This document shows, piece by piece, positions 1-64,000 of a stretch of DNA of 64,000 bases (position 1 is its first letter; each line of letters begins with the position of its first letter). Source of the stretch: Agarivorans aestuarii. GTDB lineage: Bacteria; Pseudomonadota; Gammaproteobacteria; Enterobacterales; Celerinatantimonadaceae. The position numbers and the translations under genes were made by a program. Below the pieces are notes generated by a model that was not told the origin of the DNA, ran no database searches, and saw only the letters and a list, made by a program, of their open reading frames with translations. The DNA is taken from NCBI RefSeq assembly GCF_019670125.1, contig NZ_AP023033.1:3275001-3339000 (forward strand), in the 5' to 3' direction.

Positions 1-283
1 AGGTCATAAATTCTTCGGTTACAGGCGTCTTGGTGATTAATGAACGTCCAAGATCGCCACTCGCAATATTCTTCACATAATCAAAGTATTGGACCAACAA
101 CGGTTGGTCTAAGCCCAACTCGGCACGCAAGGCTGCGTGACGTTCAGGAGACACGCCCCTTTCACCTGCCATTACTTCTATTGGGTCGCCAGGAATCAAG
201 CGAATCAAAGTAAAGGTTAAAAGAGTAATGCCGATGAAGGTGGGTATCACCAACATCAATTTTTTTATAATAAACTGGAACAT
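1..283 (-). CDS. dppB: Dipeptide ABC transporter permease DppB, 5' part
   Basis: Inner-membrane permease of the dipeptide/oligopeptide ABC importer. The reading frame opens at the ATG at 283 and stays open to the left edge, so only about the first 94 residues are present. They begin MFQFIIKKLMLVIPTFIGIT, the N-terminal membrane helix of the DppB/OppB family, followed by TLIRLIPGDPIEVMAGERG, a family landmark. It lies 58 bp downstream of dppA on the same strand, the usual dppA-dppB order, with a hairpin between them. DppB of a related importer (nickel or heme-binding variant) is possible, but the DppA neighbour favours dipeptides. Confidence 0.9.
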   Translation of the reverse strand, partial: MFQFIIKKLMLVIPTFIGITLLTFTLIRLIPGDPIEVMAGERGVSPERHAALRAELGLDQPLLVQYFDYVKNIASGDLGRSLITKTPVTEEFMT

Positions 284-311
284 AACTACAGCTCTGTGTC
301 TGAAGGAAGGA

Positions 312-333
312 AAGGGGCTGTTGCCAGCCCCTT
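312..333 (-). terminator. Hairpin between dppA and dppB (partial terminator or mRNA stabiliser)
   Basis: A 9-bp perfect stem (AAGGGGCTG at 312-320, CAGCCCCTT at 325-333) with a 4-nt loop begins about 8 bp past the dppA stop. The downstream side on the minus strand is only moderately T-rich. Such hairpins often raise the level of binding-protein mRNA over permease mRNA; that role is inferred. Confidence 0.55.
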
Positions 334-341
334 AAGTATAT

Positions 342-1931
342 TTATTTTAGCGACACGCCATAGAAGTGGTGACCACCTAATGGATCAATCTTAAAGCCTT
401 GAACTTCTTTACGAACTGGCTTGTAAGCCACTGAGTGAGCAATTGTTACCCACGGAGCTTGTTCTTTAAAGATTAACTGTGCTTCTTCGTACAGTGGTGC
501 ACGTTCAGCTTGAACAGAAATCTGTTTAGCTTTAGTGATTACGTCGTTAAATGGCTTATGACACCACATAGCACGGTTACCACCACCAACAGCATCACAG
601 CCTAGCAATACGCTTAGGAAGTTATCTGGGTCACCATTATCACCGGTCCAACCAAGTAACACGGTATCGTGCTCACCTTGCTTAGAACGCTTAAGGTACT
701 CACCCCATTCGTAGCTAACGATTTCAGCTTGTACACCTACTTTTGCCCAATCAGCTTGAATCACTTCCGCCATACGACGTGCATTAGGGTTGTAAGGACG
801 CTGTACTGGCATTGCCCAAATGTTGGTCTTAAGATCAGTTACACCTGCTTCAGCCAGTAAAGCTTTTGCTTTAACCGGATCGTAAGGGTAATCAACGGTA
901 TCTTCGTTGTAAGACCACATTGTTGGTGGAATTGGGTTTTTAGCAATTTTACCGCTGCCTTGGAATACCGCGTCAATAATCGCTTGCTTGTTAACCGCTA
1001 AGCTAAGTGCTTGACGAACTTTAACGTTATCAAATGGCGCTTTTTGGGTATTAAAGGCCAAGTAACCTACGTTTAAGCCCTCTTGACTCATTAGGTTGAT
1101 GTCAGCATCTTTTTGCATTTGCTCAACATCAGCTGGGTTTGGATAAGGCATTACATGACACTCGCCTGCTTTTAGCTTGGCGTAACGTACTGATGCATCA
1201 GGTGTAATTGAGAATACCAAACGGTCAATAGCTGGAGCGCCTTGCCAGTAATCTGCATTACCTACGTAGCGAATAATTGAATCTTTTTGGTATTGTACTT
1301 TTTGGAAAGGACCAGTACCCACTGGGTCTAAGTCTAGTTTCTCAGGCGTACCTGCAGCTAGCATGGCATCGGCTTGCTCAGCAGAGAAGATAGATGCAAA
1401 GTCCATCGCCATGTTTGCAATAAACGGAGCTTCAGGTTTGCTTAGTACAAACTTAACCGTGTAATCGTCAACTTTAACGATTTCTTTTACTAGGTCGTTC
1501 ATACCCATACCACTGTAGTACTCGTAAGAACCACCCGATACTTTGTGGTAAGGATGCTCTGGATCATCTTGGCGTTCAAAAGTGAACACTACGTCAGCAG
1601 CATTAAAGTCGCGAGAAGGTTTAAAACCTTTCTTCTGACTGTGGAATTTTACGCCTTTGCGTAAATGAAAGGTGTACTCTAGGCCATCTTCAGAAACTTC
1701 CCAAGACTCTGCCAAACCTGGAACAACATTGGTTGTGCCTACTTCAAATTCAACCAAACGGTTGAAGATGGTCTTAGAAGACGCATCAAAAGTGGTTCCT
1801 GCTGTATATAAGCTTGGGTTAAAACCTTCTGGACTGCCTTCTGAACAGAAGACAAATGTTTGCGCTTGAACGCCCACAGCTACCGCACTAGCTACAAGTG
1901 CAAGTGACAGCTTCGCCAATCCTTTCTTCAT
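342..1931 (-). CDS. dppA: Periplasmic dipeptide-binding protein DppA
   Basis: Periplasmic solute receptor (SBP family 5) that delivers dipeptides to the DppBCDF importer. It has 529 residues, normal for the family. Residues 1-23 form a signal peptide (two lysines, hydrophobic core, cleavage near VQA-QT). The mature start reads TFVFCSEGSPEGFNPSLYTAG, very close to E. coli DppA, and GLAESWEVSEDGLEYTFHLR is the SBP_bac_5 signature. Two cysteines near the C-terminus (LLGCDAVGG, AMWCHKP) match the DppA disulfide region. The ATG at 1931 has a GGAGAATCATA leader. dppB follows. A heme-binding role, known for E. coli DppA, cannot be judged from the sequence. Confidence 0.95.
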   Translation of the reverse strand: MKKGLAKLSLALVASAVAVGVQAQTFVFCSEGSPEGFNPSLYTAGTTFDASSKTIFNRLVEFEVGTTNVVPGLAESWEVSEDGLEYTFHLRKGVKFHSQKKGFKPSRDFNAADVVFTFERQDDPEHPYHKVSGGSYEYYSGMGMNDLVKEIVKVDDYTVKFVLSKPEAPFIANMAMDFASIFSAEQADAMLAAGTPEKLDLDPVGTGPFQKVQYQKDSIIRYVGNADYWQGAPAIDRLVFSITPDASVRYAKLKAGECHVMPYPNPADVEQMQKDADINLMSQEGLNVGYLAFNTQKAPFDNVKVRQALSLAVNKQAIIDAVFQGSGKIAKNPIPPTMWSYNEDTVDYPYDPVKAKALLAEAGVTDLKTNIWAMPVQRPYNPNARRMAEVIQADWAKVGVQAEIVSYEWGEYLKRSKQGEHDTVLLGWTGDNGDPDNFLSVLLGCDAVGGGNRAMWCHKPFNDVITKAKQISVQAERAPLYEEAQLIFKEQAPWVTIAHSVAYKPVRKEVQGFKIDPLGGHHFYGVSLK

Positions 1932-2244
1932 TATGATTCTCCGTGTGACATCTTGTCATGTATGCAACCGTTGTGGCTGCATTTCCGGTGTGTTTGCGAA
2001 TAGACTAATAATTATTGTTCTTGATAAATCTAGACCCTGTACTAGCAAATGTCGCTATTCAAACAACAATTGTGAACTGAGTAAGACTTAAACAAGCCTG
2101 ATCCGCTTTTTGCCCGTAATAAATTAGTATTTTTATCTGCCACTGTAAATAGCATAAACAGGATTTTATAATCCAAAAAACACAGAATACAGTGATAGTG
2201 ATTAAGGATTCGATATATCGTCATATTTATGCAATAAAGAATAA
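1932..2244. other. AT-rich intergenic region with the dppA promoter
   Basis: About 310 bp between dppA and the terminator of the rib/nusB operon. It should hold the dppA promoter and leader on the minus strand. A 73-codon frame at 2042-2263 has no ribosome site and a low-complexity composition, so I do not call it. No other element is recognisable. Confidence 0.5.
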
Positions 2245-2267
2245 GCTTATGCAGTGCTTGCATAAGC
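2245..2267 (-). terminator. Probable terminator of the nrdR-rib-nusB-thiL-pgpA operon
   Basis: A 9-bp perfect stem (GCTTATGCA at 2245-2253, TGCATAAGC at 2259-2267) with a 5-nt loop. On the minus strand it is followed by the T-rich run TTATTCTTTATT. It lies 55 bp past the pgpA stop, the last gene of the operon. Confidence 0.7.
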
Positions 2268-2321
2268 AGATTTAACTATATTTTGGGGAGAACAAATTTG
2301 GCAAGCAGAGAGAATGCTCTG

Positions 2322-2801
2322 TTAAGCGAAGACAAACAGCACAATTTGCAACGATATTGCGGCAAACACCCCAGCTAATACGTCATCTATCATTATACCA
2401 AAGCCACCATGGACTTTTTTATCTAAAACTTTGATGGGCCAAGGCTTCAATACGTCAAAAAAGCGAAACAACACAAAACCGAGCAAAACGTTAAGCGGTG
2501 ATAGCGGCACCATAAACATGGTAATCCAGTAGCCAACAAACTCATCCCATACAATGCCACCATGGTCATGTACACCCATCGCATCGCTGGCTTTTTGACA
2601 GCACCAAACACCAAAAACAAAGCTTACCAACACTACTGCCACATAGGCCCAAACAGGTAATGGCGCTAGCAACAAATACAAAGGAATAGCAGCTAAGGTG
2701 CCAAAAGTACCTGGCGCTTTGGGGGCCAAGCCACTACCAAATCCAAGTGCGCATAAGTGCAGAGGGTTACGTAAACTTAGTTTGGCTAAAGCCTTATCCA
2801 T
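2322..2801 (-). CDS. pgpA: Phosphatidylglycerophosphatase A
   Basis: Inner-membrane phosphatase converting phosphatidylglycerol phosphate to phosphatidylglycerol. Its 159 residues match the PgpA family. LALGFGSGLAPKAPGTFGTL is the N-terminal family signature (here CALGFGSGLAPKAPGTFGTL), GGIVWDEFVGYWITM holds the conserved acidic residues, and PWPIKVLDK plus GIMIDDVLAG complete the pattern. Several hydrophobic stretches fit membrane insertion. It begins 24 bp after thiL, the common gammaproteobacterial order nusB-thiL-pgpA, with a GAAAGGT ribosome site before the ATG. Confidence 0.95.
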   Translation of the reverse strand: MDKALAKLSLRNPLHLCALGFGSGLAPKAPGTFGTLAAIPLYLLLAPLPVWAYVAVVLVSFVFGVWCCQKASDAMGVHDHGGIVWDEFVGYWITMFMVPLSPLNVLLGFVLFRFFDVLKPWPIKVLDKKVHGGFGIMIDDVLAGVFAAISLQIVLFVFA

Positions 2802-2825
2802 TACCTTTCTCGCTACTCGCTAGGA

Positions 2826-3803
2826 CTAATTGAAGTGATCCCACCCAGTGGGCTCGATTTGATAGGGTTTATCTTGATATTTTAGCTTTATCTCGCCGTG
2901 GCCAGGCGCCAGTTGCCCAATACAGGTATAAGACACGCCACTATAAGATAAGGAGGTATCAACCGAGCCTTTATTTGACTCTGGCACGGTAAAGCATAGC
3001 TCGTAATCTTCGCCGCCATTTAAAGCTAGCGCGATACTTTGATCCACACCAACCGCTTCGTTCATGGTTTCTGAAAGCGGCAGACTGTCTAACTTTAAGG
3101 TCGCCGAGCAATGGCTCTTTCTGAGGATATGCTGTAAATCGTTGTATAGACCGTCTGAAATATCAATGGTTGCAGAGGCTATGTCACGCAAACCATAGCC
3201 AGCAAGCACTCGTGGTTGCGGGTAGTAGTGCTGCTTTAAGCTTAGCTCTAACTGCTGAGGGTTTAAGCTAATTTTGTCTTGAAGATGCGCCAGTGCAAGG
3301 CCAGAGTCACCAATATTGCCAGTAACATATACCCAGTCTCCGGGCTTTGCCCCATCGCGACGCAAGGCTTTGCCATTGGGCACTACACCATGAACCGTCA
3401 CGGTAATACTTAAGGGGCCTTTAGTGGTGTCGCCACCAATTAAAGCCACATTAAAGTATTCGGCTAAGTCATAAAAACCTTTGCTGAATTGGGCTAACCA
3501 CGCTTCGTCAATTTCCGGCAAAGTGATCGCTAAGGTTACCCATCGCGGCTCTGCGCCCATGGCGGCCATGTCACTTAAATTAACGGCAAGCGCTTTATGA
3601 CCAAGCGCGCGAGGTGGGATATCAGAGAAAAAGTGTACGCCTTCTACCAAGGTGTCGGTAGAAATAGCGATTTGGTTATTCTCGGGAATAGTTACCAGCG
3701 CTGCGTCATCACCAACACCCAGTAATACATCGGGGCGTGAAGCACTGCGCTGGAAGAACTTTTCGATGATATCAAATTCACCCAAAGGAGGCAGAGATGA
3801 CAT
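2826..3803 (-). CDS. thiL: Thiamine-monophosphate kinase
   Basis: ATP-dependent phosphorylation of thiamine monophosphate to the active cofactor thiamine diphosphate, in the cytoplasm. It has 325 residues, typical for ThiL (AIR synthase-like fold). The N-terminus carries GEFDIIEKFF; VLLGVGDDAALV and STDTLVEGVHFF hold the metal- and nucleotide-binding aspartates. LSDMAAMGAEPRW, GGDTTKGPLSITVTVHG and ISDGLYNDLQHI are further family blocks, and GGEDYELCFTVP is the C-terminal landmark. It starts 4 bp after the nusB stop, so the two are very probably co-translated. Confidence 0.96.
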   Translation of the reverse strand: MSSLPPLGEFDIIEKFFQRSASRPDVLLGVGDDAALVTIPENNQIAISTDTLVEGVHFFSDIPPRALGHKALAVNLSDMAAMGAEPRWVTLAITLPEIDEAWLAQFSKGFYDLAEYFNVALIGGDTTKGPLSITVTVHGVVPNGKALRRDGAKPGDWVYVTGNIGDSGLALAHLQDKISLNPQQLELSLKQHYYPQPRVLAGYGLRDIASATIDISDGLYNDLQHILRKSHCSATLKLDSLPLSETMNEAVGVDQSIALALNGGEDYELCFTVPESNKGSVDTSLSYSGVSYTCIGQLAPGHGEIKLKYQDKPYQIEPTGWDHFN

Positions 3804-3807
3804 TTAA

Positions 3808-4224
3808 CTAAGACTTAAACTGCTGTAAACGTAGTACTTTATCTAGCACGCCATTAACAAACTTGTGGCTATCTTCAGCGGCAAATGACTTAGCTAATTC
3901 AATCGCTTCGTTAATCACAACTTTAGGTGGTACATCGCTCACCATTAATAGCTCGTAAACACCAATTAATAAGATTGCGTGTTCAACAATATCCAATTCT
4001 TCTAACTTACGAGAAAGCGAAGAGCTCATCGCTGCATCTAGCTTTTCACTGTTTGCTACTACGCCAGACAGCAGAGTAGAAAAATATGGAACATCGGCTT
4101 TACTCATATCCTGTTCGGTTAAGAACTGATGCTCGATGTTAGCAACGCTGTCCTTGGTCACCTGCCATTGATAAATTGCTTGAGTAGCAAATTGCCTAGC
4201 TTTACGACGTGCAGCTGGTTTCAC
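3808..4224 (-). CDS. nusB: Transcription antitermination factor NusB
   Basis: RNA-binding helical protein that with NusE (S10) binds boxA in rRNA operons. It has 138 residues; E. coli NusB has 139. [18 protein letters not shown] near the start is the arginine-rich RNA-contact helix, and [20 protein letters not shown] followed by [12 protein letters not shown] is the family C-terminal signature. It sits 15 bp after ribH, the ribH-nusB-thiL order that is widespread in gammaproteobacteria. Confidence 0.97.
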
Positions 4225-4239
4225 AGAGAATTCCTCAAA

Positions 4240-4710
4240 TTAAACTTCTATCTGATCAATCAAGTTGATCATTTCCAAAGCGCTTAGGGCAGCTTCGGTA
4301 CCTTTATTACCCATTTTCGTGCCAGCGCGTTCAATCGCTTGCTCGATAGACTCAGTAGTAAGCACGCCAAAGGTGACTGGAATATCAAATTCCATCATAA
4401 CTTGAGCTAAACCTTTATGGCATTCGTTGGCCACTAGTTCAAAGTGATAAGTACCACCACGAATTACCGTACCTAAAGCAATAATAGCATCGTACTTTTT
4501 GCTTGCTGCAATGCGTTTAGCAGCCAGTGGGATTTCTACTGCACCCGGTACGCGAACAACAGTAATGTTGTCATCGCTAATTCCACCTTGGCGAGTCAGG
4601 GTATCCACTGCGCCAGATAACAAACTTTCATTAATAAAGCTGTTAAAACGAGCGATAACAATAGCCACTTTAGCGTTTGGTGTAGCTAAATTTGCTTCAA
4701 TTACTTTCAT
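4240..4710 (-). CDS. ribH: 6,7-dimethyl-8-ribityllumazine synthase
   Basis: Condenses 5-amino-6-ribitylaminouracil with 3,4-dihydroxy-2-butanone 4-phosphate to give the riboflavin precursor lumazine. It has 156 residues. Active-site landmarks are [12 protein letters not shown] (aromatic residue stacking on the pyrimidine), [29 protein letters not shown] with the catalytic histidine, and [20 protein letters not shown]. This is the pathway enzyme that uses the product of ribBX encoded about 100 bp upstream. It forms icosahedral or pentameric assemblies in other species; the assembly cannot be read here. Confidence 0.97.
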
Positions 4711-4813
4711 ACTTAATTCTGCCTTTTCTTTGAGTCCATCAAAAAAATCGCGCTATTCTAGCACAACTAATCTGCTAGGCCCTTAATAAAATTATTTGTC
4801 ACTAAATCTATAA

Positions 4814-5926
4814 CTATTCTTGGTCGATGTACTCAACCACTTCCAAGCCAAAGCCCGATAAAGCATGGTAGCGTTTCGGCGAACTTAACAAACGCATTTT
4901 ACTCACACCCAAATCGGCCAATATCTGCGAGCCCACACCCACGGTACGTGATGCGCTTTGCGCTTGTTTTTGCGCTGGGGTTTCACCACGATCTTGCAAA
5001 GCAAAGGCTTTAACTTGGTCAATCAAATTATCAGCTTTATCATCGGTACTAAGTAGCACCAGCACGCCATTTTCTTGAGCAATTTTTTCTAGCGCTTTAT
5101 CCAGCGGCCAGCTCATCTTCCCAGCCCGGTCACTACCTAATAAATCACTAAAGGTATTATGCAAGTGCACACGTACCAGAGTGGCTTCATCTTCTTTTAT
5201 CTCACCGGCTTGCATCACAAAGTGAACTTTTTCATCGATGGTATCGCGGTAGGTAATCAGCTTGAAATCACCGTGGCGGCTAGGCATTTTACATTCTGCT
5301 ACTCGCTCAATAGTGGTTTCATTGTTATTACGGTATTCGATGAGATCGGCGATAGTGCCCATCTTTAACCCATGTTCTTTACAAAACACCTCAAGATCAG
5401 GGCGACGAGCCATGGTGCCGTCTTGATTAAGGATCTCAACAATCACAGCTGCTGGTTCTCGACCAGCTAACCTTGCCAAATCAGTTCCCGCTTCAGTATG
5501 TCCAGCGCGAGTAAGTACCCCACCTTCTTGCGCCATTAGCGGGAAGATATGCCCAGGCATAACAATGTCACTAGGCTTAGCATCACGGGCAACGGCTGCT
5601 TGCACAGTGCGCGAGCGATCTGCTGCAGAAATTCCGGTAGTCACGCCTTGCGATGCTTCAATAGATACCGTGAAATTAGTAGCAAACTGCTCGGTATTTA
5701 CATCTACCATCAGCGGCAACTTTAGTTGCTGACAGCGCTGTTTAGTCATGGGTAAACAAATCAATCCACGCCCATAGGTAGCCATAAAGTTAATGGCCTC
5801 TGGTGTTACCATATCGGCTGCCATGATGAGATCGCCTTCATTCTCTCGATCTTCATCATCCATTAGCACCACCATTTTTCCATGGCGTAAATCTTCAATA
5901 ATTTCTTCGATACTGCTTAGTGACAT
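4814..5926 (-). CDS. ribBX: 3,4-dihydroxy-2-butanone-4-phosphate synthase with degenerate GTP cyclohydrolase II-like domain (RibBX)
   Basis: Residues 1-200 are a complete RibB domain that makes the four-carbon riboflavin precursor from ribulose 5-phosphate: [18 protein letters not shown] is the acidic metal-binding loop, and [26 protein letters not shown] and [20 protein letters not shown] follow. Residues 205-370 resemble GTP cyclohydrolase II, but the zinc-binding C-x10-C-x-C segment is replaced by [15 protein letters not shown], which has no cysteine, and the arginine/glycine-rich GTP loop is lost. The C-terminal half should therefore not be catalytic as a cyclohydrolase, and a separate ribA should exist elsewhere. 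This is the arrangement known as RibBX in proteobacteria. Confidence 0.92.
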
Positions 5927-5990
5927 AGCAAAACCTTTCTTACCTTTGGGGATAGTATTTATTGTTATTAGCGCATCTTAATTGGGCGAG

Positions 5991-6647
5991 CTATTTCATA
6001 AAGCCGTGCTGCGCCAAAAATGCAGTATTTATTTTTGAATCGTTAGTGTTCTCATCAGCATAGCCGATTAAACGCTCCACATAGCGAGCGATAACATCAA
6101 CTTCTACGTTAATTTTTTGCCCAGGCGACCAAGCACCAATGGTTGTTTGCTGGGCAGTATGGGGAATAATGGTTAAACGTAGCTGTTGCTGCTGTACTTC
6201 GTTCACCGTTAAGCTAATGCCATCTACGGTTACGGATCCTTTATGGGCTATGTAACGCGCCAGATCATTAGGAACCTTTAGCCAAATATTAATCGCACGA
6301 GCGCTGGGGCTAATGCTTACTACCTCTGCTAAGCCATCAACATGGCCACTGACAATATGACCACCAAAGCGATTAGTCGCAAGCATGGCTTTTTCAAGGT
6401 TAACCTTGTCACCTTGTTTGCATTTAGCCAGTGAAGTTAAACTTAACGTTTCGGTAGATACATCGGCGCAAAAGTGCTCATTGCTGAAGTCGACCACGGT
6501 TAAACATATACCATTTACCGCGATGCTATCGCCAAGCCTTACATCCGACATATCTAGACCAGTGCTGGCGATGTTTAATCGTACGTCACCGCTGCGTTTT
6601 TCAATGCGAGAAATCTTGCCTAGGGCTTCAATTATTCCAGTAAACAT
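5991..6647 (-). CDS. ribE: Riboflavin synthase, alpha subunit
   Basis: Dismutates two lumazine molecules into riboflavin and the ribitylaminouracil substrate. Its 218 residues hold two tandem lumazine-binding repeats: MFTGIIEALGKI...GDSIAVNGICLTVVDF in the first half and GGHIVSGHVDGLAEVV...HKGSVTVDGISLTVNEV in the second. MFTGIIE at the very N-terminus is diagnostic. Its ATG overlaps the ribD stop codon (TAATG), so translation is coupled. E. coli calls this gene ribC. Confidence 0.97.
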   Translation of the reverse strand: MFTGIIEALGKISRIEKRSGDVRLNIASTGLDMSDVRLGDSIAVNGICLTVVDFSNEHFCADVSTETLSLTSLAKCKQGDKVNLEKAMLATNRFGGHIVSGHVDGLAEVVSISPSARAINIWLKVPNDLARYIAHKGSVTVDGISLTVNEVQQQQLRLTIIPHTAQQTTIGAWSPGQKINVEVDVIARYVERLIGYADENTNDSKINTAFLAQHGFMK

Positions 6648-7780
6648 TAGTGTGTGCCCTGTGCTTGCGGGATCCAGATAGTTTTAATGTCGGGGCCAAT
6701 TCGGCGAGTTTCAAGGCATTGCCAAGAATTTAACGCACTCATCGACTGATACCCCTCTAAGCCCACCAAACTGTATGCATCGGCTCCCATCAATAAACCC
6801 GCTTGATAACAAATAAGTTGATCAACTAAGTTGGCTTGAATTAGAGCCGCAGCAAAGTTTGCCCCAGCCTCAACCCAAATATCATTTACTTCTGCTTCAG
6901 CTAGCTGCTGCATTAATTGCGGCAAAAAGCTTGGCGTGTCTTCAATCACCAGCTGTTTTGCGGCTGGCAGTTGCGTTTGTGATTGATGGCCAGCCAACCA
7001 CAAAGACTCACTATTTTTAAAAATATTAAGGTCTTGAGCAGCTTCTGCTAAGCGTTGTTTACGGTCAATAATCACCCGTAATGGCTGACGCAGCAGTGTT
7101 TCATCAAGTTGCTCTGCAAGGCTGCCCAGCTCATTAAATCTCACGTTTAGGCTGGCATTATCGCGAATAACCGTAGTAGCGGTGGATAAAATAGCATGAC
7201 TGGCTGCTCGCTCTCGTTGCACATCGCTGCGAGACTGAGCGGAGGTAATCCACTTACTTTCACCATTGGCCAAGGCTGTTTTAGCGTCTATGGAACCCGC
7301 AAGTTTTAAGCGTACAAAAGGACGCTTGCGCTCTACACGACTGAGAAACCCTGGGTTAAGTGCGCGCGCAGCCTGCTCCATAAGACCAGTTCTAACCTCA
7401 ATACCAGCCTCCGCTAAGCGCTTAATGCCACGCCCAGCAACCTGTGGATTGGGATCTACCATAGCAATAACTACTTCGGCCACTTGCTGCTCAACTAACA
7501 TAGTGGCGCAAGCTGGCGTTCTGCCTACATGGCTGCAGGGCTCAAGGGTGACATAACAAGTTGCCCCTAAGAGGCTAAAACCGCGTTGCTTAGCGTCTGC
7601 CACAGCATTCACTTCAGCGTGCCCTTCGCCGGCTTTACGGTGAAAGCCTTCACCGATAATCTGACCGTCTTTCACCAATACACAACCCACATTTGGATTC
7701 GGTGCCGTGGTATATCTTCCGCGCTTGGCAAGAGCAATGGCCTTTGCCATAAACTGGCAATCTTGAACACTAAAGCTCAC
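6647..7780 (-). CDS. ribD: Bifunctional riboflavin deaminase/reductase RibD
   Basis: Deaminates and then reduces the pyrimidine intermediate of riboflavin synthesis. It has 377 residues. The N-terminal deaminase carries the zinc site H54-A-E56 (GEGHAEVNAV) and C82/C91 (PCSHVGRTPAC). The C-terminal NADPH-dependent reductase begins RPFVRLKLAGSIDAKTAL and contains DIWVEAGANFAAALI. It abuts nrdR (no spacer) upstream and overlaps ribE downstream, the conserved nrdR-ribD-ribE cluster. Confidence 0.97.
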   Translation of the reverse strand: MSFSVQDCQFMAKAIALAKRGRYTTAPNPNVGCVLVKDGQIIGEGFHRKAGEGHAEVNAVADAKQRGFSLLGATCYVTLEPCSHVGRTPACATMLVEQQVAEVVIAMVDPNPQVAGRGIKRLAEAGIEVRTGLMEQAARALNPGFLSRVERKRPFVRLKLAGSIDAKTALANGESKWITSAQSRSDVQRERAASHAILSTATTVIRDNASLNVRFNELGSLAEQLDETLLRQPLRVIIDRKQRLAEAAQDLNIFKNSESLWLAGHQSQTQLPAAKQLVIEDTPSFLPQLMQQLAEAEVNDIWVEAGANFAAALIQANLVDQLICYQAGLLMGADAYSLVGLEGYQSMSALNSWQCLETRRIGPDIKTIWIPQAQGTH

Positions 7781-8230
7781 TTACTTTTCCAACTTAGCAA
7801 TTTCGTCACTAAATTCTTTGATATCCTCAAAGGAGTGATAAACCGAAGCAAAGCGCACATAGGCAACTTTATCTAAGCCAATCAATTGCTCCATTACAAT
7901 TTTCCCAATGAACTTAGTGGCGACTTCGCGTTCGCCAGTCGCCCGCAATTGCGATTTGATTTTATTCACAGCCTGTTCTACTTGATCCACACTCACTGGG
8001 CGTTTTTCCAATGCTCGCATCATGCCTGCACGCATTTTCTCTTCGTTAAAGGGTTCTCTAATGCCGTTGCCTTTAATCACTCTTGGCATCACCAACTCAG
8101 CTACTTCAAAAGAGGTGAAACGCTCATGGCATTCTAAGCATTCACGACGCCTTCTTACTTGATGACCATCGGCAACCAAACGCGAGTCAATAACCTTGGT
8201 TTCATGAGCAGAACAAAATGGACAATGCAT
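7781..8230 (-). CDS. nrdR: Transcriptional repressor NrdR
   Basis: Zinc-ribbon plus ATP-cone regulator that represses ribonucleotide reductase genes according to (d)ATP levels. It has 149 residues, standard length. The zinc ribbon uses C3, C6, C31 and C34 (MHCPFCS and CLECHERF) with an arginine patch VRRRRE before the second pair. The ATP-cone runs from about residue 50 ([20 protein letters not shown]). It is first in the operon; 350 bp of non-coding DNA lie upstream. I saw no clear NrdR box in that DNA, so autoregulation is not supported. Confidence 0.97.
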
Positions 8231-8584
8231 GGGCGATCCCTTATTCGAATATCCGGCAATTTTATCTGCTAAACCGCCAGAGGTACAGGTTAGCTAAAGC
8301 GTAACTATCGAAAATACCAATAATTCCCTTGATAGAATGGGGTCTTGGCCAAAGAGAATAGCGCCAGCTCAGTGAAGGGAGAAAAAATGAGAAATAGCTC
8401 TCACTTTAGCCACAACGCCAAATACTTATCGTTTGGCAATTAGCCTGTTAAGCGCCTGATTAGATTAACCTTAAGCTCATTATATCAATCTACAGCGCTT
8501 GCGTAGTAACCAATTACTACCGCTTAGCTCACAGCTCAAGTTAGGCTGCACTTTAAATGTAAATAACTTGTTAAGGAAAGCATC
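8231..8584. other. Divergent promoter region between nrdR operon and DJ-1/PfpI gene
   Basis: 354 bp that must carry promoters for both directions. No riboflavin (RFN) riboswitch pattern is visible. An 18-codon frame with a good AGGGAG ribosome site starts at 8387, but nothing else supports it as a gene. A weak 6-bp inverted repeat (GCCAAA/TTTGGC, 8417-8437) overlaps it. Confidence 0.5.
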
Positions 8585-9145
8585 ATGGCGAAGGTACTAA
8601 TTATTGCAGGTGATTTTGTTGAAGATTATGAATTAATGGTGCCCTTTCAAGCACTGCAAATGGTAGGTCATGAAGTTATCGCTACTTGCCCAGAGAAACG
8701 CTGCGGTGAACAAATTAAAACAGCCATTCATGACTTTGAAGGCGATCAAACCTATACCGAAAAACCGGGGCACAACTTCACCCTAAATGGCAATTTTGCT
8801 GACATCGATACCGAGAAGTTTGACGCGCTATTATTGCCCGGCGGACGGGCCCCGGAATACTTACGCTTAAATGCTAAGGTATTAGAAATAATTCAAGCCT
8901 TTGCCGCTAAACAACAGCCGATAGCGGCAATATGCCATGGCGCACAACTATTAACAGCGGCAGGTATTGCCTCTGGCAGACACATTTCTGCCTACCCGGC
9001 TTGTGCGCCTGAAGTGACAGCCGCTGGCGGCGACTATGCCGATATAGCCGTTGACCAAGCCCTTACCGATGGGAACTTGGTCACCGCGCCAGCTTGGCCT
9101 GCCCACCCGCAATGGCTGGCTCAATTTAATAAGTTACTGGCTTAA
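8585..9145 (+). CDS. DJ-1/PfpI superfamily protein (glyoxalase III/deglycase-like)
   Basis: 186-residue class-I glutamine-amidotransferase-like protein of the PfpI/YhbO type. [13 protein letters not shown] (about residues 117-129) is the nucleophile elbow with the reactive cysteine followed by His. [13 protein letters not shown] supplies the oxyanion region, and [12 protein letters not shown] near the N-terminus holds the conserved glutamate that polarises the cysteine. Relatives protect against methylglyoxal damage or act as chaperone or protease-like proteins; the substrate is not readable. RBS AAGGAAAGC precedes the ATG. It lies between nrdR and glyA, genes that are often adjacent. Confidence 0.88.
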
Positions 9146-9179
9146 TACTAAAGTGAAACGGCAAAAGTTGATTTTATAT

Positions 9180-9209
9180 ACCATGATTAGACTTCGGTTT
9201 AATCATGGT
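9180..9209 (+). promoter_or_regulatory. UUCG-capped hairpin overlapping the ribosome site of the next gene
   Basis: ACCATGATTAGAC (9180-9192) pairs with GTTTAATCATGGT (9197-9209) over 13 bp, including one G-U pair, around a TTCG tetraloop closed by C-G. No T-run follows, so it is a poor terminator. The right arm contains part of the GGTGGG ribosome site (9207-9212) of the ribbon-helix-helix gene. It could gate translation, or end transcripts of the upstream gene. Confidence 0.55.
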
Positions 9210-9219
9210 GGGATTGGCT

Positions 9220-9552
9220 ATGTGTGAAATTTATTCTGGCACCGAAGCAGAGCTGTTTGAATTGAAATCTCGTTCAGTGCGTTTAGATGGGGTAGTCACC
9301 AGTATTCGCTTAGAAGCTATTTTTTGGCAACTACTGGAACAAATAGCCGAAGAGGCCAACCTTAGTTTGGCAGGCTTTTTAACTCAAATTTACCATGAGG
9401 TATTACAACGAGAAGAAAAGGTAGGTAATTTTACATCTTTACTAAGAGTGGCTTGCACCACCCACCTTAATCAAGGCAAGCGATTATCATTAACTAAGCC
9501 CTCACTTAATCAAGCAGATTCAGGCAAATCCGTTGCCCATAGTTTTGTTTAA
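9220..9552 (+). CDS. Ribbon-helix-helix domain protein
   Basis: 110-residue protein starting MCEIYSG. The pattern of a short N-terminal segment, then LKSRSVRLDGVVTSIRLEAI and FWQLLEQIAEEANLSLAGFL, fits the RHH_4 family: a beta strand for DNA contact (SRSVRLDG) followed by two helices. Members are small, probably DNA-binding regulators with unknown targets. I prefer the ATG at 9220 over the in-frame ATG at 9205, because GGTGGGA lies 7 nt before 9220 and MCEI matches the usual family start. The C-terminal 30 residues look unstructured. Confidence 0.75.
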   Translation: MCEIYSGTEAELFELKSRSVRLDGVVTSIRLEAIFWQLLEQIAEEANLSLAGFLTQIYHEVLQREEKVGNFTSLLRVACTTHLNQGKRLSLTKPSLNQADSGKSVAHSFV

Positions 9553-9842
9553 TGCGCGCAAACTAAGCAATGATGAACAACATAAAACTGCCCCATATTA
9601 CAAACTGCATTATCATCAATCTTTTTGCACTAGCCACAGGATTCATATCCATGGTGATTCTCTCTTGTTAGTAATTACCTTCTACCGCTGGTAATTTGAC
9701 TTATCAATTAGGTCTTAAAAGCTGAGCAATTTCAGTACCAACTGTATATTTCTCATGCTAAGACCTAGCCTATCCCTCCCTGGTTTGTGTTCCTATTCAC
9801 ATTTAGTCTTAAATATCCGTAGTTTGACTAGCAAGCAAATAC
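9553..9842. other. Intergenic stretch with a possible 33-residue membrane peptide
   Basis: About 290 bp downstream of the ribbon-helix-helix gene. The only noteworthy content is a short frame at 9570-9671 whose product is mostly one hydrophobic helix (IIINLFALATGFISMVIL). It lacks a clear ribosome site, so it stays a candidate. Confidence 0.3.
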
Positions 9843-9868
9843 AAAAAAGGAGGCTTAAAGCCTCCTTT
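9843..9868 (-). terminator. glyA terminator
   Basis: Perfect 9-bp stem AAAGGAGGC/GCCTCCTTT with a 5-nt loop. On the minus strand it is followed by TTTTTTG. It lies about 40 bp past the glyA stop. Confidence 0.9.
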
Positions 9869-9905
9869 CTATTATTCCGTCAATCCCTGACTTTTACATG
9901 CTTAC

Positions 9906-11159
9906 TTAAGCGTAGACCGGGAAACGTTGGCAAAGTTCTAACACTTGGCCTTTAACACGCTCGATTACCGCTTCGTCTTGTAAATTATCTAATACATCAC
10001 AAATCCAGCCAGCTAACTCTTTAGAAGCAGCTACATCTAAGCCACGACGAGTAATCGCTGGAGTACCGATACGTAAGCCACTGGTTACGAATGGTGAACG
10101 CGGATCGTTTGGAACCGAGTTTTTGTTCACGGTGATGTTAGCGCGGCCTAAGGCTGCGTCAGCGTCTTTACCAGTAATGTCTTTGTCGATTAAATCAACC
10201 AAGAACAAGTGGTTTTCAGTACCATTAGATACAATTTTGTAACCACGCTCTTGAAGCACAGCTACCATTGCTTTGGCATTGTCTAATACGTTTTGCTGGT
10301 ATTGCTTGAATTCTGGCTCCATAGCTTCTTTGAACGCTACTGCTTTAGCAGCAATAACATGCATTAAAGGACCACCTTGACCACCAGGGAATACCGCAGA
10401 GTTAAGTTTCTTCTCTACTTCTTCGTTGGCACGCGCCAAAATCAAACCACCGCGTGGACCAGCTAGGGTTTTGTGTGTGGTAGTTGTTACTACATCGGCA
10501 ACAGGCACTGGGTTAGGATACAAACCAGCAGCCACTAAACCGGCAATGTGGGCCATATCTACGAACAGGTAAGCACCTACTTCGTCTGCGATATCGCGGA
10601 AGCGCTGCCAATCAACCACACCAGAGTACGCTGAGAAACCAGCAATAATCATTTTAGGTTTGTGTTCTTTAGCTAAACGCTCTACTTCTGCATAATCTAG
10701 CTCACCAGTTTCAGGGTTAATCCCGTACTGAACGGCGTTGTAGATTTTACCTGAGAAGCTAACGCTTGCACCGTGAGTTAAGTGACCACCGTGGGCTAAG
10801 CTCATGCCTAGTACCGTGTCACCTGCTTTCAACAAAGCCATGAAAACAGCAGAGTTAGCTTGCGAACCAGCGTGTGGTTGCACGTTTGCGTAGTCGGCAC
10901 CAAATAGTTGCTTGGCACGCTCAATGGCTAGCACTTCTGCTTTATCTACATACTCACAACCACCATAGTAACGCTTACCTGGGTATCCTTCGGCGTACTT
11001 ATTAGTAAGGTAAGAGCCTTGCGCTTCCATTACTCGTGGGCTGGCATAGTTCTCAGAAGCAATCAGCTCAATGTGCTCTTCTTGACGAACTTCTTCTTTA
11101 GTAATGGCTTGCCATAATTCGGCATCGTAATCGGCGATATTCATATCACGCTTTAACAT
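9906..11159 (-). CDS. glyA: Serine hydroxymethyltransferase
   Basis: PLP enzyme interconverting serine plus tetrahydrofolate with glycine plus 5,10-methylene-tetrahydrofolate; the main cellular source of one-carbon units. It has 417 residues, identical in length to E. coli GlyA. Landmarks are [38 protein letters not shown] and the PLP lysine in [16 protein letters not shown], with [20 protein letters not shown] toward the C-terminus. AGGAGATACTG precedes the ATG. It is monocistronic here with its own terminator. Confidence 0.98.
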
Positions 11160-11424
11160 CAGTATCTCCTGACTCTTTTGTTACATGTTGGTGGGTGATT
11201 TTTCGAAGGCGCATTCTAACCTGAGTCCTTTTCAGATCACAGCAAAATTTTTCACCATTAACACTATTCAAATGAACAAATGTAACAATAAAACGCTAGC
11301 TGCCTTGGAGGCTGTAGTGTGCGTTTAGCCTATTAAATTTGCAATTTTCTCACTAGCTGCTTTGATCTTTATGAAATAAATTCACGTTAATTTAAGCATT
11401 ACATCTCAGCCCAACAAAGGTTAA
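11160..11424. other. Divergent promoter region glyA / ChaN-like gene
   Basis: About 265 bp upstream of both genes. AT-rich, with no convincing PurR or MetR site by eye. The Fur box listed next belongs to the plus-strand gene. Confidence 0.4.
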
Positions 11425-11443
11425 GATGATAATGATTATCATC
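11425..11443 (+). promoter_or_regulatory. Fur box upstream of the ChaN-like lipoprotein gene
   Basis: GATGATAATGATTATCATC is a perfect 9-1-9 palindrome centred at 11434 and contains the 7-1-7 core TGATAATGATTATCA of the Fur consensus. It ends 19 bp before the start codon, so Fur-Fe(II) would block transcription or early elongation. Confidence 0.88.
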
Positions 11444-11462
11444 TACAATTAGAGTTTATATT

Positions 11463-12458
11463 ATGTCACTTCGCCTCTCAGGCCTCATGTTGTCACTTTT
11501 CTTTCTATCGGCTTGCAGCGCTACTCCACCTATAGAGCAAACAACGCCATCTGCAGATATTCAATTGCAGACTTACTATGACTACGCATTGTACAACCCA
11601 AACGACCAACAAATTGTTGAAAACACCCAATCACTTGCCAAGCAACTGGCTGATTCTCAGGTGATACTGTTTGGCGAATACCACAGTCACCCCGCGATCC
11701 ACTTAGCGCAGCTGCGTTTATTGGAAGCCCTATATCAGCAACAAAACCAAATTAGCTTATCGATGGAGCAATTTAATCGCAGCCAACAAGCTTTATTAGA
11801 TAGCTACCTAGCCAACGAAATAGGTGAAGAATGGCTTATCAAACAAACTAAAGCCTGGGATAACTACCGCTCTGATTATCGGCCGCTAGTTGAATTTGCC
11901 AAAGATAAACAACTTACGGTAGTAGCAGCCAATGCGCCTCGCGAGCATGTTCGCTGTATTGGTCAGCAAGGCTTAGGCTATTTAGAGGGCTTAGAAAAAT
12001 CTGAACGCAGCAAACTTGCCCAAGACTTTACAACTAACGATCCAGCTTACCAACAGCGACTGTTTGGCAACGCCCACCATGGTGATAGCGAACAAAGCAA
12101 AAATCACTTTTTTGCCATGTTAGCTTGGGACGAAACAATGGCAGAATCTATCGCTCTACAACTGCAGTCTCAAACAACTCAACAGGTGATGCACACTGTG
12201 GGCAACTTTCATATTGAACAACGACAAGGCACCTACTCAAGAGTAGAACAACGCCTCGAAGGTAAAAAAGTTAGTTCTTTAGTGGCGATAAACCACAGTG
12301 AGTTTGTTGAGTTAAGCGAGCAACAAAAACAAGCATTGGGTGACTACTTAATTGTGGTAAAAAGCCTGCCTGTGCGTTATCAAAACAAAGCCAATCAGCA
12401 AGCAGAATTTAAACATATTAAGAAACAATCTAGTAAGCAGTGTAAAAGCGCTAACTAA
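11463..12458 (+). CDS. ChaN-like heme-binding lipoprotein, iron-regulated
   Basis: 331-residue lipoprotein: signal peptide with lipobox LSAC (Cys18), then a Cofac_haem_bdg (ChaN, PF04187-type) domain. Recognisable blocks are VILFGEYHSHPAIHLAQLRL, LSMEQFNRSQQALLDSYL, WDNYRSDYRPLVEFAKDKQL, VVAANAPREHVRCIG and VMHTVGNFHIEQRQGTYSRV. Campylobacter ChaN binds two hemes at a dimer interface and is iron-regulated. The perfect Fur box just upstream agrees with a role in heme or iron uptake at the outer membrane. No TonB receptor is adjacent, so the partner must be elsewhere. Confidence 0.85.
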   Translation: MSLRLSGLMLSLFFLSACSATPPIEQTTPSADIQLQTYYDYALYNPNDQQIVENTQSLAKQLADSQVILFGEYHSHPAIHLAQLRLLEALYQQQNQISLSMEQFNRSQQALLDSYLANEIGEEWLIKQTKAWDNYRSDYRPLVEFAKDKQLTVVAANAPREHVRCIGQQGLGYLEGLEKSERSKLAQDFTTNDPAYQQRLFGNAHHGDSEQSKNHFFAMLAWDETMAESIALQLQSQTTQQVMHTVGNFHIEQRQGTYSRVEQRLEGKKVSSLVAINHSEFVELSEQQKQALGDYLIVVKSLPVRYQNKANQQAEFKHIKKQSSKQCKSAN

Positions 12459-12706
12459 CAATTAGCTAGCGGTTATTTTAAATGTCTCTAGGCGGCGACG
12501 CCATTTGTTAAATAAATGTTAACAAATCAACTTAAATAACTGTATTCGCCTTATTTTTTTTTGGTTTTACTAACAAACGCTTGCAGCTTGCTCATATTGA
12601 GCCATAATCATACCAGCGGCTCACTCAATTGCAGTGAATAGCTTTGCTTAAACGAATCAACGATTGCTAACAATCGTTAGAATTGAATATAAAGGACGGA
12701 CTTACC

Positions 12707-12973
12707 ATGAATAAGTTTTTAGTTGCAGGCGCTATTGCTTCTACCATTTTACTAGCGGGTTGTTCTTCAAACACTACCGCTTTAGAAAACAACGTACAAT
12801 CTCTAAGCGACAAAGTTGATGCACTATCAAACGAAGTTGCAGCTCTTCGTGCAGAGCAAAGCTCTTTGAGTGGCGACATTAAGTCAGCTCAAATGAGTGC
12901 TGACCAAGCTAAAGCTGAAGCGATGCGCGCTAACGAACGTATCGACAACATTGCATCTTCTTACACTAAGTAA
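12707..12973 (+). CDS. lpp: Lpp-like outer-membrane (Braun-type) lipoprotein
   Basis: 88-residue lipoprotein: short signal with lipobox LLAGC (Cys20), then a heptad-repeat coiled coil from about residue 24 to 80 (NNVQSLSDKVDALSNEVAAL) rich in Ala, Ser and Gln, ending in YTK with a C-terminal lysine. In enterobacterial Lpp the last lysine is joined to peptidoglycan. The ATG at 12707 is preferred over an in-frame ATG at 12683, because the upstream residues lack a signal-peptide pattern and AAAGGACGG precedes 12707. Convergent with an L,D-transpeptidase of the class that performs Lpp attachment. Confidence 0.85.
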   Translation: MNKFLVAGAIASTILLAGCSSNTTALENNVQSLSDKVDALSNEVAALRAEQSSLSGDIKSAQMSADQAKAEAMRANERIDNIASSYTK

Positions 12974-12988
12974 GTTTAAAGCGATGTG

Positions 12989-13020
12989 AAAAAAGGTGAT
13001 GCTAAGCATCACCTTTTTTT
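12989..13020. terminator. Bidirectional terminator between lpp and L,D-transpeptidase
   Basis: AAAAAAGGTGATGC/GCATCACCTTTTTTT with a 3-nt loop has A and T runs on both sides and so works in both directions. The last base of the right T-run is also part of the transpeptidase stop codon. Confidence 0.93.
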
Positions 13021-13931
13021 TATCCTTGTTTTTCTCCTACCGACAAAGCAATGCCTTGCTGGTTTTTCAGCGCTTGATTCACCACCGACGAGTCAACCCC
13101 TGCTTGAGTAATAAACTTAATATCATCACGACTCAATTGTAAGGTAGTTGCTTGGGTCACTTCTTCTTCAGAGCGATTAAGCGGCTGGTGCACTTCTAAC
13201 AAGTACTCCCCACTAGGTTCAAGCGAATGTTTAATCGATTGATTAATGATCCTCACTGGCGTTTTCAGATTAACCTGCGAAAACAGGTATTCGATATCAT
13301 CGGGAAACAAGCGTATGCAACCAGAGCTAACACGCAGGCCAACACCAAACTCTTTATTGGTGCCATGAATTAAATACTCACCATTACCGTAAGCCAAACG
13401 CAGGGCATATTCACCCAGTGGATTTTCTGGCCCTGCCTGTACAACCGGTGGCAAAACAATCCCCTTAGCTGCATATTCATTACGAATATTTTGAGTAGGT
13501 GTCCAAGTAGGTTGCTCACGTTTTTGACTAATGTAAGTGCTCATCTCTGGCGTTTCGCGGCCAATTCGGCCAATGCCAATGGGTAACACATCTACTTCGG
13601 TGCTATTTGGTCGGAAGTAATACAAACGCAATTCCGCAAGATTTACCACCACCCCTTTGCGCTCCACATCGGGCAGCAAAATTTGAGTGGGAATAAGCAG
13701 CTCGGTATCTTCTTCTGGTAAGAAAGGGTCTACCCCTTTATTCGCCGCCATTACCGCTAAAAAACCTACACCATAACGCTCGGCGATAAGCGCAATAGTT
13801 TCGCCTTTTTGCACTCTGTGCCATTGGTTTCCGCCCAGCAGGCGACTTCCATCTTCGGGTAAATCGTAAGTTAAGGCTGAAACTGAAAATGCCATAGATA
13901 AGGCAACACAGGCCAATAAAATCTGTTTCAT
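13020..13931 (-). CDS. L,D-transpeptidase with LysM domain (YbiS/ErfK/YcfS type)
   Basis: Periplasmic enzyme forming bonds to meso-diaminopimelate in peptidoglycan. 303 residues: signal peptide 1-19; LysM domain about 37-86 (HRVQKGETIALIAERYGVGF); YkuD catalytic domain about 93-235 with H189 (YLIHGTNKEFG) and C205 in RVSSGCIRLFPDDIEYLF; a short C-terminal extension. This layout matches the E. coli enzymes that attach Lpp to the cell wall. The convergent lpp-like gene supports that role; a cross-linking LdtD-type role is less likely given the layout. Confidence 0.92.
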   Translation of the reverse strand: MKQILLACVALSMAFSVSALTYDLPEDGSRLLGGNQWHRVQKGETIALIAERYGVGFLAVMAANKGVDPFLPEEDTELLIPTQILLPDVERKGVVVNLAELRLYYFRPNSTEVDVLPIGIGRIGRETPEMSTYISQKREQPTWTPTQNIRNEYAAKGIVLPPVVQAGPENPLGEYALRLAYGNGEYLIHGTNKEFGVGLRVSSGCIRLFPDDIEYLFSQVNLKTPVRIINQSIKHSLEPSGEYLLEVHQPLNRSEEEVTQATTLQLSRDDIKFITQAGVDSSVVNQALKNQQGIALSVGEKQG

Positions 13932-14206
13932 TTAATCTGCAGTGTCAAATAGTGATGATTCCAACATACCACTATTACTTTAGAAATTCGACAAGCCCTG
14001 ATGGCTATCTCTGTTAAAAACAAGCAGATAGTACCGCTTTATGCTGCTTCACTAGGCAACATCAAAAAACCACCGCATAAACTGCCTAACAACGCTAGCT
14101 TCCGTCTACGAAGCCAGTATCATAGCGGTAGATAACTTTTAGCGGATTTGCGTGTATGCTTTAGCGACATGAAAATTCGAAGGTAGACCTTTTAAAGGAA
14201 CGGCAA

Positions 14207-15871
14207 ATGGCCCAATTTATTTATACGATGAACCGCGTTGGTAAAATCGTTCCCCCTAAAAAACATATTCTTAAAAACATTTCTTTAAGCTTTTTCCCTG
14301 GCGCTAAAATTGGCGTACTCGGTTTAAACGGCTCAGGTAAATCTACCCTACTACGCATTATGGCGGGTATTGATACCGAGATTGAGGGGGAAGCACGTGC
14401 TAACCCAGGAACCAAAATTGGTTACCTTGCCCAAGAACCTCAAATGGACTTAGACAAAACGGTTCGCGAAGTGGTTGAAGAAGCAGTAGCTGTGGTAAAA
14501 AATGCCCAAACTCGCTTAGACCAAGTTTATGCCGAATACGCAGAACCCGATGCAGACTTTGACGCCTTAGCTAAAGAGCAAGGCGAACTCGAAGCGATTT
14601 TAGCTACTCATGATGCACATAGTTTAGAGAATCAACTAGAGCGTGCAGCCGATGCCTTACGCCTACCAGAGTGGGACCAAAAAATTGAGAAGCTTTCTGG
14701 GGGTGAACGTCGCCGCGTAGCGCTGTGTCGCTTATTGCTTGAAAAACCAGACATGCTGCTACTTGACGAACCAACCAACCACTTAGATGCAGAATCTGTA
14801 GCTTGGTTAGAACGCTTCTTACATGATTATGAAGGTACTGTTGTGGCGGTAACCCACGACCGTTACTTCCTCGATAACGTAGCAGGCTGGATTTTAGAAC
14901 TAGACCGCGGTGAAGGTATTCCATGGGAAGGTAACTACTCTTCTTGGCTTGAACAAAAAGAAGACCGCTTGAACCAAGAAGCCTCTCAAGAAAAAGCTCG
15001 AATGAAATCAATTCAGAAAGAGCTGGAATGGGTTCGTTCAAATGCGAAAGGCCGTCAGAGTAAAAGTAAGTCTCGTATGGCTCGCTTTGAAGAGCTTAAT
15101 ACTCAAAGTTTCCAAAGCCGAAATGAAACCAACGAGCTATTCATTCCAGCTGCGCAACGCCTAGGTGATAAGGTTATTGATGTTAACAACCTAAGCAAGG
15201 CTTATGATGGACGAGTACTAATCAATGACCTGTCATTTAGTATTCCTAAGGGAGCGATTGTAGGTATTATTGGTCCTAACGGCGCGGGTAAATCGACTCT
15301 ATTTAAGATGATTACTGGAGCAGAGAAAGCAGACTCTGGTAGCGTAGAAGTTGGCGAAAGTGTTCAAATAGCTAGCGTTGATCAGTTCCGTGATGCGATG
15401 GATGATAAAGCCACCGTATGGCAAGAAGTGTCTGGCGGTTCCGATATTCTAAAAATTGGTAATATCGAAGTACCAAGTCGCGCTTATGTAGGTCGCTTCA
15501 ACTTTAGAGGTGGTGACCAACAAAAACGTGTTGGAGAGCTATCAGGTGGTGAACGTGGCCGCTTGCATTTGGCTAAGTTACTTCAAACTGGTGGCAACGT
15601 GCTGCTACTAGATGAACCAACCAACGACCTAGATGTTGAAACACTACGAGCGCTAGAAAACGCACTCTTGGAATTTGCTGGCTGTGCCATGGTCATCTCG
15701 CATGACCGCTGGTTCTTAGATCGTATCGCAACTCACATTCTAGATTACCGCGACGAAGGGCAAGTAAACTTCCATGCAGGTAACTTTACCGAGTACGAAG
15801 CTTGGTTAAAAGAAACCATTGGTGAAGAAGCCGCTCAGCCTCATCGCATAAAATACAAACGTATTAGCTAA
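14207..15871 (+). CDS. ettA: Energy-dependent translational throttle protein EttA
   Basis: ABC-F ATPase that binds the ribosomal E site and gates the first elongation steps according to the ADP/ATP ratio. 554 residues (E. coli 555). Two ABC domains: Walker A GLNGSGKST (about residue 40), signature LSGGERRRVALCRLLLE and Walker B MLLLDEPTNHLDAES; second Walker A GPNGAGKST, LSGGERGRLHLAKLL and VLLLDEPTNDLDVET. The P-site tRNA interaction arm and the KGRQSKSKSRMARFEEL linker lie between them. The N-terminus MAQFIYTMNRVGK is distinctive for EttA. RBS AAAGGAACGGCAA precedes the ATG. Confidence 0.97.
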   Translation: MAQFIYTMNRVGKIVPPKKHILKNISLSFFPGAKIGVLGLNGSGKSTLLRIMAGIDTEIEGEARANPGTKIGYLAQEPQMDLDKTVREVVEEAVAVVKNAQTRLDQVYAEYAEPDADFDALAKEQGELEAILATHDAHSLENQLERAADALRLPEWDQKIEKLSGGERRRVALCRLLLEKPDMLLLDEPTNHLDAESVAWLERFLHDYEGTVVAVTHDRYFLDNVAGWILELDRGEGIPWEGNYSSWLEQKEDRLNQEASQEKARMKSIQKELEWVRSNAKGRQSKSKSRMARFEELNTQSFQSRNETNELFIPAAQRLGDKVIDVNNLSKAYDGRVLINDLSFSIPKGAIVGIIGPNGAGKSTLFKMITGAEKADSGSVEVGESVQIASVDQFRDAMDDKATVWQEVSGGSDILKIGNIEVPSRAYVGRFNFRGGDQQKRVGELSGGERGRLHLAKLLQTGGNVLLLDEPTNDLDVETLRALENALLEFAGCAMVISHDRWFLDRIATHILDYRDEGQVNFHAGNFTEYEAWLKETIGEEAAQPHRIKYKRIS

Positions 15872-15882
15872 GTATGAGCGAC

Positions 15883-15910
15883 AAAAAAGGCCACTTATGT
15901 GGCCTTTTTT
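15883..15910. terminator. Bidirectional terminator between ettA and the TPR gene
   Basis: AAAAAAGGCCAC/GTGGCCTTTTTT, a 12-bp perfect stem with a TTAT loop, between two convergent genes. Confidence 0.93.
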
Positions 15911-15925
15911 ATTCCTCCAAGGAGC

Positions 15926-18724
15926 TTAGCCTAAGCTCTCCAGTAATGCTTTAGTGTCTTCATACTCAGAGAACTGCTGATCTAACTCCACTGCTGCTTC
16001 TGCTTCCGCTTTAGCCTCGGCCTTACGCCCCAACTTACTAAGAGCAAATGCCAAGTGATAGCGAATTGCGGCATCTGATGCGTTCATTGTGTAGGCTTCT
16101 CGTAAGTAAACTAAACCCTGGTCAACATTGCCACGCTGTACTTCAATCCACCCAATAGTGTCCAAAATAGCGGCGTTTTTAGCACCCTGCTCTACTACCT
16201 GTGCGACAGTTTGATAAGCTTTATCTAAGTCTTGGCCGGAGTAGATATTTGCTAAATTATTCAAAATACCAGGATCTTGCTTTAATGCAGGTAAGGTCAA
16301 CAAATCTTCATAGTGTTGTTGAGCTTTATTCAGCTGCTTATGGTGTAAATAGCTGTCTGCCAGAATACGTTTATGCCAAGCCAGCTCAGCAGCAGTTGTG
16401 ACCAAACCTTCCATCTGTTGGTGAAAAGCATCATCGGCAATGTCTTGTTTGGCCAGTTGATACAAACGCACCACCGCTTCTCGATTGAATGCATTCAGCT
16501 CCACAGCTTTACTGTATTTTTGCTGCGCTTGTTCCTTTTGGCTTTTGCGCATCTGAATATCGCCTTGCAAGAGAAACAACTGGCTACTTTCACCAAATTT
16601 GTTGGCTAAATCTGCCACCGTCTTTTCCGCAGCTTCCAAGTCATTTTGTTCCAGTTCTATTTTAGTTAACAGGATCAAAGTTGACATATTTTCCGGTGCC
16701 AACTGGTGAGACTTCAATAAAGAACTCTTAGCATTTGCTAACTGCTTGGCTTGGGCTTGCATTCTGGCTAAGCCTATTAACTTATTTGGCTGCTCTTTCC
16801 AAATACTGTCCAATAAGCCTAAGGGGTAATCTGCGTCTTCATATCGCTCTAATCGAATAAGAATTTCTGCATAAACACTTAAGTAACGCTCATTCAAAAT
16901 ATACTCTCGATTTAGCTTCTCAACTTCGGCTAAGGCATTCGACCATTGTGCTGTTTGCATATATGTATCAAGTTTTAGCTCTCGCGCCTGGCGATTGTCT
17001 TGTTCGTATAACAAAACTTTATCAAGCTGTTCAGTCGCTTCTAGATAGCTTTTTTGCTCAAGGTGAATGCGAGCAGCCAAAAGGTGACTTGGCGTGTGCT
17101 GTTTGTTTACTGCTGACAAGGTGTCTAAGATTTGTAGCGCTTCTTTAGTGCTGCCCTGCGCTCTCAAGACCACCGCTTTGTTAAAGCTAGCGCCTACATT
17201 ATTGGGATTGTTTGCTAACACTTCATCAAGATAACGCAGTGCCAATTCTGCCTGTTCTGTCTTGATGTAATAAGCAGCAATCAAGTTTTGAGCATTGGCA
17301 TTGTTTATGTTTCTGGCAATTAAACTCTCAATTACCGGGCTAGCTTGGTCAAACTTGTTCAGTTCTAAAGCTAATTCGCCTTTCAACTGTAACCACTTTA
17401 TCGGCGCGTTATCCTCGGTAAAAGGAAGCTCGTCCAACAAACTTAAGGCCCGCTCGGACTCTCCACTCGCCCTAGCCAATTCGGCGTCCAAAATCACCAT
17501 GTAATTAGAGTCACTATGGTAGGCACGAATTTGTTCGAAAGCTTGCTGGGCAGCTCGTAACCTACCGGAATCGATGTACAAATAAACCAATTGAACCGAC
17601 AAAGCTAAGTCGCGAATAATGTAGTCAAAATGATCTTGCAAAAGTAGCTGCAGCTTGTAGGACTCGTTGTTGCGAAAATACAGTTTAGAAAGCATTCGGG
17701 TAGCCCCGAGATCACTTGGCTTTTGACGCAAGTACTGGCTCAAGTACTGTTGGGCTTTTTCGTCGTTTTCTAGAATAAATTCCGAAGCACCCTGAATGAA
17801 CAGCAAGGTATTAGCGTCGGTTAGCTCGTCAGTTTCTGCCGCAGAAACCTTTTGGGATAAATCCGCTAAGGCCTGTTCTGCCATTTCGGTATTGTCTTCA
17901 CCCGCAAACAAGGTTGCGCCAATTAATATTGCAGTTGGGTCATTGGGTGTTTGTTCTTGAATTTGCTTCAAGTAGCGCTTAGCTTGCTCTGTTTGATTAA
18001 GCTTAAGGTGAGTCATCACTAAGCTGCGCAAAATTTTGGGGTCTTGAGGGTCCAGCTTATAGGCAGTTTGATAATGTTCTAAGGCAAGTGTTAGGTTTTT
18101 CTGGTTCGCAGCCAAATCCCCTTTCAATAACCAAGTTCTCTCATTGTTCTTAGCTATTTGTAAGGAACGTTCTATCCATTGCTCAGCAAGTACATACTCT
18201 TTTTGTCTCAAATATAAAGTGGCCAAGGTATTCATAGCGCTAGGTTTATTTGGTATAAGCTTGGTTGCTTGCTCAAATTCACTACGTGCTAATTCGGGCT
18301 GAGATTTCTGTAAGTAAATTCGACCGCGCAATAACTTCCATTCAAATAGTGTAGGTTTTGAAAACTCGTTGATTCGCTCTTCAAAGGCCAGCAACTCGTT
18401 AGTTTTACCCTGCAACATCAGAATATTACCTAGAAGTGGCAATACCAAGTTAATGTCAGCGCCTAAAGCTAAGGCTTCTTCTAACTGCTTTTCAGCAGAG
18501 CCTAAGTTATTCGCGTTAAAGTATACTTTTGCGAGTAACAGTTTTGAGGAGAGATGTTCGGGGTTAGCTTTTAGTGCATTTTTTAAATGGATGAAGGCTT
18601 CATTCTCTTCTCCACTATGGAAAGCTTTAACTGCAAGTTCGTATTCATTAGCCTGCTGATCAGCAAAGCTAAGATTTGTGGCACACAGTAAACACAGGGC
18701 TACCAAAAATTTGTTCATTATCAA
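15926..18724 (-). CDS. prsT: PrsT-like TPR protein of the PEP-CTERM/exosortase system
   Basis: 932-residue exported protein made almost wholly of tetratricopeptide repeats. A signal peptide (NKFLVALCLLCATNLSFA) is followed by more than 20 repeat units, e.g. ALKANPEHLSSKLLLAKVYF, ARSEFEQATKLIPNKPSAMN and AVELNAFNREAVVRLYQLAK. Length and layout match PrsT, the TPR protein found near exosortase and exopolysaccharide genes; the PEP-CTERM gene next door supports this. No lipobox is evident, unlike some PrsT proteins. The start may be TTG at 18724 (AAGGA 7 nt before) or ATG at 18718. The export or assembly role is inferred. Confidence 0.75.
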   Translation of the reverse strand: MIMNKFLVALCLLCATNLSFADQQANEYELAVKAFHSGEENEAFIHLKNALKANPEHLSSKLLLAKVYFNANNLGSAEKQLEEALALGADINLVLPLLGNILMLQGKTNELLAFEERINEFSKPTLFEWKLLRGRIYLQKSQPELARSEFEQATKLIPNKPSAMNTLATLYLRQKEYVLAEQWIERSLQIAKNNERTWLLKGDLAANQKNLTLALEHYQTAYKLDPQDPKILRSLVMTHLKLNQTEQAKRYLKQIQEQTPNDPTAILIGATLFAGEDNTEMAEQALADLSQKVSAAETDELTDANTLLFIQGASEFILENDEKAQQYLSQYLRQKPSDLGATRMLSKLYFRNNESYKLQLLLQDHFDYIIRDLALSVQLVYLYIDSGRLRAAQQAFEQIRAYHSDSNYMVILDAELARASGESERALSLLDELPFTEDNAPIKWLQLKGELALELNKFDQASPVIESLIARNINNANAQNLIAAYYIKTEQAELALRYLDEVLANNPNNVGASFNKAVVLRAQGSTKEALQILDTLSAVNKQHTPSHLLAARIHLEQKSYLEATEQLDKVLLYEQDNRQARELKLDTYMQTAQWSNALAEVEKLNREYILNERYLSVYAEILIRLERYEDADYPLGLLDSIWKEQPNKLIGLARMQAQAKQLANAKSSLLKSHQLAPENMSTLILLTKIELEQNDLEAAEKTVADLANKFGESSQLFLLQGDIQMRKSQKEQAQQKYSKAVELNAFNREAVVRLYQLAKQDIADDAFHQQMEGLVTTAAELAWHKRILADSYLHHKQLNKAQQHYEDLLTLPALKQDPGILNNLANIYSGQDLDKAYQTVAQVVEQGAKNAAILDTIGWIEVQRGNVDQGLVYLREAYTMNASDAAIRYHLAFALSKLGRKAEAKAEAEAAVELDQQFSEYEDTKALLESLG

Positions 18725-18804
18725 AGCTAATTCCTTGTTGCTTCAAGGGCTAGTCAATTAAGCCTTAAACAGTATCTAATGAACAGGTGGTAAAAAAAAG
18801 ACAA

Positions 18805-18837
18805 AAAAATACGAAATACACAGTATTTCGTATTTTT
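18805..18837 (-). terminator. Terminator of the PEP-CTERM gene
   Basis: Perfect 15-bp stem AAAAATACGAAATAC/GTATTTCGTATTTTT with a 3-nt loop, 26 bp past the PEP-CTERM stop. On the minus strand the T-run extends to seven Ts. It probably separates this gene from prsT. Confidence 0.9.
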
Positions 18838-18863
18838 GTTTATACAGGAAAAGGAAGTATTGC

Positions 18864-19619
18864 TTAAGCTTGGCGCTTTCTGCTGCGTAATGCGATTCCA
18901 AATAGGCCCGCTGCAAACATTAGTACAGTGCCTGGCTCAGGTACGCTTGTTACTGGTACTTGCGGGCTGTTAGTTGATACACCTGCCAGCTTAAAGCCAT
19001 CATTGTTACTAGACCAACCCAAATTTCCGAAGACTGGGTTGTAAGCACCAATCAACCAATATTTTGAAGCCGCACTAGAGCTAATAGCTTGATAAGCAAA
19101 ATCATCTGCATTGCTAACCTCTGCTTCAGTGGTCCAACCCAATCCGGCTAAATCAGCCCAGGTATTGTTGTACAAAGCAGGAGCGTCATTGCCAGAGTAT
19201 GCTAATACTGATACATCAGCATGGCTTGATTGACTGTTAGTGCCATAGTCTTCGCTAGCCCAACCTAAGGTAAAGCCAGCTAGGTTAACTGCTTCATCAA
19301 AGCTTAGAAGCACCATGTCAAAGTCATTGCCATAGCTATCAATTGAGTGCTGAGGTGTACCGCTTTCATTATCGCGGTTGTAAGACATTAAACCCCAGCG
19401 GCTACTATAAGTTAGTTTAGTTGTTCTTAAGGTTGAATCTGCAGGACGCCCTGTATCAGACCAGCCTTGAACACTAAGGCCATCTAGGTCAAGCGTGTTG
19501 CCATAACCGTTACGGTTGCCACCGTTTAATGTGCCGTCATCAAAATCCCAAACTTGTTCAGCTGAGAACGCAGACAACGAAACCGCGCAACTTGCTACTA
19601 ATAAAATTTGTTTAAACAC
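18864..19619 (-). CDS. PEP-CTERM (exosortase-sorted) surface protein
   Basis: 251-residue secreted protein. Signal peptide 1-19 ends at AFSA. The body is acidic and rich in Ser, Asn, Gly and Trp, including KYWLIGAYNPVFGNLGW. The C-terminus is a textbook PEP-CTERM signal: VPEPGTVLMFAAGLFGIALR then RSRKRQA, i.e. a PEP motif, transmembrane helix and basic tail. The exosortase cleaves near PEP and the protein becomes a surface or biofilm-matrix component. It may belong to the XDP1 exosortase-dependent family; that is a tentative recall. The exosortase is not in this window. A 240-bp AT-rich promoter region lies upstream. Confidence 0.9.
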   Translation of the reverse strand: MFKQILLVASCAVSLSAFSAEQVWDFDDGTLNGGNRNGYGNTLDLDGLSVQGWSDTGRPADSTLRTTKLTYSSRWGLMSYNRDNESGTPQHSIDSYGNDFDMVLLSFDEAVNLAGFTLGWASEDYGTNSQSSHADVSVLAYSGNDAPALYNNTWADLAGLGWTTEAEVSNADDFAYQAISSSAASKYWLIGAYNPVFGNLGWSSNNDGFKLAGVSTNSPQVPVTSVPEPGTVLMFAAGLFGIALRSRKRQA

Positions 19620-19861
19620 AGTGCCCCCAAAATAGCAGTATGTATATCTTTAATATCACTAAGCAGATTAAAGCAAAAAGCAAGCCAAGATAAATAACTC
19701 TTTATATACAGCAACTTAAATAATATATTTAAATTATTATTGTCATATTGTAAAAAATACCGACAACAATTGCTGAGTTTTTGTGCTTATTGCTAATCAA
19801 TGCATCAAATAAGTGACAAAACTTCTATACGAAAGAGTAACATTTGCGCTCAAAAAACACA

Positions 19862-20599
19862 CTACCAATAGCGTTCTACCGTCACTTGTCCTGGCTTTCG
19901 TCGAAGGTTTTTCTTTAAGCCTTTATTCTCAAGTATGCTTTGAGCATCAGTGATCATTTGCGGATTGCCACACATGATCACCTGAGAGTCTTGTGCATTA
20001 AGACTAAGCCCTACTGCATCCTCTAGTTGATTCGCTTCCAGTGCAGCTGGGATCCTGGCCCTGAGCGCGCCGGCGCAATCTTCTCTGGTTACCATTGCTT
20101 GAAAGACAATTTTATCCGCTTGCTCCTTTAAGTACTTATCAATCAGCTCTTGATAAGCAATGTCCTTAGCTTTTCGTACACCGTAAACCAGCACAATTTT
20201 TTCGAACCGCTCCCAAGGCTCTGGAGTTTCTAACATTGAGAAAAATGGGCCTATTCCGGTGCCCGTGCCAATTAACCAAAGGTGCTTAGCCAGAGGGACT
20301 TCGTCTAGTACCATAAAACCTGCTGCTGCGGTTGAAACTTCAATGCTATCGCCAGCTTGCAACAAGTGTAGATTGGGTGACAGCAGCCCATCTTCCACCT
20401 TAATAGCCAGTATTTCTAAATAGCCTGTGTTGGGAGGGTTAACCAGCGAGTAAGCACGGGCAATACGCTTTTCGTCTCGCATTTCAGACAACTTGATAAA
20501 CTGCCCCGCCACAAAAGGATCTATCTCTGCTTTAATGCGCAAGGAAAACAGTTCATCGTTCCAATCAATACGTTGAATTACTTTACCTTCAGTCCACAT
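19862..20599 (-). CDS. fpr: Ferredoxin/flavodoxin-NADP+ reductase
   Basis: FAD enzyme passing electrons between NADPH and ferredoxin or flavodoxin. 245 residues (E. coli Fpr 248). FAD-binding block IARAYSLVNPPNTGYLEI, NADP-binding LWLIGTGTGIGPFFSMLETP, and the C-terminus VERYW, a hallmark of the bacterial subclass-A enzyme in which the final Trp stacks on the flavin. It supports radical and Fe-S enzymes and oxidative stress defence in relatives. It lies 25 bp after the lipocalin gene and may share its transcript. Confidence 0.95.
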   Translation of the reverse strand: MWTEGKVIQRIDWNDELFSLRIKAEIDPFVAGQFIKLSEMRDEKRIARAYSLVNPPNTGYLEILAIKVEDGLLSPNLHLLQAGDSIEVSTAAAGFMVLDEVPLAKHLWLIGTGTGIGPFFSMLETPEPWERFEKIVLVYGVRKAKDIAYQELIDKYLKEQADKIVFQAMVTREDCAGALRARIPAALEANQLEDAVGLSLNAQDSQVIMCGNPQMITDAQSILENKGLKKNLRRKPGQVTVERYW

Positions 20600-20624
20600 A
20601 GTTGCTCCTGTTGTAAAACGTCTT

Positions 20625-21164
20625 TCACTCTTTTGACGCTATCACATCACCGTGGTGTTCTACAAAAATCAGTTCACTAGTATCAAAGCCGAGTGCTTTA
20701 GCTTGATGTACTAAATCGGTACGAATGGCGTGTGATAGCTCGGGGCTTCTGGCCAACAACCACAAATAATCTCGGTTTGGCCCTGCCACTAGAGCATATT
20801 GATAGTCTTTTTCATCTAAAGCAAACACCACGTAAGCGCCGTAAAATGGCCTAAAAAAAGAAACTTTGAGATGAGCTACGTTTGGCTCGCCGACGAACTG
20901 CGCTACACCTTCTGCTTCAAACCATTGGTGGTCTTGCTCGGAAAAGCCTTTATTGAGAACCGATACTTTACCGTCATCACGCAGGGCATAAGTCGCGGTA
21001 ACATGGCTCATGCCGCGTTCAAAAGAATGATCCAAGCGCGCTATTTCGTACCAAGTGCCTAAGTACTTATCTAGATTGAAATTCTGAACAGGTTCAATCC
21101 CTTCAGGCTTAGAACTGCAAGCACTCAATGCTAGCATAGCAATGATAATTAACACTTTTTGCAT
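20625..21164 (-). CDS. blc: Outer-membrane lipocalin lipoprotein
   Basis: 179 residues: signal with lipobox LSAC (Cys16), then a lipocalin beta barrel. The GxW motif is in KYLGTWYEIARLDHSFERGM, a close match to E. coli Blc, followed by VTATYALRDDGKVSVLNKGF, and YLWLLARSPEL near the C-terminus. Members bind lysophospholipids or fatty acids in the periplasm and respond to envelope stress. It sits between the TauE-type permease and fpr, spaced 32 and 25 bp, so a three-gene operon is likely. Confidence 0.93.
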   Translation of the reverse strand: MQKVLIIIAMLALSACSSKPEGIEPVQNFNLDKYLGTWYEIARLDHSFERGMSHVTATYALRDDGKVSVLNKGFSEQDHQWFEAEGVAQFVGEPNVAHLKVSFFRPFYGAYVVFALDEKDYQYALVAGPNRDYLWLLARSPELSHAIRTDLVHQAKALGFDTSELIFVEHHGDVIASKE

Positions 21165-21196
21165 ACAACCTTCCTTTCAGTTTGGCGCTTTAAACC

Positions 21197-21955
21197 CTAA
21201 AACCACAATGCGGCTACGCAGCCTACTAAGGTCATCACAAACAAAAACCACTTAAGTGTATTAGCGGCAGCTTTTATGGCAAATTTAACCGCGTAATGTG
21301 CGCCAATAATGTAACCTATGGCCAATACCAACCCCGGTAGCCATAACACTTGGTCCCGTGCAATAAACACCACCAAGGCCACACTAGTAAAGGCGATGGT
21401 ACATACTAATTTAAGCGCGTTAGCCCTGACTAAATCGTAGCGCAAACTCCCAGCCAACGCGGCGACCAAAATAAACCCCACCCCAGCTTGTACAAAGCCG
21501 CCGTAAAAACCGGCGATAGCCAAACTCCATTTAGCCGAGGGAGTATCTTTCATTTTACGCGCTTCAGTTCCTGCCTCGGGAGCAACAACACTAGGTTTAA
21601 TCAGCATTAATGCCGCCATCGCCAGCATGGCGCCAAGCAACAAATATTTAATGATCCATGAAGGAGCATAGGAGGCCGCTACTGCGCCAACCAAACCACC
21701 CACTAAGGTTGGCCATAAAATGGGAGCGACATCATCAGTATCCAATTTACCGTGTTTTTTGAAGCCCAATACCCCAGTTAAACACTGCAAAAAAATACCC
21801 ACCCTATTAGTTGCATTTGCAACCTCTGCTGGAATCCCCATTACCATTAACGCAGGAAGTGTTAGATTCGATCCCCCTCCCGCCAAGGTATTGATAACTC
21901 CAGCAAATAATCCTACTGTGAGTAATAACAATCCATGATAAATTGTGAAATCCAT
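21197..21955 (-). CDS. TauE/SafE family membrane transporter
   Basis: 252-residue inner-membrane protein with about eight hydrophobic segments. The N-terminal LLLLTVGLFAGVINTLAGGG followed by SNLTLPALMVMGIPAEVANA is the family repeat, with the second half-repeat at FYGGFVQAGVGFILVAALAG. Members are predicted exporters or importers of sulfite, sulfoacetate, taurine-derived or other organic anions. The substrate is not readable and the neighbours (lipocalin, fpr) do not name one. Confidence 0.85.
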   Translation of the reverse strand: MDFTIYHGLLLLTVGLFAGVINTLAGGGSNLTLPALMVMGIPAEVANATNRVGIFLQCLTGVLGFKKHGKLDTDDVAPILWPTLVGGLVGAVAASYAPSWIIKYLLLGAMLAMAALMLIKPSVVAPEAGTEARKMKDTPSAKWSLAIAGFYGGFVQAGVGFILVAALAGSLRYDLVRANALKLVCTIAFTSVALVVFIARDQVLWLPGLVLAIGYIIGAHYAVKFAIKAAANTLKWFLFVMTLVGCVAALWF

Positions 21956-22109
21956 TTAGCGCCTCATTAGCCCTTTGGTAAGTTTGACCTTATCACTGAC
22001 GCAAGCTTTATTCAGTAGCAGATTTTTATCTTTAGTCTAAGCTGAGATTTTTCTATGCCAGAATTAAGCTTAACGTTATATGGATATAAGTAGTAAAAGG
22101 AATGGTTCA

Positions 22110-23315
22110 GTGAACTACGATTACAGCATTATTGGTGGAGGCATCGTAGGCCTTGCCAGCGCTTTAGAACTGATTAAGCGAAAACCTAGCGCCAAAATAG
22201 TGCTACTAGAAAAAGAATCCTCACTCGCCTTTCATCAAACAGGCCATAACAGCGGCGTAATTCATGCTGGCGTTTACTACCAGCCAGGCAGCCTAAAAGC
22301 CGAATTCTGTAAGCAGGGTTTATTAGACACCATCAGCTTTTGCCAACAGCACGACATTCCCTACTTGCAATGCGGCAAGCTACTCGTGGCCACCAATCAA
22401 CAAGAATTGAGTGATATGCAGGCGCTCGCCACACGCTGTGAGCAGAATGGCATTGAGGTAAAACCGCTTAACGCCAAACAACTGCAGGAAATAGAACCTA
22501 ACATCGTTGGCCTAGGTGCTTTGCAAGTAAAAGACACCGGCATCGTTAGTTACCCTCAAATCTGCCAAAAACTGGCCGAGTTATTTCAACAAGCGGGCGG
22601 CAAAATTTTGCTGTCTCACCAAGTGACAGGCTTGAGCGAACAAGCCGACAAGATATTGATCGATACGCAGCATGGTCAAATAAGTAGCCAATACCTTATA
22701 GCCTGTGGCGGGCTTATGGCAGATCGGCTATGCAGCATGCTTAAGCTAGATATCGACTTTCAAATTGTTCCTTATCGTGGCGAATACTATCAATTACAAC
22801 CTCGTCATAACCAACTGATTAAACACCTTATCTATCCCATTCCTAATCCCGACTTACCGTTCTTAGGTGTTCACCTCACCAAGATGATTGATGGCAGCGT
22901 GACCGTTGGCCCCAATGCCGTGCAAGGCTGGTCAAGAGAGGGTTATAACAAGGGTTCCTTTAACCTTGCAGATACCAAAGAAATGCTCGGATTCAAGGGG
23001 TTCTGGAAGGTGGCTAAACAGCATTTTCGTAGCGGCCTTAGCGAAACTAAAGACTCCATGTTTAAATCTGGCTATTTGCAGCGGGTTAGAAAATATTGCC
23101 CTGGCTTAAATATTCATGACCTTCGCCCTTATCCTAGCGGCATTCGGGCTCAAGCAGTGTTAAGAGATGGAACCTTGGTTCACGACTTTTTATTTGCAAG
23201 CAGCCCGCGTAGCTTACACGTATGTAATGCGCCCTCGCCTGCGGCAACTTCTGCTTTTCCTATAAGTCGCTATATTTGCGACAAAGTGGAACAAGAGTTA
23301 GAGGCCAAAGCTTAG
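22110..23315 (+). CDS. lhgO: L-2-hydroxyglutarate dehydrogenase/oxidase LhgO
   Basis: FAD enzyme that oxidises L-2-hydroxyglutarate to 2-oxoglutarate and passes electrons to the membrane quinone pool. YDYSIIGGGIVGLASALELI is the Rossmann FAD motif; HQTGHNSGVIHAGVYYQPGS, CGGLMADRLCSML, YPIPNPDLPFLGVHLTKMID and CNAPSPAATSAFPI match E. coli LhgO block by block. I place the start at GTG 22110, 30 bp inside the longest frame, because AAAAGGAA lies 7 nt before it and E. coli LhgO begins MYDF; the ATG at 22080 has no ribosome site. 401 residues from this start. Confidence 0.95.
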   Translation: MNYDYSIIGGGIVGLASALELIKRKPSAKIVLLEKESSLAFHQTGHNSGVIHAGVYYQPGSLKAEFCKQGLLDTISFCQQHDIPYLQCGKLLVATNQQELSDMQALATRCEQNGIEVKPLNAKQLQEIEPNIVGLGALQVKDTGIVSYPQICQKLAELFQQAGGKILLSHQVTGLSEQADKILIDTQHGQISSQYLIACGGLMADRLCSMLKLDIDFQIVPYRGEYYQLQPRHNQLIKHLIYPIPNPDLPFLGVHLTKMIDGSVTVGPNAVQGWSREGYNKGSFNLADTKEMLGFKGFWKVAKQHFRSGLSETKDSMFKSGYLQRVRKYCPGLNIHDLRPYPSGIRAQAVLRDGTLVHDFLFASSPRSLHVCNAPSPAATSAFPISRYICDKVEQELEAKA

Positions 23316-23604
23316 CGACTTAATCTAGTTAAAACGTCATTGCGCCTAATGTTGGCAATAAGAATCACCGAACAGGCAGCAGTATTGAGTCGATAACTAA
23401 ACTCCACGGTACTTCAACAATCAGAATCAAGCGAGGCCGTTTACCCACTTAATAAGCGGCCTTTATTGCATTGCTGCTACCTGCCAAGAGTTACGCTCCG
23501 CCCACACCACAACTAATACCCGCTTGCGCTAAGCCCTATTCCACTCTAGGCTAAAACCTCCAACCAAGCGGTGATACCGTTTACTCATTACTAGGAAGTG
23601 CGAA

Positions 23605-24078
23605 ATGATAGAAGTAGGACAAACAATCCCTGATGCTCCGCTGTCTGAGCTAAGTCAACAAGGGATGCAAAACCATACTAGCCACCAGCTTTTTGCTGGC
23701 AAAAAAGTGGTGCTATTTGCGGTGCCTGGCGCATTTACCCCTACTTGCTCCGAAGCTCACCTGCCGGGTTATGTGGTGCTTGCAGACGAAATAAAAGCCA
23801 AAGGCGTAGATCTTATAGCCTGTGTTTCGGTGAATGATGCCTTTGTTATGCAAGCTTGGGGCGAAACCCAAAATGCTGAGCATATTCAGATGCTAGCCGA
23901 CGGAGATGCAAGCTTTACCAAAGCACTTGGCTTAGACATGGATACCGCTAGTTTTGGTGGCGTACGCTCCCAACGCTATGCGATGATTATTGATAACTTA
24001 ACAGTCACTCAGCTAAACGTAGAACCGCCGAAAACCTTTGAGGTGAGCAAGGCCGAACACATCCTTAGTCAACTATAA
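23605..24078 (+). CDS. Peroxiredoxin, Prx5 type
   Basis: 157-residue thiol peroxidase reducing hydrogen peroxide and organic peroxides. The peroxidatic Cys48 lies in VPGAFTPTCSEAHLPGY, the Prx5 signature; VSVNDAFVMQAW and RYAMIIDNLTVTQLNVE are further family blocks. There is no C-terminal glutaredoxin domain, and the only other Cys (LIACVSVND) is not in the usual resolving position, so a one-Cys glutathione- or glutaredoxin-dependent mechanism is likely. RBS AGGAAGTGCGAA. The next gene follows after 17 bp. Confidence 0.92.
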   Translation: MIEVGQTIPDAPLSELSQQGMQNHTSHQLFAGKKVVLFAVPGAFTPTCSEAHLPGYVVLADEIKAKGVDLIACVSVNDAFVMQAWGETQNAEHIQMLADGDASFTKALGLDMDTASFGGVRSQRYAMIIDNLTVTQLNVEPPKTFEVSKAEHILSQL

Positions 24079-24095
24079 ACGTCTATAAGCCAGCA

Positions 24096-24893
24096 ATGCT
24101 AAGTCGCCTAAATACTCTACATCTAGCCGCTCTGCGATTTAGTATTGTTTTGGTCTGCCTATTCTCTCTTTCACAAAGCTGTTTCGCCTTTGGCATGAAA
24201 GGGCATCAACTGATTGCTTTTTTAGCTCAGCAGCAGCTCGAGCCGCAAAGCCAACAACACATAGATCAAATACTTGATGGGAAAAGCATGTTGGTACTTG
24301 CAACATGGGCAGATTATGCAAGAAAACAAGATGCTTGGAAGCACACAGGTCCTTGGCACTATATTAATATTCCCAATGGGCAGTCACTTGAACAGAGCCA
24401 GAGAAACCCTAAAGGAGATGTACTCAGCCAACTGGAGTATTTTGAACAGCAGCTCAAACAAGCACACCTCAGCAAGCGGGAACGCCAACAAGCCCTAAAA
24501 TTCTATATTCATTTTGTGGGTGATATTCATCAGCCCTTACATGTAGCTTATGCCAAAGATCGCGGCGGTAATAAAGTCAAAGTAAACTGGTTTGGAAAAA
24601 CTACCAACCTGCACCGGGTGTGGGATAGCCAACTGCTTGATAGCAACAAGCTATCTTTAGGTGAATATGCTGAGCAACTTCAGCGCCGATACCCAAGCAA
24701 CGACCCGCTTTATCACTATGATGAATGGTTGAATCAAAGCCGCGCCCTATTGCCTGCCATTTATCAACTTGGCGATAAAAACTTATCTAATGACTACGCA
24801 AATCAACATCGCCCCACCCTAGAGCTACAAATAGTTCGCGCCGGCCAGCGCTTGGCTAAAAAGCTAAATCAAATATTTAGTAGCAGTCCTTAA
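24096..24893 (+). CDS. S1/P1-family zinc nuclease, secreted
   Basis: 265-residue trinuclear-zinc phosphodiesterase of the S1/P1 family. The signal peptide is predicted to end at CFA, giving mature FGMKGHQ. Zinc ligands are all traceable: H37, D73 (ATWADYA), H88 (GPWHYIN), H139, D143 and H149 (HFVGDIHQPLHV), H173 and D177 (HRVWDS). The first mature residue, normally Trp, is Phe; coordination there is through the backbone amine, so activity may be kept. Expected to degrade single-stranded nucleic acid or nucleotides outside the cytoplasm. Probably co-transcribed with the peroxiredoxin. Confidence 0.88.
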   Translation: MLSRLNTLHLAALRFSIVLVCLFSLSQSCFAFGMKGHQLIAFLAQQQLEPQSQQHIDQILDGKSMLVLATWADYARKQDAWKHTGPWHYINIPNGQSLEQSQRNPKGDVLSQLEYFEQQLKQAHLSKRERQQALKFYIHFVGDIHQPLHVAYAKDRGGNKVKVNWFGKTTNLHRVWDSQLLDSNKLSLGEYAEQLQRRYPSNDPLYHYDEWLNQSRALLPAIYQLGDKNLSNDYANQHRPTLELQIVRAGQRLAKKLNQIFSSSP

Positions 24894-24965
24894 AACGGCT
24901 CCGTTGAAGTGATCCTATTTCGCTGAGCAACGTTATACTCTATATAACGCAAAGGAGCTGACAGC

Positions 24966-25925
24966 ATGAATAAATTTTCTAGTGACAAAATTTCTGTAGG
25001 GATTAGTAGCTGCTTATTAGGCGAAGAAGTACGTTACGATGGAGGCCACAAACAATCTCGCTTTTGCCGCATAGAATTAGCCAAATATTTCGACTTTGAA
25101 CCCACCTGCCCTGAAATGGCAATTGGTATGGGTACCCCTAGAAAAACTATTCGATTAGTTCAGCAAGACGACATTATTAGCTTGCAAGCCAGTGATGGCA
25201 GCTTTGATGTGACCGAAAAGATGCAAGAATATGCAAAACGCCGCTTGCCTCAACTAGCCCACCATAGCGGTTACGTGGTATGTGCCAAATCGCCCAGCTG
25301 TGGCATGGAAAGGGTCAGCGTATATTCACCAGCTAAAAACAATGCTACCAAAGATGGCGTAGGCACTTTTACCGCAGAGTTAATTAAGGCTTATCCCTTA
25401 CTGCCTATTGAGGAAGATGGTCGTCTCAACGACCCAATTCTGCGCGAGAACTTCGTCAATCGTGTATTTGCTTATCACCAATGGAAAACGCTTGAGCATG
25501 AAGGCTTTACCGTAGCAAAAGTGCAAGACTTCCACGCCAAATATAAGTACTTATTAATGGCGCATCACCCAGCCAAATACCGCGAGCTTGGCCCTCTTTT
25601 AGCCAATATTAAAGGCAATGATGATAGCCAAGGTTTCGCTAGCTATATCGAAGGCTTCATGGGCATTTTGAAGCACAACTGCAGCCGCAAAAACCACTGT
25701 AATGTATTGCAACACTTGCAGGGCTATTTCAAACGCGAAATTACCGCCCAGCAGCGTGAAGAATTAGCCAAGCGCATTCATGAATACCGCGAAGGTTTAT
25801 TGCCTTTGCTAGTGCCTATTAGCCTTATTCAGCATTATTTGCGTGAGCACCCTAATCACTACGTTGCCAAGCAAGCTTACTTGGCCCCTCACCCCAACGA
25901 ACTAAAGCTGCGCTACAGTTTATAA
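24966..25925 (+). CDS. DUF523-DUF1722 protein (TudS-like domain plus YbgA domain)
   Basis: 319 residues in two domains. Residues 1-160 are DUF523: cysteines C16 (GISSCLLGEEVRYDGG), C48 (EPTCPEMAIGMGTPR) and C112 (AKSPSCGMERV) are the three ligands of the [4Fe-4S] cluster of the thiouracil desulfurase TudS. Residues 195-315 are DUF1722 (YbgA): YKYLLMAHHPAKYRELGPLL and NHYVAKQAYLAPHPNELKLR. The fusion is widespread in bacteria; 2-thiouracil desulfuration has been shown only for some DUF523 proteins. RBS AAAGGAGCTGACAGC. Confidence 0.88.
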   Translation: MNKFSSDKISVGISSCLLGEEVRYDGGHKQSRFCRIELAKYFDFEPTCPEMAIGMGTPRKTIRLVQQDDIISLQASDGSFDVTEKMQEYAKRRLPQLAHHSGYVVCAKSPSCGMERVSVYSPAKNNATKDGVGTFTAELIKAYPLLPIEEDGRLNDPILRENFVNRVFAYHQWKTLEHEGFTVAKVQDFHAKYKYLLMAHHPAKYRELGPLLANIKGNDDSQGFASYIEGFMGILKHNCSRKNHCNVLQHLQGYFKREITAQQREELAKRIHEYREGLLPLLVPISLIQHYLREHPNHYVAKQAYLAPHPNELKLRYSL

Positions 25926-25947
25926 GGTTTCCTTACTGCAATTGTTT

Positions 25948-25975
25948 GCCCAATCATTACTGATTGGGCTTTTTT
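25948..25975 (+). terminator. Terminator of the DUF523-DUF1722 gene
   Basis: 9-bp perfect stem GCCCAATCA/TGATTGGGC, 4-nt loop, followed by TTTTTT. Confidence 0.95.
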
Positions 25976-26135
25976 AGCTAACCCAATCAATACAAGACTC
26001 AATTTACATATTGTTACTCATTGCCAGTAAATACTGTGCTAAATTAGCGGAATTCGCCATAAAAACTATACTAGAAGGCGAAATACTAAAACTAGACGAC
26101 GCAAAATTTAGACTAAACGCTAACAAGAGAAAAAT

Positions 26136-27110
26136 ATGCATAAATTATTTAAGTTATCACTAATTGCTTCGCTAACCCTTGGACTTACCGCCTGTGGCAG
26201 CGATGACTCCAGCAGCCAACCCTCTACAGCATTGGTATCCTTTTCCATCGCCGACGCACCTGTCGATAGCGCCCAAGAGGTAAATGTAAGCTACGCTTCA
26301 TTAACCTTACAGCGCGCTGACCAAGATGATATTGAGCTGCCGATTGAAGACGAAAATGGTAACCCTATATCTATCAATCTACTTGACTATCAAAATGGTG
26401 ATAGCTTACTGGTGTTAAGTGATGCAGAGTTGCCAGTTGGTGAATACAGTGAGCTAATCATAAATACTTATGAGTGCCCGCAAAATCAAAACGGCGATAC
26501 TCAGTATTGCAACGTAGTAGAAGATTCAAACGCGGTATTACCTCTTAAAACCCCCAGTAATAAACTCCGCTTAGGTGGCTTTACAGTAACCACCGAGGGA
26601 ACGCAGGCCTATACTATCGACTTCAATTTAAGAAAATCTTTAGTGAGCACCGCTGGTGGCGCTAGCTACAACTTAAAACCTCATGGCGTAACTATTATCG
26701 ACAATACCACGGTTGGCAGCGTCTCGGGCACCGTAGACCCGAATCTTCTCTCCGCTGGTGAATGTGCCGCTGACACAGGTAATGTTGTTTACCTTTACAC
26801 AAGTCCTATAGCTGAAGAGTCGCTGCTAGGTGATGAGTTTGATCCAGAAATAGACACCGAGGTTCCCGCTAATGTCGTTCAGCCTTACGCTTCGAAAATG
26901 GTTCAACTAGATAGTGAAACAGGAGAATACGCTTACAGTTTTGCTCACTTACCCGCTGCAGATTATTTATTGGCATTTAGTTGTAGTGCCATAGATGATG
27001 ATCCAGAAATTTATGATGCTGTAATGATTGCAGACCCAAGTGAGCAGCAGGCCACTATCTCTGTAGTATCAGGCGAAACAGCAGAGTATAACTTTGTAGA
27101 AAACATCTAA
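26136..27110 (+). CDS. DUF4382 lipoprotein
   Basis: 324-residue lipoprotein: signal with lipobox LTAC (Cys20), a Ser-rich linker, then a DUF4382 beta-sandwich domain (ALVSFSIADAPVDSAQEVNV, LPVGEYSELIINTYECPQN, NLRKSLVSTAGGASYNLKPH). A second, less defined beta domain (YLYTSP...YAYSFAHLPAADYLLAFSC) follows from about residue 200 and resembles carboxypeptidase-regulatory-like folds. Cell-surface or periplasmic; function unknown. It stands alone with its own promoter region downstream of a strong terminator. The domain is common in marine gammaproteobacteria. Confidence 0.82.
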   Translation: MHKLFKLSLIASLTLGLTACGSDDSSSQPSTALVSFSIADAPVDSAQEVNVSYASLTLQRADQDDIELPIEDENGNPISINLLDYQNGDSLLVLSDAELPVGEYSELIINTYECPQNQNGDTQYCNVVEDSNAVLPLKTPSNKLRLGGFTVTTEGTQAYTIDFNLRKSLVSTAGGASYNLKPHGVTIIDNTTVGSVSGTVDPNLLSAGECAADTGNVVYLYTSPIAEESLLGDEFDPEIDTEVPANVVQPYASKMVQLDSETGEYAYSFAHLPAADYLLAFSCSAIDDDPEIYDAVMIADPSEQQATISVVSGETAEYNFVENI

Positions 27111-27192
27111 ACCCCAAGAAATGCACTTATAAGCTTCACCGAGGCTTGTAAGTGCACCGCAATTTAGCGACTGACCTCCAATAAGCTTTAAA

Positions 27193-28095
27193 CTACTGGG
27201 TTGAGATTAACTCTTCTAATTGCTGATGGCTTAAAAAGCCGCAAGCAGCACCTGCTTCACCTATTTTGTAAGAGGCAAAAGTTATTGCCCGCTGCAACGC
27301 TTGTTCAGCATCCTTGTTAGCTACATAGTAATGTAAAAAGCATGAAAACAAGGCGTCTCCTGCTCCAATGGTATTCACAATTTTACGTGTGCTTATGGCC
27401 GAAAAATGTTGAATATGTCCAGACTGCTGGGTATACAACAGAGCGCCATTGCTGCCTAAACCCATTACAATTACTTGGTTTTGATAGCGCTCTACCAGCT
27501 GCCAGATGAACTGGTGATAATCTCCTTCTACCTGCTCATCACTGAGAAACAATACATCAGCCGCAGTTAGAAACTGTTGGTTGTACTCATCCTCAATACT
27601 CCCAAGCGTATGCACATCTGTGGCAATCAACTTTCCTGCTTGCTTGGCTTGATCCAGCATCGGTCGCGCGAAATTAATGTTACACATTACTACTGCATCA
27701 GCCTGCGACAGGCTGTGAATTAGTAGCGGAGATGAATAACTGAGTTGCTGTATATCTTTAAGATCAACATGAATTTGCCGCTGCCCTTGTGGATCATACA
27801 AAATCACTGACTGCGGCGTACTTTGCATGCTCATATCTAAACAGGCATTTATTCGCGGTATTTTTGCTAGTGCTTGCTGTACTTGAACCCCGGCCATATC
27901 CGGCGCTAACAGGGTACATAAGTCTACTTCATCACCCAAGATTGCTAGGGCTTTAGCCACATTGTATGCCACCCCGGAGACACCGCTCTGAATGCCGTCA
28001 AAGGGATAAGTCACTGGGTAATAGTGTTGGGGAAAGCCTTCTATTTTAAGTGTGGTTTCTATATTCACTAAACCCGCAACTAGAATATGTGCCAT
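27193..28095 (-). CDS. PfkB/ribokinase-family carbohydrate kinase
   Basis: 300-residue cytosolic sugar or nucleoside kinase. GVSGVAYNVAKALAILGDEV is the substrate-site glycine motif and NTIGAGDALFSCFLHYY the catalytic PfkB signature 2 with the general-base aspartate. GLGSNGALLY is the ATP-site block. The N-terminus HILVAGLVNIETTLKIEGFP is unlike typical ribokinases and closer to uncharacterised PfkB members. No transporter or pathway gene is adjacent, so the substrate is unassigned. It is transcribed away from the sigma-factor cluster across a 200-bp gap. Confidence 0.87.
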   Translation of the reverse strand: MAHILVAGLVNIETTLKIEGFPQHYYPVTYPFDGIQSGVSGVAYNVAKALAILGDEVDLCTLLAPDMAGVQVQQALAKIPRINACLDMSMQSTPQSVILYDPQGQRQIHVDLKDIQQLSYSSPLLIHSLSQADAVVMCNINFARPMLDQAKQAGKLIATDVHTLGSIEDEYNQQFLTAADVLFLSDEQVEGDYHQFIWQLVERYQNQVIVMGLGSNGALLYTQQSGHIQHFSAISTRKIVNTIGAGDALFSCFLHYYVANKDAEQALQRAITFASYKIGEAGAACGFLSHQQLEELISTQ

Positions 28096-28296
28096 AAAGC
28101 TAACTCATTGAATATGCATGATGAATAACGCTAACACATCAATAAGCAACAACAAGCTTAAATGCTCGATAGAGCGACCCGCGTATTTTTTATTGCCTGC
28201 AGGCTTAATAAAAATCAGAAAGTTTTGCGTCTTTTAGTGAATTGCTTAGTCTTACTAAAAGTAATCAAAGATTTTAAACCTTGAGATCCTGTTTGT

Positions 28297-28836
28297 ATGA
28301 TATCTGAATGGCAAAACCACAAAGCCCAGCTTAGAAGCTATGTTAGCAAGCGGATAAATGACACTCACGCTGTCGATGACATCTTGCAAGATGTTTACAT
28401 CAAGGCCAGTAGCAATTTGCATCAACTTAAGTCAAAGGGCAGCCTAAAAAGCTGGTTATACCGTATCGCCCATAACACCATTATGGATTTTTATCGCCAG
28501 CAGAAAGCTTATGAAGAATTGCCTGAAGACTTGGTCGCAGAAGATCACGATAGTGGTAACCTCGCTCGTAAAGAGTTAGCAGAGTGCCTGCGCCCTCTCA
28601 TTGATGAACTGCCCGAAAAATACGGTACACCGCTTCGTTTAGCCGAGTTAGAAGGTTACTCACAACAACGTATCGCAGAACAGCTAGGTTTATCGCTCTC
28701 TGGCGCTAAAAGCCGAGTACAAAGAAGCCGAGTGAAATTTAGAGAACAAATGATGGCTTGCTGTGACTTTGAAGTAGGACAAGAGGGCATCACCGACTAC
28801 TCACCAAAAAAGACAAGCTCATCAAGTAAATGTTAA
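28297..28836 (+). CDS. sigZ: SigZ-like sigma-70 family (ECF-type) sigma factor
   Basis: 179 residues with sigma region 2 (DDILQDVYIKASSNLHQLKS, LKSWLYRIAHNTIMDFYRQQ) and region 4 (LDELPEKYGTP...LAELEGYSQQRIAEQLGLSL, GAKSRVQRSRVKFREQM). The C-terminal tail CCDFEVGQEGITDYSPK resembles the tail of SigZ-type factors, whose paired cysteines could sense redox or metal. No anti-sigma factor gene is adjacent. It is followed after 72 bp by a eukaryotic-type glutathione synthetase homologue and then a PatB-type aminotransferase, so it may control thiol metabolism; that link is inferred from position only. Confidence 0.85.
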   Translation: MISEWQNHKAQLRSYVSKRINDTHAVDDILQDVYIKASSNLHQLKSKGSLKSWLYRIAHNTIMDFYRQQKAYEELPEDLVAEDHDSGNLARKELAECLRPLIDELPEKYGTPLRLAELEGYSQQRIAEQLGLSLSGAKSRVQRSRVKFREQMMACCDFEVGQEGITDYSPKKTSSSSKC

Positions 28837-28908
28837 ATGCTGTTTGTCTGCAACAAAGCGGTTATCAAACAAGTTAATGCTCACTCCCACGAGTACTCTG
28901 GAGAATAC

Positions 28909-30399
28909 ATGCCCAATACAACGCGCCCTATTATTTCAGCTCAAATGATTCAAGAAATAACTGAATGGGCCCTTATGCATGGCGTAGCTTTTCGTCAAAC
29001 TGATAACTCTGCCAGGCATTGTCCGTTTAGTATTGCGCCAATAACCATGCCGCGTGAAGTATTCGAACACTTGCGTAGAGCCACATCTCTTATTACAAGG
29101 CTAATTAACAATGTGTCAGAAGATCACGACTTTCTTCAGTCGTCGCTCGCTAAAGTGGCAAAAGCGGAGCCCTTTTTTGAACGTTTATTAGCCCTGCACC
29201 ACCAAGCCCATGGTGACTCAACACATCGCTTATCACCTGCTAGAAAACCGTTGCTAATAATGCGTACCGACTTTATGGACGATCGACAACATGGCCCAAA
29301 AGTTATCGAATTTAATGGTATTGCTGCAGGCATGGCGCCGTTTGGCCAACGCGCAACAGAGCTACATGCTTTTATACAAAATCAATGGCCTCAGCTTTAC
29401 CAAACCTACCTAGAAGATAAGCACGCCACACCAGCAGAAAACCAAGCCATTGAGCAGCTCGCCCTTGCGATCGCTAAAGCAGCCAACAGCATTAAAGCAA
29501 GCTTTGAATCACGTGCTCAAGCATCTTTAGACGGTTTAGCGAGTAAACCAACCTTCTTAATGGTGGTACAAGAAAATGAAGACAATGTGTACGACCAACA
29601 CCTTCTGGAACTAGCTCTACAGAAACAAGGGATTCGCACCCTAAGGCGCACCTTCGAGCAACTTAGTACCCAATTATCCAGCGGCGATAATCAACGCCTA
29701 CTGTTAAAGGACGTAGGCGCTATTGATGTGGTATATCTTAGAGCCGGTTACCAATACGCTGACTACTACTCAACAACACGCAGCGAAAGAGTTTGCTGCG
29801 AAACCCTTAGCCAAACTAGGCTATTTATCGAGCAACACAAAGTAGCCGTAAACGCCACGTTTAGCCAGCAACTCGCCACCAGTAAAACCATGCAAATGCT
29901 CCTAACAAGCATGCCAGCAGAAGACTATGCCCGCTGGGGGTTAAACCTAGAAGATGCCAAGCTAATCAAAAGTGTCTTGGCAGATATGAAGCCAATAAAC
30001 CAAGCAACCATCGGCTGGTTTAATAGGCAGGCAGATAAGCAAGAATGGGTACTAAAAAACCAAGGAGAAGGTGGTGGACATTGCGTTTTTGGTGAAGAAA
30101 TAGGTAATAAACTTCAACAGTTAGCCCCTCATGAGTATGACGCTTGGGCTTTAATGCAGCGCTTATATCCACACGAACGCGAAGTCCCCACCATCGCAGT
30201 GCGTAATAGCACTCAAACCCACGTCGACGATCTGGTGAGCGAGGTAGGCTTATTTAGTGCTTATTACGATGAAGAACCAGCAACACCGCTAAACGGATAT
30301 GCTGGCTATCTTATTCGTAGTAAACCCGCGAGTGAGAACGAAGGCGGGATCCACAGCGGTAAAGGTATTTTAGATTCCTTGGTTTTAAGTGATGCATAA
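28909..30399 (+). CDS. Eukaryotic-type glutathione synthetase homologue (ATP-grasp)
   Basis: 496 residues that follow the eukaryotic GSS fold, not bacterial GshB. Conserved points: R119 in IMRTDFMDD; E134 and N136 (VIEFNG) as metal ligands; QENEDNVYDQHLLE; RRTFEQLS; R278 and Y281 in YLRAGYQYADYY; the glycine-rich lid VLKNQGEGGGHCVFGEE (381-397, E387 metal ligand); VSEVGLFSAYY; R470 in YLIRSKPASENEGGIHSG. Start ATG 28909 has GGAGAATAC before it; 24 upstream codons are excluded. It would join glycine to gamma-glutamylcysteine or act on a related thiol dipeptide. Probably acquired laterally at some point, as in other bacteria carrying this type. Confidence 0.87.
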   Translation: MPNTTRPIISAQMIQEITEWALMHGVAFRQTDNSARHCPFSIAPITMPREVFEHLRRATSLITRLINNVSEDHDFLQSSLAKVAKAEPFFERLLALHHQAHGDSTHRLSPARKPLLIMRTDFMDDRQHGPKVIEFNGIAAGMAPFGQRATELHAFIQNQWPQLYQTYLEDKHATPAENQAIEQLALAIAKAANSIKASFESRAQASLDGLASKPTFLMVVQENEDNVYDQHLLELALQKQGIRTLRRTFEQLSTQLSSGDNQRLLLKDVGAIDVVYLRAGYQYADYYSTTRSERVCCETLSQTRLFIEQHKVAVNATFSQQLATSKTMQMLLTSMPAEDYARWGLNLEDAKLIKSVLADMKPINQATIGWFNRQADKQEWVLKNQGEGGGHCVFGEEIGNKLQQLAPHEYDAWALMQRLYPHEREVPTIAVRNSTQTHVDDLVSEVGLFSAYYDEEPATPLNGYAGYLIRSKPASENEGGIHSGKGILDSLVLSDA

Positions 30400-30469
30400 G
30401 CTAAAAACTTGCGTCTTTTTTGTTAAGGCTGCGTCCTAACACTATCAACCTAAATCGATGGAAAACTTA

Positions 30470-31644
30470 ATGTTTCAAACCACCCCGAGCCACCAAGGTA
30501 TTAGCGACAAATTTATTAAGCATGATAGTAAAATGCTAAAGCAAATTTATGGCAGCGACCAGCTGACACCTTATTGGATGCTGATATGGATTTCCCCATT
30601 GCCTATCCAATCAGCCAAGCTATGCAGCAATTAGTAAACCGTGAGCAATACTCTTACGAATTTGATTCAGAAACCGTATTTAAGGCGATTGCTCATTGGA
30701 ATCAACAGCGCCACCGGCTTGACCTAAACCCCAAACATTTTGTGCAAGTTCCTGGGGTACTCAGTGCAATAGCATTGCTAATTCGCGACTTTACTCAAGA
30801 AGGCGACGGCGTATTAATTCAAACTCCGGTGTACCACCAATTTTGCCGTTTAATTGAATCTGCCGGGCGCAAAGCTGTGACTAGCCCGCTTAAGCTAGAG
30901 GGTGATCGTTACCTATTTGATTACCAAGATTTTGAGCAACAGCTAAGCAGCGGCGAAGTGCGCATGGTGTTGTTATGTAACCCTCATAATCCGGTAGGTA
31001 GAGTGTGGACTAAACAAGAGTTGCAACAGTTAGTTACCATTGCCAAAAAGTACCAGGTAATGATTATAAGTGATGAAGTTCATGCCGATATCGTGTTTGA
31101 AGGTGCAAGGTTCACCAGCATGGCCTCGTTAAACTACGACAACAGCCTCACCATTATTGGCTCCCCCGCTAAAAACTTTGGCTTAAATAGCATTGCTAAT
31201 GGCTATATCTATAGTGATAACCAAGCCTTACGAGAAAAAATCAAAGCAAGCTCGGTGTCTATGTCACTCGACCACGGCAATGCATTTAGTTTGTATGCCA
31301 CCATTGCAGCCTACCAGCATGGCAAAGAGTGGTTCGAAGAGTTTTTGGCTTATACCCAAGAAGTAAGAAACTGGATTATGGCATTTATGGCCAAGGAACT
31401 CCCCCAAGTTAAAGCCTTTCTACCCGAAGGTACCAATCAAATATGGTTTGATTTCTCCGGCTTAAACTTAGCCCCAGAGCAATTAAAAGAGCTATTAAGC
31501 CAGCATGCTAAACTCGCGCTAACACCCGGCACCTGGTTTGGTGAAATAAACGAAAATTATTATCGGATGAACTTTGCCTCACCGTTAGAAAAAGTCCAAG
31601 CGTCACTGCAGCAACTCAAAACATCAATTAGCCAATATCGCTAA
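30470..31644 (+). pseudogene. MalY/PatB-family aminotransferase (C-S lyase) with a one-base frameshift
   Basis: PLP fold-type I enzyme related to MalY/PatB cystathionine beta-lyases. From ATG 30470 (GATGGA ribosome site) the frame reads 37 residues ending LTPYWM, then shifts. The rest continues in another frame from 30574 (DADMDFPIAYPI), giving 355 more codons. Family members read WVADMDFP or WMADMDFP here, so one G is missing at 30580/30581 (ATGGCTGAT expected, ATGCTGAT present). Later motifs are intact: CNPHNPVGRVWTKQEL, ISDEVHADIVF, PLP lysine in SPAKNFGLNS and RMNFASP. Either a recent inactivation or a sequencing error; a TTG start at 30574 would lose the conserved N-terminus. Confidence 0.85.
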
Positions 31645-31652
31645 TCATTTAG

Positions 31653-31698
31653 ATAAAGGCAGAGGCCGGCGATTAAAATTACCAAGCTCTGCCTTTAT
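31653..31698 (+). terminator. Long-armed hairpin after the PatB-like gene
   Basis: 12-bp perfect arms ATAAAGGCAGAG and CTCTGCCTTTAT with a 22-nt loop, 9 bp past the stop codon. Only a short T-stretch is present, within the right arm. Probable terminator. Confidence 0.6.
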
Positions 31699-31712
31699 GA
31701 TGACTAAATAGC

Positions 31713-31759
31713 CAAACTGGCAAACTGGCAAACTGGCAAACTGGCAAACTGGCAAACTG
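31713..31759. repeat. 8-bp tandem repeat (CAAACTGG)n, about 5.9 copies
   Basis: Five perfect CAAACTGG units and a 7-base sixth (31713-31759), all identical. Intergenic, about 105 bp upstream of the orphan membrane-protein gene and just past the terminator hairpin. Perfect short arrays of this kind slip during replication, so copy number may vary between strains. Confidence 0.97.
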
Positions 31760-31865
31760 CTAGAGAGGAAAGCTCTGAGCGTTTAAATAGTATTTTCTTT
31801 TTAATTAATAGCTTAGTGGTAGCTTTATTCACATAAAAAAGACGCAAGCTCACTTAGGAATGAAA

Positions 31866-32561
31866 ATGGAAGAAAGCAAACTCTTCAAAAAAATATGGCG
31901 ATTTAATGCCATTGTAATTATGTTAGTTGGAATTGTAGGTCTAGCGCTAAGCCTATTCGCTGCCATTACAATCTACCAAGACATTACACGTGATAGAAAC
32001 GTAAGAAACATTGTTAATATTGAAGAAACACAGGAAGATAAAGAAAAGTGGCGGCTAGGAAATCTAATAAGCATTAATGGATCTAGCGTAATAATGGTCC
32101 CACTCTATTCAGAGCAAAATATAAGCACAGCGTCATACAGCAAGTCGGCATCGTCAACCAGAAACTACCTCTTCATTAATGTAGAAACAAATAGTAAGTA
32201 TTGGTTATTTGATAAAAATGACTACTTGATAACAAGCATTCATCAGTTACCAAATACCTCTTATTCAGAGCAAACCAAAGAAACTAAAGCCATTCTTTAT
32301 TACGTGGTTAAGTCGGACACTAATAACAATAATTCGTTAACATCATCTGATCTAAAAACCGTAGCTATATCGAAGCCAAATGGCCAAGAGTACCTTGAAT
32401 TACTAAAAGATATCGACTTTGTAAATGGATACAAAACTGTCGGCGAGCACTCTGTAATCATCGTATTTCAACGCGACAATATCGCTTATTCGGCAACTAT
32501 TAATTTAGACAATTTAACAATCTCTAACGAGGAGCCATTGCCTAGCATGGAGCCCAAGTAG
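31866..32561 (+). CDS. Single-pass membrane protein of unknown function
   Basis: 231 residues. A basic N-terminus (KLFKKIWRF) precedes one strong membrane helix (about residues 13-36, NAIVIMLVGIVGLALSLFAA). The remaining 190 residues are polar, rich in Asn, Ser and Thr, with predicted beta strands, presumably on the periplasmic side. I recognise no family. The AT-rich composition and Asn-rich stretches (DTNNNNSLTSS) differ from neighbours, suggesting a lineage-specific or transferred gene. Two in-frame ATGs exist; TAGGA is 6 nt before 31866, so that one is preferred over 31860. Confidence 0.7.
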   Translation: MEESKLFKKIWRFNAIVIMLVGIVGLALSLFAAITIYQDITRDRNVRNIVNIEETQEDKEKWRLGNLISINGSSVIMVPLYSEQNISTASYSKSASSTRNYLFINVETNSKYWLFDKNDYLITSIHQLPNTSYSEQTKETKAILYYVVKSDTNNNNSLTSSDLKTVAISKPNGQEYLELLKDIDFVNGYKTVGEHSVIIVFQRDNIAYSATINLDNLTISNEEPLPSMEPK

Positions 32562-32613
32562 AACCCATCTTCGTATAAAAAAATACTTTTGCTCAACGCT
32601 ATATGCCAGCTAC

Positions 32614-32640
32614 AAAAAAGCCCGCTAAGTGCGGGCTTAC
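32614..32640 (-). terminator. Terminator of cvfB
   Basis: 8-bp stem AAGCCCGC/GCGGGCTT with a TAAGT loop. On the minus strand it is followed by TTTT. It lies about 25 bp past the cvfB stop. Confidence 0.9.
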
Positions 32641-32661
32641 CTGACTAATGAAAAACGCTCA

Positions 32662-33498
32662 CTATTCTTTGTCGTTTAACACTATGCCAGTTTTACTAAT
32701 GGTGATTAAACCTTCTTTATAAAGCTTACCAATGGCTTTTTTAAAGGTACCTTTACTTACACCAAAGATAGCAGAAATGGCTTGCGGGGTACTTTTATCA
32801 CTCAACGCCAAGTAGCCTTGCTCTTCGCGAAGCTTAGCTAAAATGGTGTCGCCAATATCAATGGCTTTTTGTATGCCGATGGGCTCTAAACTTACGTCTA
32901 GCTTTTGGTCTTCTCGTACTTTTTGAATATAACCAGTACCTGCATAACCCGCGCGAATACGCTTAAACACTTGATCGTAATACACTACGCCCCAGTGCTT
33001 GTTATTTACCACTGCTTTGTAACCTAGCTCGGTACGCCCAGCGACCAATAACTCAACTTTGTCGCCACGCTTATACTTGTGGTCTGACTTATCGATGTAA
33101 CGATCAAGCTTGTTGCTGGCGGTAATGCGTTGCTCGTTGTCTAAGTAGACATACACTACGTAATGACGATCAACTTCCATTGGCTGCTGTTGCTCACCAA
33201 AAGGTAAGAACAAATCTTTGTCTAGGCCCCAATCGAGGAAGATCCCCACATCATTAATGTCTTTTACCTGCAAGTTAGCGCACTCGCCAACTTGCACTAA
33301 AGGTTTCTGCAAGGTGGCCAGCAAGTTACCTTGGTTATCGCGGTAAACAAATACTTCGATTTGTTCGCCAATACTCAACTCAGCCGGGAGCTCTTTGCTC
33401 GGCAGCAAAATATCACCAAACTCGCCACCTTCTAGGTAGGCACCTAAGTCAGCCATTTCAATCACGGCTAGTTGATTAAGGCGTCCAATTTCTAGCAT
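32662..33498 (-). CDS. cvfB: S1-domain RNA-binding protein CvfB/YitL
   Basis: 278 residues: three S1-like OB domains followed by a winged helix. MLEIGRLNQLAVIEMADLGA is the usual family start; DINDVGIFLDWGLDKDLFLP marks the second S1-like domain; SAIFGVSKGTFKKAIGKLYK with EGLITI is the C-terminal winged helix. Staphylococcal CvfB binds RNA and affects virulence-factor expression; the role in gammaproteobacteria is not settled. The frame is open 69 bp further upstream, but AGAGAGAAA sits directly before ATG 33498 and homologues start there. The chemoreceptor gene upstream is separated by about 90 bp from this start. Confidence 0.9.
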   Translation of the reverse strand: MLEIGRLNQLAVIEMADLGAYLEGGEFGDILLPSKELPAELSIGEQIEVFVYRDNQGNLLATLQKPLVQVGECANLQVKDINDVGIFLDWGLDKDLFLPFGEQQQPMEVDRHYVVYVYLDNEQRITASNKLDRYIDKSDHKYKRGDKVELLVAGRTELGYKAVVNNKHWGVVYYDQVFKRIRAGYAGTGYIQKVREDQKLDVSLEPIGIQKAIDIGDTILAKLREEQGYLALSDKSTPQAISAIFGVSKGTFKKAIGKLYKEGLITISKTGIVLNDKE

Positions 33499-33588
33499 TT
33501 TCTCTCTCTTCTCACATTCGATAAGCTCAGCATGAGCTAATGCGCGAGTATAACATGCTAAAGTCAAGATGCGCTTGGCTTAATTGGC

Positions 33589-35505
33589 TTAGGCTGGTTT
33601 TAATGCGTTAACAATAGTAGAGACTTGCTGGCTTACATCCGATTCAATTTTAGTCGCTAATTTGTAGGCCGACTCTACTTGCGTTTTCACCGTGCTCATT
33701 TTGGAAGTGAAGCTACCTACATGCTCACTTTGTTCGCGAATATACTCACTGGCTTGATGGGCAACTTGGGCTGAGGTTTCAGCCTGCTCACGCACTTGAT
33801 GAGTGGTTTCCATTAGCTTAGAAGAAATAGTCTGTTGGTGCTCACTGGCTTCTGCTATGCCACCAATGTTTGATTCTAGGCTAGTAGAGGATTGCTTTAA
33901 CTGATTAAGAATACCAGTAATCTCTTCTAAAGAACTTTGGGTGCGCATTGACAGTGTTCTTACTTCATCGGCTACCACGGCAAAGCCGCGACCATGTTCT
34001 CCGGCGCGGGCTGATTCGATAGCAGCATTTAAGGCGAGTAAATTAGTTTGCTCAGCAATGCTGCGAATCACATCCAAAATTGCGCTTACGTCTGTCACTG
34101 CTGTTACCAAGGTCGCCAGTGATTCTCGCCCTTCGGTAACGGCGGTACTGGTGCGCTTGCTGGCATTCATTACCTGCTCTACATTTTGCTGCGATTCATT
34201 CATCGCGCTCTGGGTAGCGTTGGCATTGTGCTCTACGTCGCTAGATACCTGATTAAGCTGCTCTGTTAATGAACGCAGTTGTTCCATCAGCAATTGAGAT
34301 TCAGCTACTTGGTGATCGGTTTGCTCTGAGGTTAAGTACACTTCACGTACCTGTTTAGTCACCGAATCGAGTGAATTAGATACAACAGATAACTGCTTGT
34401 TCTTAAGCTCTTCTAAGTCTTCTTGCTTGGCCAATAGCTGGTTGAAAAAGGTAGCAATTTCGCCGATCTCGGTATTATTTCGGCGTACTTTTAATCGCTC
34501 GATGCTGCCGTTTTCAACCAGTGAGGCAAAGCCATTTCGCAGTTCACGAAGCGGTTTTAATACGGTGCTTTGCATCACAACTTGCATTACGATGGCAATT
34601 AGCAAAATTAAGCCCGCAACACTGTATAGGGTGATTTTAACCGTTTGAGTAACCCCATCTCGCTGCTTAATAACACCCTGCTCTGCTTGAGATATTTGCT
34701 GGGTAAGTAACTCAATGTCGGCCGCTAATGCGCTGCGTAATACCATCCGTTGTTCGATTAAAGCATTAGTCGATTGCAGCTCCCTTGGGTAGCGCAGAGT
34801 TAAACTTACTAGTTCGCTCTTTATCTCTTCGGCTAAATCGACAGCTTCTTCAGGGTCGCCTAAAGCAAACTCATCAACTTCAACTTCGCTCATCACCCCC
34901 AGCAATGGTAAAGCATCAATTGCTTTTGCATGTTTGTTTACCCGCAAAAATGCATCGTCGTAAGCAGATTTGCTGTTGGCACTAGGGTCTGCAAAATAGC
35001 GACTTCGCTGCATCGACAAGTTAACTAAAGCATTAAGTAGTTCTGTACCTTGTTGAATATAGTCACGTGAACTGGCTGCTTGAGCGCTTAAGCCGTAGTC
35101 AACGGTACTGTCTGCCCAACCAAGCATTTCACGCTCTGCATTTATCAACAAGCCTTGCTCATTACCGCTGAGTTTGCCCAGTGCTAAATAACGATCTTGC
35201 AAGGCACTATGTAGCTGATTTAACAGCTCAGCCAAGCCAGGCAAATGCTGCTGATTGGAGCGCTCTACCAGTTCCAGCAGCAAACGCTCAGCTTCACTAA
35301 GCTCTAACGCATTACCGGTATTTAAGTAATTGTTTACCTTAGCCACCAGCTGGCTATTAAATTGAGATTTGAGAGATTGATAATTTTGTAGCTGCTGATT
35401 GGAGCTCGACAACTCAACTAAAGAAAAAAATAAGGCTGCAATTAACACCGCACTTACGGCAAATAATGCTATCGCAGATAGTCTAGAGAATCGTGATACT
35501 CGCAT
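33589..35505 (-). CDS. Methyl-accepting chemotaxis protein
   Basis: 638-residue transmembrane chemoreceptor. TM1 about residues 10-32, a helical periplasmic sensor of about 255 residues, TM2 about 288-312 ([20 protein letters not shown]), a HAMP domain ([18 protein letters not shown]), and a cytoplasmic signalling hairpin whose tip reads [20 protein letters not shown] with [20 protein letters not shown]. Coiled-coil adaptation regions flank it. The sensor is all-helical and resembles no ligand class I can name. No CheR-binding pentapeptide at the C-terminus (ends NALKPA). It stands apart from any che cluster here. Confidence 0.93.
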
Positions 35506-35687
35506 AAAAACTCCATTCGCAGATTAGCTAAAGCTAGCTCTGCGGCAATCCCTAACAGGCCTATTAGGCGCTAATTTGGGCGAAGATTTTATGACTAAAA
35601 TATGACAATAATATTACATTGATAACTGTATTAAAAATAGCAAAGCATTTGATATATAAATGAAAACCAATAATTACAGCAACTTAA

Positions 35688-36581
35688 CTACAATGTTATC
35701 GGTATACAAAGCTGTAACTCAAAGCGTTCATTTTGATCCATAAATTGACATCGAGAGTAGCGCACATAAGCGGGCGTATCTCCTAAACGATAACCGCTAT
35801 TGGGCAGCCATTGCATATAAAATTTATGCAATATTGGTAACAAATCCCCATATTCTCCAGCGGCATGTAAGGTTGCATGCATGCCTTCGGGAATCGTTAA
35901 GGCACTAACTCCACCCCGACGCACTATTGGACCATCTACCGCTAAACAAGCGACATAGTGACAGAGCGGAGCCGGAACAATATCAGGATTAGAATGATAC
36001 AAACCTAATAGCTTGTTTACTTGCCACTCCACACCTTGGCTATCAGCCCAAACATGCAGTTTTTCATAGGCTTGGCGAATAGAACGATCGTAGCCTTGGT
36101 GCCTCACATAAGCGACTGGTTGGGCAGGCAAGCGCTGCACCTTAACCTCAGGCATATGCAGCGCCTTGGCATTTAAGATTCGCTGTTGTAAGTCATCGCT
36201 CCAATGCTGCTGATAATTGGCTTGGCTAAACTGACTATATCCTTTGTCTCGCCACTGGCTAGGTGAACAAGCAAAGTGCTTTCTAAAGGCTTGAGAGAAA
36301 GATGCGGGAGACAGAAAACCACAACAGTGTGAGGCTTCTTGAATAGTTAGACCGGGCGAGAACATCAATAAATTAGCACAGCGTTCCAAGCGCGCCCTAC
36401 GAATATATTCATTCACATTTTCTCCGGTAACCTGCTTAAAACAACGGTGAAAATGATGGGGCGAATAAGCAGCTACTTTGGCTAATAACTTGGCATTTAA
36501 AGGCTCAGCAATATGCTGATGAATATAATACAAAGCATCGTTGATTCGATTAACTCGCATTCCATCTGAGCTTAAAGACAT
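35688..36581 (-). CDS. AraC-family regulator with GyrI-like effector domain
   Basis: 297 residues. Two helix-turn-helix motifs at the N-terminus (LLAKVAAYSPHHFHRCFKQV and IQEASHCCGFLSPASFSQAF), then a GyrI-like small-molecule-binding domain from about residue 140 (VAYVRHQGYDRSIRQAYEKL, SGYRLGDTPAYVRY). This order is that of Rob/SoxS-related AraC-GyrI regulators that sense hydrophobic or cationic compounds. It is divergent from an aminotransferase gene 130 bp away, the natural candidate target. Confidence 0.9.
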   Translation of the reverse strand: MSLSSDGMRVNRINDALYYIHQHIAEPLNAKLLAKVAAYSPHHFHRCFKQVTGENVNEYIRRARLERCANLLMFSPGLTIQEASHCCGFLSPASFSQAFRKHFACSPSQWRDKGYSQFSQANYQQHWSDDLQQRILNAKALHMPEVKVQRLPAQPVAYVRHQGYDRSIRQAYEKLHVWADSQGVEWQVNKLLGLYHSNPDIVPAPLCHYVACLAVDGPIVRRGGVSALTIPEGMHATLHAAGEYGDLLPILHKFYMQWLPNSGYRLGDTPAYVRYSRCQFMDQNERFELQLCIPITL

Positions 36582-36710
36582 TCAGTACCTTAAAGGCCTA
36601 CCATCAATTCCTCAAAATAGCACATATGGATAAGTCATTGCACATAAACGCTAAAGCATCCCCGTAGTTGTTTTTGCAATGATAGTCAGCAGTTTTCACT
36701 AAGTAGGTAA

Positions 36711-37874
36711 ATGACCATGGTAACGGTGAGTAATCGAGTACAGCAAACTAAACCCTCGTACATACGCAATATTCTAAAGGTAACTCAGCAATTCGATATG
36801 CTCTCTCTTGCAGGCGGTTTACCCGATGCAGAACTGTTTCCCTTAGATATACTGGCACAGGCAGCTGCCGAGTTGGCTCAATCTCCTAGCATATTTCAAT
36901 ATGGTGCTACCGAAGGCTTAACTGAGCTTCGCCAATGGCTACTTAACGACGACAACTTAAACGAAGATGTATTGATTACTACGGGCTCACAACAAGCCTT
37001 AGACTTAATAGCCCGCAGCTACCTTAACCCAAGAGATAAAGTACTCTGTGAAGCGCCCAGTTATTTAGGCGCCTTGCAAGTGTTTGATTTGGCTGAAGCC
37101 GAGATACATACAGTGATAGCGGAATCTGACGGGCCTAATCTAGCCGAGCTTGAGCAACAACTAGCCAAACACAAAATAAAGCTTTTTTATGCAGTGCCAG
37201 ACTTTCAAAACCCTAGCGGCCATTGCTGGAGCCTAAGCAAACGCAAGGCCGTTGCCAGCCTCTTAGCCAAGTATAAAGTCGCGCTGATTGAAGATGCCCC
37301 CTATCGCCAACTTCGCTATCAAGGTGAGCCCCTTCCCACGGTGAGTGAGCTATCGAGTTATGCAGCATTTTACCTCGGCTCTTTTTCAAAAATAGCCACA
37401 CCTGGAATGCGTGTAGGCTATGTAAGAGCCAATCAAGCCTTGCTAGAACCACTAAAAAAAGTAAAACAAGCAAGCGACTTACACTCTGCCCAGCCCATGC
37501 AAATGATGCTATTAGCCACCGTTCGCCACCCATTGTTTGCTGAGCACTTAACGAAGTTGACCAATACTTACCGAGCGCGGCGCGACTACTTAGCAGCGCT
37601 TTTAAAGCAGCAACTTAAGAATGAATTAGAGTTTGATGTGCCCGAAGGAGGCATGTTTATCTGGGCAAAACTCACCCGCCACAAGGCAATGCCTTTAGCG
37701 GAGGCGGCATTACAGCAAAAGGTAGCGGTAGTGCCGGGAGATGAGTTTTGGCCAAGCAATCACACTGTTGACTACCATGCGATTAGATTAAACTTTACAG
37801 CCTTAACAGAAGCACAGCTAGAGCAGGCAGTTGCCCGTTTAAAAAGGGCGATTAAAAGCTGTTCGCCAAATTAG
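36711..37874 (+). CDS. PLP-dependent aminotransferase, LysN/MocR-catalytic type
   Basis: 387-residue class I/II aminotransferase of the 2-aminoadipate/aromatic type (the catalytic half of MocR regulators without the DNA-binding half). MLSLAGGLPDAELFPLD is the characteristic N-terminal block, then YGATEGLTELRQWL, VPDFQNPSGHCWSLSKR and the PLP lysine in YLGSFSKIATPGMRVGYVR; ARG in HAIRLNFTA binds the substrate carboxylate. Substrate not assigned (2-aminoadipate, aromatic or branched amino acids). TAGGTAA precedes the ATG. Divergent AraC/GyrI gene may regulate it. Confidence 0.88.
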   Translation: MTMVTVSNRVQQTKPSYIRNILKVTQQFDMLSLAGGLPDAELFPLDILAQAAAELAQSPSIFQYGATEGLTELRQWLLNDDNLNEDVLITTGSQQALDLIARSYLNPRDKVLCEAPSYLGALQVFDLAEAEIHTVIAESDGPNLAELEQQLAKHKIKLFYAVPDFQNPSGHCWSLSKRKAVASLLAKYKVALIEDAPYRQLRYQGEPLPTVSELSSYAAFYLGSFSKIATPGMRVGYVRANQALLEPLKKVKQASDLHSAQPMQMMLLATVRHPLFAEHLTKLTNTYRARRDYLAALLKQQLKNELEFDVPEGGMFIWAKLTRHKAMPLAEAALQQKVAVVPGDEFWPSNHTVDYHAIRLNFTALTEAQLEQAVARLKRAIKSCSPN

Positions 37875-37913
37875 CAGGGTAAAGGTTAAGCGATTTGTAA
37901 GCTGCATGTTCAA

Positions 37914-37948
37914 AGCTAGGAGGCGGTAGAATTCCGCCTCAACTAGCT
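37914..37948. terminator. Convergent hairpin between the aminotransferase and the OlsF-like gene
   Basis: GAGGCGG/CCGCCTC (37920-37926, 37934-37940), extended by AGCTAG/CTAGCT after a two-base bulge. It sits between two convergent genes and overlaps the stop codon of the acyltransferase gene. Confidence 0.65.
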
Positions 37949-39674
37949 ACTTTTCATCAAGCATATGGGTGTCTATGTAACGGGCTTTTTTCTTCTCTTT
38001 TAACTGATGTAAATCGACTAATACCAAGCCATCGATACACTGGTTAAATTCTGGGTCTACGTTGAAATCAATAAACTGAACGCCACCAGCCTGACATAGC
38101 TCGGTATACTGCTTATAAAGCGTTGGCACCGCGGTGCCCATTGCTGCTAATGCGCTTTTTAGTTGGGCAAAATCAGCTTTATAGTCATCACCGCTGAAAG
38201 ACATATGAATACTGTTTTTGATTTGCTTGGCTAGCTGGTAGGGCTGACGCGAACGCGCATAACTGTTGTTCGAAGGAAAGTAAGTTTGATAAAAGTGAAT
38301 CAGCAAGTCTCTGCCAGCCTCTGGCATTGCGGCGCTAATGCTCACTGGGCCAAACAAGTATCGATAATGTGGATTGCGCGCTAAAAAAGCGCCAATACCC
38401 AGCCACAGGTAGTCTAAGCTGCGTTTGCCCCAATATTTCGGCTGCACAAAGCTGCGCCCTAACTCAATACCCGAAGCTAAAAAGTCACAGTTTTTCTCAT
38501 CATACTCAAAGAGTGACTGGCTATACAAAGCGCCAATACCCTTGTCTTTTATTATGCGTTTGGTATCAGCAAAGCGATAGGCGCCAGCAATCTCAAGTTG
38601 CTCTGCGTCCCACAATATAAGGTGCATGTAGTTTGCATCGTATTTGTCGGTATCGGTGCGTCGACCAGTGCCTTCACCTACGGCACGAAAAGCTAATTCT
38701 CGTAGGCGACCAAGTTCAGATAAAACTAAAGGTTGGGAGTTACCATAACAAATGCAAATCTGCTTTCCGTCTGGCGTCTCACCTATTTTCTCTAACTGCT
38801 TAATCGCCTTTTTTAAAGCTAGACGCTGCTCTGGATGAGCAATCGCAGCCTCTGTTTGGAACAGACCTTTTTTGTTACTACCAATACGATAAAGGTGCTT
38901 TTTGATTAATTGAGCTTGGGTAGAGCGGTCAAGACCACTTAAACCAAAACTCTTTACTGGGATCTGCTCGCCCACCACCATCGAGAACACTTTATTGCGA
39001 TGAAAGAATAACTCTTTAACTAATAACAAGGTGGATAAAGGTCGATAAACAAAAGAGCAAAAGTAAAACAACTTGCTGTTTTTAGCCTTCACACAAATGG
39101 GCAATAAAGGAGTATTGGTTTTCTTGGCAATGCTAACAAAACCCTTGGTCCACTTTCCGTCTTTTACCTTAACGCCTTTTAAACGAGAGACTTCACCAGC
39201 CGGGAAAATAATCACCGCCCCTTCTTCATCTAATAACGCTTTAATGGCATTAAGCTGCTTACGCTGACTATTACCATGCATGTTGTCTACTGGCAGTAAA
39301 AGATCGTCAAGCGGCTTAATTGCGGAGAGAATTTCATTAGCAACAATTTTCACGTCTTTACGTACCTGGCTAACCAGGTGCAGCAAAGCAAGGCCATCTA
39401 TCGAACCGATTGGGTGGTTAGCAACAATAATCACTCGGCCTTCACTAGGAATGCGCTCTCGCTCATTTTGACTGACCCGATAACTAACATTCAGCTCCGT
39501 GAATACTTGATCGATAAAAGCCACCCCTTTTAAGTGAGGATGCTTTTCGCCGAAGGCTTGAAATTCGTCTTCAAACAACACTTTAGAGAAAAACCATTTG
39601 GCCAAGGAATAACGACGCGGATGCTGTGCTAGGCTGGGGTAATGTTGGTTGAGTACCTGCTGTGCTGAAATCAT
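37947..39674 (-). CDS. OlsF-like bifunctional acyltransferase (ornithine/aminolipid synthase candidate)
   Basis: 575 residues joining two acyltransferases. Residues 60-270 are a PlsC-like lysolipid acyltransferase with VANHPIGSIDG (H87, D93; spacing HX5D, the variant of this subfamily) and IIFPAGEVSRLKG. Residues 280-570 are a GNAT-type OlsB-like N-acyltransferase (ELGRLRELAFRAVGEGTGRR, IELGRSFVQPKYWGKRSLDY, RYLFGPVSISAAMP). This N-to-C order is that of OlsF, which makes ornithine lipids in some gammaproteobacteria and Bacteroidetes. The head-group amino acid here is unproven. A phosphate-responsive promoter was not seen. Confidence 0.78.
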   Translation of the reverse strand: MISAQQVLNQHYPSLAQHPRRYSLAKWFFSKVLFEDEFQAFGEKHPHLKGVAFIDQVFTELNVSYRVSQNERERIPSEGRVIIVANHPIGSIDGLALLHLVSQVRKDVKIVANEILSAIKPLDDLLLPVDNMHGNSQRKQLNAIKALLDEEGAVIIFPAGEVSRLKGVKVKDGKWTKGFVSIAKKTNTPLLPICVKAKNSKLFYFCSFVYRPLSTLLLVKELFFHRNKVFSMVVGEQIPVKSFGLSGLDRSTQAQLIKKHLYRIGSNKKGLFQTEAAIAHPEQRLALKKAIKQLEKIGETPDGKQICICYGNSQPLVLSELGRLRELAFRAVGEGTGRRTDTDKYDANYMHLILWDAEQLEIAGAYRFADTKRIIKDKGIGALYSQSLFEYDEKNCDFLASGIELGRSFVQPKYWGKRSLDYLWLGIGAFLARNPHYRYLFGPVSISAAMPEAGRDLLIHFYQTYFPSNNSYARSRQPYQLAKQIKNSIHMSFSGDDYKADFAQLKSALAAMGTAVPTLYKQYTELCQAGGVQFIDFNVDPEFNQCIDGLVLVDLHQLKEKKKARYIDTHMLDEK

Positions 39675-39794
39675 TGCTCTCTCCCTGTATTCGCCGTTAG
39701 GCTAGAAGCAGAAGATGACAAATAAGCAACAATTTTGTGTCAGTTGCATGACACACCCACAGATCTGCAATGGATAAATAACAAGGATTATTAA

Positions 39795-40241
39795 GTGCAA
39801 ATAGGCAGCAAACACCCACAAATAGTGCTCTACCTCAATACCCAGCCCCCCTCGCTACCAAACAACTATCACGATCTAAAGGGAGCCGAGTTAAGCCACG
39901 CTATTTTAGACAACAACAATAATAATTGGCGCAAAGTGCTGACTATATTCGCCAAGCTTTGTGCGCCTGATGAAGATTGGCGAAGCTATTTACATCAAGA
40001 ATTACTACTTAAACAGCAAATTAATTTTAAGCAGGTTTTAGTCAAATCTGCACAATTTCACTTGGTTGCGGGAAAAGCGAACTGGCAACGGTTTGACGTA
40101 GCACGTGGAGAAAACAGTGCCTTAAATCAAAAAAAATGGATTTATTTAAGACCAAATATTTTATTTACTCCTTACCCAGACTACCGACAATTCCCTAATA
40201 GCATGATTAGCGAATGTAGAGAGCATTTTCATCAAGGTTAA
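39795..40241 (+). CDS. Hypothetical cytosolic protein
   Basis: 148 residues from GTG 39795, with AAGGA 7 nt before. No signal peptide or membrane segment. It contains GAELSHAILDNNNNNWRKVL (an Asn run) and ends with an aromatic stretch (KWIYLRPNILFTPYPDYRQF). I do not recognise a family with certainty. It reads toward the quorum-sensing locus, 207 bp upstream of luxI, and is divergent from the OlsF-like gene. The codon use and ribosome site support a real gene. Confidence 0.65.
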   Translation: MQIGSKHPQIVLYLNTQPPSLPNNYHDLKGAELSHAILDNNNNNWRKVLTIFAKLCAPDEDWRSYLHQELLLKQQINFKQVLVKSAQFHLVAGKANWQRFDVARGENSALNQKKWIYLRPNILFTPYPDYRQFPNSMISECREHFHQG

Positions 40242-40373
40242 CTAAAAGTTCAGCTAGTTAACTGAATTACAATAAGTTTATTTTTCGAGCAGCGAGATAA
40301 GAACTAAAGCCAAGCCTCAATTGATAAATCCAACAAAAACAAAGTCATAGCTGATTATTGCTGCCTTAGCTAG

Positions 40374-40389
40374 CTGTTAGGTTTAACAG
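40374..40389 (+). promoter_or_regulatory. Candidate lux box upstream of luxI
   Basis: CTGTTAGGTTTAACAG, 6-bp perfect arms around a 4-bp centre, fits the CTG-N10-CAG pattern of LuxR-type operators. Its centre lies 67 bp before the luxI start. A TSS about 42 bp downstream (near 40424) would leave TACTCA at 40415-40420 as the -10, the class II geometry. The match is by eye only. Confidence 0.6.
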
Positions 40390-40448
40390 TTTAAAAACTA
40401 TGCGCACTGGATTGTACTCATAGCATCATCACTAAGGGAGAGATGCTA

Positions 40449-41000
40449 ATGGACTTTGTTAACGGCGTTGCAGAACAACTTTCACCTACTACATTCCAGC
40501 ACCTAAACAACTACCGTCATCAAGTGTTTGTAGAAATGCTTGGCTGGGAACTCGATACCCCTGATGGCATAGAGCAAGACCAATTTGATCGCGACGACAC
40601 CGTTTATGTTATCGCTAAAAACGACCAAGACCACATCAGCGGTTGCGCGCGTTTATTACCCACCACCGAACCTTACCTCTTGGAGGAAGTATTTCCGGAG
40701 CTACTAAACGGTCTTCCCTGCCCCAAACAACAGGACATTTGGGAGCTTTCGCGCTTTGCAGCGGTAGACTTTGATAATCATAATCAAGCGCCAACGCAAC
40801 TTATGTCGAGTGAAGCCTTAGCCTTGCTCACCGCCTCAATCGAGTGCGCCAAAAAACAAGGGGCTAAGCGCTTAATTTCTGTCTCACCACTAGGTATAGA
40901 GCGCATGTTACGCAATGCAGGCTTTCGCTATCATCGTGCCGGCCCACCTAAAATTGTGAATGGCTACGCGCTATTTGCCTGCTATATAGATATTACTTAA
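40449..41000 (+). CDS. luxI: Acyl-homoserine-lactone synthase, LuxI family
   Basis: 183-residue enzyme making N-acyl-homoserine lactone from S-adenosylmethionine and an acyl donor. All conserved residues are present: R23, F27, W33 (YRHQVFVEMLGWE), D44, D47, R68 (GCARLL), F82, and E99/R102 (IWELSRFAA). The sequence is nearest the LasI/TraI branch. Threonine at the usual 143 position (which selects 3-oxo chains) was not resolved. ATG 40449 is preferred over ATG 40443, since AAGGGAG is 8 nt before it. Its stop interlocks with the stop of the opposite-strand RsaM-like gene (TTAA at 40997-41000). Confidence 0.94.
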   Translation: MDFVNGVAEQLSPTTFQHLNNYRHQVFVEMLGWELDTPDGIEQDQFDRDDTVYVIAKNDQDHISGCARLLPTTEPYLLEEVFPELLNGLPCPKQQDIWELSRFAAVDFDNHNQAPTQLMSSEALALLTASIECAKKQGAKRLISVSPLGIERMLRNAGFRYHRAGPPKIVNGYALFACYIDIT

Positions 41001-41443
41001 CTCATTACCATTGGCGACTCGCGGTAGCGATTTTTTATCGCTCCCGCCGTTGTTGCTTGCCAAGCCATCGCTTCAATAGCCTCTAGCAACAACTCATCGT
41101 TGCGACGCGGGCTCACATCAAAGCCCTCTTCTTGCAACTGAATATTACTGCGTGGCAGGCCTTTTACTCGGCATTGCATCCGACCATTATGCCATTGCCA
41201 ATGCCAGTCCCACCCTAGGGTGATAGCGCACACATTTTCAAATAGCCATTCGGTATAGCCACTGAAAATAGCCTGTTCACTATTAAATTCTTCACTACTA
41301 ATATTGTCTAAGCCAGAAATAATATGGCTAAAAGCGAGCACATTAAGCTGCTCAATTGACAACCTCACCAAACCATCACTACAGGGAACAACCTGATAGC
41401 GATGTGATTCGATTATATTCTGTACACTTGCCTGTGTTTTCAT
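40997..41443 (-). CDS. RsaM-like quorum-sensing regulator (DUF4902 type)
   Basis: 148-residue soluble protein on the opposite strand between luxI and luxR. The block FSGYTEWLFENVCAITLGWD with W-H-W following, and the early VPCSDGLVRLSIEQLNVLAF, match my recollection of RsaM/TofM proteins (DUF4902), small repressors or balancers encoded between luxI and luxR in Burkholderia and Pseudomonas. No classical HTH is visible, also true of RsaM. Position, strand and size all agree. Outside Burkholderia/Pseudomonas such genes are much less described. Confidence 0.78.
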   Translation of the reverse strand: MKTQASVQNIIESHRYQVVPCSDGLVRLSIEQLNVLAFSHIISGLDNISSEEFNSEQAIFSGYTEWLFENVCAITLGWDWHWQWHNGRMQCRVKGLPRSNIQLQEEGFDVSPRRNDELLLEAIEAMAWQATTAGAIKNRYRESPMVMS

Positions 41444-41556
41444 AATTTTATTTTTTAATTATTTGAGCTTCCCCTCAATGAAAGCATTGTGAGGTCTAAG
41501 CATCAATTGTCAACATTAACAGTTGCGCTATACTGGTAATTCTACGGGAAAAATGA

Positions 41557-41577
41557 TTATGCGCAGTTTTTGCATAA
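41557..41577. promoter_or_regulatory. Inverted repeat in the luxR leader
   Basis: TTATGC and GCATAA separated by 9 nt, ending 3 nt before the GGAG ribosome site of luxR. It might be an operator or a leader hairpin; it lies in the 155-bp divergent region shared with the RsaM-like gene. Confidence 0.35.
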
Positions 41578-41598
41578 CTAGGAGAAGATAAAGCTGTC

Positions 41599-42303
41599 AT
41601 GGAAGCTTGGTTAGAAGAACAGTTCTGTTTGTTGGAAACCCAAGGCTCTAGTGAGGCCTTTTTCCAAGAATTATCTAAAATCACCAACGCTTTAGGGTTT
41701 GACTTTTGTGCTTATGGCTTGCGAGTTCCATATCCCTTGTCTGCTCCTCGCACCGAAATGCTCAATAACTACCCCACCATTTGGCAACATACCTACCAAG
41801 AGAAAAACTACTTGGCGGTTGATCCTACGGTGCACCATGGGATGACCTCCCAACTGCCGATTGTTTGGAGTGACCAAGTGTTCTCCCAAACGCCAGAGCT
41901 AATGGAAGACGCCCGCGCCTTTGGCCTTGAGTATGGCTGGGCGCAATCGTCTCGCCAAGCCAATGGCACGGTAGGCATGTTAACCCTAGCGCGTTCCTCT
42001 GAAATGCTAACGCCAGCCGAGCTAGTGCGTTATCGCTATCAATTACTATGGCTAACCCAAGTAACTCACCACGGTCTTGCATCTCGAATTACCGAAGAGA
42101 AGCTTGAGATGCCAGAATTAAGTTTACGAGAGCTAGAAATGTTGAAATGGACAGCCGATGGTAAAACTGCCGATGAAATAGCTACCATTCTCAATATCAC
42201 CGCGCGTACAGTAAACTTTCACATCAGCCAGGCGATGCGTAAGTTAGATGTTGTGAATAAAACTGCTGCTACCGTTAAAGCGGCACTTATGGGGTTAATC
42301 TAA
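41599..42303 (+). CDS. luxR: LuxR-family quorum-sensing receptor
   Basis: 234 residues. The N-terminal autoinducer-binding domain keeps W62, Y66, D75 and W90 (TIWQHTYQEKNYLAVDPTVH), equivalent to TraR W57, Y61, D70 and W85. The C-terminal GerE helix-turn-helix reads LSLRELEMLKWTADGKTADE and ATILNITARTVNFHISQAMR. It is thus a full receptor, not an orphan HTH. The nearest ribosome site (GGAG 41581-41584) is 14 nt from the ATG, unusually far; no closer in-frame start exists, so translation may be weak or structure-dependent. It pairs with luxI 600 bp upstream. Confidence 0.94.
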   Translation: MEAWLEEQFCLLETQGSSEAFFQELSKITNALGFDFCAYGLRVPYPLSAPRTEMLNNYPTIWQHTYQEKNYLAVDPTVHHGMTSQLPIVWSDQVFSQTPELMEDARAFGLEYGWAQSSRQANGTVGMLTLARSSEMLTPAELVRYRYQLLWLTQVTHHGLASRITEEKLEMPELSLRELEMLKWTADGKTADEIATILNITARTVNFHISQAMRKLDVVNKTAATVKAALMGLI

Positions 42304-42394
42304 GCCCCAAAAAAAGCAGCTCAAACGTTAGAAATCAAAGTCTCAAGGCTAATATGCACTATAATCTAGCAGTCTCTCACCAGCCTTAACTAGC

Positions 42395-43066
42395 ATGACT
42401 CTTGATTTAGATTTTCACTCCACTTTATATCTAATAGGCTTGATCGCAGTATTTGTTTTTGCGCTAACAGGCGCGCTGGCTGCAGCTAAGCGCGAGCTAG
42501 ACATCCTTGCTTTTGTATTTGTTGGCATTGTCACTGGCATAGGCGGCGGCACAATTCGCGATTTATTGCTTAGAACTGATCAAATCTTCTGGATTGCCGA
42601 TCCCAACTACCTAACGGTGTGTATTTTCGCCTCAGTGATGACCTATTTCTTTGCTCATTGGGTGATCAAAATTGACCGAATACTATTGTGGATGGATGCG
42701 GCGGGCATCGCCTTGTTTGCAGTGCTAGGCACCAGTAAGGCCTTAAGTTACGAGGTAGCGCCGCTTATTGCTATTTTAATGGGGGTAATTAGCTCCACTT
42801 TGGGCTCGGCTATTCGCGATTTAATGTTACAAGTGAAGTTGGTGATATTTGAGCCTGAGATATATGTAACAGCTTGTTTATTAGGAAGCTTGTCTTACGT
42901 AGTGCTAAGTCACTTTGGCATTAACGAGGTCTACAATATCTTGTTATCCAGTGGCGCGGCTTTTCTATTACGGGTACTCGCTATAGAACTCGATTTGAGA
43001 TTTCCCAGCTTCACACTTAGCAAGCTACAAAACCGGGAAATTCGTAAACAACAACATAAATCTTAA
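42395..43066 (+). CDS. TRIC/YicG (UPF0126) family membrane channel
   Basis: 223-residue inner-membrane protein with seven hydrophobic segments in two repeats. The glycine-rich kinked helices are ILAFVFVGIVTGIGGGTIRD and its repeat LIAILMGVISSTLGSAIRDL. Bacterial TRIC proteins form trimeric monovalent cation channels; some members have been linked to glycine uptake. The last 4 bp overlap the end of the convergent serA. Confidence 0.9.
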   Translation: MTLDLDFHSTLYLIGLIAVFVFALTGALAAAKRELDILAFVFVGIVTGIGGGTIRDLLLRTDQIFWIADPNYLTVCIFASVMTYFFAHWVIKIDRILLWMDAAGIALFAVLGTSKALSYEVAPLIAILMGVISSTLGSAIRDLMLQVKLVIFEPEIYVTACLLGSLSYVVLSHFGINEVYNILLSSGAAFLLRVLAIELDLRFPSFTLSKLQNREIRKQQHKS

Positions 43067-44241
43067 GCGTGTTCACCAATGGCGTTCACATGAAATACAT
43101 GCTCTACATTGGCAATGGCCTCTAGCAACTCGGTGGTGGCTGGAGTGGCGATATCCATTAAAGTATAGGCAATATCGTTACGGCTCTTATTAAGCATATC
43201 GATAACGTTGATATCCATGTCGGAGAGCAGCGCCAACACATTACTTAGCACCTTAGGCACGTTATCGTTAGCAAAGGCAAGACGAAAGCCCTCCGTTCTG
43301 CTTAGCTTGATATTGGGGAAGTTAACTGAATTATGAATGTTGCCATTTTCTAGAAAATCAATAAGCTGGCGCGCCGCCATTACTGCGCAGTTTTGTTCAG
43401 CTTCGTTAGTGCTCGCACCCAAGTGTGGCAAACTAAGCACTTTAGGATGCTTTAACAATGCAAGGCTAGGAAAGTCACTCACATATTGGGACAACTGTTG
43501 TTTAGCTAAAGCCGTGAGTAAGGCATCTTCATCAACAATGCTGCCACGGGCAAAGTTTAAAAGCACAGCCCCTTGTTTGATGGAGGCTAAATTATCGCTA
43601 TTGATGAGGCCTAAAGTGTGTTTATTGGCTGGCACATGAATGGTCACATAATCACTGGTCGCTAATAAATCTTTTAGCTCGTCAGCGCACTCCACTTCAG
43701 AAGATAAACGCCAGGCGGCTTGTACACTTAATGCTGGATCAAAACCCACCACATTCATGCCTAAGCTAAGTGCGGCGTGCGCGACTTCTGCGCCAATTGC
43801 ACCTAAACCAATTACCCCGAGCGTTTTGCCAGTAAGTTCAGAGCCAACAAAACGCTTTTTCTCGGCTTCAACTTTAAGCTGCAGTGCCTTAGCTTCCAAA
43901 TCATCACTCAAGCCTTCAATAAAGCTTAAGCCAGCTGCAATATTACGCGCGCTTAACAGCATACCACCCAATACCAACTCTTTTACCGCATTGGCATTAG
44001 CGCCCGGTGTATTAAACACAACAATGCCTTGCTCACTGCAACGCTGAATTGGGATATTGTTTACCCCTGCACCACAACGAGCTAAGGCTTTAACTTCACT
44101 TGGAAAATCGTAGTCATGCAAATTGGCGCTGCGCAGCATAATCGCATCTGGCGCGGCTTGTTCTTCTGCCACTTGGTAACGCGAATTAAAACACGCCAGT
44201 CCTTGCTGATGAATGTTATTAATAGTCCGAATATTCGGCAT
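43063..44241 (-). CDS. serA: D-3-phosphoglycerate dehydrogenase, short ACT-domain form
   Basis: First step of serine synthesis: NAD-dependent oxidation of 3-phosphoglycerate. 392 residues. NAD-binding LGVIGLGAIGAEVAHAALSL, catalytic R/E/H region VLLNFARGSIVDEDALLTAL and LPHLGASTNEAEQNCAVMA, then a C-terminal ACT domain (NVPKVLSNVLALLSDMDINV) for serine feedback. The frame is open 14 codons further, but AGGGAGAAACTGT precedes ATG 44241 and MPNIRTINNI is the family start. This form resembles those of Rhizobiales and Firmicutes more than E. coli SerA. serC lies upstream on the same strand. Confidence 0.93.
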   Translation of the reverse strand: MPNIRTINNIHQQGLACFNSRYQVAEEQAAPDAIMLRSANLHDYDFPSEVKALARCGAGVNNIPIQRCSEQGIVVFNTPGANANAVKELVLGGMLLSARNIAAGLSFIEGLSDDLEAKALQLKVEAEKKRFVGSELTGKTLGVIGLGAIGAEVAHAALSLGMNVVGFDPALSVQAAWRLSSEVECADELKDLLATSDYVTIHVPANKHTLGLINSDNLASIKQGAVLLNFARGSIVDEDALLTALAKQQLSQYVSDFPSLALLKHPKVLSLPHLGASTNEAEQNCAVMAARQLIDFLENGNIHNSVNFPNIKLSRTEGFRLAFANDNVPKVLSNVLALLSDMDINVIDMLNKSRNDIAYTLMDIATPATTELLEAIANVEHVFHVNAIGEHA

Positions 44242-44322
44242 ACAGTTTCTCCCTAAACAACAATTACGGTGTTTTCGTGACAAACTGCAGCACGAAAATA
44301 GAATATTAAAATCAGGTCAAAT

Positions 44323-45438
44323 TTATAAGCACACCTGTTTATAAGCCCAGGCTAACCAAGGCATAAAGCGCTCTAGATCTTCTTTCTCAACAGTGGCACC
44401 ACACCAAATACGCAAGCCTGCTGGTGCATCTCGGTAAGCGCCAATATCAAAGGCCACTTGCTCTTGGTCTAACAGGCCAATAATGGTTTTAACCTGATCA
44501 GCCGAGGCATCCAAAGTTAAACAGACACTGGTGTTTGATAGGGTTTCAGGCTGCTTAGCCAAGAAGTTGATCCACGCGTTGTCGGCAACAAACTGTTTTA
44601 TGACTTCGAGGTTTTGTTGGGATTTGCTGATGCTTGCCGAGACTCCGCCCAGCGATTGAACCCATTTGAGGGCGTCGACATAGTCCGCCACACATAACAT
44701 CGACGGCGTGTTAATCGTTTCGCCTTTGAATATACCTTCAATGAGTTTCCCTCCTTGGGTTAATCGAAATACTTTAGGCATTGGCCAGCTAGGTTGATGA
44801 CTTTCTAAGCGTGCTACAGCGCGCGGGCTAAGAATAATTACGCCATGAGCTCCTTCACCGCCTAGGGCTTTTTGCCAGCTGTAAGTCACTACATCAAGCT
44901 TTTCCCAAGGCATTGGCATGGCAAATACCGCAGAAGTAGCATCACAAATGGTTAAACCGCTGCGTTGCGAACTAATCCAATCGCCATTTGGCACCGCTAC
45001 GCCAGAGGTAGTGCCATTCCAGGTGAAGATGCAATCGTTATCTGGGTTAGCTTGGCTCATGTCTGGCAACTGGCCGTAATCGCTGCTGTAGTGATTAACC
45101 TGCTCGAGCTTGAGCTGCTTACTCACATCAGTGAACCAACCTTTACCAAAAGACTCCCAGCTAAAAATATCTAATGGCTTAGGCCCTAATAGAGACCACA
45201 TCACCATTTCCATCGCTCCAGTGTCAGAACCCGGAACAATGCCCACTCTGTAACCTTCTGGTAACTCTAATAATTGCTCGGTAAGTTGAATCGCTTCGCC
45301 TAGTTGAGCTTTACCAATTTTGCTGCGATGAGAGCGCCCCAGCGCATCAATGTTCAGCTGGCTAAGGGCATAGCCCGGACGTTTTGCACAAGGCCCAGAT
45401 GAAAAGTTTGGACAATTGGGTTTTAACTGCGGTTTCAT
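44323..45438 (-). CDS. serC: Phosphoserine aminotransferase, alphaproteobacterial/Methanosarcina type
   Basis: Second step of serine synthesis: PLP-dependent transamination of 3-phosphohydroxypyruvate. 371 residues. PNFSSGPCAKRPGYAL and ALGRSHRSKIGKAQLGEAIQ at the N-terminus, PGSDTGAMEMVMWSLLG, and the PLP lysine in VVTYSWQKALGGEGAHG are the marks of the TIGR01365-type SerC known from Rhizobiales, not the E. coli type. With serA 81 bp downstream it forms a two-gene serine operon. Possible lateral acquisition; the host may also have a standard serC elsewhere. Confidence 0.92.
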   Translation of the reverse strand: MKPQLKPNCPNFSSGPCAKRPGYALSQLNIDALGRSHRSKIGKAQLGEAIQLTEQLLELPEGYRVGIVPGSDTGAMEMVMWSLLGPKPLDIFSWESFGKGWFTDVSKQLKLEQVNHYSSDYGQLPDMSQANPDNDCIFTWNGTTSGVAVPNGDWISSQRSGLTICDATSAVFAMPMPWEKLDVVTYSWQKALGGEGAHGVIILSPRAVARLESHQPSWPMPKVFRLTQGGKLIEGIFKGETINTPSMLCVADYVDALKWVQSLGGVSASISKSQQNLEVIKQFVADNAWINFLAKQPETLSNTSVCLTLDASADQVKTIIGLLDQEQVAFDIGAYRDAPAGLRIWCGATVEKEDLERFMPWLAWAYKQVCL

Positions 45439-45747
45439 TAACGATCCTTGTAAGTAGCTGCCTAACTAGGCAATTGAATAATAACTAAAAGCAGTATATG
45501 CGAGAGAGCTAGACCATAAAATGACCTGACACCAATTTTAAACGCTGACGAAAACTTCAATACAAACAAAGGAAAATCATCTAGTACGCAAGATAATTGC
45601 GGAGTATATGCAGTTAGCTATAACGCTTAAAACTAAATGGCAGCACTAATCCACCATATAACTCCAAGACCTAAAGCCTTGACTTCATTTAAGCCTTAAA
45701 GCTGGGTAGTATTTAACTAACTCTCACCCTTAAAAAGCGAACATAGC
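45439..45747. other. Divergent promoter region serC / Nudix gene
   Basis: 309 bp, AT-rich. I see no repeat, operator or small frame worth listing. Confidence 0.4.
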
Positions 45748-46260
45748 TTGCCAACTCTTAGTTATTGCCCCCAATGCGCTAGTACAAAGTTTAAGCAAAT
45801 AGATGTTAAACAATGGGCTTGCGAGCAATGCCAATTTAGCTACTTTCACAATATGGCTTCTACCGCCGGCGCCCTACTCATTTATAAAGGAGAACTATTA
45901 CTGGTCGAGCGCGCTATTAATCCGCAAAAAGGCTACTGGGACTTACCGGGTGGGTTCATCGAATACGGCGAAAGCTTAGAACAGGGCTTACAACGAGAGC
46001 TAAATGAAGAACTTGGGCTTGAATTGGTGGCCGAAAACTTTCGCTATTTTGGCTCGTTTGCCAATCAATACTCCTACAATCAAGTGCTTTACCACACCTG
46101 CGACAGCTTCTTTATTTATCCATTGAGCAGCAAAGTATCACTACAAGCGAAAGACGACGTTGCCGCTTGGCAATGGCACAGTCTAAAAAACATCCCTTTT
46201 GAGCAGATTGCTTTTAAGTCAGTAAAACAAGGGCTTATTAAGTTATCTCAACAACTCTAA
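45748..46260 (+). CDS. Zinc-ribbon Nudix hydrolase
   Basis: 170 residues. An N-terminal zinc ribbon (CPQC at 7-10, CEQC at about 25-28) precedes a Nudix domain with a full Nudix box: GGFIEYGESLEQGLQRELNE followed by ELGLEL. Members with this layout hydrolyse nucleoside diphosphate derivatives such as NADH or ADP-ribose; the length is much shorter than NudC, so the substrate is open. The best start is TTG 45748, which directly precedes the zinc ribbon; the ribosome site is weak. Confidence 0.85.
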   Translation: MPTLSYCPQCASTKFKQIDVKQWACEQCQFSYFHNMASTAGALLIYKGELLLVERAINPQKGYWDLPGGFIEYGESLEQGLQRELNEELGLELVAENFRYFGSFANQYSYNQVLYHTCDSFFIYPLSSKVSLQAKDDVAAWQWHSLKNIPFEQIAFKSVKQGLIKLSQQL

Positions 46261-46392
46261 AACACCATTCACAAATAAATCACATAAAGTTGATATAGAA
46301 CATGCCCTTTTAACCATATTTTTACTATGGTTAATTTGCTTAAAAAGCGAACAACAAGAACTTCTAGCAGGAAGCAAACAGAGGGTACAAAT

Positions 46393-47859
46393 ATGGATAA
46401 CCATCCCCGTAGTTCTAGTGTTATTACCGCAATACTCACCATGGCAGCAGCTTTGTGTTTGATCCTGTCATTTTCGAGTAGCGCAGAGCCAAAAGCCTTA
46501 GTGCTAAAACCCTTCAAACAACTCAGCCAAGAAAGCGCCGAGTGTGCCGGGTGTCATAAAGATAAAAACCCATCTCTTTATGCTCAATGGGGACGCTCTA
46601 AGCACTACGGAGCCAACGTTGGCTGTTACGAGTGTCACCAAGCAAATCCCGAAGATAAAGATGCCATCACTCACGAAGGTCACACCATTTCAGTGATTGT
46701 CTCACCTACCGATTGTGCCAATTGTCATACTCAAGAAGTGGATGAGTTCGCTAAAAGCCACCATGCAAAAGCAGGTCAAATTATTGGTTCGCTAGATAAC
46801 TTCCTAGCCGAAGTGGTTGAAGGTGCACTCACCTTTAATGGTCAGTCTCCTGCTGCGGTTAATGGCTGTTGGCAGTGTCACGGTTCAGAAGTGAAGGTGC
46901 TGGAGAACGGGGATTTAGACCCAACCACTTGGCCAAACACAGGTATTGGGCGAATTAACCCCGATGGCTCGGTAGGTGCATGTACAGCCTGTCACCAACG
47001 CCATGAATTTTCTATGGTGCAGGCTCGCAGACCAGAAGCCTGTGGTAAATGTCACCTAGGCCCAGACCACCCTCAAAAAGAGATTTACGAAGAGTCTAAA
47101 CACGGCATTAACTTCTACGCCAACGTTGACCGGATGAACCTCGACTCGGCCAAATGGATTGTTGGTGAAGATTACGATGCCGCGCCAACGTGTGCTACTT
47201 GCCACATGTCGGCCACTCGCGAACTACCCGTTACTCACGATGTGGGCAATCGGATCTCATGGACATTGCGTCCCGCCATTTCTGAAAAAATAGATGCCAA
47301 AGCTAAGGCTCAAGGCAAAGAAGTTAAGTCGTGGGAAGCGCGTCGCGCCGACATGATGAACGTCTGTGAGTCTTGCCATACTAAGTCAATGATCGACAGT
47401 TTCTACCAGCAATTTGATTCACTGGTTGTGTTATACAACGACAAATTCGCCCGTCCCGGTAAAGATCTAATGGATGTGTTGAAGAGTGAAAAAATGCTCA
47501 CCGAAACCGCCTTTGATGAAGAAATTGAATGGACCTGGTTCTATCTATGGCACCACGAGGGTCGTCGAGCTCGCCACGGCGCCGCCATGCAAGCGCCAGA
47601 CTACGTGCAATGGCACGGCATGTATGAGGTGGCAGAACGCTTCTATATCGAGTTAGTTCCACAGTTCTTAGAAGTGGTAGAAAAGGCCGAGCACAATGGT
47701 AATACCGAAGGAGCAGAAAAAGCTCGGGCTATTCTGGCAGAAATTTTAGACCGCCCAGAGCACGCCTGGTTTAGCGGCAACGAACCAGAAGAAGTGAAAA
47801 AAGCCAGAAAAGAAGCACAAGCGGCCTTTAAAGCCCGTTACCTAAGCGAAAGTAAATAG
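46393..47859 (+). CDS. Octaheme cytochrome c, hydroxylamine oxidoreductase family
   Basis: 488 residues with a signal peptide (1-30, cleavage near SSA-EPK) and exactly eight CxxCH heme sites: CAGCH, CYECH, CANCH, CWQCH, CTACH, CGKCH, CATCH and CESCH. The C-terminal helical part with WHHEGRRARHGAAMQAPDYV and QWHGMYEVAERFY is the HAO-family signature. The periplasmic partner gene for a NapC-type quinol dehydrogenase follows after 49 bp, as in the Campylobacterota haoA-haoC pair, where the enzyme is thought to reduce nitrite. Oxidation of hydroxylamine is the alternative. ATG 46393 chosen for its GAGGG site and signal peptide. Confidence 0.9.
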   Translation: MDNHPRSSSVITAILTMAAALCLILSFSSSAEPKALVLKPFKQLSQESAECAGCHKDKNPSLYAQWGRSKHYGANVGCYECHQANPEDKDAITHEGHTISVIVSPTDCANCHTQEVDEFAKSHHAKAGQIIGSLDNFLAEVVEGALTFNGQSPAAVNGCWQCHGSEVKVLENGDLDPTTWPNTGIGRINPDGSVGACTACHQRHEFSMVQARRPEACGKCHLGPDHPQKEIYEESKHGINFYANVDRMNLDSAKWIVGEDYDAAPTCATCHMSATRELPVTHDVGNRISWTLRPAISEKIDAKAKAQGKEVKSWEARRADMMNVCESCHTKSMIDSFYQQFDSLVVLYNDKFARPGKDLMDVLKSEKMLTETAFDEEIEWTWFYLWHHEGRRARHGAAMQAPDYVQWHGMYEVAERFYIELVPQFLEVVEKAEHNGNTEGAEKARAILAEILDRPEHAWFSGNEPEEVKKARKEAQAAFKARYLSESK

Positions 47860-47908
47860 CCACCGATGGGAGCAGTAATGCTCCCCTCTTTTAAAAGAGG
47901 ATGCTGAT

Positions 47909-48475
47909 ATGACAAATAACCAGCAGAAAACTCGGTGGCAAAAGCTATGGGCTTGGCTTAAAAAGCCACTCATCGTTGGAATCCCCATTGGTGTATTTGT
48001 ATTGGTGTTAGGATTAGCGACTGTGCAAGGCAGCTTGGTAATATCGAGTACTAACGAATTTTGTTTTAGTTGCCACCTAAAAATGGACACCATAGTGCAG
48101 GAGTACAAAGCGTCTAGCCACTACGGAGACGGCAGCAACATCGCCGCCACCTGTGCTGACTGCCACGTGCCACATCCATACTTTGAAATGCTACAGGTGA
48201 AAATTGCCGCCACCGCCGATATTTATCACATGATGGTGGGCACCATAACCAAGGAGAATTTCGAAGAGCACCGGCCGGCCCTAGCGGAAACAGTTTGGCA
48301 TGATATGCAAGCCAATGACTCGGCCAACTGCCGACACTGCCACCAAGGTGACAACTTTGATTTAAGCAAACAACCACAGCGCGCGCGATTAAATCACCAG
48401 CAAATAGCCGCCCGCGGAGAAACCTGCGTAGACTGCCACCAAGGCTTAACCCACAAGCGGATCGTAATCGAATAA
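47909..48475 (+). CDS. NapC/NirT-type tetraheme membrane cytochrome c
   Basis: 188 residues: N-terminal membrane anchor (PLIVGIPIGVFVLVLGLATV) and a periplasmic domain with four CxxCH sites (CFSCH, CADCH, CRHCH, CVDCH), the standard count for NapC, NirT, NrfH and HaoC. It would oxidise quinol and pass electrons to the octaheme cytochrome encoded directly upstream. AAGAGGA precedes the ATG. A strong terminator closes the two-gene operon. Confidence 0.93.
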   Translation: MTNNQQKTRWQKLWAWLKKPLIVGIPIGVFVLVLGLATVQGSLVISSTNEFCFSCHLKMDTIVQEYKASSHYGDGSNIAATCADCHVPHPYFEMLQVKIAATADIYHMMVGTITKENFEEHRPALAETVWHDMQANDSANCRHCHQGDNFDLSKQPQRARLNHQQIAARGETCVDCHQGLTHKRIVIE

Positions 48476-48494
48476 GACCTTTACTATTAGATAT

Positions 48495-48533
48495 AAAGTC
48501 TTCAAAGTAACTGCTTTGAAGACTTTTGTTTTT
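48495..48533 (+). terminator. Terminator of the octaheme/NapC operon
   Basis: 13-bp perfect stem AAAGTCTTCAAAG/CTTTGAAGACTTT with a 6-nt loop, followed by TGTTTTT. Confidence 0.93.
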
Positions 48534-48593
48534 CTACCCTTTACTCATCCGACCTCTCATGTTAAAAACTTGTAAAAAACCACAAAGCAAATT

Positions 48594-49136
48594 ATGAATC
48601 ACTACTTCCGCCTATTAAGCATGTTTATCCGCCATTGGTTTAGTGCCAAAACTCACCTAGATCCCACGGGAGATTTTGTTATTAAGCTACGTGCCTTACC
48701 CTTTGATTGCGATGCCAACATGCACCTTACTAACTCTCGCTATTTTAGCTTTGGTGATTTAGGGCGCATCGATATGATGTTAAAAACCAAACTGGGCTCG
48801 GTGGCACTTAAAAAGCGCTGGTTAGGCGTAGTGAATGCACAGTCAGTGACTTATATTCGCCCGATTAAGCCTATGGCCAAGGTGGAGCTTCACAGCAAGC
48901 TATTAGGCTGGGATGAAAAGTATTGGTATTTTGAACACCGCTTTATTGGCAATAATACGTTGTACGCCACCATCTTAGTGCGAGGAGTATTTTTAAAAGG
49001 TAAAAAGCCAGTGCCAATGAGCGAGCTACTGTCTTTGGTGGATCATGACCATCCTTCTCCAGAGTTACCGATGCGGGTAGCTCACTGGAAGCAACTACTG
49101 TCGACTAAAAAGCAAGAATCTCCGGTGCTAAGCTAA
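48594..49136 (+). CDS. Hotdog-fold thioesterase (4HBT/THEM6-like)
   Basis: 180 residues. FDCDANMHLTNSRYFSFGDL carries the hotdog active-site region (Asp and Asn-His block preceding the central helix), and AQSVTYIRPIKPMAKVELHS is the core strand. Members hydrolyse acyl-CoA or acyl-ACP thioesters; the acyl group is unknown. The basic aromatic N-terminus (NHYFRLLSMFIRHWF) may associate with membrane. It lies alone between terminators. Confidence 0.8.
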   Translation: MNHYFRLLSMFIRHWFSAKTHLDPTGDFVIKLRALPFDCDANMHLTNSRYFSFGDLGRIDMMLKTKLGSVALKKRWLGVVNAQSVTYIRPIKPMAKVELHSKLLGWDEKYWYFEHRFIGNNTLYATILVRGVFLKGKKPVPMSELLSLVDHDHPSPELPMRVAHWKQLLSTKKQESPVLS

Positions 49137-49181
49137 TTGCCTCACTTTGCTGGAAATCTGTAAGCAATAAAATATCCGCCA

Positions 49182-49246
49182 ATGGGTAATCAAAAAGTCG
49201 TTCTATCTGCCATAATTTAGATAGAACGGCGACTTGGTATACCCAT
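49182..49246 (+). promoter_or_regulatory. Nested inverted repeats enclosing a start codon
   Basis: Inner arms CGTTCTATCT (49199-49208) and AGATAGAACG (49219-49228), 10 bp perfect. Outer arms ATGGGTA (49182-49188) and TACCCAT (49240-49246). The outer right arm takes in the first two bases of the ATG at 49245. Either a leader structure controlling translation or chance pairing around a terminator. Confidence 0.45.
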
Positions 49247-49970
49247 GAATAAACACCCAAAGCCTATTTGGCTTACTGCTTTATTAACTCTTCTTGTTAG
49301 CTACATGGGCTTCACCCAAGCCCAAACCATTACCTTGGCCACCAGCAAATCTATCCCACCTTATATCATCGAAGAACAACAGTCTGGCATTCAGCTAGAT
49401 ATTATTAAGCAAGCTTTTAGCAATGCAGGCTATCAAGTAAAGCAGGTTATTTTCACTTCTAATTTACGTGCAGAACGGATGCTAGAACAAAATGCCGTAG
49501 ACGCCATTGTAAATGCCCCCAACAACGGCACACACGCTCACCTATCAGAACCTGTTATCTTCTATCAAAATGTTGCTATTAGCCTGTCTGTTCGTCAGCT
49601 AAACATCCAATCCATTGATGACTTAACTAAGTTTCGCTTGATGGCTTTTCAAAATGCTAAGAAGTACCTTGGTGAACACTTTGCCAAAGCTACTGAGCAA
49701 GCCAAATTCTATACCGAAGTGGCTAACCAAAGTGCCCAATTAGAGCGTTTATACCGCGGACAAGTGGATGTAATCGTTTTAGATAAGCGGATCTTCCACT
49801 ATTTAAATCAACAACTTATTGCCCAAAAACGCCCTACAGCGCCAGTGACCAAGCACCTCATTTTTCCAGAGTCACCGCGACTATTAGGCTTTCATGACCC
49901 AGAGCTTCGCGATAAATTTAACGCAGGCCTGAAGCAATTGAACGATCAAAAAGTAAAGCATTCGGAATGA
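49245..49970 (+). CDS. Periplasmic solute-binding-like protein (SBP_bac_3 type)
   Basis: 241 residues: signal peptide (1-26, cleavage near AQA-QT), then a small two-lobed binding protein of the amino-acid type: ITLATSKSIPPYIIEEQQSG, GIQLDIIKQAF and QNAVDAIVNAPNN. Stand-alone proteins of this class without permease genes are common in Alteromonadales and Vibrio, often as sensory or unassigned proteins. No ABC permease or ATPase is adjacent, so transport is not supported. Confidence 0.8.
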   Translation: MNKHPKPIWLTALLTLLVSYMGFTQAQTITLATSKSIPPYIIEEQQSGIQLDIIKQAFSNAGYQVKQVIFTSNLRAERMLEQNAVDAIVNAPNNGTHAHLSEPVIFYQNVAISLSVRQLNIQSIDDLTKFRLMAFQNAKKYLGEHFAKATEQAKFYTEVANQSAQLERLYRGQVDVIVLDKRIFHYLNQQLIAQKRPTAPVTKHLIFPESPRLLGFHDPELRDKFNAGLKQLNDQKVKHSE

Positions 49971-50291
49971 ACTAACTGGCTAAACCAGTGAAAACAGCCA
50001 TTTTGTGTTACAAATTATATCAAGCAGCTATTTTCGATAGTTTTTACAAGAACAATTGGGCTTAACACTGATAACAAAAATTTAACAGTCCACTAATTGA
50101 GCAGCTTTAAAATAGTAGCAATGCCCACTTATTCAGGCCTACTAGCTGTTTAAGATCACTTTTTAGAAAAATCATCTTTTTTTTACCTAGCGAATAAAAG
50201 ATTTAAGCCAAAACTGTCATAAATGACAGTTACATTCAGCATGAAAACGCTATCATAGACTTTCTATTACGCCCATGAGGAAATTTTCGAT
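49971..50291. other. glgC promoter region
   Basis: 321 bp, AT-rich. Holds the 20-bp palindrome at 50212-50231 listed separately. A 5-bp hairpin just after the previous stop (ACTGG/CCAGT) is weak. Nothing else is recognised. Confidence 0.45.
50212..50231. promoter_or_regulatory. Perfect palindrome, likely operator of glgC
   Basis: AACTGTCAT and ATGACAGTT, two 9-bp arms with a 2-bp centre, ending 60 bp before the glgC start. Size and symmetry fit a homodimeric repressor or activator site; the regulator is not identified. Confidence 0.6.
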
Positions 50292-51545
50292 ATGTCCGAA
50301 AACCGCTATTCCCACACTTCCAGTAATCGCTTAGTAAGACGTTCAGTTGCTTTGGTTCTTGCTGGAGGAAAAGGCACTCGTTTAAAAGAGTTAACCAACA
50401 AGGTTGCCAAGCCAGCTGTTTCTTTTGGTGGCAAATATCGAATTATTGATTTCACCCTATCAAACTGTATCAATTCAGGGGTGCGTAACATTGGGGTACT
50501 CACGCAGTACATGGCACATGACTTAATCATGCACCTACAGTCAGGCTGGCAAATTCTTAACCCTGCCTTAAACGAGCGAGTCTCAATTATTCCTGCCCAA
50601 CAACGAACCGGTGAAAACTGGTATCGTGGAACGGCTGATGCGGTATATCAAAATCTAGATATCATTGACCATGAACATTATGACCGGGTACTGATTCTAG
50701 GTGGCGACCACATTTACAAAATGGACTACTCTCGCATGATTAACTTCCATGCAGAGAACGATGCTGACGTTACCGTAGCTTGTATTCGTAAACCTTTGTC
50801 TCAAGCTTCTTCATTTGGCGTAATGGGCTTAGATGAAGAAGGGCGCATCGTTGATTTTGAAGAAAAGCCCGACAACCCAAAATCAGATCCCAGCAATCCT
50901 GAAAAAGCGCTAGTATCCATGGGCATATACATCTTCAACATGGATGTATTAGATGACGAACTGCGCAAGGGCTTATTGAAACCGGGTTACTCTCACGACT
51001 TTGGTCACAATGTTATCCCTAGCATGCTAAAAGACCGCAAAGTTTATGGCTATGTATTTGCCGACAAAGGTCACCCCGGACGCACCGCTTACTGGCGTGA
51101 TGTCGGTGATATTGATGAGTACTTTGCCGCCAACATGGATTTGGTAGACCCAAACCCAGAGCTTGATTTATATGACCGAGATTGGCCAATCATTACCGAC
51201 CAAAAGCAGCGCCCCGGCGCTAAGTTTGTGTTTAATGAAGAGGACCGCAGAGGCTATGCTACCGACTCCTTGCTTTCAGCAGGCACCATTGTATCGGGCG
51301 CTAAAGTGAATCGTTCATTGTTGTCTTTAGATGTGCGGGTAGAAGAGCACTCGGAGCTTGATCAAGTTATCGCGCTTAATGGTTGCAGTATTGGCAAAAA
51401 CTGTAAAATCCGTAAGGCAATTATTGCGGAAGACTGCGTAGTGCCAGATGGCACTGTAATTGGCTATGATGAAACCGAAGATAAGCGCCGTTTTACCGTA
51501 TCGGCCGGCGGCGTTATTTTGGTCTCTTGTGAAATGCTAAGTTAA
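50292..51545 (+). CDS. glgC: Glucose-1-phosphate adenylyltransferase
   Basis: Makes ADP-glucose, the donor for glycogen synthesis. 417 residues. Nucleotide-binding VLAGGKGTRLKELTNKVAKP with AVSFGGKYRIIDFTLSNCIN, the catalytic and metal region LGGDHIYKMDYSRM, the glucose-1-phosphate site GIYIFNMDVL, and FADKGHPGRTAYWRDVGDID. A left-handed beta-helix completes the C-terminus. No other glg gene is present within the window. GAGGAAA precedes the ATG. The 20-bp palindrome upstream suggests dedicated regulation. Confidence 0.96.
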   Translation: MSENRYSHTSSNRLVRRSVALVLAGGKGTRLKELTNKVAKPAVSFGGKYRIIDFTLSNCINSGVRNIGVLTQYMAHDLIMHLQSGWQILNPALNERVSIIPAQQRTGENWYRGTADAVYQNLDIIDHEHYDRVLILGGDHIYKMDYSRMINFHAENDADVTVACIRKPLSQASSFGVMGLDEEGRIVDFEEKPDNPKSDPSNPEKALVSMGIYIFNMDVLDDELRKGLLKPGYSHDFGHNVIPSMLKDRKVYGYVFADKGHPGRTAYWRDVGDIDEYFAANMDLVDPNPELDLYDRDWPIITDQKQRPGAKFVFNEEDRRGYATDSLLSAGTIVSGAKVNRSLLSLDVRVEEHSELDQVIALNGCSIGKNCKIRKAIIAEDCVVPDGTVIGYDETEDKRRFTVSAGGVILVSCEMLS

Positions 51546-51553
51546 TTCGAGAG

Positions 51554-51571
51554 GGGCTAGCTTGCTAGCCC
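51554..51571. terminator. Hairpin between convergent glgC and the EAL gene
   Basis: GGGCTAGC/GCTAGCCC with a two-base loop. No long T-run. It sits between the two stop codons. Confidence 0.6.
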
Positions 51572-51572
51572 A

Positions 51573-52817
51573 TTATTCCACCAACAAAGTATCGTCTGCG
51601 ACCTTACAGTCTATTAACAACACCAAGTCTTTGGTTAGGTAGGTACTAAAGGTTTTACACATTTCTTTACTACTGGAGTCGCGATAAATTTTCGACAAAA
51701 TGAGTTGTTGTGGCTTTACCGAATCCAAGGCAATTAAGGCGTGAAAGTAAGGTCGAAAGCTCCAGTTAAAGCCGACAAAATTGTCATCTTCTTCGATACC
51801 TAAGCCGGTCACTTCAAAATTTGGGGAGACCTGAGTACCATCAATGCGACACAAAAAGTATCGCAGTATGCCCACACTCGTTAACTGCTGTTCCAGACTT
51901 AAGGCATTACCGCCATTTTGCAATTGATGCTTAAGTGCCAATACCGTGGTTTTAACCGAAACATTGTGTTTTACCGTCGCTAAAGAGCGCTGACTCTTGC
52001 GCTTTAAATAACTGGCTAACAGAGTTTTAACTTTGGCTTGGCTAGATTGGGCTGATAGAAACTCCCTCTCAGCTTTATAAAACAACCAGCCCTGCATATA
52101 ACGCGCACCACACTCCACACCAAAGTGAAACTCTTGCTCGGTTTCTACACCTTCACAGATCAGTTCACAGCCGGCGCGCTGTACCAGTTCAGAAATAGAC
52201 AACACCACATCGGCGGGCAAGCCTCCTTTGGTGGCGTCTTTAAACAATCGCATATCTAACTTAATGATGTCTGGCTCAAGAGCGATAATTCGATCAATTT
52301 GCGAAGCGCCAGCGCCAAAGTCGTCGATCGCTACTTTTAAGCCAGCTTGGTGATACTCTTTCACCACCCGCTGCAAATTGTCGATATTGCCACTGGCTTC
52401 GGTGATTTCCATCACTACTCTGCTAGGGTCAATGCCGATTTTTTCGATCATCGAAATGGTGGGAGTGCAGATGTCATCAGCTAACATGTCGACCCAGTCG
52501 GGCACAATGTTTAAGGTAAGAAAGCCTTCTTGCTGAGATTGAGCAAATTGCTCTAAAGCTTGCTGCCTAACATAACGGTCTACTTGGCGACGGTTGCTCA
52601 AAGAGTACTGATGATTAGCAAACAACTCGCCAGCACTAATAGCATCTCCAGCGGGGTTATTTCGACGCGCCAAAGCTTCGTAGCCAGCAATTTCACCAGT
52701 GGGTAAGTAAACAATCGGTTGATAATGTGGAAAGTAGCTAAGCGGGTTGAGTTGTGTCCGCTTAGCTGCCAATAAAGCTTGATTTAAGCTCACCACTTTT
52801 GAAGGGTTCTTAGTCAA
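51573..52817 (-). CDS. c-di-GMP phosphodiesterase, EAL domain with YkuI_C sensor
   Basis: 414 residues. EAL domain about 27-265 with the catalytic residues in place: E47 of EALAR, the Asn in TLNIVP, VMEITEASG, AIDDFGAGAS, IIKLDMRL, CEGVETEQE and the Gln in YMQGW. The domain should hydrolyse c-di-GMP. Residues 275-414 resemble the YkuI_C PAS/PDC-like domain (GTQVSPNFEV, NFVGFNWSFRPYFHALI), so it is probably ligand-regulated. No membrane segment, so cytosolic. Start at TTG 52817 with GGACAA upstream; an alternative GTG lies a few codons inside. Confidence 0.88.
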   Translation of the reverse strand: MTKNPSKVVSLNQALLAAKRTQLNPLSYFPHYQPIVYLPTGEIAGYEALARRNNPAGDAISAGELFANHQYSLSNRRQVDRYVRQQALEQFAQSQQEGFLTLNIVPDWVDMLADDICTPTISMIEKIGIDPSRVVMEITEASGNIDNLQRVVKEYHQAGLKVAIDDFGAGASQIDRIIALEPDIIKLDMRLFKDATKGGLPADVVLSISELVQRAGCELICEGVETEQEFHFGVECGARYMQGWLFYKAEREFLSAQSSQAKVKTLLASYLKRKSQRSLATVKHNVSVKTTVLALKHQLQNGGNALSLEQQLTSVGILRYFLCRIDGTQVSPNFEVTGLGIEEDDNFVGFNWSFRPYFHALIALDSVKPQQLILSKIYRDSSSKEMCKTFSTYLTKDLVLLIDCKVADDTLLVE

Positions 52818-52905
52818 AGCATTTGTTGTCCATATATATACTACCAGCGCATAGCTAAAAATTAATCACTAGATGAATGCACAAACTACGCCATGAAAAC
52901 CTTAA

Positions 52906-55575
52906 CTACTCTATGGTTACAGTTTTAATCATTCGTTTTATCTCAGGAACACAAGATCCACAATTGGTTCCCGCTTTACAATGCGTGCCAACTTGTTCTG
53001 CTGTCTCACAAGCGTGTTCGCTAATCACATCGCTAATGGTTAGTTCACGAACCTGATGACAAGAGCAGACTATTTTACCGAGATCAGGCGCTGGGCTGGT
53101 GCCAGCTAACACACCGCGTCGAATGCTGTCAGACATAGGTTGCTGCAACAATGACTCCAACCAAGAGCTTGCATTAAGCTCGCCCTTAGCCGCCACGCTA
53201 AAGCTAGAGAACAGCTCGCCCTCAATCACCAAAGCGCTGCGGAAGTTCTGTTTGATAGGGTCGGCAAAGTCTAAACTTTGCAGCTTGGTTTGCGACAGCA
53301 AAAAGCCCTTTAATTTGGCCGCTAATTCGACAGGGCTAGAGCCATCTGCCAAACGATATAAAAAGCCATCGGCCAAACCTTGTTTCACCCAATAATCCGC
53401 AGGTAAGGCTTGGCATTGCGCTTTAGTTAAAGGCTTAGCTGTAAGCAAAACCGCCTCACTGGCATATTCCCAAGCCGCCAATTTAACTGGCGTATACTTT
53501 GACTCAGGCTGACCAGAAAGAGGATCCACAGCGCTATCAACCACTTGGCTCACTAAGCCATCACTTGAATATTGTTCGGTCCAATGAATAGGCATAAATA
53601 CGTGGCCGGCTTTTTGCCCTTCACTTACTTGAATTCGCACTTTTAGCTGGCCAACATTGCTAGATAAGCTCACTATGCTGTTATCACACAAACCTTGGTT
53701 AGCTGCATCTTGTGGGTTCACTTCCAACAAAGGCTCTGAGCTATGGCTGCTTAACTGTGCAGCCAAACCGGTGCGTGTCATGGTGTGCCACTGATCTCGC
53801 ATACGGCCAGTGTTTAATACCAAAGGAAAAGCATCGCTAGTAACTTGCTTAGTTGCTTGGTTAGTCACCGCAATAAGTTGTGCCTTACCAGAGGTGGTAG
53901 AGAAACGACCATCACTGAACAAACTACGATTATCGCTACCCTGTTTACTTACAGGCCAACGCTGCGGCTCAATCGCATCAAAGGCTTGCTGATCTTTGCC
54001 CGACAACTCACTAATGTTAAATAAGCGCTCACCACTTTCTGCTAACAGGCCAGATAACGCTGCGTGTTCACTAAATATATCAGCAGAGCTGGTGTAAGAA
54101 AATGCTTCAGCAAACCCCATTTTTTGCGCTACTTGGCTTAATAAATACCAATCAGGCTTAGTATCACCCTGCGCCTCTACAAAGGCGCGCTGGCGAGACA
54201 ACATTCGCTCCGAGTTAGTCACTGTGCCATCGCGCTCTCCCCAGCCAGCTGCCGGTAACAGTACATCGGCATAACGGGTTGTATCGGTTTCGGCAATACA
54301 ATCTGACACCACTACCATTGGGCAAGACAACAACGCTTCGCGTATTTTTGCAGACTCAGGCAAACTTACCGCTGGGTTCGTGCCCATAATCCAAATAGCT
54401 TTAATCTCGCCTTTGGCAACTTTATCAAATAAATCAACGGCTTTGTGGCCAGGCTTTTGGCTTAAGTTGGAAGTATTCCAAAAGCCCGCTAAGGCTTCTA
54501 AATGCTCGGGTTTGTAGTCTAAGTGGCCGGCTAATAGGTTAGATAAAGCGCCCACTTCGCGCCCACCCATAGCATTAGGCTGACCGGTAATAGAAAATGC
54601 GCTAGCACCAAGCTTACCCAACTTACCTGTAGCTAAATGGCTGTTAATAATTGCATTAACTTTATCTACGCCTTGGCTACTTTGATTTACACCCTGGCTG
54701 AACACTGTCACACAGCGCTCGTTATTAGCAAACAACTGGAAGAAACGAAGTAGCGCTTCAGGCTCTAAGCCACAGGTTTTGGCTAAGGCAGCTAGATCAC
54801 CAGCGTCTTCTACAGCGCTTGCCACTGCTGCTTCAAAGCCTTCTGTAAACTTGGCGATGTAATCGCTATCTAATTTTCCATGTTCACTTAAATAGGCCAA
54901 TAAACCATTGAACAGCGCCACATCGGTACCGCCGTTTAGTGGCAGGTGTAAATCTGCAATATCACAGCTATCGGTTCTACGTGGGTCAATCACTACCACT
55001 TTAAGGTTGGGGTTGGCTTGCTTAGCGCGCTTTAAGCGTTGATAAACAATGGGGTGACACCAGGCCAGGTTTGAACCCACTAAAGTCACCAGCTGGGCAT
55101 GCTCTAAATCGTCATAACTACCAGGTACAATATCTTCACCAAAGGCGCGTTTATGGCCAGCAACCGCAGAAGACATACATAAACGAGAATTCGAATCGAT
55201 GTTAGAGCAACCAATAAAGCCTTTAATTAGCTTATTAGCTACGTAGTAATCTTCGGTCAATAGCTGCCCAGAAACGTAAAAAGCTACCGATTCAGGGCCA
55301 TGTTCAGCAATGGTTTGGCTGAAGCGAGAGGCAACATAACTTAATACTTTATCTAAAGATTCTTGATGGCCTTTAATATATGCATGCTCTAAACGGCCTT
55401 GTTTAATCACCGTTTCACCCAGCGCTGAGCCTTTAGAACATAACAAGCCTCGGTTGGCCGGATGGCTCGCATCACCGCGCACTTCTACCGCTCCATTACT
55501 TGCTACTTTTGCTTCAACGCCACAGCCCGTTCCACAATATGGGCAGGTAGTCTTAATCCATTGTTGAGACACCAC
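52906..55575 (-). CDS. nasA: Assimilatory nitrate reductase, catalytic subunit
   Basis: Molybdenum bis-MGD enzyme reducing nitrate to nitrite in the cytoplasm. 889 residues: N-terminal [4Fe-4S] site CPYCGTGCGV (C11, C14, C18) plus C46 in LLCSKG; Mo-bisMGD regions (GCSNIDSNSRLCMSSAVAGH, GTNPAVSLPES, LNTGRMRDQWHTMTRTGLAA); and a C-terminal BFD-like [2Fe-2S] domain (KIVCSCHQVRELTISDVI, HCKAGTNCGSCVPEI). This fusion is typical of NasA in gammaproteobacteria. No nirBD or transporter gene is adjacent. GTG start with GGTGAGGAGTTTAC. No perfect sigma-54 promoter was found upstream. Confidence 0.95.
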   Translation of the reverse strand: MVSQQWIKTTCPYCGTGCGVEAKVASNGAVEVRGDASHPANRGLLCSKGSALGETVIKQGRLEHAYIKGHQESLDKVLSYVASRFSQTIAEHGPESVAFYVSGQLLTEDYYVANKLIKGFIGCSNIDSNSRLCMSSAVAGHKRAFGEDIVPGSYDDLEHAQLVTLVGSNLAWCHPIVYQRLKRAKQANPNLKVVVIDPRRTDSCDIADLHLPLNGGTDVALFNGLLAYLSEHGKLDSDYIAKFTEGFEAAVASAVEDAGDLAALAKTCGLEPEALLRFFQLFANNERCVTVFSQGVNQSSQGVDKVNAIINSHLATGKLGKLGASAFSITGQPNAMGGREVGALSNLLAGHLDYKPEHLEALAGFWNTSNLSQKPGHKAVDLFDKVAKGEIKAIWIMGTNPAVSLPESAKIREALLSCPMVVVSDCIAETDTTRYADVLLPAAGWGERDGTVTNSERMLSRQRAFVEAQGDTKPDWYLLSQVAQKMGFAEAFSYTSSADIFSEHAALSGLLAESGERLFNISELSGKDQQAFDAIEPQRWPVSKQGSDNRSLFSDGRFSTTSGKAQLIAVTNQATKQVTSDAFPLVLNTGRMRDQWHTMTRTGLAAQLSSHSSEPLLEVNPQDAANQGLCDNSIVSLSSNVGQLKVRIQVSEGQKAGHVFMPIHWTEQYSSDGLVSQVVDSAVDPLSGQPESKYTPVKLAAWEYASEAVLLTAKPLTKAQCQALPADYWVKQGLADGFLYRLADGSSPVELAAKLKGFLLSQTKLQSLDFADPIKQNFRSALVIEGELFSSFSVAAKGELNASSWLESLLQQPMSDSIRRGVLAGTSPAPDLGKIVCSCHQVRELTISDVISEHACETAEQVGTHCKAGTNCGSCVPEIKRMIKTVTIE

Positions 55576-55919
55576 GTAAACTCCTCACCTTATTCTTTGC
55601 TGGGCTTTTATTGCCCGCATTTATGCTTAGATACAAAGCAAAAGGCGAACCAATAAAATCCCGCAAAAACCTATTACTTAAGGAGTATAAAAAATCGATA
55701 AATTGGCAGAAAAAGCCGAATTTTGAGCGCTGAAACAAAATAGCGCACAAGCATGGTGCAACACGTCCCGAAATTGGGCTTTATTGAAATAGCGGCAAGC
55801 ATCTCTTTGTAGCTATTTAAACCTCAATTCTTAAACGAACAGATGCAAGCGCTAAATGGAGAAGCTGTTAAACTAACCGCCTTATTTAAAACAATGGCTA
55901 ACAAGATATTAAACACAAC
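55576..55919. other. nasA upstream region
   Basis: About 340 bp. Should contain the nasA promoter on the minus strand. One near-miss to a sigma-54 site (TTGCAC-N5-TTGT, minus strand, around 55751-55765) lacks both invariant doublets. No gene seen. Confidence 0.4.
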
Positions 55920-55939
55920 ACCAGAGCCTTAGCTCTGGT
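55920..55939 (-). terminator. Terminator of the rnhA operon
   Basis: 8-bp stem ACCAGAGC/GCTCTGGT with a CTTA loop, just past the stop of the hypothetical gene. On the minus strand TGTTGTGTTT follows. Confidence 0.7.
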
Positions 55940-55947
55940 TTCTATGC

Positions 55948-56310
55948 TTAGTTTACAGCTGGAGAAAAGTAAGATTTTATCCAATCGTAAAGTACTTGTT
56001 GGTTAAACTCGGCAAAAGCGGTTTGGCTAAAATCCCCCGCAGGGTCTTGCTCTTTAAAAGCAAATTTATACAGCACTTGCTCTGGATTTTGATCATGTAA
56101 AATCACAATAATCCGCTTGCTGGTTTTTAAGCAATCAATGGTCATCACATCAGCCGGTACGCCATTTTTACGCATGTTACGACTAATGCCGATAACCGGA
56201 TCGATTTGCGCAAAATCTTGCTGAATTCTTAAATGAGCAGCGTTCGCCATATCAGACAATTTTATTAAGCGCTGTTCACTTGGGCTATTTTCTGCGGTTT
56301 GATTTTCCAT
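55948..56310 (-). CDS. Hypothetical cytosolic protein, co-transcribed with RNase HI
   Basis: 120 residues, no signal or membrane segment. The middle has alternating hydrophobic strands (TSKRIIVILHDQNPEQVLYK) and the C-terminus an amphipathic helix (FNQQVLYDWIKSYF). It begins 3 bp after the rnhA stop, so translation is coupled. I cannot name a family. Conserved co-occurrence with RNase HI would be the first thing to test. Confidence 0.75.
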   Translation of the reverse strand: MENQTAENSPSEQRLIKLSDMANAAHLRIQQDFAQIDPVIGISRNMRKNGVPADVMTIDCLKTSKRIIVILHDQNPEQVLYKFAFKEQDPAGDFSQTAFAEFNQQVLYDWIKSYFSPAVN

Positions 56311-56313
56311 TTA

Positions 56314-57084
56314 CTAACCTGCCCGTAGCGCTAAAATAGCGGAAATATTTAAGGCCTTGCTGTAAGCAACAAAAGCTTGTTTTTTCTCGGCAATGGCCAC
56401 TATCGACATCCGATCTGCTAGCTCGTTGCCCTCTACCCCAACATGGCCATTTACATGCAATATTTGCAGTTTGTCTTTAAGCTGTTGGTAGCGTTCAAAC
56501 ATTTCCTGAATCAACTGCAGATTCTTAATCTCACCACCAGATTTCTTCCACCCCTTCTTCTGCCACCCTGCAGCCCATTGAGTAATACATTGAATGGAGT
56601 ATTTAGAGTCACACAAAATCGCCACTCGTAAGCCTTTTGCCAGCTCTTGCTGGGCCATAATCATTGCTTGATTAAGGGCATTTAACTCTGCGGTATTGTT
56701 AGTGCCCATGGGGTTATATAAGCCATACCAAAGCTCGGCCAAACGCTCATTGCGGTACAAAGCTAAGCCCGAGCCAGCCTCTCCTGGGTTTGGCTCGCAG
56801 CCACCGTCGGTATAAATTTTCACTTCTGCGGCTAATTTATTGATCTCCGCAGCGGTATAGGTTTTAACCGTTTGCCCCGACGCTCTTTTACGCGCTGGCG
56901 CAGCACCAGAGGCTTTTACACTAGCACTGGCCTTACCGCCAAAAGCAGCTTCAGCCTCAGCTAAAGTGGGGAAAGACTTATAACGCGCGCCAGCAAACTT
57001 ATCAATGCTGCGCTTACAAGTGGGCCAATCGTTAAAAATGCCGGTGTCTCGCCCTTGCCATACCACGTAGTACTTTTTAGCCAT
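56314..57084 (-). CDS. rnhA: Ribonuclease HI with N-terminal hybrid-binding (viroplasmin) domain
   Basis: 256 residues. Residues 1-50 are a caulimovirus viroplasmin/hybrid-binding domain (KKYYVVWQGRDTGIFNDWPT), a linker rich in Ala and Lys follows, and residues 87-230 are RNase HI with the full active site D93 (YTDGGCEPNPGEAG), E133 (NTAELNAL), D159 (LCDSKYSIQ) and D224, plus H214 in VNGHVGVEGNELADRM. The layout is that of eukaryotic RNase H1 and a minority of bacterial enzymes. It cuts RNA in RNA-DNA hybrids; the extra domain raises processivity. A classical rnhA may exist elsewhere. Confidence 0.93.
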   Translation of the reverse strand: MAKKYYVVWQGRDTGIFNDWPTCKRSIDKFAGARYKSFPTLAEAEAAFGGKASASVKASGAAPARKRASGQTVKTYTAAEINKLAAEVKIYTDGGCEPNPGEAGSGLALYRNERLAELWYGLYNPMGTNNTAELNALNQAMIMAQQELAKGLRVAILCDSKYSIQCITQWAAGWQKKGWKKSGGEIKNLQLIQEMFERYQQLKDKLQILHVNGHVGVEGNELADRMSIVAIAEKKQAFVAYSKALNISAILALRAG

Positions 57085-57220
57085 GTTTGATTCTCTTACT
57101 TATTTGCTGGCTAATATAACCAAGCAAGCGGCTGAACACGAAGGAAAACTTAGAATTAATCCGGGGCTACTGCTTAGCAGAATAAATGAGAGCTTGCGAT
57201 ACATGACCAGCGAAACGCAT

Positions 57221-57247
57221 AGAGCCCCACTACTTTGGTGGGGCTCT
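57221..57247. terminator. Hairpin downstream of ydcH
   Basis: AGAGCCCCAC (57221-57230) pairs with GTGGGGCTCT (57238-57247) around a 7-nt loop. No T-run on either side. It lies between rnhA and ydcH, both minus-strand genes. Confidence 0.5.
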
Positions 57248-57294
57248 TCACTAAACTAATCAAGCAATGGCACTATTAACGAATACTAGTAAAC

Positions 57295-57528
57295 CTACTT
57301 AAGGCGATGATATAGGGAGTCTTTAAGCTCTGCCCTATCATGTTTTAGCTGGTGCATTGCCTCGTCATCTATCGGGCCGCCGCGCAGCTCCAATACACGA
57401 ATTTCTTTATCTAAGGCATTGTAGCGTTTGGTGTCTGCGGCAAACTTCTCATCGCTGCCAGTTAAGGCAGTAATTTTATCTAGTAGCTCTGGAAACTCTT
57501 TTGCCAAAGAATGATCTTCACCTAACAT
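57295..57528 (-). CDS. ydcH: YdcH/DUF465 family protein
   Basis: 77-residue helical hairpin protein. LAKEFPELLDKITALTGSDE and YNALDKEIRVLELRGGPIDD followed by LKHDRAELKDSLYHRLK match the DUF465 pattern (N-terminal FPE, HxRLxxEYxx-like helix, C-terminal LKKERLxLKDxL). Function unknown. AAGGAGTTTTT before the ATG. Stands alone. Confidence 0.85.
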   Translation of the reverse strand: MLGEDHSLAKEFPELLDKITALTGSDEKFAADTKRYNALDKEIRVLELRGGPIDDEAMHQLKHDRAELKDSLYHRLK

Positions 57529-57817
57529 AAAAACTCCTTCCCATTTAAACCCGATATGTTGTTTCAGCCTTAGCCAAATTTGGCTAGTTCTTAAAACTTA
57601 GCAAATCCCTTGTAAAACAACAGCCGAGATTGTCAGCAAATTTGCCAAAAATACACATGAAAGAAACCAAATCAAAATCAATCACAACTAAAAACAATAT
57701 ATTTGGCTAATTTTTAATGCATAGGCAGTTGATAAGTTCACACACAACACCTAATGTGCTGAAAAAATGAAAACCTAGACTAATCACAGTTTTATTCATT
57801 ATCAGGAAAACACATAA

Positions 57818-59047
57818 ATGAAACACCTTACACTTGCGCTAATTAGCACTGCACTTTTAGCCGCATGTGGTGGTGGAAGTGATGGCGGAACAAGCCCAAC
57901 AACTACCTACACTACTGCTGAAAAAATTCAAAATAAGCCTACCGTTCCGGTATTTTCACCTTGGGGCGCCAATCAAGCCCCCAACAGCAACTGTGGGCAA
58001 GACACACTTTGGATGGATTGTGATACTACTGAAACACCCTATGCAATGGTTTGGGTTAATCGCGAAAGTCACGGTATGAATAGCAACTGGAAAACCGATG
58101 TTGCTAGCCCTTTAAGTGGCATGAGCGCTGAACAAATACAACGCTACACAACCGACCCAAATACCCTCTATATCGTTGCGCCTATGTGGAACTATTGGTT
58201 TGAACAGTGGAATACATTAGCTCCTAATATTTCTTATTACATGGATGAGCTTTTTCAACCTCATGAAGGCGATGATCTATGGGCGCGAGCCTATAACCTA
58301 AACATTCTAGATCCCGAGCTACATAGCTCGCTAGTTGAGAAAGCGACAAACATCAAAGCCGATGGTGGTAACGGCATACTGTTTGATTGGTGGCACAACG
58401 GTGCAGATGGACGCTGGGCAGGAGCAGAAGACGACCTTTTCACCGATGAAGAAGTGCAGCAAGCTCGCGTTGAGATTGCCCAAAAAATCCGTGCGGCCGT
58501 AGGCGAAGACTTTATTATCATGGGTAATACTAACTGGGCGATAAACGATCCATCGGCCGAGTACCTCTCAGGCGTATTCCTTGAGTTAGCAAAATCAACA
58601 ACAGATACGCGCTACCCAACGTATAAAGAAGATGGGTCTAGTTCAATCGAAGAAATTGAAGAAGTAATCAGCTATTGGAATACCGCCTTATCGGGCCTAA
58701 AAGTCATTGCTGTAGAACCCTGGAATATCGGCGGTTATGAAGAGCGCCTAAGTGATGAGAATATACAACTAGCAGAGTTATTTACAGCAATGACGCTAGT
58801 GATTGCTGACAATGGCTATATTCTCTACCCCGACCAAAGTATTCACTCACACCAGTATTATGATGTTTTTCACACCGATTTAGGTAAACCAATCGGTGAG
58901 CAAATTGAAGTATCGGAAGGTGTTAGCTACAAAGAGTTTGAACAAGGCTATGCCATTTACAACCGAACAGATCTTGTATCTACGTTCGAAATTAATGGTG
59001 AAAACATTACGGTTCAGGGCTTATCTGGCCTCTTCTTAGTCAACTAA
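57818..59047 (+). CDS. Secreted lipoprotein, putative glycoside hydrolase (TIM barrel)
   Basis: 409 residues. Lipobox LAAC (Cys17), Gly/Ser-rich linker, then a domain of about 370 residues rich in Trp and acidic residues. The stretch GGNGILFDWWHNGADGRW and later IIMGNTNW, VFLELAKS and IAVEPWNIGGY follow a beta/alpha-barrel rhythm and resemble the hypothetical glycosyl hydrolase GHL15 group. Catalytic residues cannot be assigned by eye (D in FDWWHNG and E in VFLELAKS or VEPWN are candidates). In a marine host a polysaccharide target is plausible. No other carbohydrate gene is adjacent. Confidence 0.6.
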   Translation: MKHLTLALISTALLAACGGGSDGGTSPTTTYTTAEKIQNKPTVPVFSPWGANQAPNSNCGQDTLWMDCDTTETPYAMVWVNRESHGMNSNWKTDVASPLSGMSAEQIQRYTTDPNTLYIVAPMWNYWFEQWNTLAPNISYYMDELFQPHEGDDLWARAYNLNILDPELHSSLVEKATNIKADGGNGILFDWWHNGADGRWAGAEDDLFTDEEVQQARVEIAQKIRAAVGEDFIIMGNTNWAINDPSAEYLSGVFLELAKSTTDTRYPTYKEDGSSSIEEIEEVISYWNTALSGLKVIAVEPWNIGGYEERLSDENIQLAELFTAMTLVIADNGYILYPDQSIHSHQYYDVFHTDLGKPIGEQIEVSEGVSYKEFEQGYAIYNRTDLVSTFEINGENITVQGLSGLFLVN

Positions 59048-59265
59048 TTCCGACAATTCATCACTCTTTAAGCCATCGTTAAGTTCACTACTTCGATGGC
59101 TTTTATGTTGCTAAAAGTGACCTTCCGCTAGACAAAATACCCAATTAACACCTTCTATCGACGTTGATTAGATGAAACTGAGTACTAGATTTTCGAAATA
59201 TCGCTTGCGCAACCACAATATATGAAATATCGTATATATGCTTTTACGTATATTTGGTTACTGTA

Positions 59266-60060
59266 ATGTTATCTGTATTGTTTTTATGTACCGCAAATGC
59301 TGCTCGCTCGCAGTTAGCCGAAGCCTTGGTTAACCAACGTTATGCAGAGCATTTTGTGGCTTATAGTGCTGGCACTCAGCCTAAGGGCATCGACCCTCGC
59401 ACAGTTAAGCATTTGCAGGCTCAAGGCTTATCTAGCAGCGGCTTACGCAGCAAAACCATTGCGGAGCTCGAGCAAGATATTCAGCAGCAAACTCAGCGCC
59501 CTGCTCTGTTTAATTTCATCATTACCTTGTGTGACAGCGCCAAGCAAGAGTGTGCCTTACTGCCAAACGGCGCGGCCATTTTACATTGGAATTTACCTGA
59601 TCCAGCCGAGCAGCAAGGCTTAGCCTTATTTGAACAAGTATTTTCAGACTTAGAGCTGCGCTTAGCCGAGTTTGTGCGCTTTAATCACAACCCACAGGCT
59701 GCGCTGCAAATAGAGCCCATCGACGTATTTAAGCAATTTAGCGACAATACTCGCTTGCAAATTTTAATGCTGATTGAAGACGAGCAACGCTTGAGTGTTA
59801 ATCAGCTATGTACTGCCCTAAAAGTAAGCCAACCCAAAGTTTCACGCCATTTGGCGCTACTTCGCGAATGCCAATTATTGTCTACTACGCGCCAAGGCCA
59901 GCAGGTGTTTTACCATTTAAATCCACTGCTGCCCGAGTGGGTTGCGCAAACCCTCTCTACTACGCGCGTAGCCAACCCCAGTTACATTAACCAGCCGCTA
60001 ACTCGAATCAGGCAGCCAGTTAATACCCAACTACAATCCCAATTAGTTAAACAAGATTAA
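59266..60060 (+). CDS. Arsenate reductase-ArsR fusion protein
   Basis: 264 residues from ATG 59266. Residues 1-140 are a low-molecular-weight-phosphatase-type ArsC: P-loop C8-x5-R14 (FLCTANAARSQLAEAL), redox pair in TLCDSAKQECALLP (C-x6-C as in S. aureus ArsC C82/C89) and HWNLPDPAEQQG. Residues 150-240 are an ArsR winged helix (DVFKQFSDNTRLQILMLIED, VSQPKVSRHLALLRECQLL). The metal-sensing CxC of E. coli ArsR is reduced to one Cys (NQLCTALKV). First gene of an arsenate operon. TTG 59254 is an in-frame alternative; neither has a good ribosome site. Confidence 0.9.
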   Translation: MLSVLFLCTANAARSQLAEALVNQRYAEHFVAYSAGTQPKGIDPRTVKHLQAQGLSSSGLRSKTIAELEQDIQQQTQRPALFNFIITLCDSAKQECALLPNGAAILHWNLPDPAEQQGLALFEQVFSDLELRLAEFVRFNHNPQAALQIEPIDVFKQFSDNTRLQILMLIEDEQRLSVNQLCTALKVSQPKVSRHLALLRECQLLSTTRQGQQVFYHLNPLLPEWVAQTLSTTRVANPSYINQPLTRIRQPVNTQLQSQLVKQD

Positions 60061-60069
60061 GGTACGTTT

Positions 60070-60564
60070 ATGTCTTCACATCCTATTTTTGCCGTTGATG
60101 TTAGCGATAATGCTCAACTACTGTTAACACCATGCCCTGGCACCAAAGGTGTCGATCTTTCTACCTCACTACAACAGCTTTGCTACAAAAACAGCCCTGC
60201 GCTCATTACTTTAATGACCAAGCAAGAGCTAGCCGACAACGACTTAAATGACTTACCCAAGCACTCGGTAACCTACGACATGCAGTGGTTCCACCTGCCT
60301 TTGGCCGACGACACCGTGCCAGATGAAGAATGGGAAGCGCAATTTCAAACACTGTTACCACGCTTTTTGCAGCTACTAAACAATGGCATGAACCTAACCA
60401 TTCACTGTAAAGGTGGTAGCGGTCGCACTGGGCTATTAGCTGCACGCATTATGCTAGCAATGGGTTTTGATCTAGACGATGCCATTTCTAAAATTAAAGC
60501 AGTGCGCCCTAACGCGTTCAGCGTGCCCGCTCAACAGACTTACATTCAACAATTTGCCAAATAA
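60070..60564 (+). CDS. Dual-specificity-type protein phosphatase (CDKN3-like) in the ars operon
   Basis: 164 residues. The phosphatase loop [20 protein letters not shown] has C113 and R119 (C-x5-R), and the WPD-like loop is [15 protein letters not shown], giving a candidate general-acid Asp. The C-terminus [20 protein letters not shown] is typical of cyclin-dependent-kinase-inhibitor-3-like phosphatases. It lies 9 bp after the ArsC-ArsR fusion and 11 bp before gapdh, so it is part of the operon. The substrate could be a protein or a small phosphate/arsenate ester; nothing in the sequence decides. Confidence 0.85.
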
Positions 60565-60575
60565 GAGACCTTGCA

Positions 60576-61586
60576 ATGACCATTAAAGTAGGAATTAACG
60601 GCTTTGGCCGTATTGGCCGCCTTGCCCTGCGCGCAGCTTTCGACTGGCCAGAGTTAGAGTTTGTAATGATTAACGATGTGGCAGGTAATGCCGAAACCCT
60701 AGGTCACTTGCTCGAGTTTGATTCTGTACAGGGGCGCTGGCACCACAGTGTTGAGCACAACGCCGATGGCATTGTTATAAACAACAAAACCATTAAATGC
60801 TACCAAGAAAAAGACGTAAGCAAAGTAGATTGGTCGGGCTGTGATGTGGTACTTGAGTCTACCGGTGTTCACCGCTCTAAAGCCAAATTAGCACCCTACC
60901 TAGCCCAAGGCGTTAAACGTGTTGTGGTATCCGCCCCGGTTAAAGAAGACGGCGTGGCCAATATTGTAGTGGGTGTGAATGACGATATTTTTGAGCCTAG
61001 CCAGCACCAAATTGTTACCGCCGCATCTTGCACCACCAACTGTTTGGCGCCAGTAATTAAGGTGATTCAACAGCACTTGGGCATTGAGTCTGGCTGCATG
61101 ACCACCATTCACGACTTAACCAATACCCAAACCATACTCGATGCCCCACATAAAGATTTACGCCGTGCCCGCGCTTGTGGCATGTCGTTAATTCCTACTA
61201 CCACTGGCAGCGCTAAAGCGATTTGCGATATTTTCCCAGAGTTAGACGGCAAGCTAAACGGACACGCTGTGCGCGTACCTTTAGCTAACGCTTCACTCAC
61301 CGACATGGTGTTTACTCTAGATCGCGATAGCACCGCCGAAGAAGTAAATGGCCTATTTAAGCAAGCCAGCGAAGGTGAGCTAAAAGGCATTCTGGGTTAC
61401 GAAGAAAAACCGCTTGTTTCTATTGACTACAAAGGTGACCAACGCTCTAGCATTGTAGATGCACAATCCACCATGATGGTGGGCAAACGCATGCTTAAAG
61501 TGTACGCCTGGTACGACAACGAAATGGGCTACGCAACCCGCACCAGCGAGCTTATTCGCAAAGTTGGTTTAGCAGATAAAAGCTAG
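60576..61586 (+). CDS. ArsJ-associated glyceraldehyde-3-phosphate dehydrogenase
   Basis: 336 residues. NAD site [14 protein letters not shown] with N33-D34, catalytic C152 in SCTTNC and H179 in TTIHDLTN, and [12 protein letters not shown] near the end. With arsenate it forms 1-arseno-3-phosphoglycerate, which ArsJ exports; this pair is an established arsenate-resistance route. The branch differs from glycolytic GapA. Its TAG stop at 61584-61586 lies inside the CTAG that bounds the repeat element downstream. Confidence 0.94.
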
Positions 61587-61850
61587 GACCTGTTGAACCT
61601 TGCTGATGTTTTTTGCAGCAATTTATGAGCCATTTAGGCAAGGCAGTGAGTGTGCCGTTAAGTGGGCTTAATAATCACTCGCTAACGCTGAATAAATGGC
61701 TAATAAATGCTGCCCGAAGGGTTCAGATAAGCGAACTTTACTCTTTGTTGAGCACTTCTCGCTTAGCCCACTAGGCTTCAAAGTGCTCGCCGCAATTAAA
61801 GCCCGCTTATCTCGAACAAAATTTCAACACCAAAGATCAACAGGCCCTAG
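61583..61850. mobile_element. MITE-like structured element between gapdh and arsJ
   Basis: 268 bp bounded by CTAGGACCTGTTGA (61583-61596) and its near-perfect inverse (61837-61850, 13 of 14 bases). CTAG at both ends looks like a 4-bp target duplication of the YTAR type used by IS5-family elements. Inside are two large stem structures: 61595-61724 (GAACCTT/AAGGGTTC, then GCAGCAATTTATGAGCCATTTA with 61693-61713) and 61725-61812 (AGATAAGCG/CGCTTATCT, then GAGCACTT/AAGTGCTC at 61750-61788). No open frame of note. It fits a non-autonomous element carrying RNA-level structure. Its right end provides the AGG before the arsJ start. Confidence 0.78.
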
Positions 61851-61856
61851 GCAAAC

Positions 61857-63062
61857 ATGATAAAAGCACTACCCCAACAGCTAAAACAGTACCTATTAGT
61901 TACCTTTAACTATTGGAACTTCACCATTACCGACGGCGCATTGCGCATGTTAGTGGTGCTGTATTTTCACCAGCTAGGTTACTCGGCGATTGCGATTGCC
62001 ATGCTGTTCTTGTTTTACGAGTTTTTTGGGGTAGTGACCAATTTAATTGGTGGCTGGTTAGGGGCGCGTATTGGTCTTAACCACACCATGAACATTGGCT
62101 TGGCCATGCAAATTGTTGCCTTGTTGGCATTGGGTTTGCCCTCTGAGTTTTTATCTATTCCCTTAGTTATGGCAGCGCAAGCCTTGTCGGGCATAGCTAA
62201 AGATCTAAATAAAATGAGCGCTAAAAGCTCGATTAAGGGCTTAGTGAGCGGTGACCAACAACATAGCTTGTACAAATGGGTGGCCATTCTTACCGGCTCA
62301 AAAAACGCCCTAAAAGGCTTTGGCTTTTTTCTAGGTGGTGCGCTGCTTAACTTAATTGGCTTTCAGCTATCGATGCTGGCTATGGCGGCGGTATTGTTTG
62401 TGGTGCTGCTATTAAGCTTAAAACTGCTGGAAAAAGACTTAGGCAAAGCCAAGAGCAAACCTAAGTTCTCGCAAATATTTTCTAAAAGCCCACAAATCAA
62501 TATTTTAGCAGCAGCCCGTTTATTCTTGTTTGCTGCCCGCGACGTATGGTTTGTAGTCGCGCTACCAGTGTATTTAGGTGCCAGCTTAAACTGGTCGCAC
62601 ATCGAAACCGGCACCTTTATGGCCGCGTGGGTAATCGCCTATGGCGTAGTGCAAGGCTTGGCTCCCAAAATCACCGGCAGCCAATCGGGCAAAGTGCCGG
62701 GACGAGGTGCAGCCTTAATCTGGGCACTATTGCTTAGCATTATTACTGGCATCCTCGCCTACTTAGTGCAACATGGCTGGCAGCCACAAGCCACTATAAT
62801 CGTCGGTTTAATGCTATTTGGCATCGCCTTTGCCATTAACTCCTCACTGCACTCTTACTTAGTGGTGAGTTACGCCAGCGAAGACGGCGTATCCATGGAC
62901 GTAGGCTTTTACTACATGGCCAATGCCATGGGGCGATTAGCGGGTACAGTACTGTCGGGCGTAGTATTTCAAATGGCCGGCCTTGCTGCCTGTTTATGGG
63001 TAAGCTTTGCCATGTTAGCGATATGCTGCGTGATTAGTGTAGCACTGCCGAAAGGTAGCTAG
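61857..63062 (+). CDS. arsJ: ArsJ organoarsenical exporter (MFS)
   Basis: 401-residue inner-membrane major-facilitator protein with 11-12 hydrophobic segments. NYWNFTITDGALRMLVVLYF at the N-terminus, LFLFYEFFGVVTNLIGGWLG, GIAKDLNKMSAKSSIKGLV and SASEDG-type YASEDGVSMDVGFYYMANAM are ArsJ-family blocks. It exports 1-arseno-3-phosphoglycerate made by the upstream GAPDH. The ATG follows the structured repeat by 6 bp, with an AGG 7 nt before it as the likely ribosome site. Confidence 0.94.
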   Translation: MIKALPQQLKQYLLVTFNYWNFTITDGALRMLVVLYFHQLGYSAIAIAMLFLFYEFFGVVTNLIGGWLGARIGLNHTMNIGLAMQIVALLALGLPSEFLSIPLVMAAQALSGIAKDLNKMSAKSSIKGLVSGDQQHSLYKWVAILTGSKNALKGFGFFLGGALLNLIGFQLSMLAMAAVLFVVLLLSLKLLEKDLGKAKSKPKFSQIFSKSPQINILAAARLFLFAARDVWFVVALPVYLGASLNWSHIETGTFMAAWVIAYGVVQGLAPKITGSQSGKVPGRGAALIWALLLSIITGILAYLVQHGWQPQATIIVGLMLFGIAFAINSSLHSYLVVSYASEDGVSMDVGFYYMANAMGRLAGTVLSGVVFQMAGLAACLWVSFAMLAICCVISVALPKGS

Positions 63063-63088
63063 GGGCAAGTGAGTTTAGCAAGATAAAA

Positions 63089-63104
63089 GCATGCATTTGC
63101 ATGC
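63089..63104. repeat. Short perfect palindrome between convergent genes
   Basis: GCATGCA and TGCATGC separated by TT, a 16-bp palindrome in the 65-bp gap after arsJ. The loop is too short for an ordinary hairpin terminator. Confidence 0.5.
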
Positions 63105-63127
63105 ATGGCGCGTTTATAACTTGTGGG

Positions 63128-63871
63128 TTATAAGCCCCGTCCCGTGGTTAAGAAATGCACCCAATCCAGCCTATTTCTTTTCTTGGCTTCACGAGCCGCC
63201 TTATCATATGCGTAATCAACTTTTATGTGCTGAACCGACCAGCCTTCTTTATTATTTTCAACGATCGCATAAGTCGCATGATGGGAGAAACTTTCCATTG
63301 AATGAACGACCGGTTCATCGTCGGTATAAGCAGGTAGGCCAACACTCCCAGGGTTTACAACAAGCTGTTTTGTACTGGTTTTAACGGCCCTAGGTGTATG
63401 AGTATGACCACAAATAACAACGTCAGATTGAATGGTGCCGAGTAAGCTAACTATTTCGTTATCCGAACGAACAATTGCCCGACCACTATCAATGTTCTCT
63501 AAAAGGTAAGTTAAGTCATCATTGGGCGTGCCATGGCAAAGAAAAACATGCTCATTGAGTTGCAGATTGAAAGGCAAATTCCTCATCCATTTAAGCGGCT
63601 CAACACCAAGATCAGCAAGGATGAACTGCATTGTAGGGTTTGACGCGATCTCAACTGAGCTGGCTTCATATATCTGCCGATCTTGGTTGCCACGTACAGT
63701 AACAAGATCGTTCTCCATAAGAAGCTCAAAGGTAGACCTGGGAGCTATTGGTCCATAGAGAATATCACCGAGATTAACAACGACATCTGCGCCCCGCTTT
63801 CGAATATCGGCTAAAACGGCATCCAATGCATAAACATTGCTGTGAATATCTGATATGGCTGCTAATCGCAC
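63128..63871 (-). CDS. Calcineurin-like metallophosphoesterase
   Basis: 247 residues from GTG 63871 (AAGGA 6 nt before). Metal-binding motifs in order: ISDIHSN (D8, H10), VNLGDILYGP, VRGNQDRQ, FLCHGTPND, ICGHTHTPR. These are the five blocks of a YfcE/MJ0936-type phosphodiesterase. Substrate unknown. The 20-residue C-terminus (KAAREAKKRNRLDWVHFLTT) is basic. It is convergent with arsJ and not obviously part of the arsenate operon. Confidence 0.88.
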   Translation of the reverse strand: MRLAAISDIHSNVYALDAVLADIRKRGADVVVNLGDILYGPIAPRSTFELLMENDLVTVRGNQDRQIYEASSVEIASNPTMQFILADLGVEPLKWMRNLPFNLQLNEHVFLCHGTPNDDLTYLLENIDSGRAIVRSDNEIVSLLGTIQSDVVICGHTHTPRAVKTSTKQLVVNPGSVGLPAYTDDEPVVHSMESFSHHATYAIVENNKEGWSVQHIKVDYAYDKAAREAKKRNRLDWVHFLTTGRGL

Positions 63872-64000
63872 AAATTATCCTTAGGGTAACACTCTGAATT
63901 CAGGCATGAGCTACCCTGAAAACTAAACCATGGCTCCTTCAACGTCTACATCGTTATCTACAATGATAGATGAATCAGGCTTGATCTACACCCGAATAGG
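63872..64000. other. Right-edge sequence, no gene assigned
   Basis: 129 bp. A 20-codon minus-strand stretch ending at a TAG (63923-63925) is bounded upstream by another TAG at 63986-63988, so it is not the tail of a longer gene in that frame. Nothing else can be supported. Confidence 0.4.

Follow-up and report, generated by a model that had tools for sequence, protein, structure and literature searches.

A putative SigZ-controlled accessory thiol module with a eukaryotic-type glutathione synthetase homologue in Agarivorans aestuarii and its relatives

The cassette and its distribution

The window (the whole stretch of DNA analysed: 64,000 nucleotides of Agarivorans aestuarii contig NZ_AP023033.1, positions 3,275,001 to 3,339,000) contains a row of three genes, sigZ, gss and patB, with the order and the span (28297-31644) that had originally been predicted from the letters and their open reading frames. 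The first (28297..28836, + strand) encodes an ECF sigma factor of 179 aa that exceeds the cut-offs of TIGR02959 (224.7 bits versus 168.65) and NF007215 (245.9 versus 212) in profile searches. Its description as a cysteine-tailed sigma factor holds up: it has one Cys in the linker, a CC pair following region 4 and another Cys in the tail, and the four columns concerned are Cys in 47 (the linker), 45, 48 and 37 of 48 rows. Inspection of the neighbours at the locus bore out the reported lack of an anti-sigma gene, none being seen adjoining sigZ. The ORF of gss opens at 28837; its best start is the ATG at 28909, which is preceded by GGAG, giving a protein of 496 aa (28909..30399, +). The third gene (30458..31644, +) is indeed of the MalY/PatB C-S lyase type that had been proposed, but a frameshift near 30580 had been overlooked: the start of patB (30458 on) and its remainder lie in different frames. 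The gene is intact in the sister genome G001 (395 aa). Against TIGR04350 (cut-off 340) the frameshifted copy scores 324.4 and those of G001, G040 and G007 score 342.9, 347.0 and 337.6, respectively.

These genes and an ORF of 233 aa (31860..32561, +) make up an accessory stretch (28140..32607, no strand assigned). In another sister genome, G004, the genes that flank it are present but the stretch itself is missing from between them; gain in A. aestuarii and loss in G004 are both possible. The cassette has a PfkB-family kinase gene on one side and the 233-aa ORF on the other. That ORF, which matched no Pfam family and among the first 15 loci is present only in the window and in G001, lies outside the conserved module. 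The spread of gss is patchy: it was found in 15 of 119 relatives and, in a broad sample of the class, in one genome of 369 besides A. aestuarii. The loci compared below are the best 80 of 166 together with the 15 from relatives (95 rows, two of them duplicates, hence 93 non-redundant loci). In 41 of the 93, no more than a few genes separate sigZ from gss, a recurrence that argues against chance linkage; the conservation of this neighbourhood across genera, which the original prediction had singled out as a check, and the co-occurrence of the two genes in relatives thus hold.

Canonical gshA and gshB, the subject of another such check, are both present elsewhere in the A. aestuarii genome, so gss is an extra gene. 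Replacement of GshB by the gss product was considered and rejected: in addition to the presence of both canonical genes here, GshB scores above its cut-off in 30/30 gss genomes tested. In many Vibrionaceae the module also contains, in an operon, a second gshA (gshA2) and two ABC half-transporters, and gshA2 and/or ABC genes occur in 33/93 loci; the notion of a thiol-metabolism module gains from this company. The operon-encoded GshA2 exceeds the TIGR01434 cut-off (in locus L138, 505.5 versus 393.3), lower-scoring full GshA copies reach 463-510, and a second GshA match besides the gshA2 cluster is found in all 23 genomes with the cluster.

A shared predicted promoter motif and its relation to SigZ

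A bipartite ECF-type promoter, TTGCGTCTTTT-N12-CGTCTTA, is predicted to stand before both sigZ and patB. The putative promoter of sigZ-gss (28225..28254, +), 72 bp before the sigZ ATG, combines a -35 TTGCGTC (28225-28231) with a -10-like AGTCTTA (28248-28254); that of patB (30409..30438, +) combines TTGCGTC (30409-30415) with CGTCCTA (30432-30438). These are the only two exact matches to TTGCGTC-N17-GTCYTA in the 4.69 Mb genome. When one mismatch is allowed, the four matches in this genome equal the four of a backward control, so only the exact matches carry weight there. A stricter exact pattern, used for comparing genomes, misses G001 and the window's own two sites, the first because its -10-like element has A instead of the usual C, the second because it reads CGTCC, not CGTCT. 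Since the seven-base -35 motif alone also matches inside genes (at 7647 in L077, for example), only bipartite sites were counted. A third TTGCGTCTTTT, on the minus strand at 31847-31837, was dropped as a promoter: the bipartite pattern is unmatched there even with one mismatch.

Across the 95 loci there are 60 strict sites, versus 2 in a reversed-sequence control. With the two duplicate loci set aside, 54 of 58 lie within 420 bp upstream of a module gene, in 46/93 loci, distributed over sigZ (14), gshA (13), gss (11), patB (10) and the ABC genes (6, scored as ABCa), often 60-75 bp before the ATG. The stricter exact pattern has 17 matches among 119 related genomes, spread over 14 of them, and none in the backward control. 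SigZ (E 1e-25) is found in 13 of these 14 genomes versus 7 of the 105 others (Fisher 1.3e-11, the genomes not being independent); the exception, G073, has no SigZ at that threshold. The original suggestion of dedicated transcriptional control has thereby acquired a concrete promoter, common to many genera. Two genomes, G031 and G040, have gss and patB far apart, each with the promoter. That disjunction, like the broken patB of A. aestuarii, might be taken to mean that sigZ, gss and patB are unrelated genes that came to lie side by side by chance, but a promoter common to gss and patB even where they are unlinked contradicts such a reading, as does linkage recurring in many genera, and we consider it so improbable as to be negligible.

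One base of the motif varies in register with the sigma factor. Among rows with a strict site, the base preceding the first CGTC is G in 29/29 rows with SigZ of region-4 subtype A and T in 8/8 rows with subtype B (the subtypes and the promoter letters lack phylogenetic independence, and the 8 B rows include one entered by hand). This pattern suggests that SigZ itself reads the promoter. The two halves can also be seen as direct repeats, CGTC-N16-CGTC, 20 bp apart, which is approximately two helical turns, and might therefore constitute the operator of a DNA-binding regulator to which SigZ is merely a neighbour. That would accord with the lack of a site in seven (G009, G011, G031, G040, G050, G054 and G069) of the 13 SigZ regions without gss that were examined; in G031 and G040 the sites lie before gss and patB rather than beside SigZ. 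An operator would not readily explain why site presence tracks SigZ across genomes, or why the base before the first CGTC varies with the region-4 subtype, and spacing and position suit an ECF promoter, so we regard it as quite unlikely. The correspondence of SigZ and promoter is not complete. Neither an adjacent SigZ nor a strict promoter is found in 37/93 loci. When 23 such or doubtful loci were searched with looser patterns, nine yielded no site, including all four ArsR loci of that set (L029, L032, L134, L136), and L127 only an unconvincing one. This suggests that these genes have other regulators besides SigZ. G005 has SigZ and a patB, with neither gss nor a patB promoter.

The glutathione synthetase homologue and its predicted product

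Assignment of the gss product to the eukaryotic-type glutathione synthetase (GSS) family, as first proposed, is borne out by sequence, tree and fold. It matches PF03917 (E 3.7e-62, 210.7 bits over a Pfam cut-off of 25) and PF03199 (E 6.1e-21, 75.4 bits over 20.9) and falls below the cut-off of the GSH-synthase equivalog TIGR01986 (245.4 bits versus 329.8). In a tree that contains four eukaryotic rows and the bacterial rows, and no other ATP-grasp group, the bacterial rows form one side of a branch against the eukaryotic ones; this was the phylogeny that had been called for. Pfam, a PDB search, the fold and the tree all speak against membership in a non-GSS ATP-grasp group, which was rejected; in the fold comparison, ligases of the glutathionylspermidine type came out with far lower scores.

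Alignment upholds what had been reported: the ligands for the metal, the glycine-rich lid and the arginines for the substrate are all retained. In 95/95 rows (two duplicates included) the residues corresponding to human E214, N216, Q220, R267, Y270 and R125 are kept, and so are those that bind Mg (E144, N146 and E368). Q211 (93/95) and R450 (94/95), counted with the catalytic residues and the pocket for the glutamate of gamma-Glu-Cys, are kept nearly throughout; the contacts to the gamma-glutamylcysteine side chain are kept in the window enzyme. (The motifs EDNVYDQ and IAAGM served as search seeds, so their conservation is biased; His482 was not among the seeds.) The acceptor pair is another matter: in place of human A462-A463, the first position is His in 95/95 rows and the second Ser in 92/95. 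The lid residues are likewise changed in one way, to His (92/95) and Cys (92/95).

In legumes, the acceptor pair sets the preference for glycine or beta-alanine, according to PMC3783977 and PMC5919673. The retained dipeptide contacts and the His-Ser pair together lead us to predict that the enzyme is a gamma-Glu-Cys-X ligase, in which X is perhaps other than glycine. It may instead be a plain second glutathione synthetase, with glycine as acceptor, the module only boosting GSH supply under stress. The retained gamma-Glu-Cys contacts and catalytic residues would suit that equally, and the nematode Clade 2 GSS, with both residues of the pair unconserved, keeps its preference for glycine according to PMC5919673, so that the product may be plain GSH. 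Set against this are the uniformity with which acceptor pair and lid are altered, the score under the equivalog cut-off and the persistence of GshB in every gss genome tested; we see the plain synthetase as a possibility to be taken seriously, yet a minor one.

Stress context, mechanism and known systems

The surroundings of gss in relatives point to thiol-reactive stress. An ArsR gene adjoins gss in 8/93 loci, an ArsP_1 permease lies near it in L134 and in a plasmid, and arsH and GST genes are preceded by promoters of the same type. Among known ArsR proteins is one selective for methylarsenite that has a Cys pair and is associated with an ArsP. The trigger is likely to be trivalent metalloids, soft metals or electrophiles. 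Patchy accessory spread (15/119 relatives) and the two half-transporters in the operon of many Vibrionaceae are also what one would expect if the thiol peptide made by the module were exported and served some end other than detoxification, be it metal scavenging, signalling or a natural product; stress is a better fit to the ars and GST genes, and we think that alternative unlikely. Relatives of gss also occur in plasmids (352 of 72,556 records), for the most part from Enterobacteriaceae, and in no phage record. The plasmid homologue scores 236.5 against TIGR01986 (cut-off 329.8) and is annotated plain 'glutathione synthase' in the four records examined, so its true product has a practical bearing. 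An IS1 lies inside the plasmid query stretch.

On the whole, the best explanation is probably an accessory inducible thiol module under its own ECF sigma factor, and the original interpretation, a thiol-metabolism module with dedicated transcriptional control, is supported. SigZ would recognise the bipartite motif and activate patB as well as the sigZ-gss operon to which its gene belongs; in relatives it would also switch on the second gshA and the two ABC transporters. The GSS homologue would use ATP to join gamma-glutamylcysteine to an acceptor X, yielding a gamma-Glu-Cys-X thiol beyond housekeeping GSH, and cysteine S-conjugates would be the substrates of PatB, whose gene is disrupted in this strain. 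The lack of an adjacent anti-sigma gene and the conserved Cys tail make it plausible that SigZ senses the stress (trivalent metalloids, soft metals or electrophiles) directly through its cysteines. The fullest version is distinctly more speculative, and we hold it only tentatively: that Gammaproteobacteria build a previously undescribed gamma-Glu-Cys-X thiol by means of a eukaryotic-type GSS; that many Vibrionaceae have a private gamma-Glu-Cys supply and export the thiol through a dedicated ABC pair; and that SigZ induces all this as a one-component sensor for thiol-reactive metalloids through its CC and tail Cys.

Literature searches on SigZ with glutathione, GSS, ArsH or Vibrio, and on bacterial eukaryotic-type GSS, turned up nothing on this system, and among the papers covered none gave a promoter or target set for SigZ of these bacteria. 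Its separate parts have familiar relatives. The enzyme shares sequence family, the ATP, Mg and gamma-Glu-Cys residues and the fold with eukaryotic-type GSS (human 2HGS, yeast 1M0W and potato 5OES; Foldseek TM 0.71-0.77 by query length for the AlphaFold model). It differs from them in being bacterial, near a sigma gene and in genomes that keep GshB, and in its Ala-Ala to His-Ser, lid NN to HC and Ser149/Ser151 to Ala/Gly changes. Legume homoglutathione synthetase (3KAL) is a GSS variant changed at the same two acceptor residues, to Leu-Pro, with a resulting preference for beta-alanine, as PMC3783977 has it; the window enzyme has His-Ser. The cyst-nematode GSS-like proteins (5OEU, 5OET) are likewise repurposed from eukaryotic-type GSS but, according to PMC5919673, have lost that half of the dipeptide pocket which takes the glutamate; here it is kept. 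The ABC pair encoded in the Vibrionaceae operon is related to the CydDC and SmdAB exporters, although both proteins fall under the family cut-offs and neither is in the window's cassette. CorE and CorE2 (ECF238) resemble SigZ in being ECF sigma factors without a known anti-sigma factor and with Cys in the linker and C-terminal tail, as described in PMC3107203 and PMC8999054; SigZ differs in having one conserved linker Cys and a short tail, where the CorE type has a CXC in the sigma2-sigma4 linker and a C-terminal Cys-rich domain. Bacterial SigZ (TIGR02959) is the family to which the window protein belongs; what is added here, for marine Gammaproteobacteria, is a proposed promoter with a proposed set of targets and, with them, the prediction that bacteria already equipped with glutathione genes have a further thiol of low molecular weight.

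The cassette and its accessory nature

Three genes lie in a row on the plus strand of the window, within a single-contig genome of 4.69 Mb: sigZ (28297-28836), which passes both curated models of this ECF sigma factor; gss, with its best start at 28909 preceded by GGAG, which passes both Pfam domains and falls below the cut-off of the glutathione-synthase equivalog model; and patB (30458-31644), which is frameshifted near 30580. The linkage claimed in the original prediction is thus supported. Comparison with the sister genome G001 finds patB intact there, although its product is only just above the PatB model cut-off; the frameshift may represent real decay or an assembly error. A short tandem repeat with an eight-base unit, spotted by eye, lies directly downstream of patB (31711-31760).

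The stretch 28140-32607 is accessory, because it is missing from a second sister genome, G004, in which the flanks on both sides are about 89-91% identical, and because gss was not found in 5 of the 7 genomes of the genus. Most of 25925-27208 is also missing from G004, as is the DUF4382 gene that adjoins the cassette (26136-27110). Relative to G001, the DNA of the cassette (28001-33200) is 93.5-99.5% identical in 400-base steps and that of the adjoining pfkB gene (27201-28000) only 73-75%; this is a mosaic, which perhaps arose by cassette exchange.

It had been suggested that the genome be searched for gshA and gshB. Both are present and above their cut-offs (gshA, 625.6 bits against 393.3; gshB, 457.8 bits against 299.05), and GshB is above cut-off in all 30 gss-bearing genomes tested (15 relatives and 15 named genomes). 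Gss is not the housekeeping gene. In 8 of these 30 genomes there is an additional GshB-like gene that scores 235-249 bits, below the cut-off of 299.

Distribution and neighbourhoods of gss

Gss is present in 15 of 119 related genomes, its own included, and in 2 of 369 genomes sampled across the class, where its own again accounts for one. Scanning named genomes with a pattern yielded 166 confirmed gss loci; the best 80 of these and the 15 relatives were analysed, making 93 loci once two duplicates had been removed, a sample that is biased to close relatives. In a span of five genes before gss and three after it, SigZ is encoded in 41/93 loci, gshA2 (a second gshA copy) and/or the first of two ABC transporter genes in 33, PatB in 14 and ArsR in 8. 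The expected conservation of the sigZ-gss neighbourhood is borne out across several genera. The order sigZ-gss-patB recurs in Psychromonas, Vibrio comitans, Shewanella, Ferrimonas and Moritella; sigZ-gshA2-ABC-ABC-gss is found in Aliivibrio fischeri and several Photobacterium, gshA2-ABC-ABC-gss-sigZ in Enterovibrio, and sigZ-patB-gshA2-ABC-ABC-gss in Vibrio jasicida, whose patB ORF is short (304 aa). A representative gshA2 product passes TIGR01434 (505.5 bits), and representatives of the two ABC proteins resemble SmdAB and, more distantly, CydDC, with every score below cut-off. Each of the 23 genomes that carry the gshA2 cluster also has another GshA match in addition to it. One of the two GshA copies was found only in pieces in genomes G486 and G508; in G508 it has an internal stop, and there it seems to be the housekeeping one.

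GSS homologues also occur in 352 of 72,556 plasmid records, mostly of Enterobacteriaceae (208 from Escherichia, 102 from Salmonella), with about 50% identity in the 13 enteric records listed; none was found in phage records. In 2 of the 4 plasmid records read (L222, at 4256-7759, and L223) the gene has an ArsR regulator and a permease nearby. The plasmid copy read has no SigZ-type site ahead of it.

A shared predicted promoter and the SigZ subtypes

Reading upstream gave TTGCGTCTTTT, followed by another CGTC element; 16 nt separate the two CGTC blocks. Across 95 loci the strict bipartite pattern matches at 60 sites, whereas the reversed control yields 2. Non-redundant strict sites number 58, and those upstream of module genes are found in 46/93 loci; 54 of the 58 lie no more than 420 bp upstream of sigZ (14), gshA2 (13), gss (11), patB (10) or the first ABC gene (6). 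Exact TTGCGTC-N17-GTCYTA occurs in the window's genome only at the sigZ and patB sites; one mismatch brings the total to 4, against 4 in the backward control. One mismatch site falls within a gene that by eye is pyruvate kinase-like, and was taken as chance. The other lies ahead of a GST-like gene that has a Cys-rich end and stands in front of a second SigZ gene; this site fits TTKCGTCYTTT-N12-CGTCT exactly.

That pattern has 17 exact sites in 14 of the 119 related genomes and none in the backward control; it misses the window's two sites and all of G001, because the second elements there differ by one base. SigZ (E 1e-25 or better) is found in 13 of these 14 genomes and in 7 of the 105 others (Fisher 1.3e-11), and, outside the window's family, in 9/10 against 4/97. 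Co-occurrence of gss with SigZ is looser (8/15 gss genomes against 12/104 others, p 5e-4). In two genomes (G031 and G040) gss and patB lie far apart, each with its own site, which supports their putative co-regulation independently of linkage. Counting against it, 7 of 13 fetched SigZ regions that lack gss have no site beside SigZ. The reading of the cassette as a dedicated thiol module is upheld and extended; direct action of SigZ is, like the product of gss and the inducer, a prediction.

A simple motif rule for region 4 divides 47 SigZ rows, picked by script apart from one (the second SigZ of the window's own genome) added by hand, into 31 of type A (LSxxKSR), 14 of type B (YSTLKSR) and 2 others. 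Strict sites were counted within 8 kb of SigZ (3 kb in smaller regions). Type A rows have one in 29/31, with G before CGTC in 29/29; type B rows have one in 8/14, with T in 8/8. A looser pattern finds a T-type site in five of the remaining six B rows and none in one (L184). In the rows with a site, SigZ subtype and promoter base vary together without exception; since the rows are related, a Fisher value of 2.6e-8 makes the association look stronger than it is. The locus of the second SigZ gene of the window's genome is L151 6555-7878 (C1:2034554-2035877); the product of the GST-like gene ahead of it ends in SSCCVVSSCC, and a T-type promoter lies upstream of that gene.

The enzyme and its likely signal

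The nearest solved relatives of the GSS homologue are the potato, soybean, yeast and human enzymes, and its predicted structure (pLDDT 78.8, pTM 0.83, with low-confidence active-site loops) matches the same four. In the proposed phylogeny, a branch with 99% SH-aLRT parts four eukaryotic from 93 bacterial rows (a quick method, with long branches). At positions with roles in GSS (human numbering), R125, E144, N146, E214, N216, Q220, R267, Y270, K305, K364, E368 and E425 are kept in 95/95 bacterial rows, which include two duplicates, R450 in 94/95 and Q211 in 93/95. The acceptor pair A462-A463 is replaced by His in 95/95 and Ser in 92/95; this His-Ser signature recurs in the plasmid copy read. 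The dipeptide pocket of GSS holds glutamate with R, E, two Q, N and Y, and cysteine with one Arg together with two Ser, through their backbone (PMC5919673); these two Ser are Ala and Gly in the bacterial homologue. From the kept pocket and the changed pair, gamma-Glu-Cys should be the donor, and the acceptor may differ from that of the glycine-using enzymes. The same pair is altered in soybean homoglutathione synthetase, where Leu-Pro (rather than His-Ser) gives the preference for beta-alanine (PMC3783977). Caution is called for, because a nematode Clade 2 enzyme is described as still preferring glycine although its acceptor positions are not conserved (PMC5919673).

The same promoter type precedes arsH-like genes adjoining sigZ in three genomes without gss (G081 and G102, above the TIGR02690 cut-off, and G098, judged by likeness); in G086 the looser pattern finds it before sigZ, beside an arsH-like gene. 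The regions in which SigZ lies beside arsH-like genes in gss-less genomes with this promoter type are L171, L172, L173 and L186. It also precedes GST-like genes in G000, G005 and G080. The ArsR-type regulator beside gss in 8/93 loci has ECC near its end, and 7 of these 8 loci are without adjacent SigZ. Some gss loci have a permease; every permease tested, the one next to gss in L134 as well as three more, is ArsP_1. In L034 (7862-16643) the start of gss overlaps the permease gene of an ArsP-like cluster, in a run with ArsR-like, GAPDH-like and MFS-like genes that by eye resembles an arsenic island. We infer that the inducers are thiol-reactive metalloids, soft metals or electrophiles.

As had been claimed, no anti-sigma gene was seen adjoining sigZ. 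SigZ itself has a linker Cys in 47/48 rows (duplicates from two doubly fetched genomes included), a CC behind region 4 (45/48 and 48/48) and a tail Cys in 37/48. Myxococcus CorE is an ECF factor that copper controls by way of a Cys-rich domain at the C-terminus, and its linker has a CXC (PMC3107203, PMC8999054); although that CXC is missing from SigZ, the two proteins are alike in plan.
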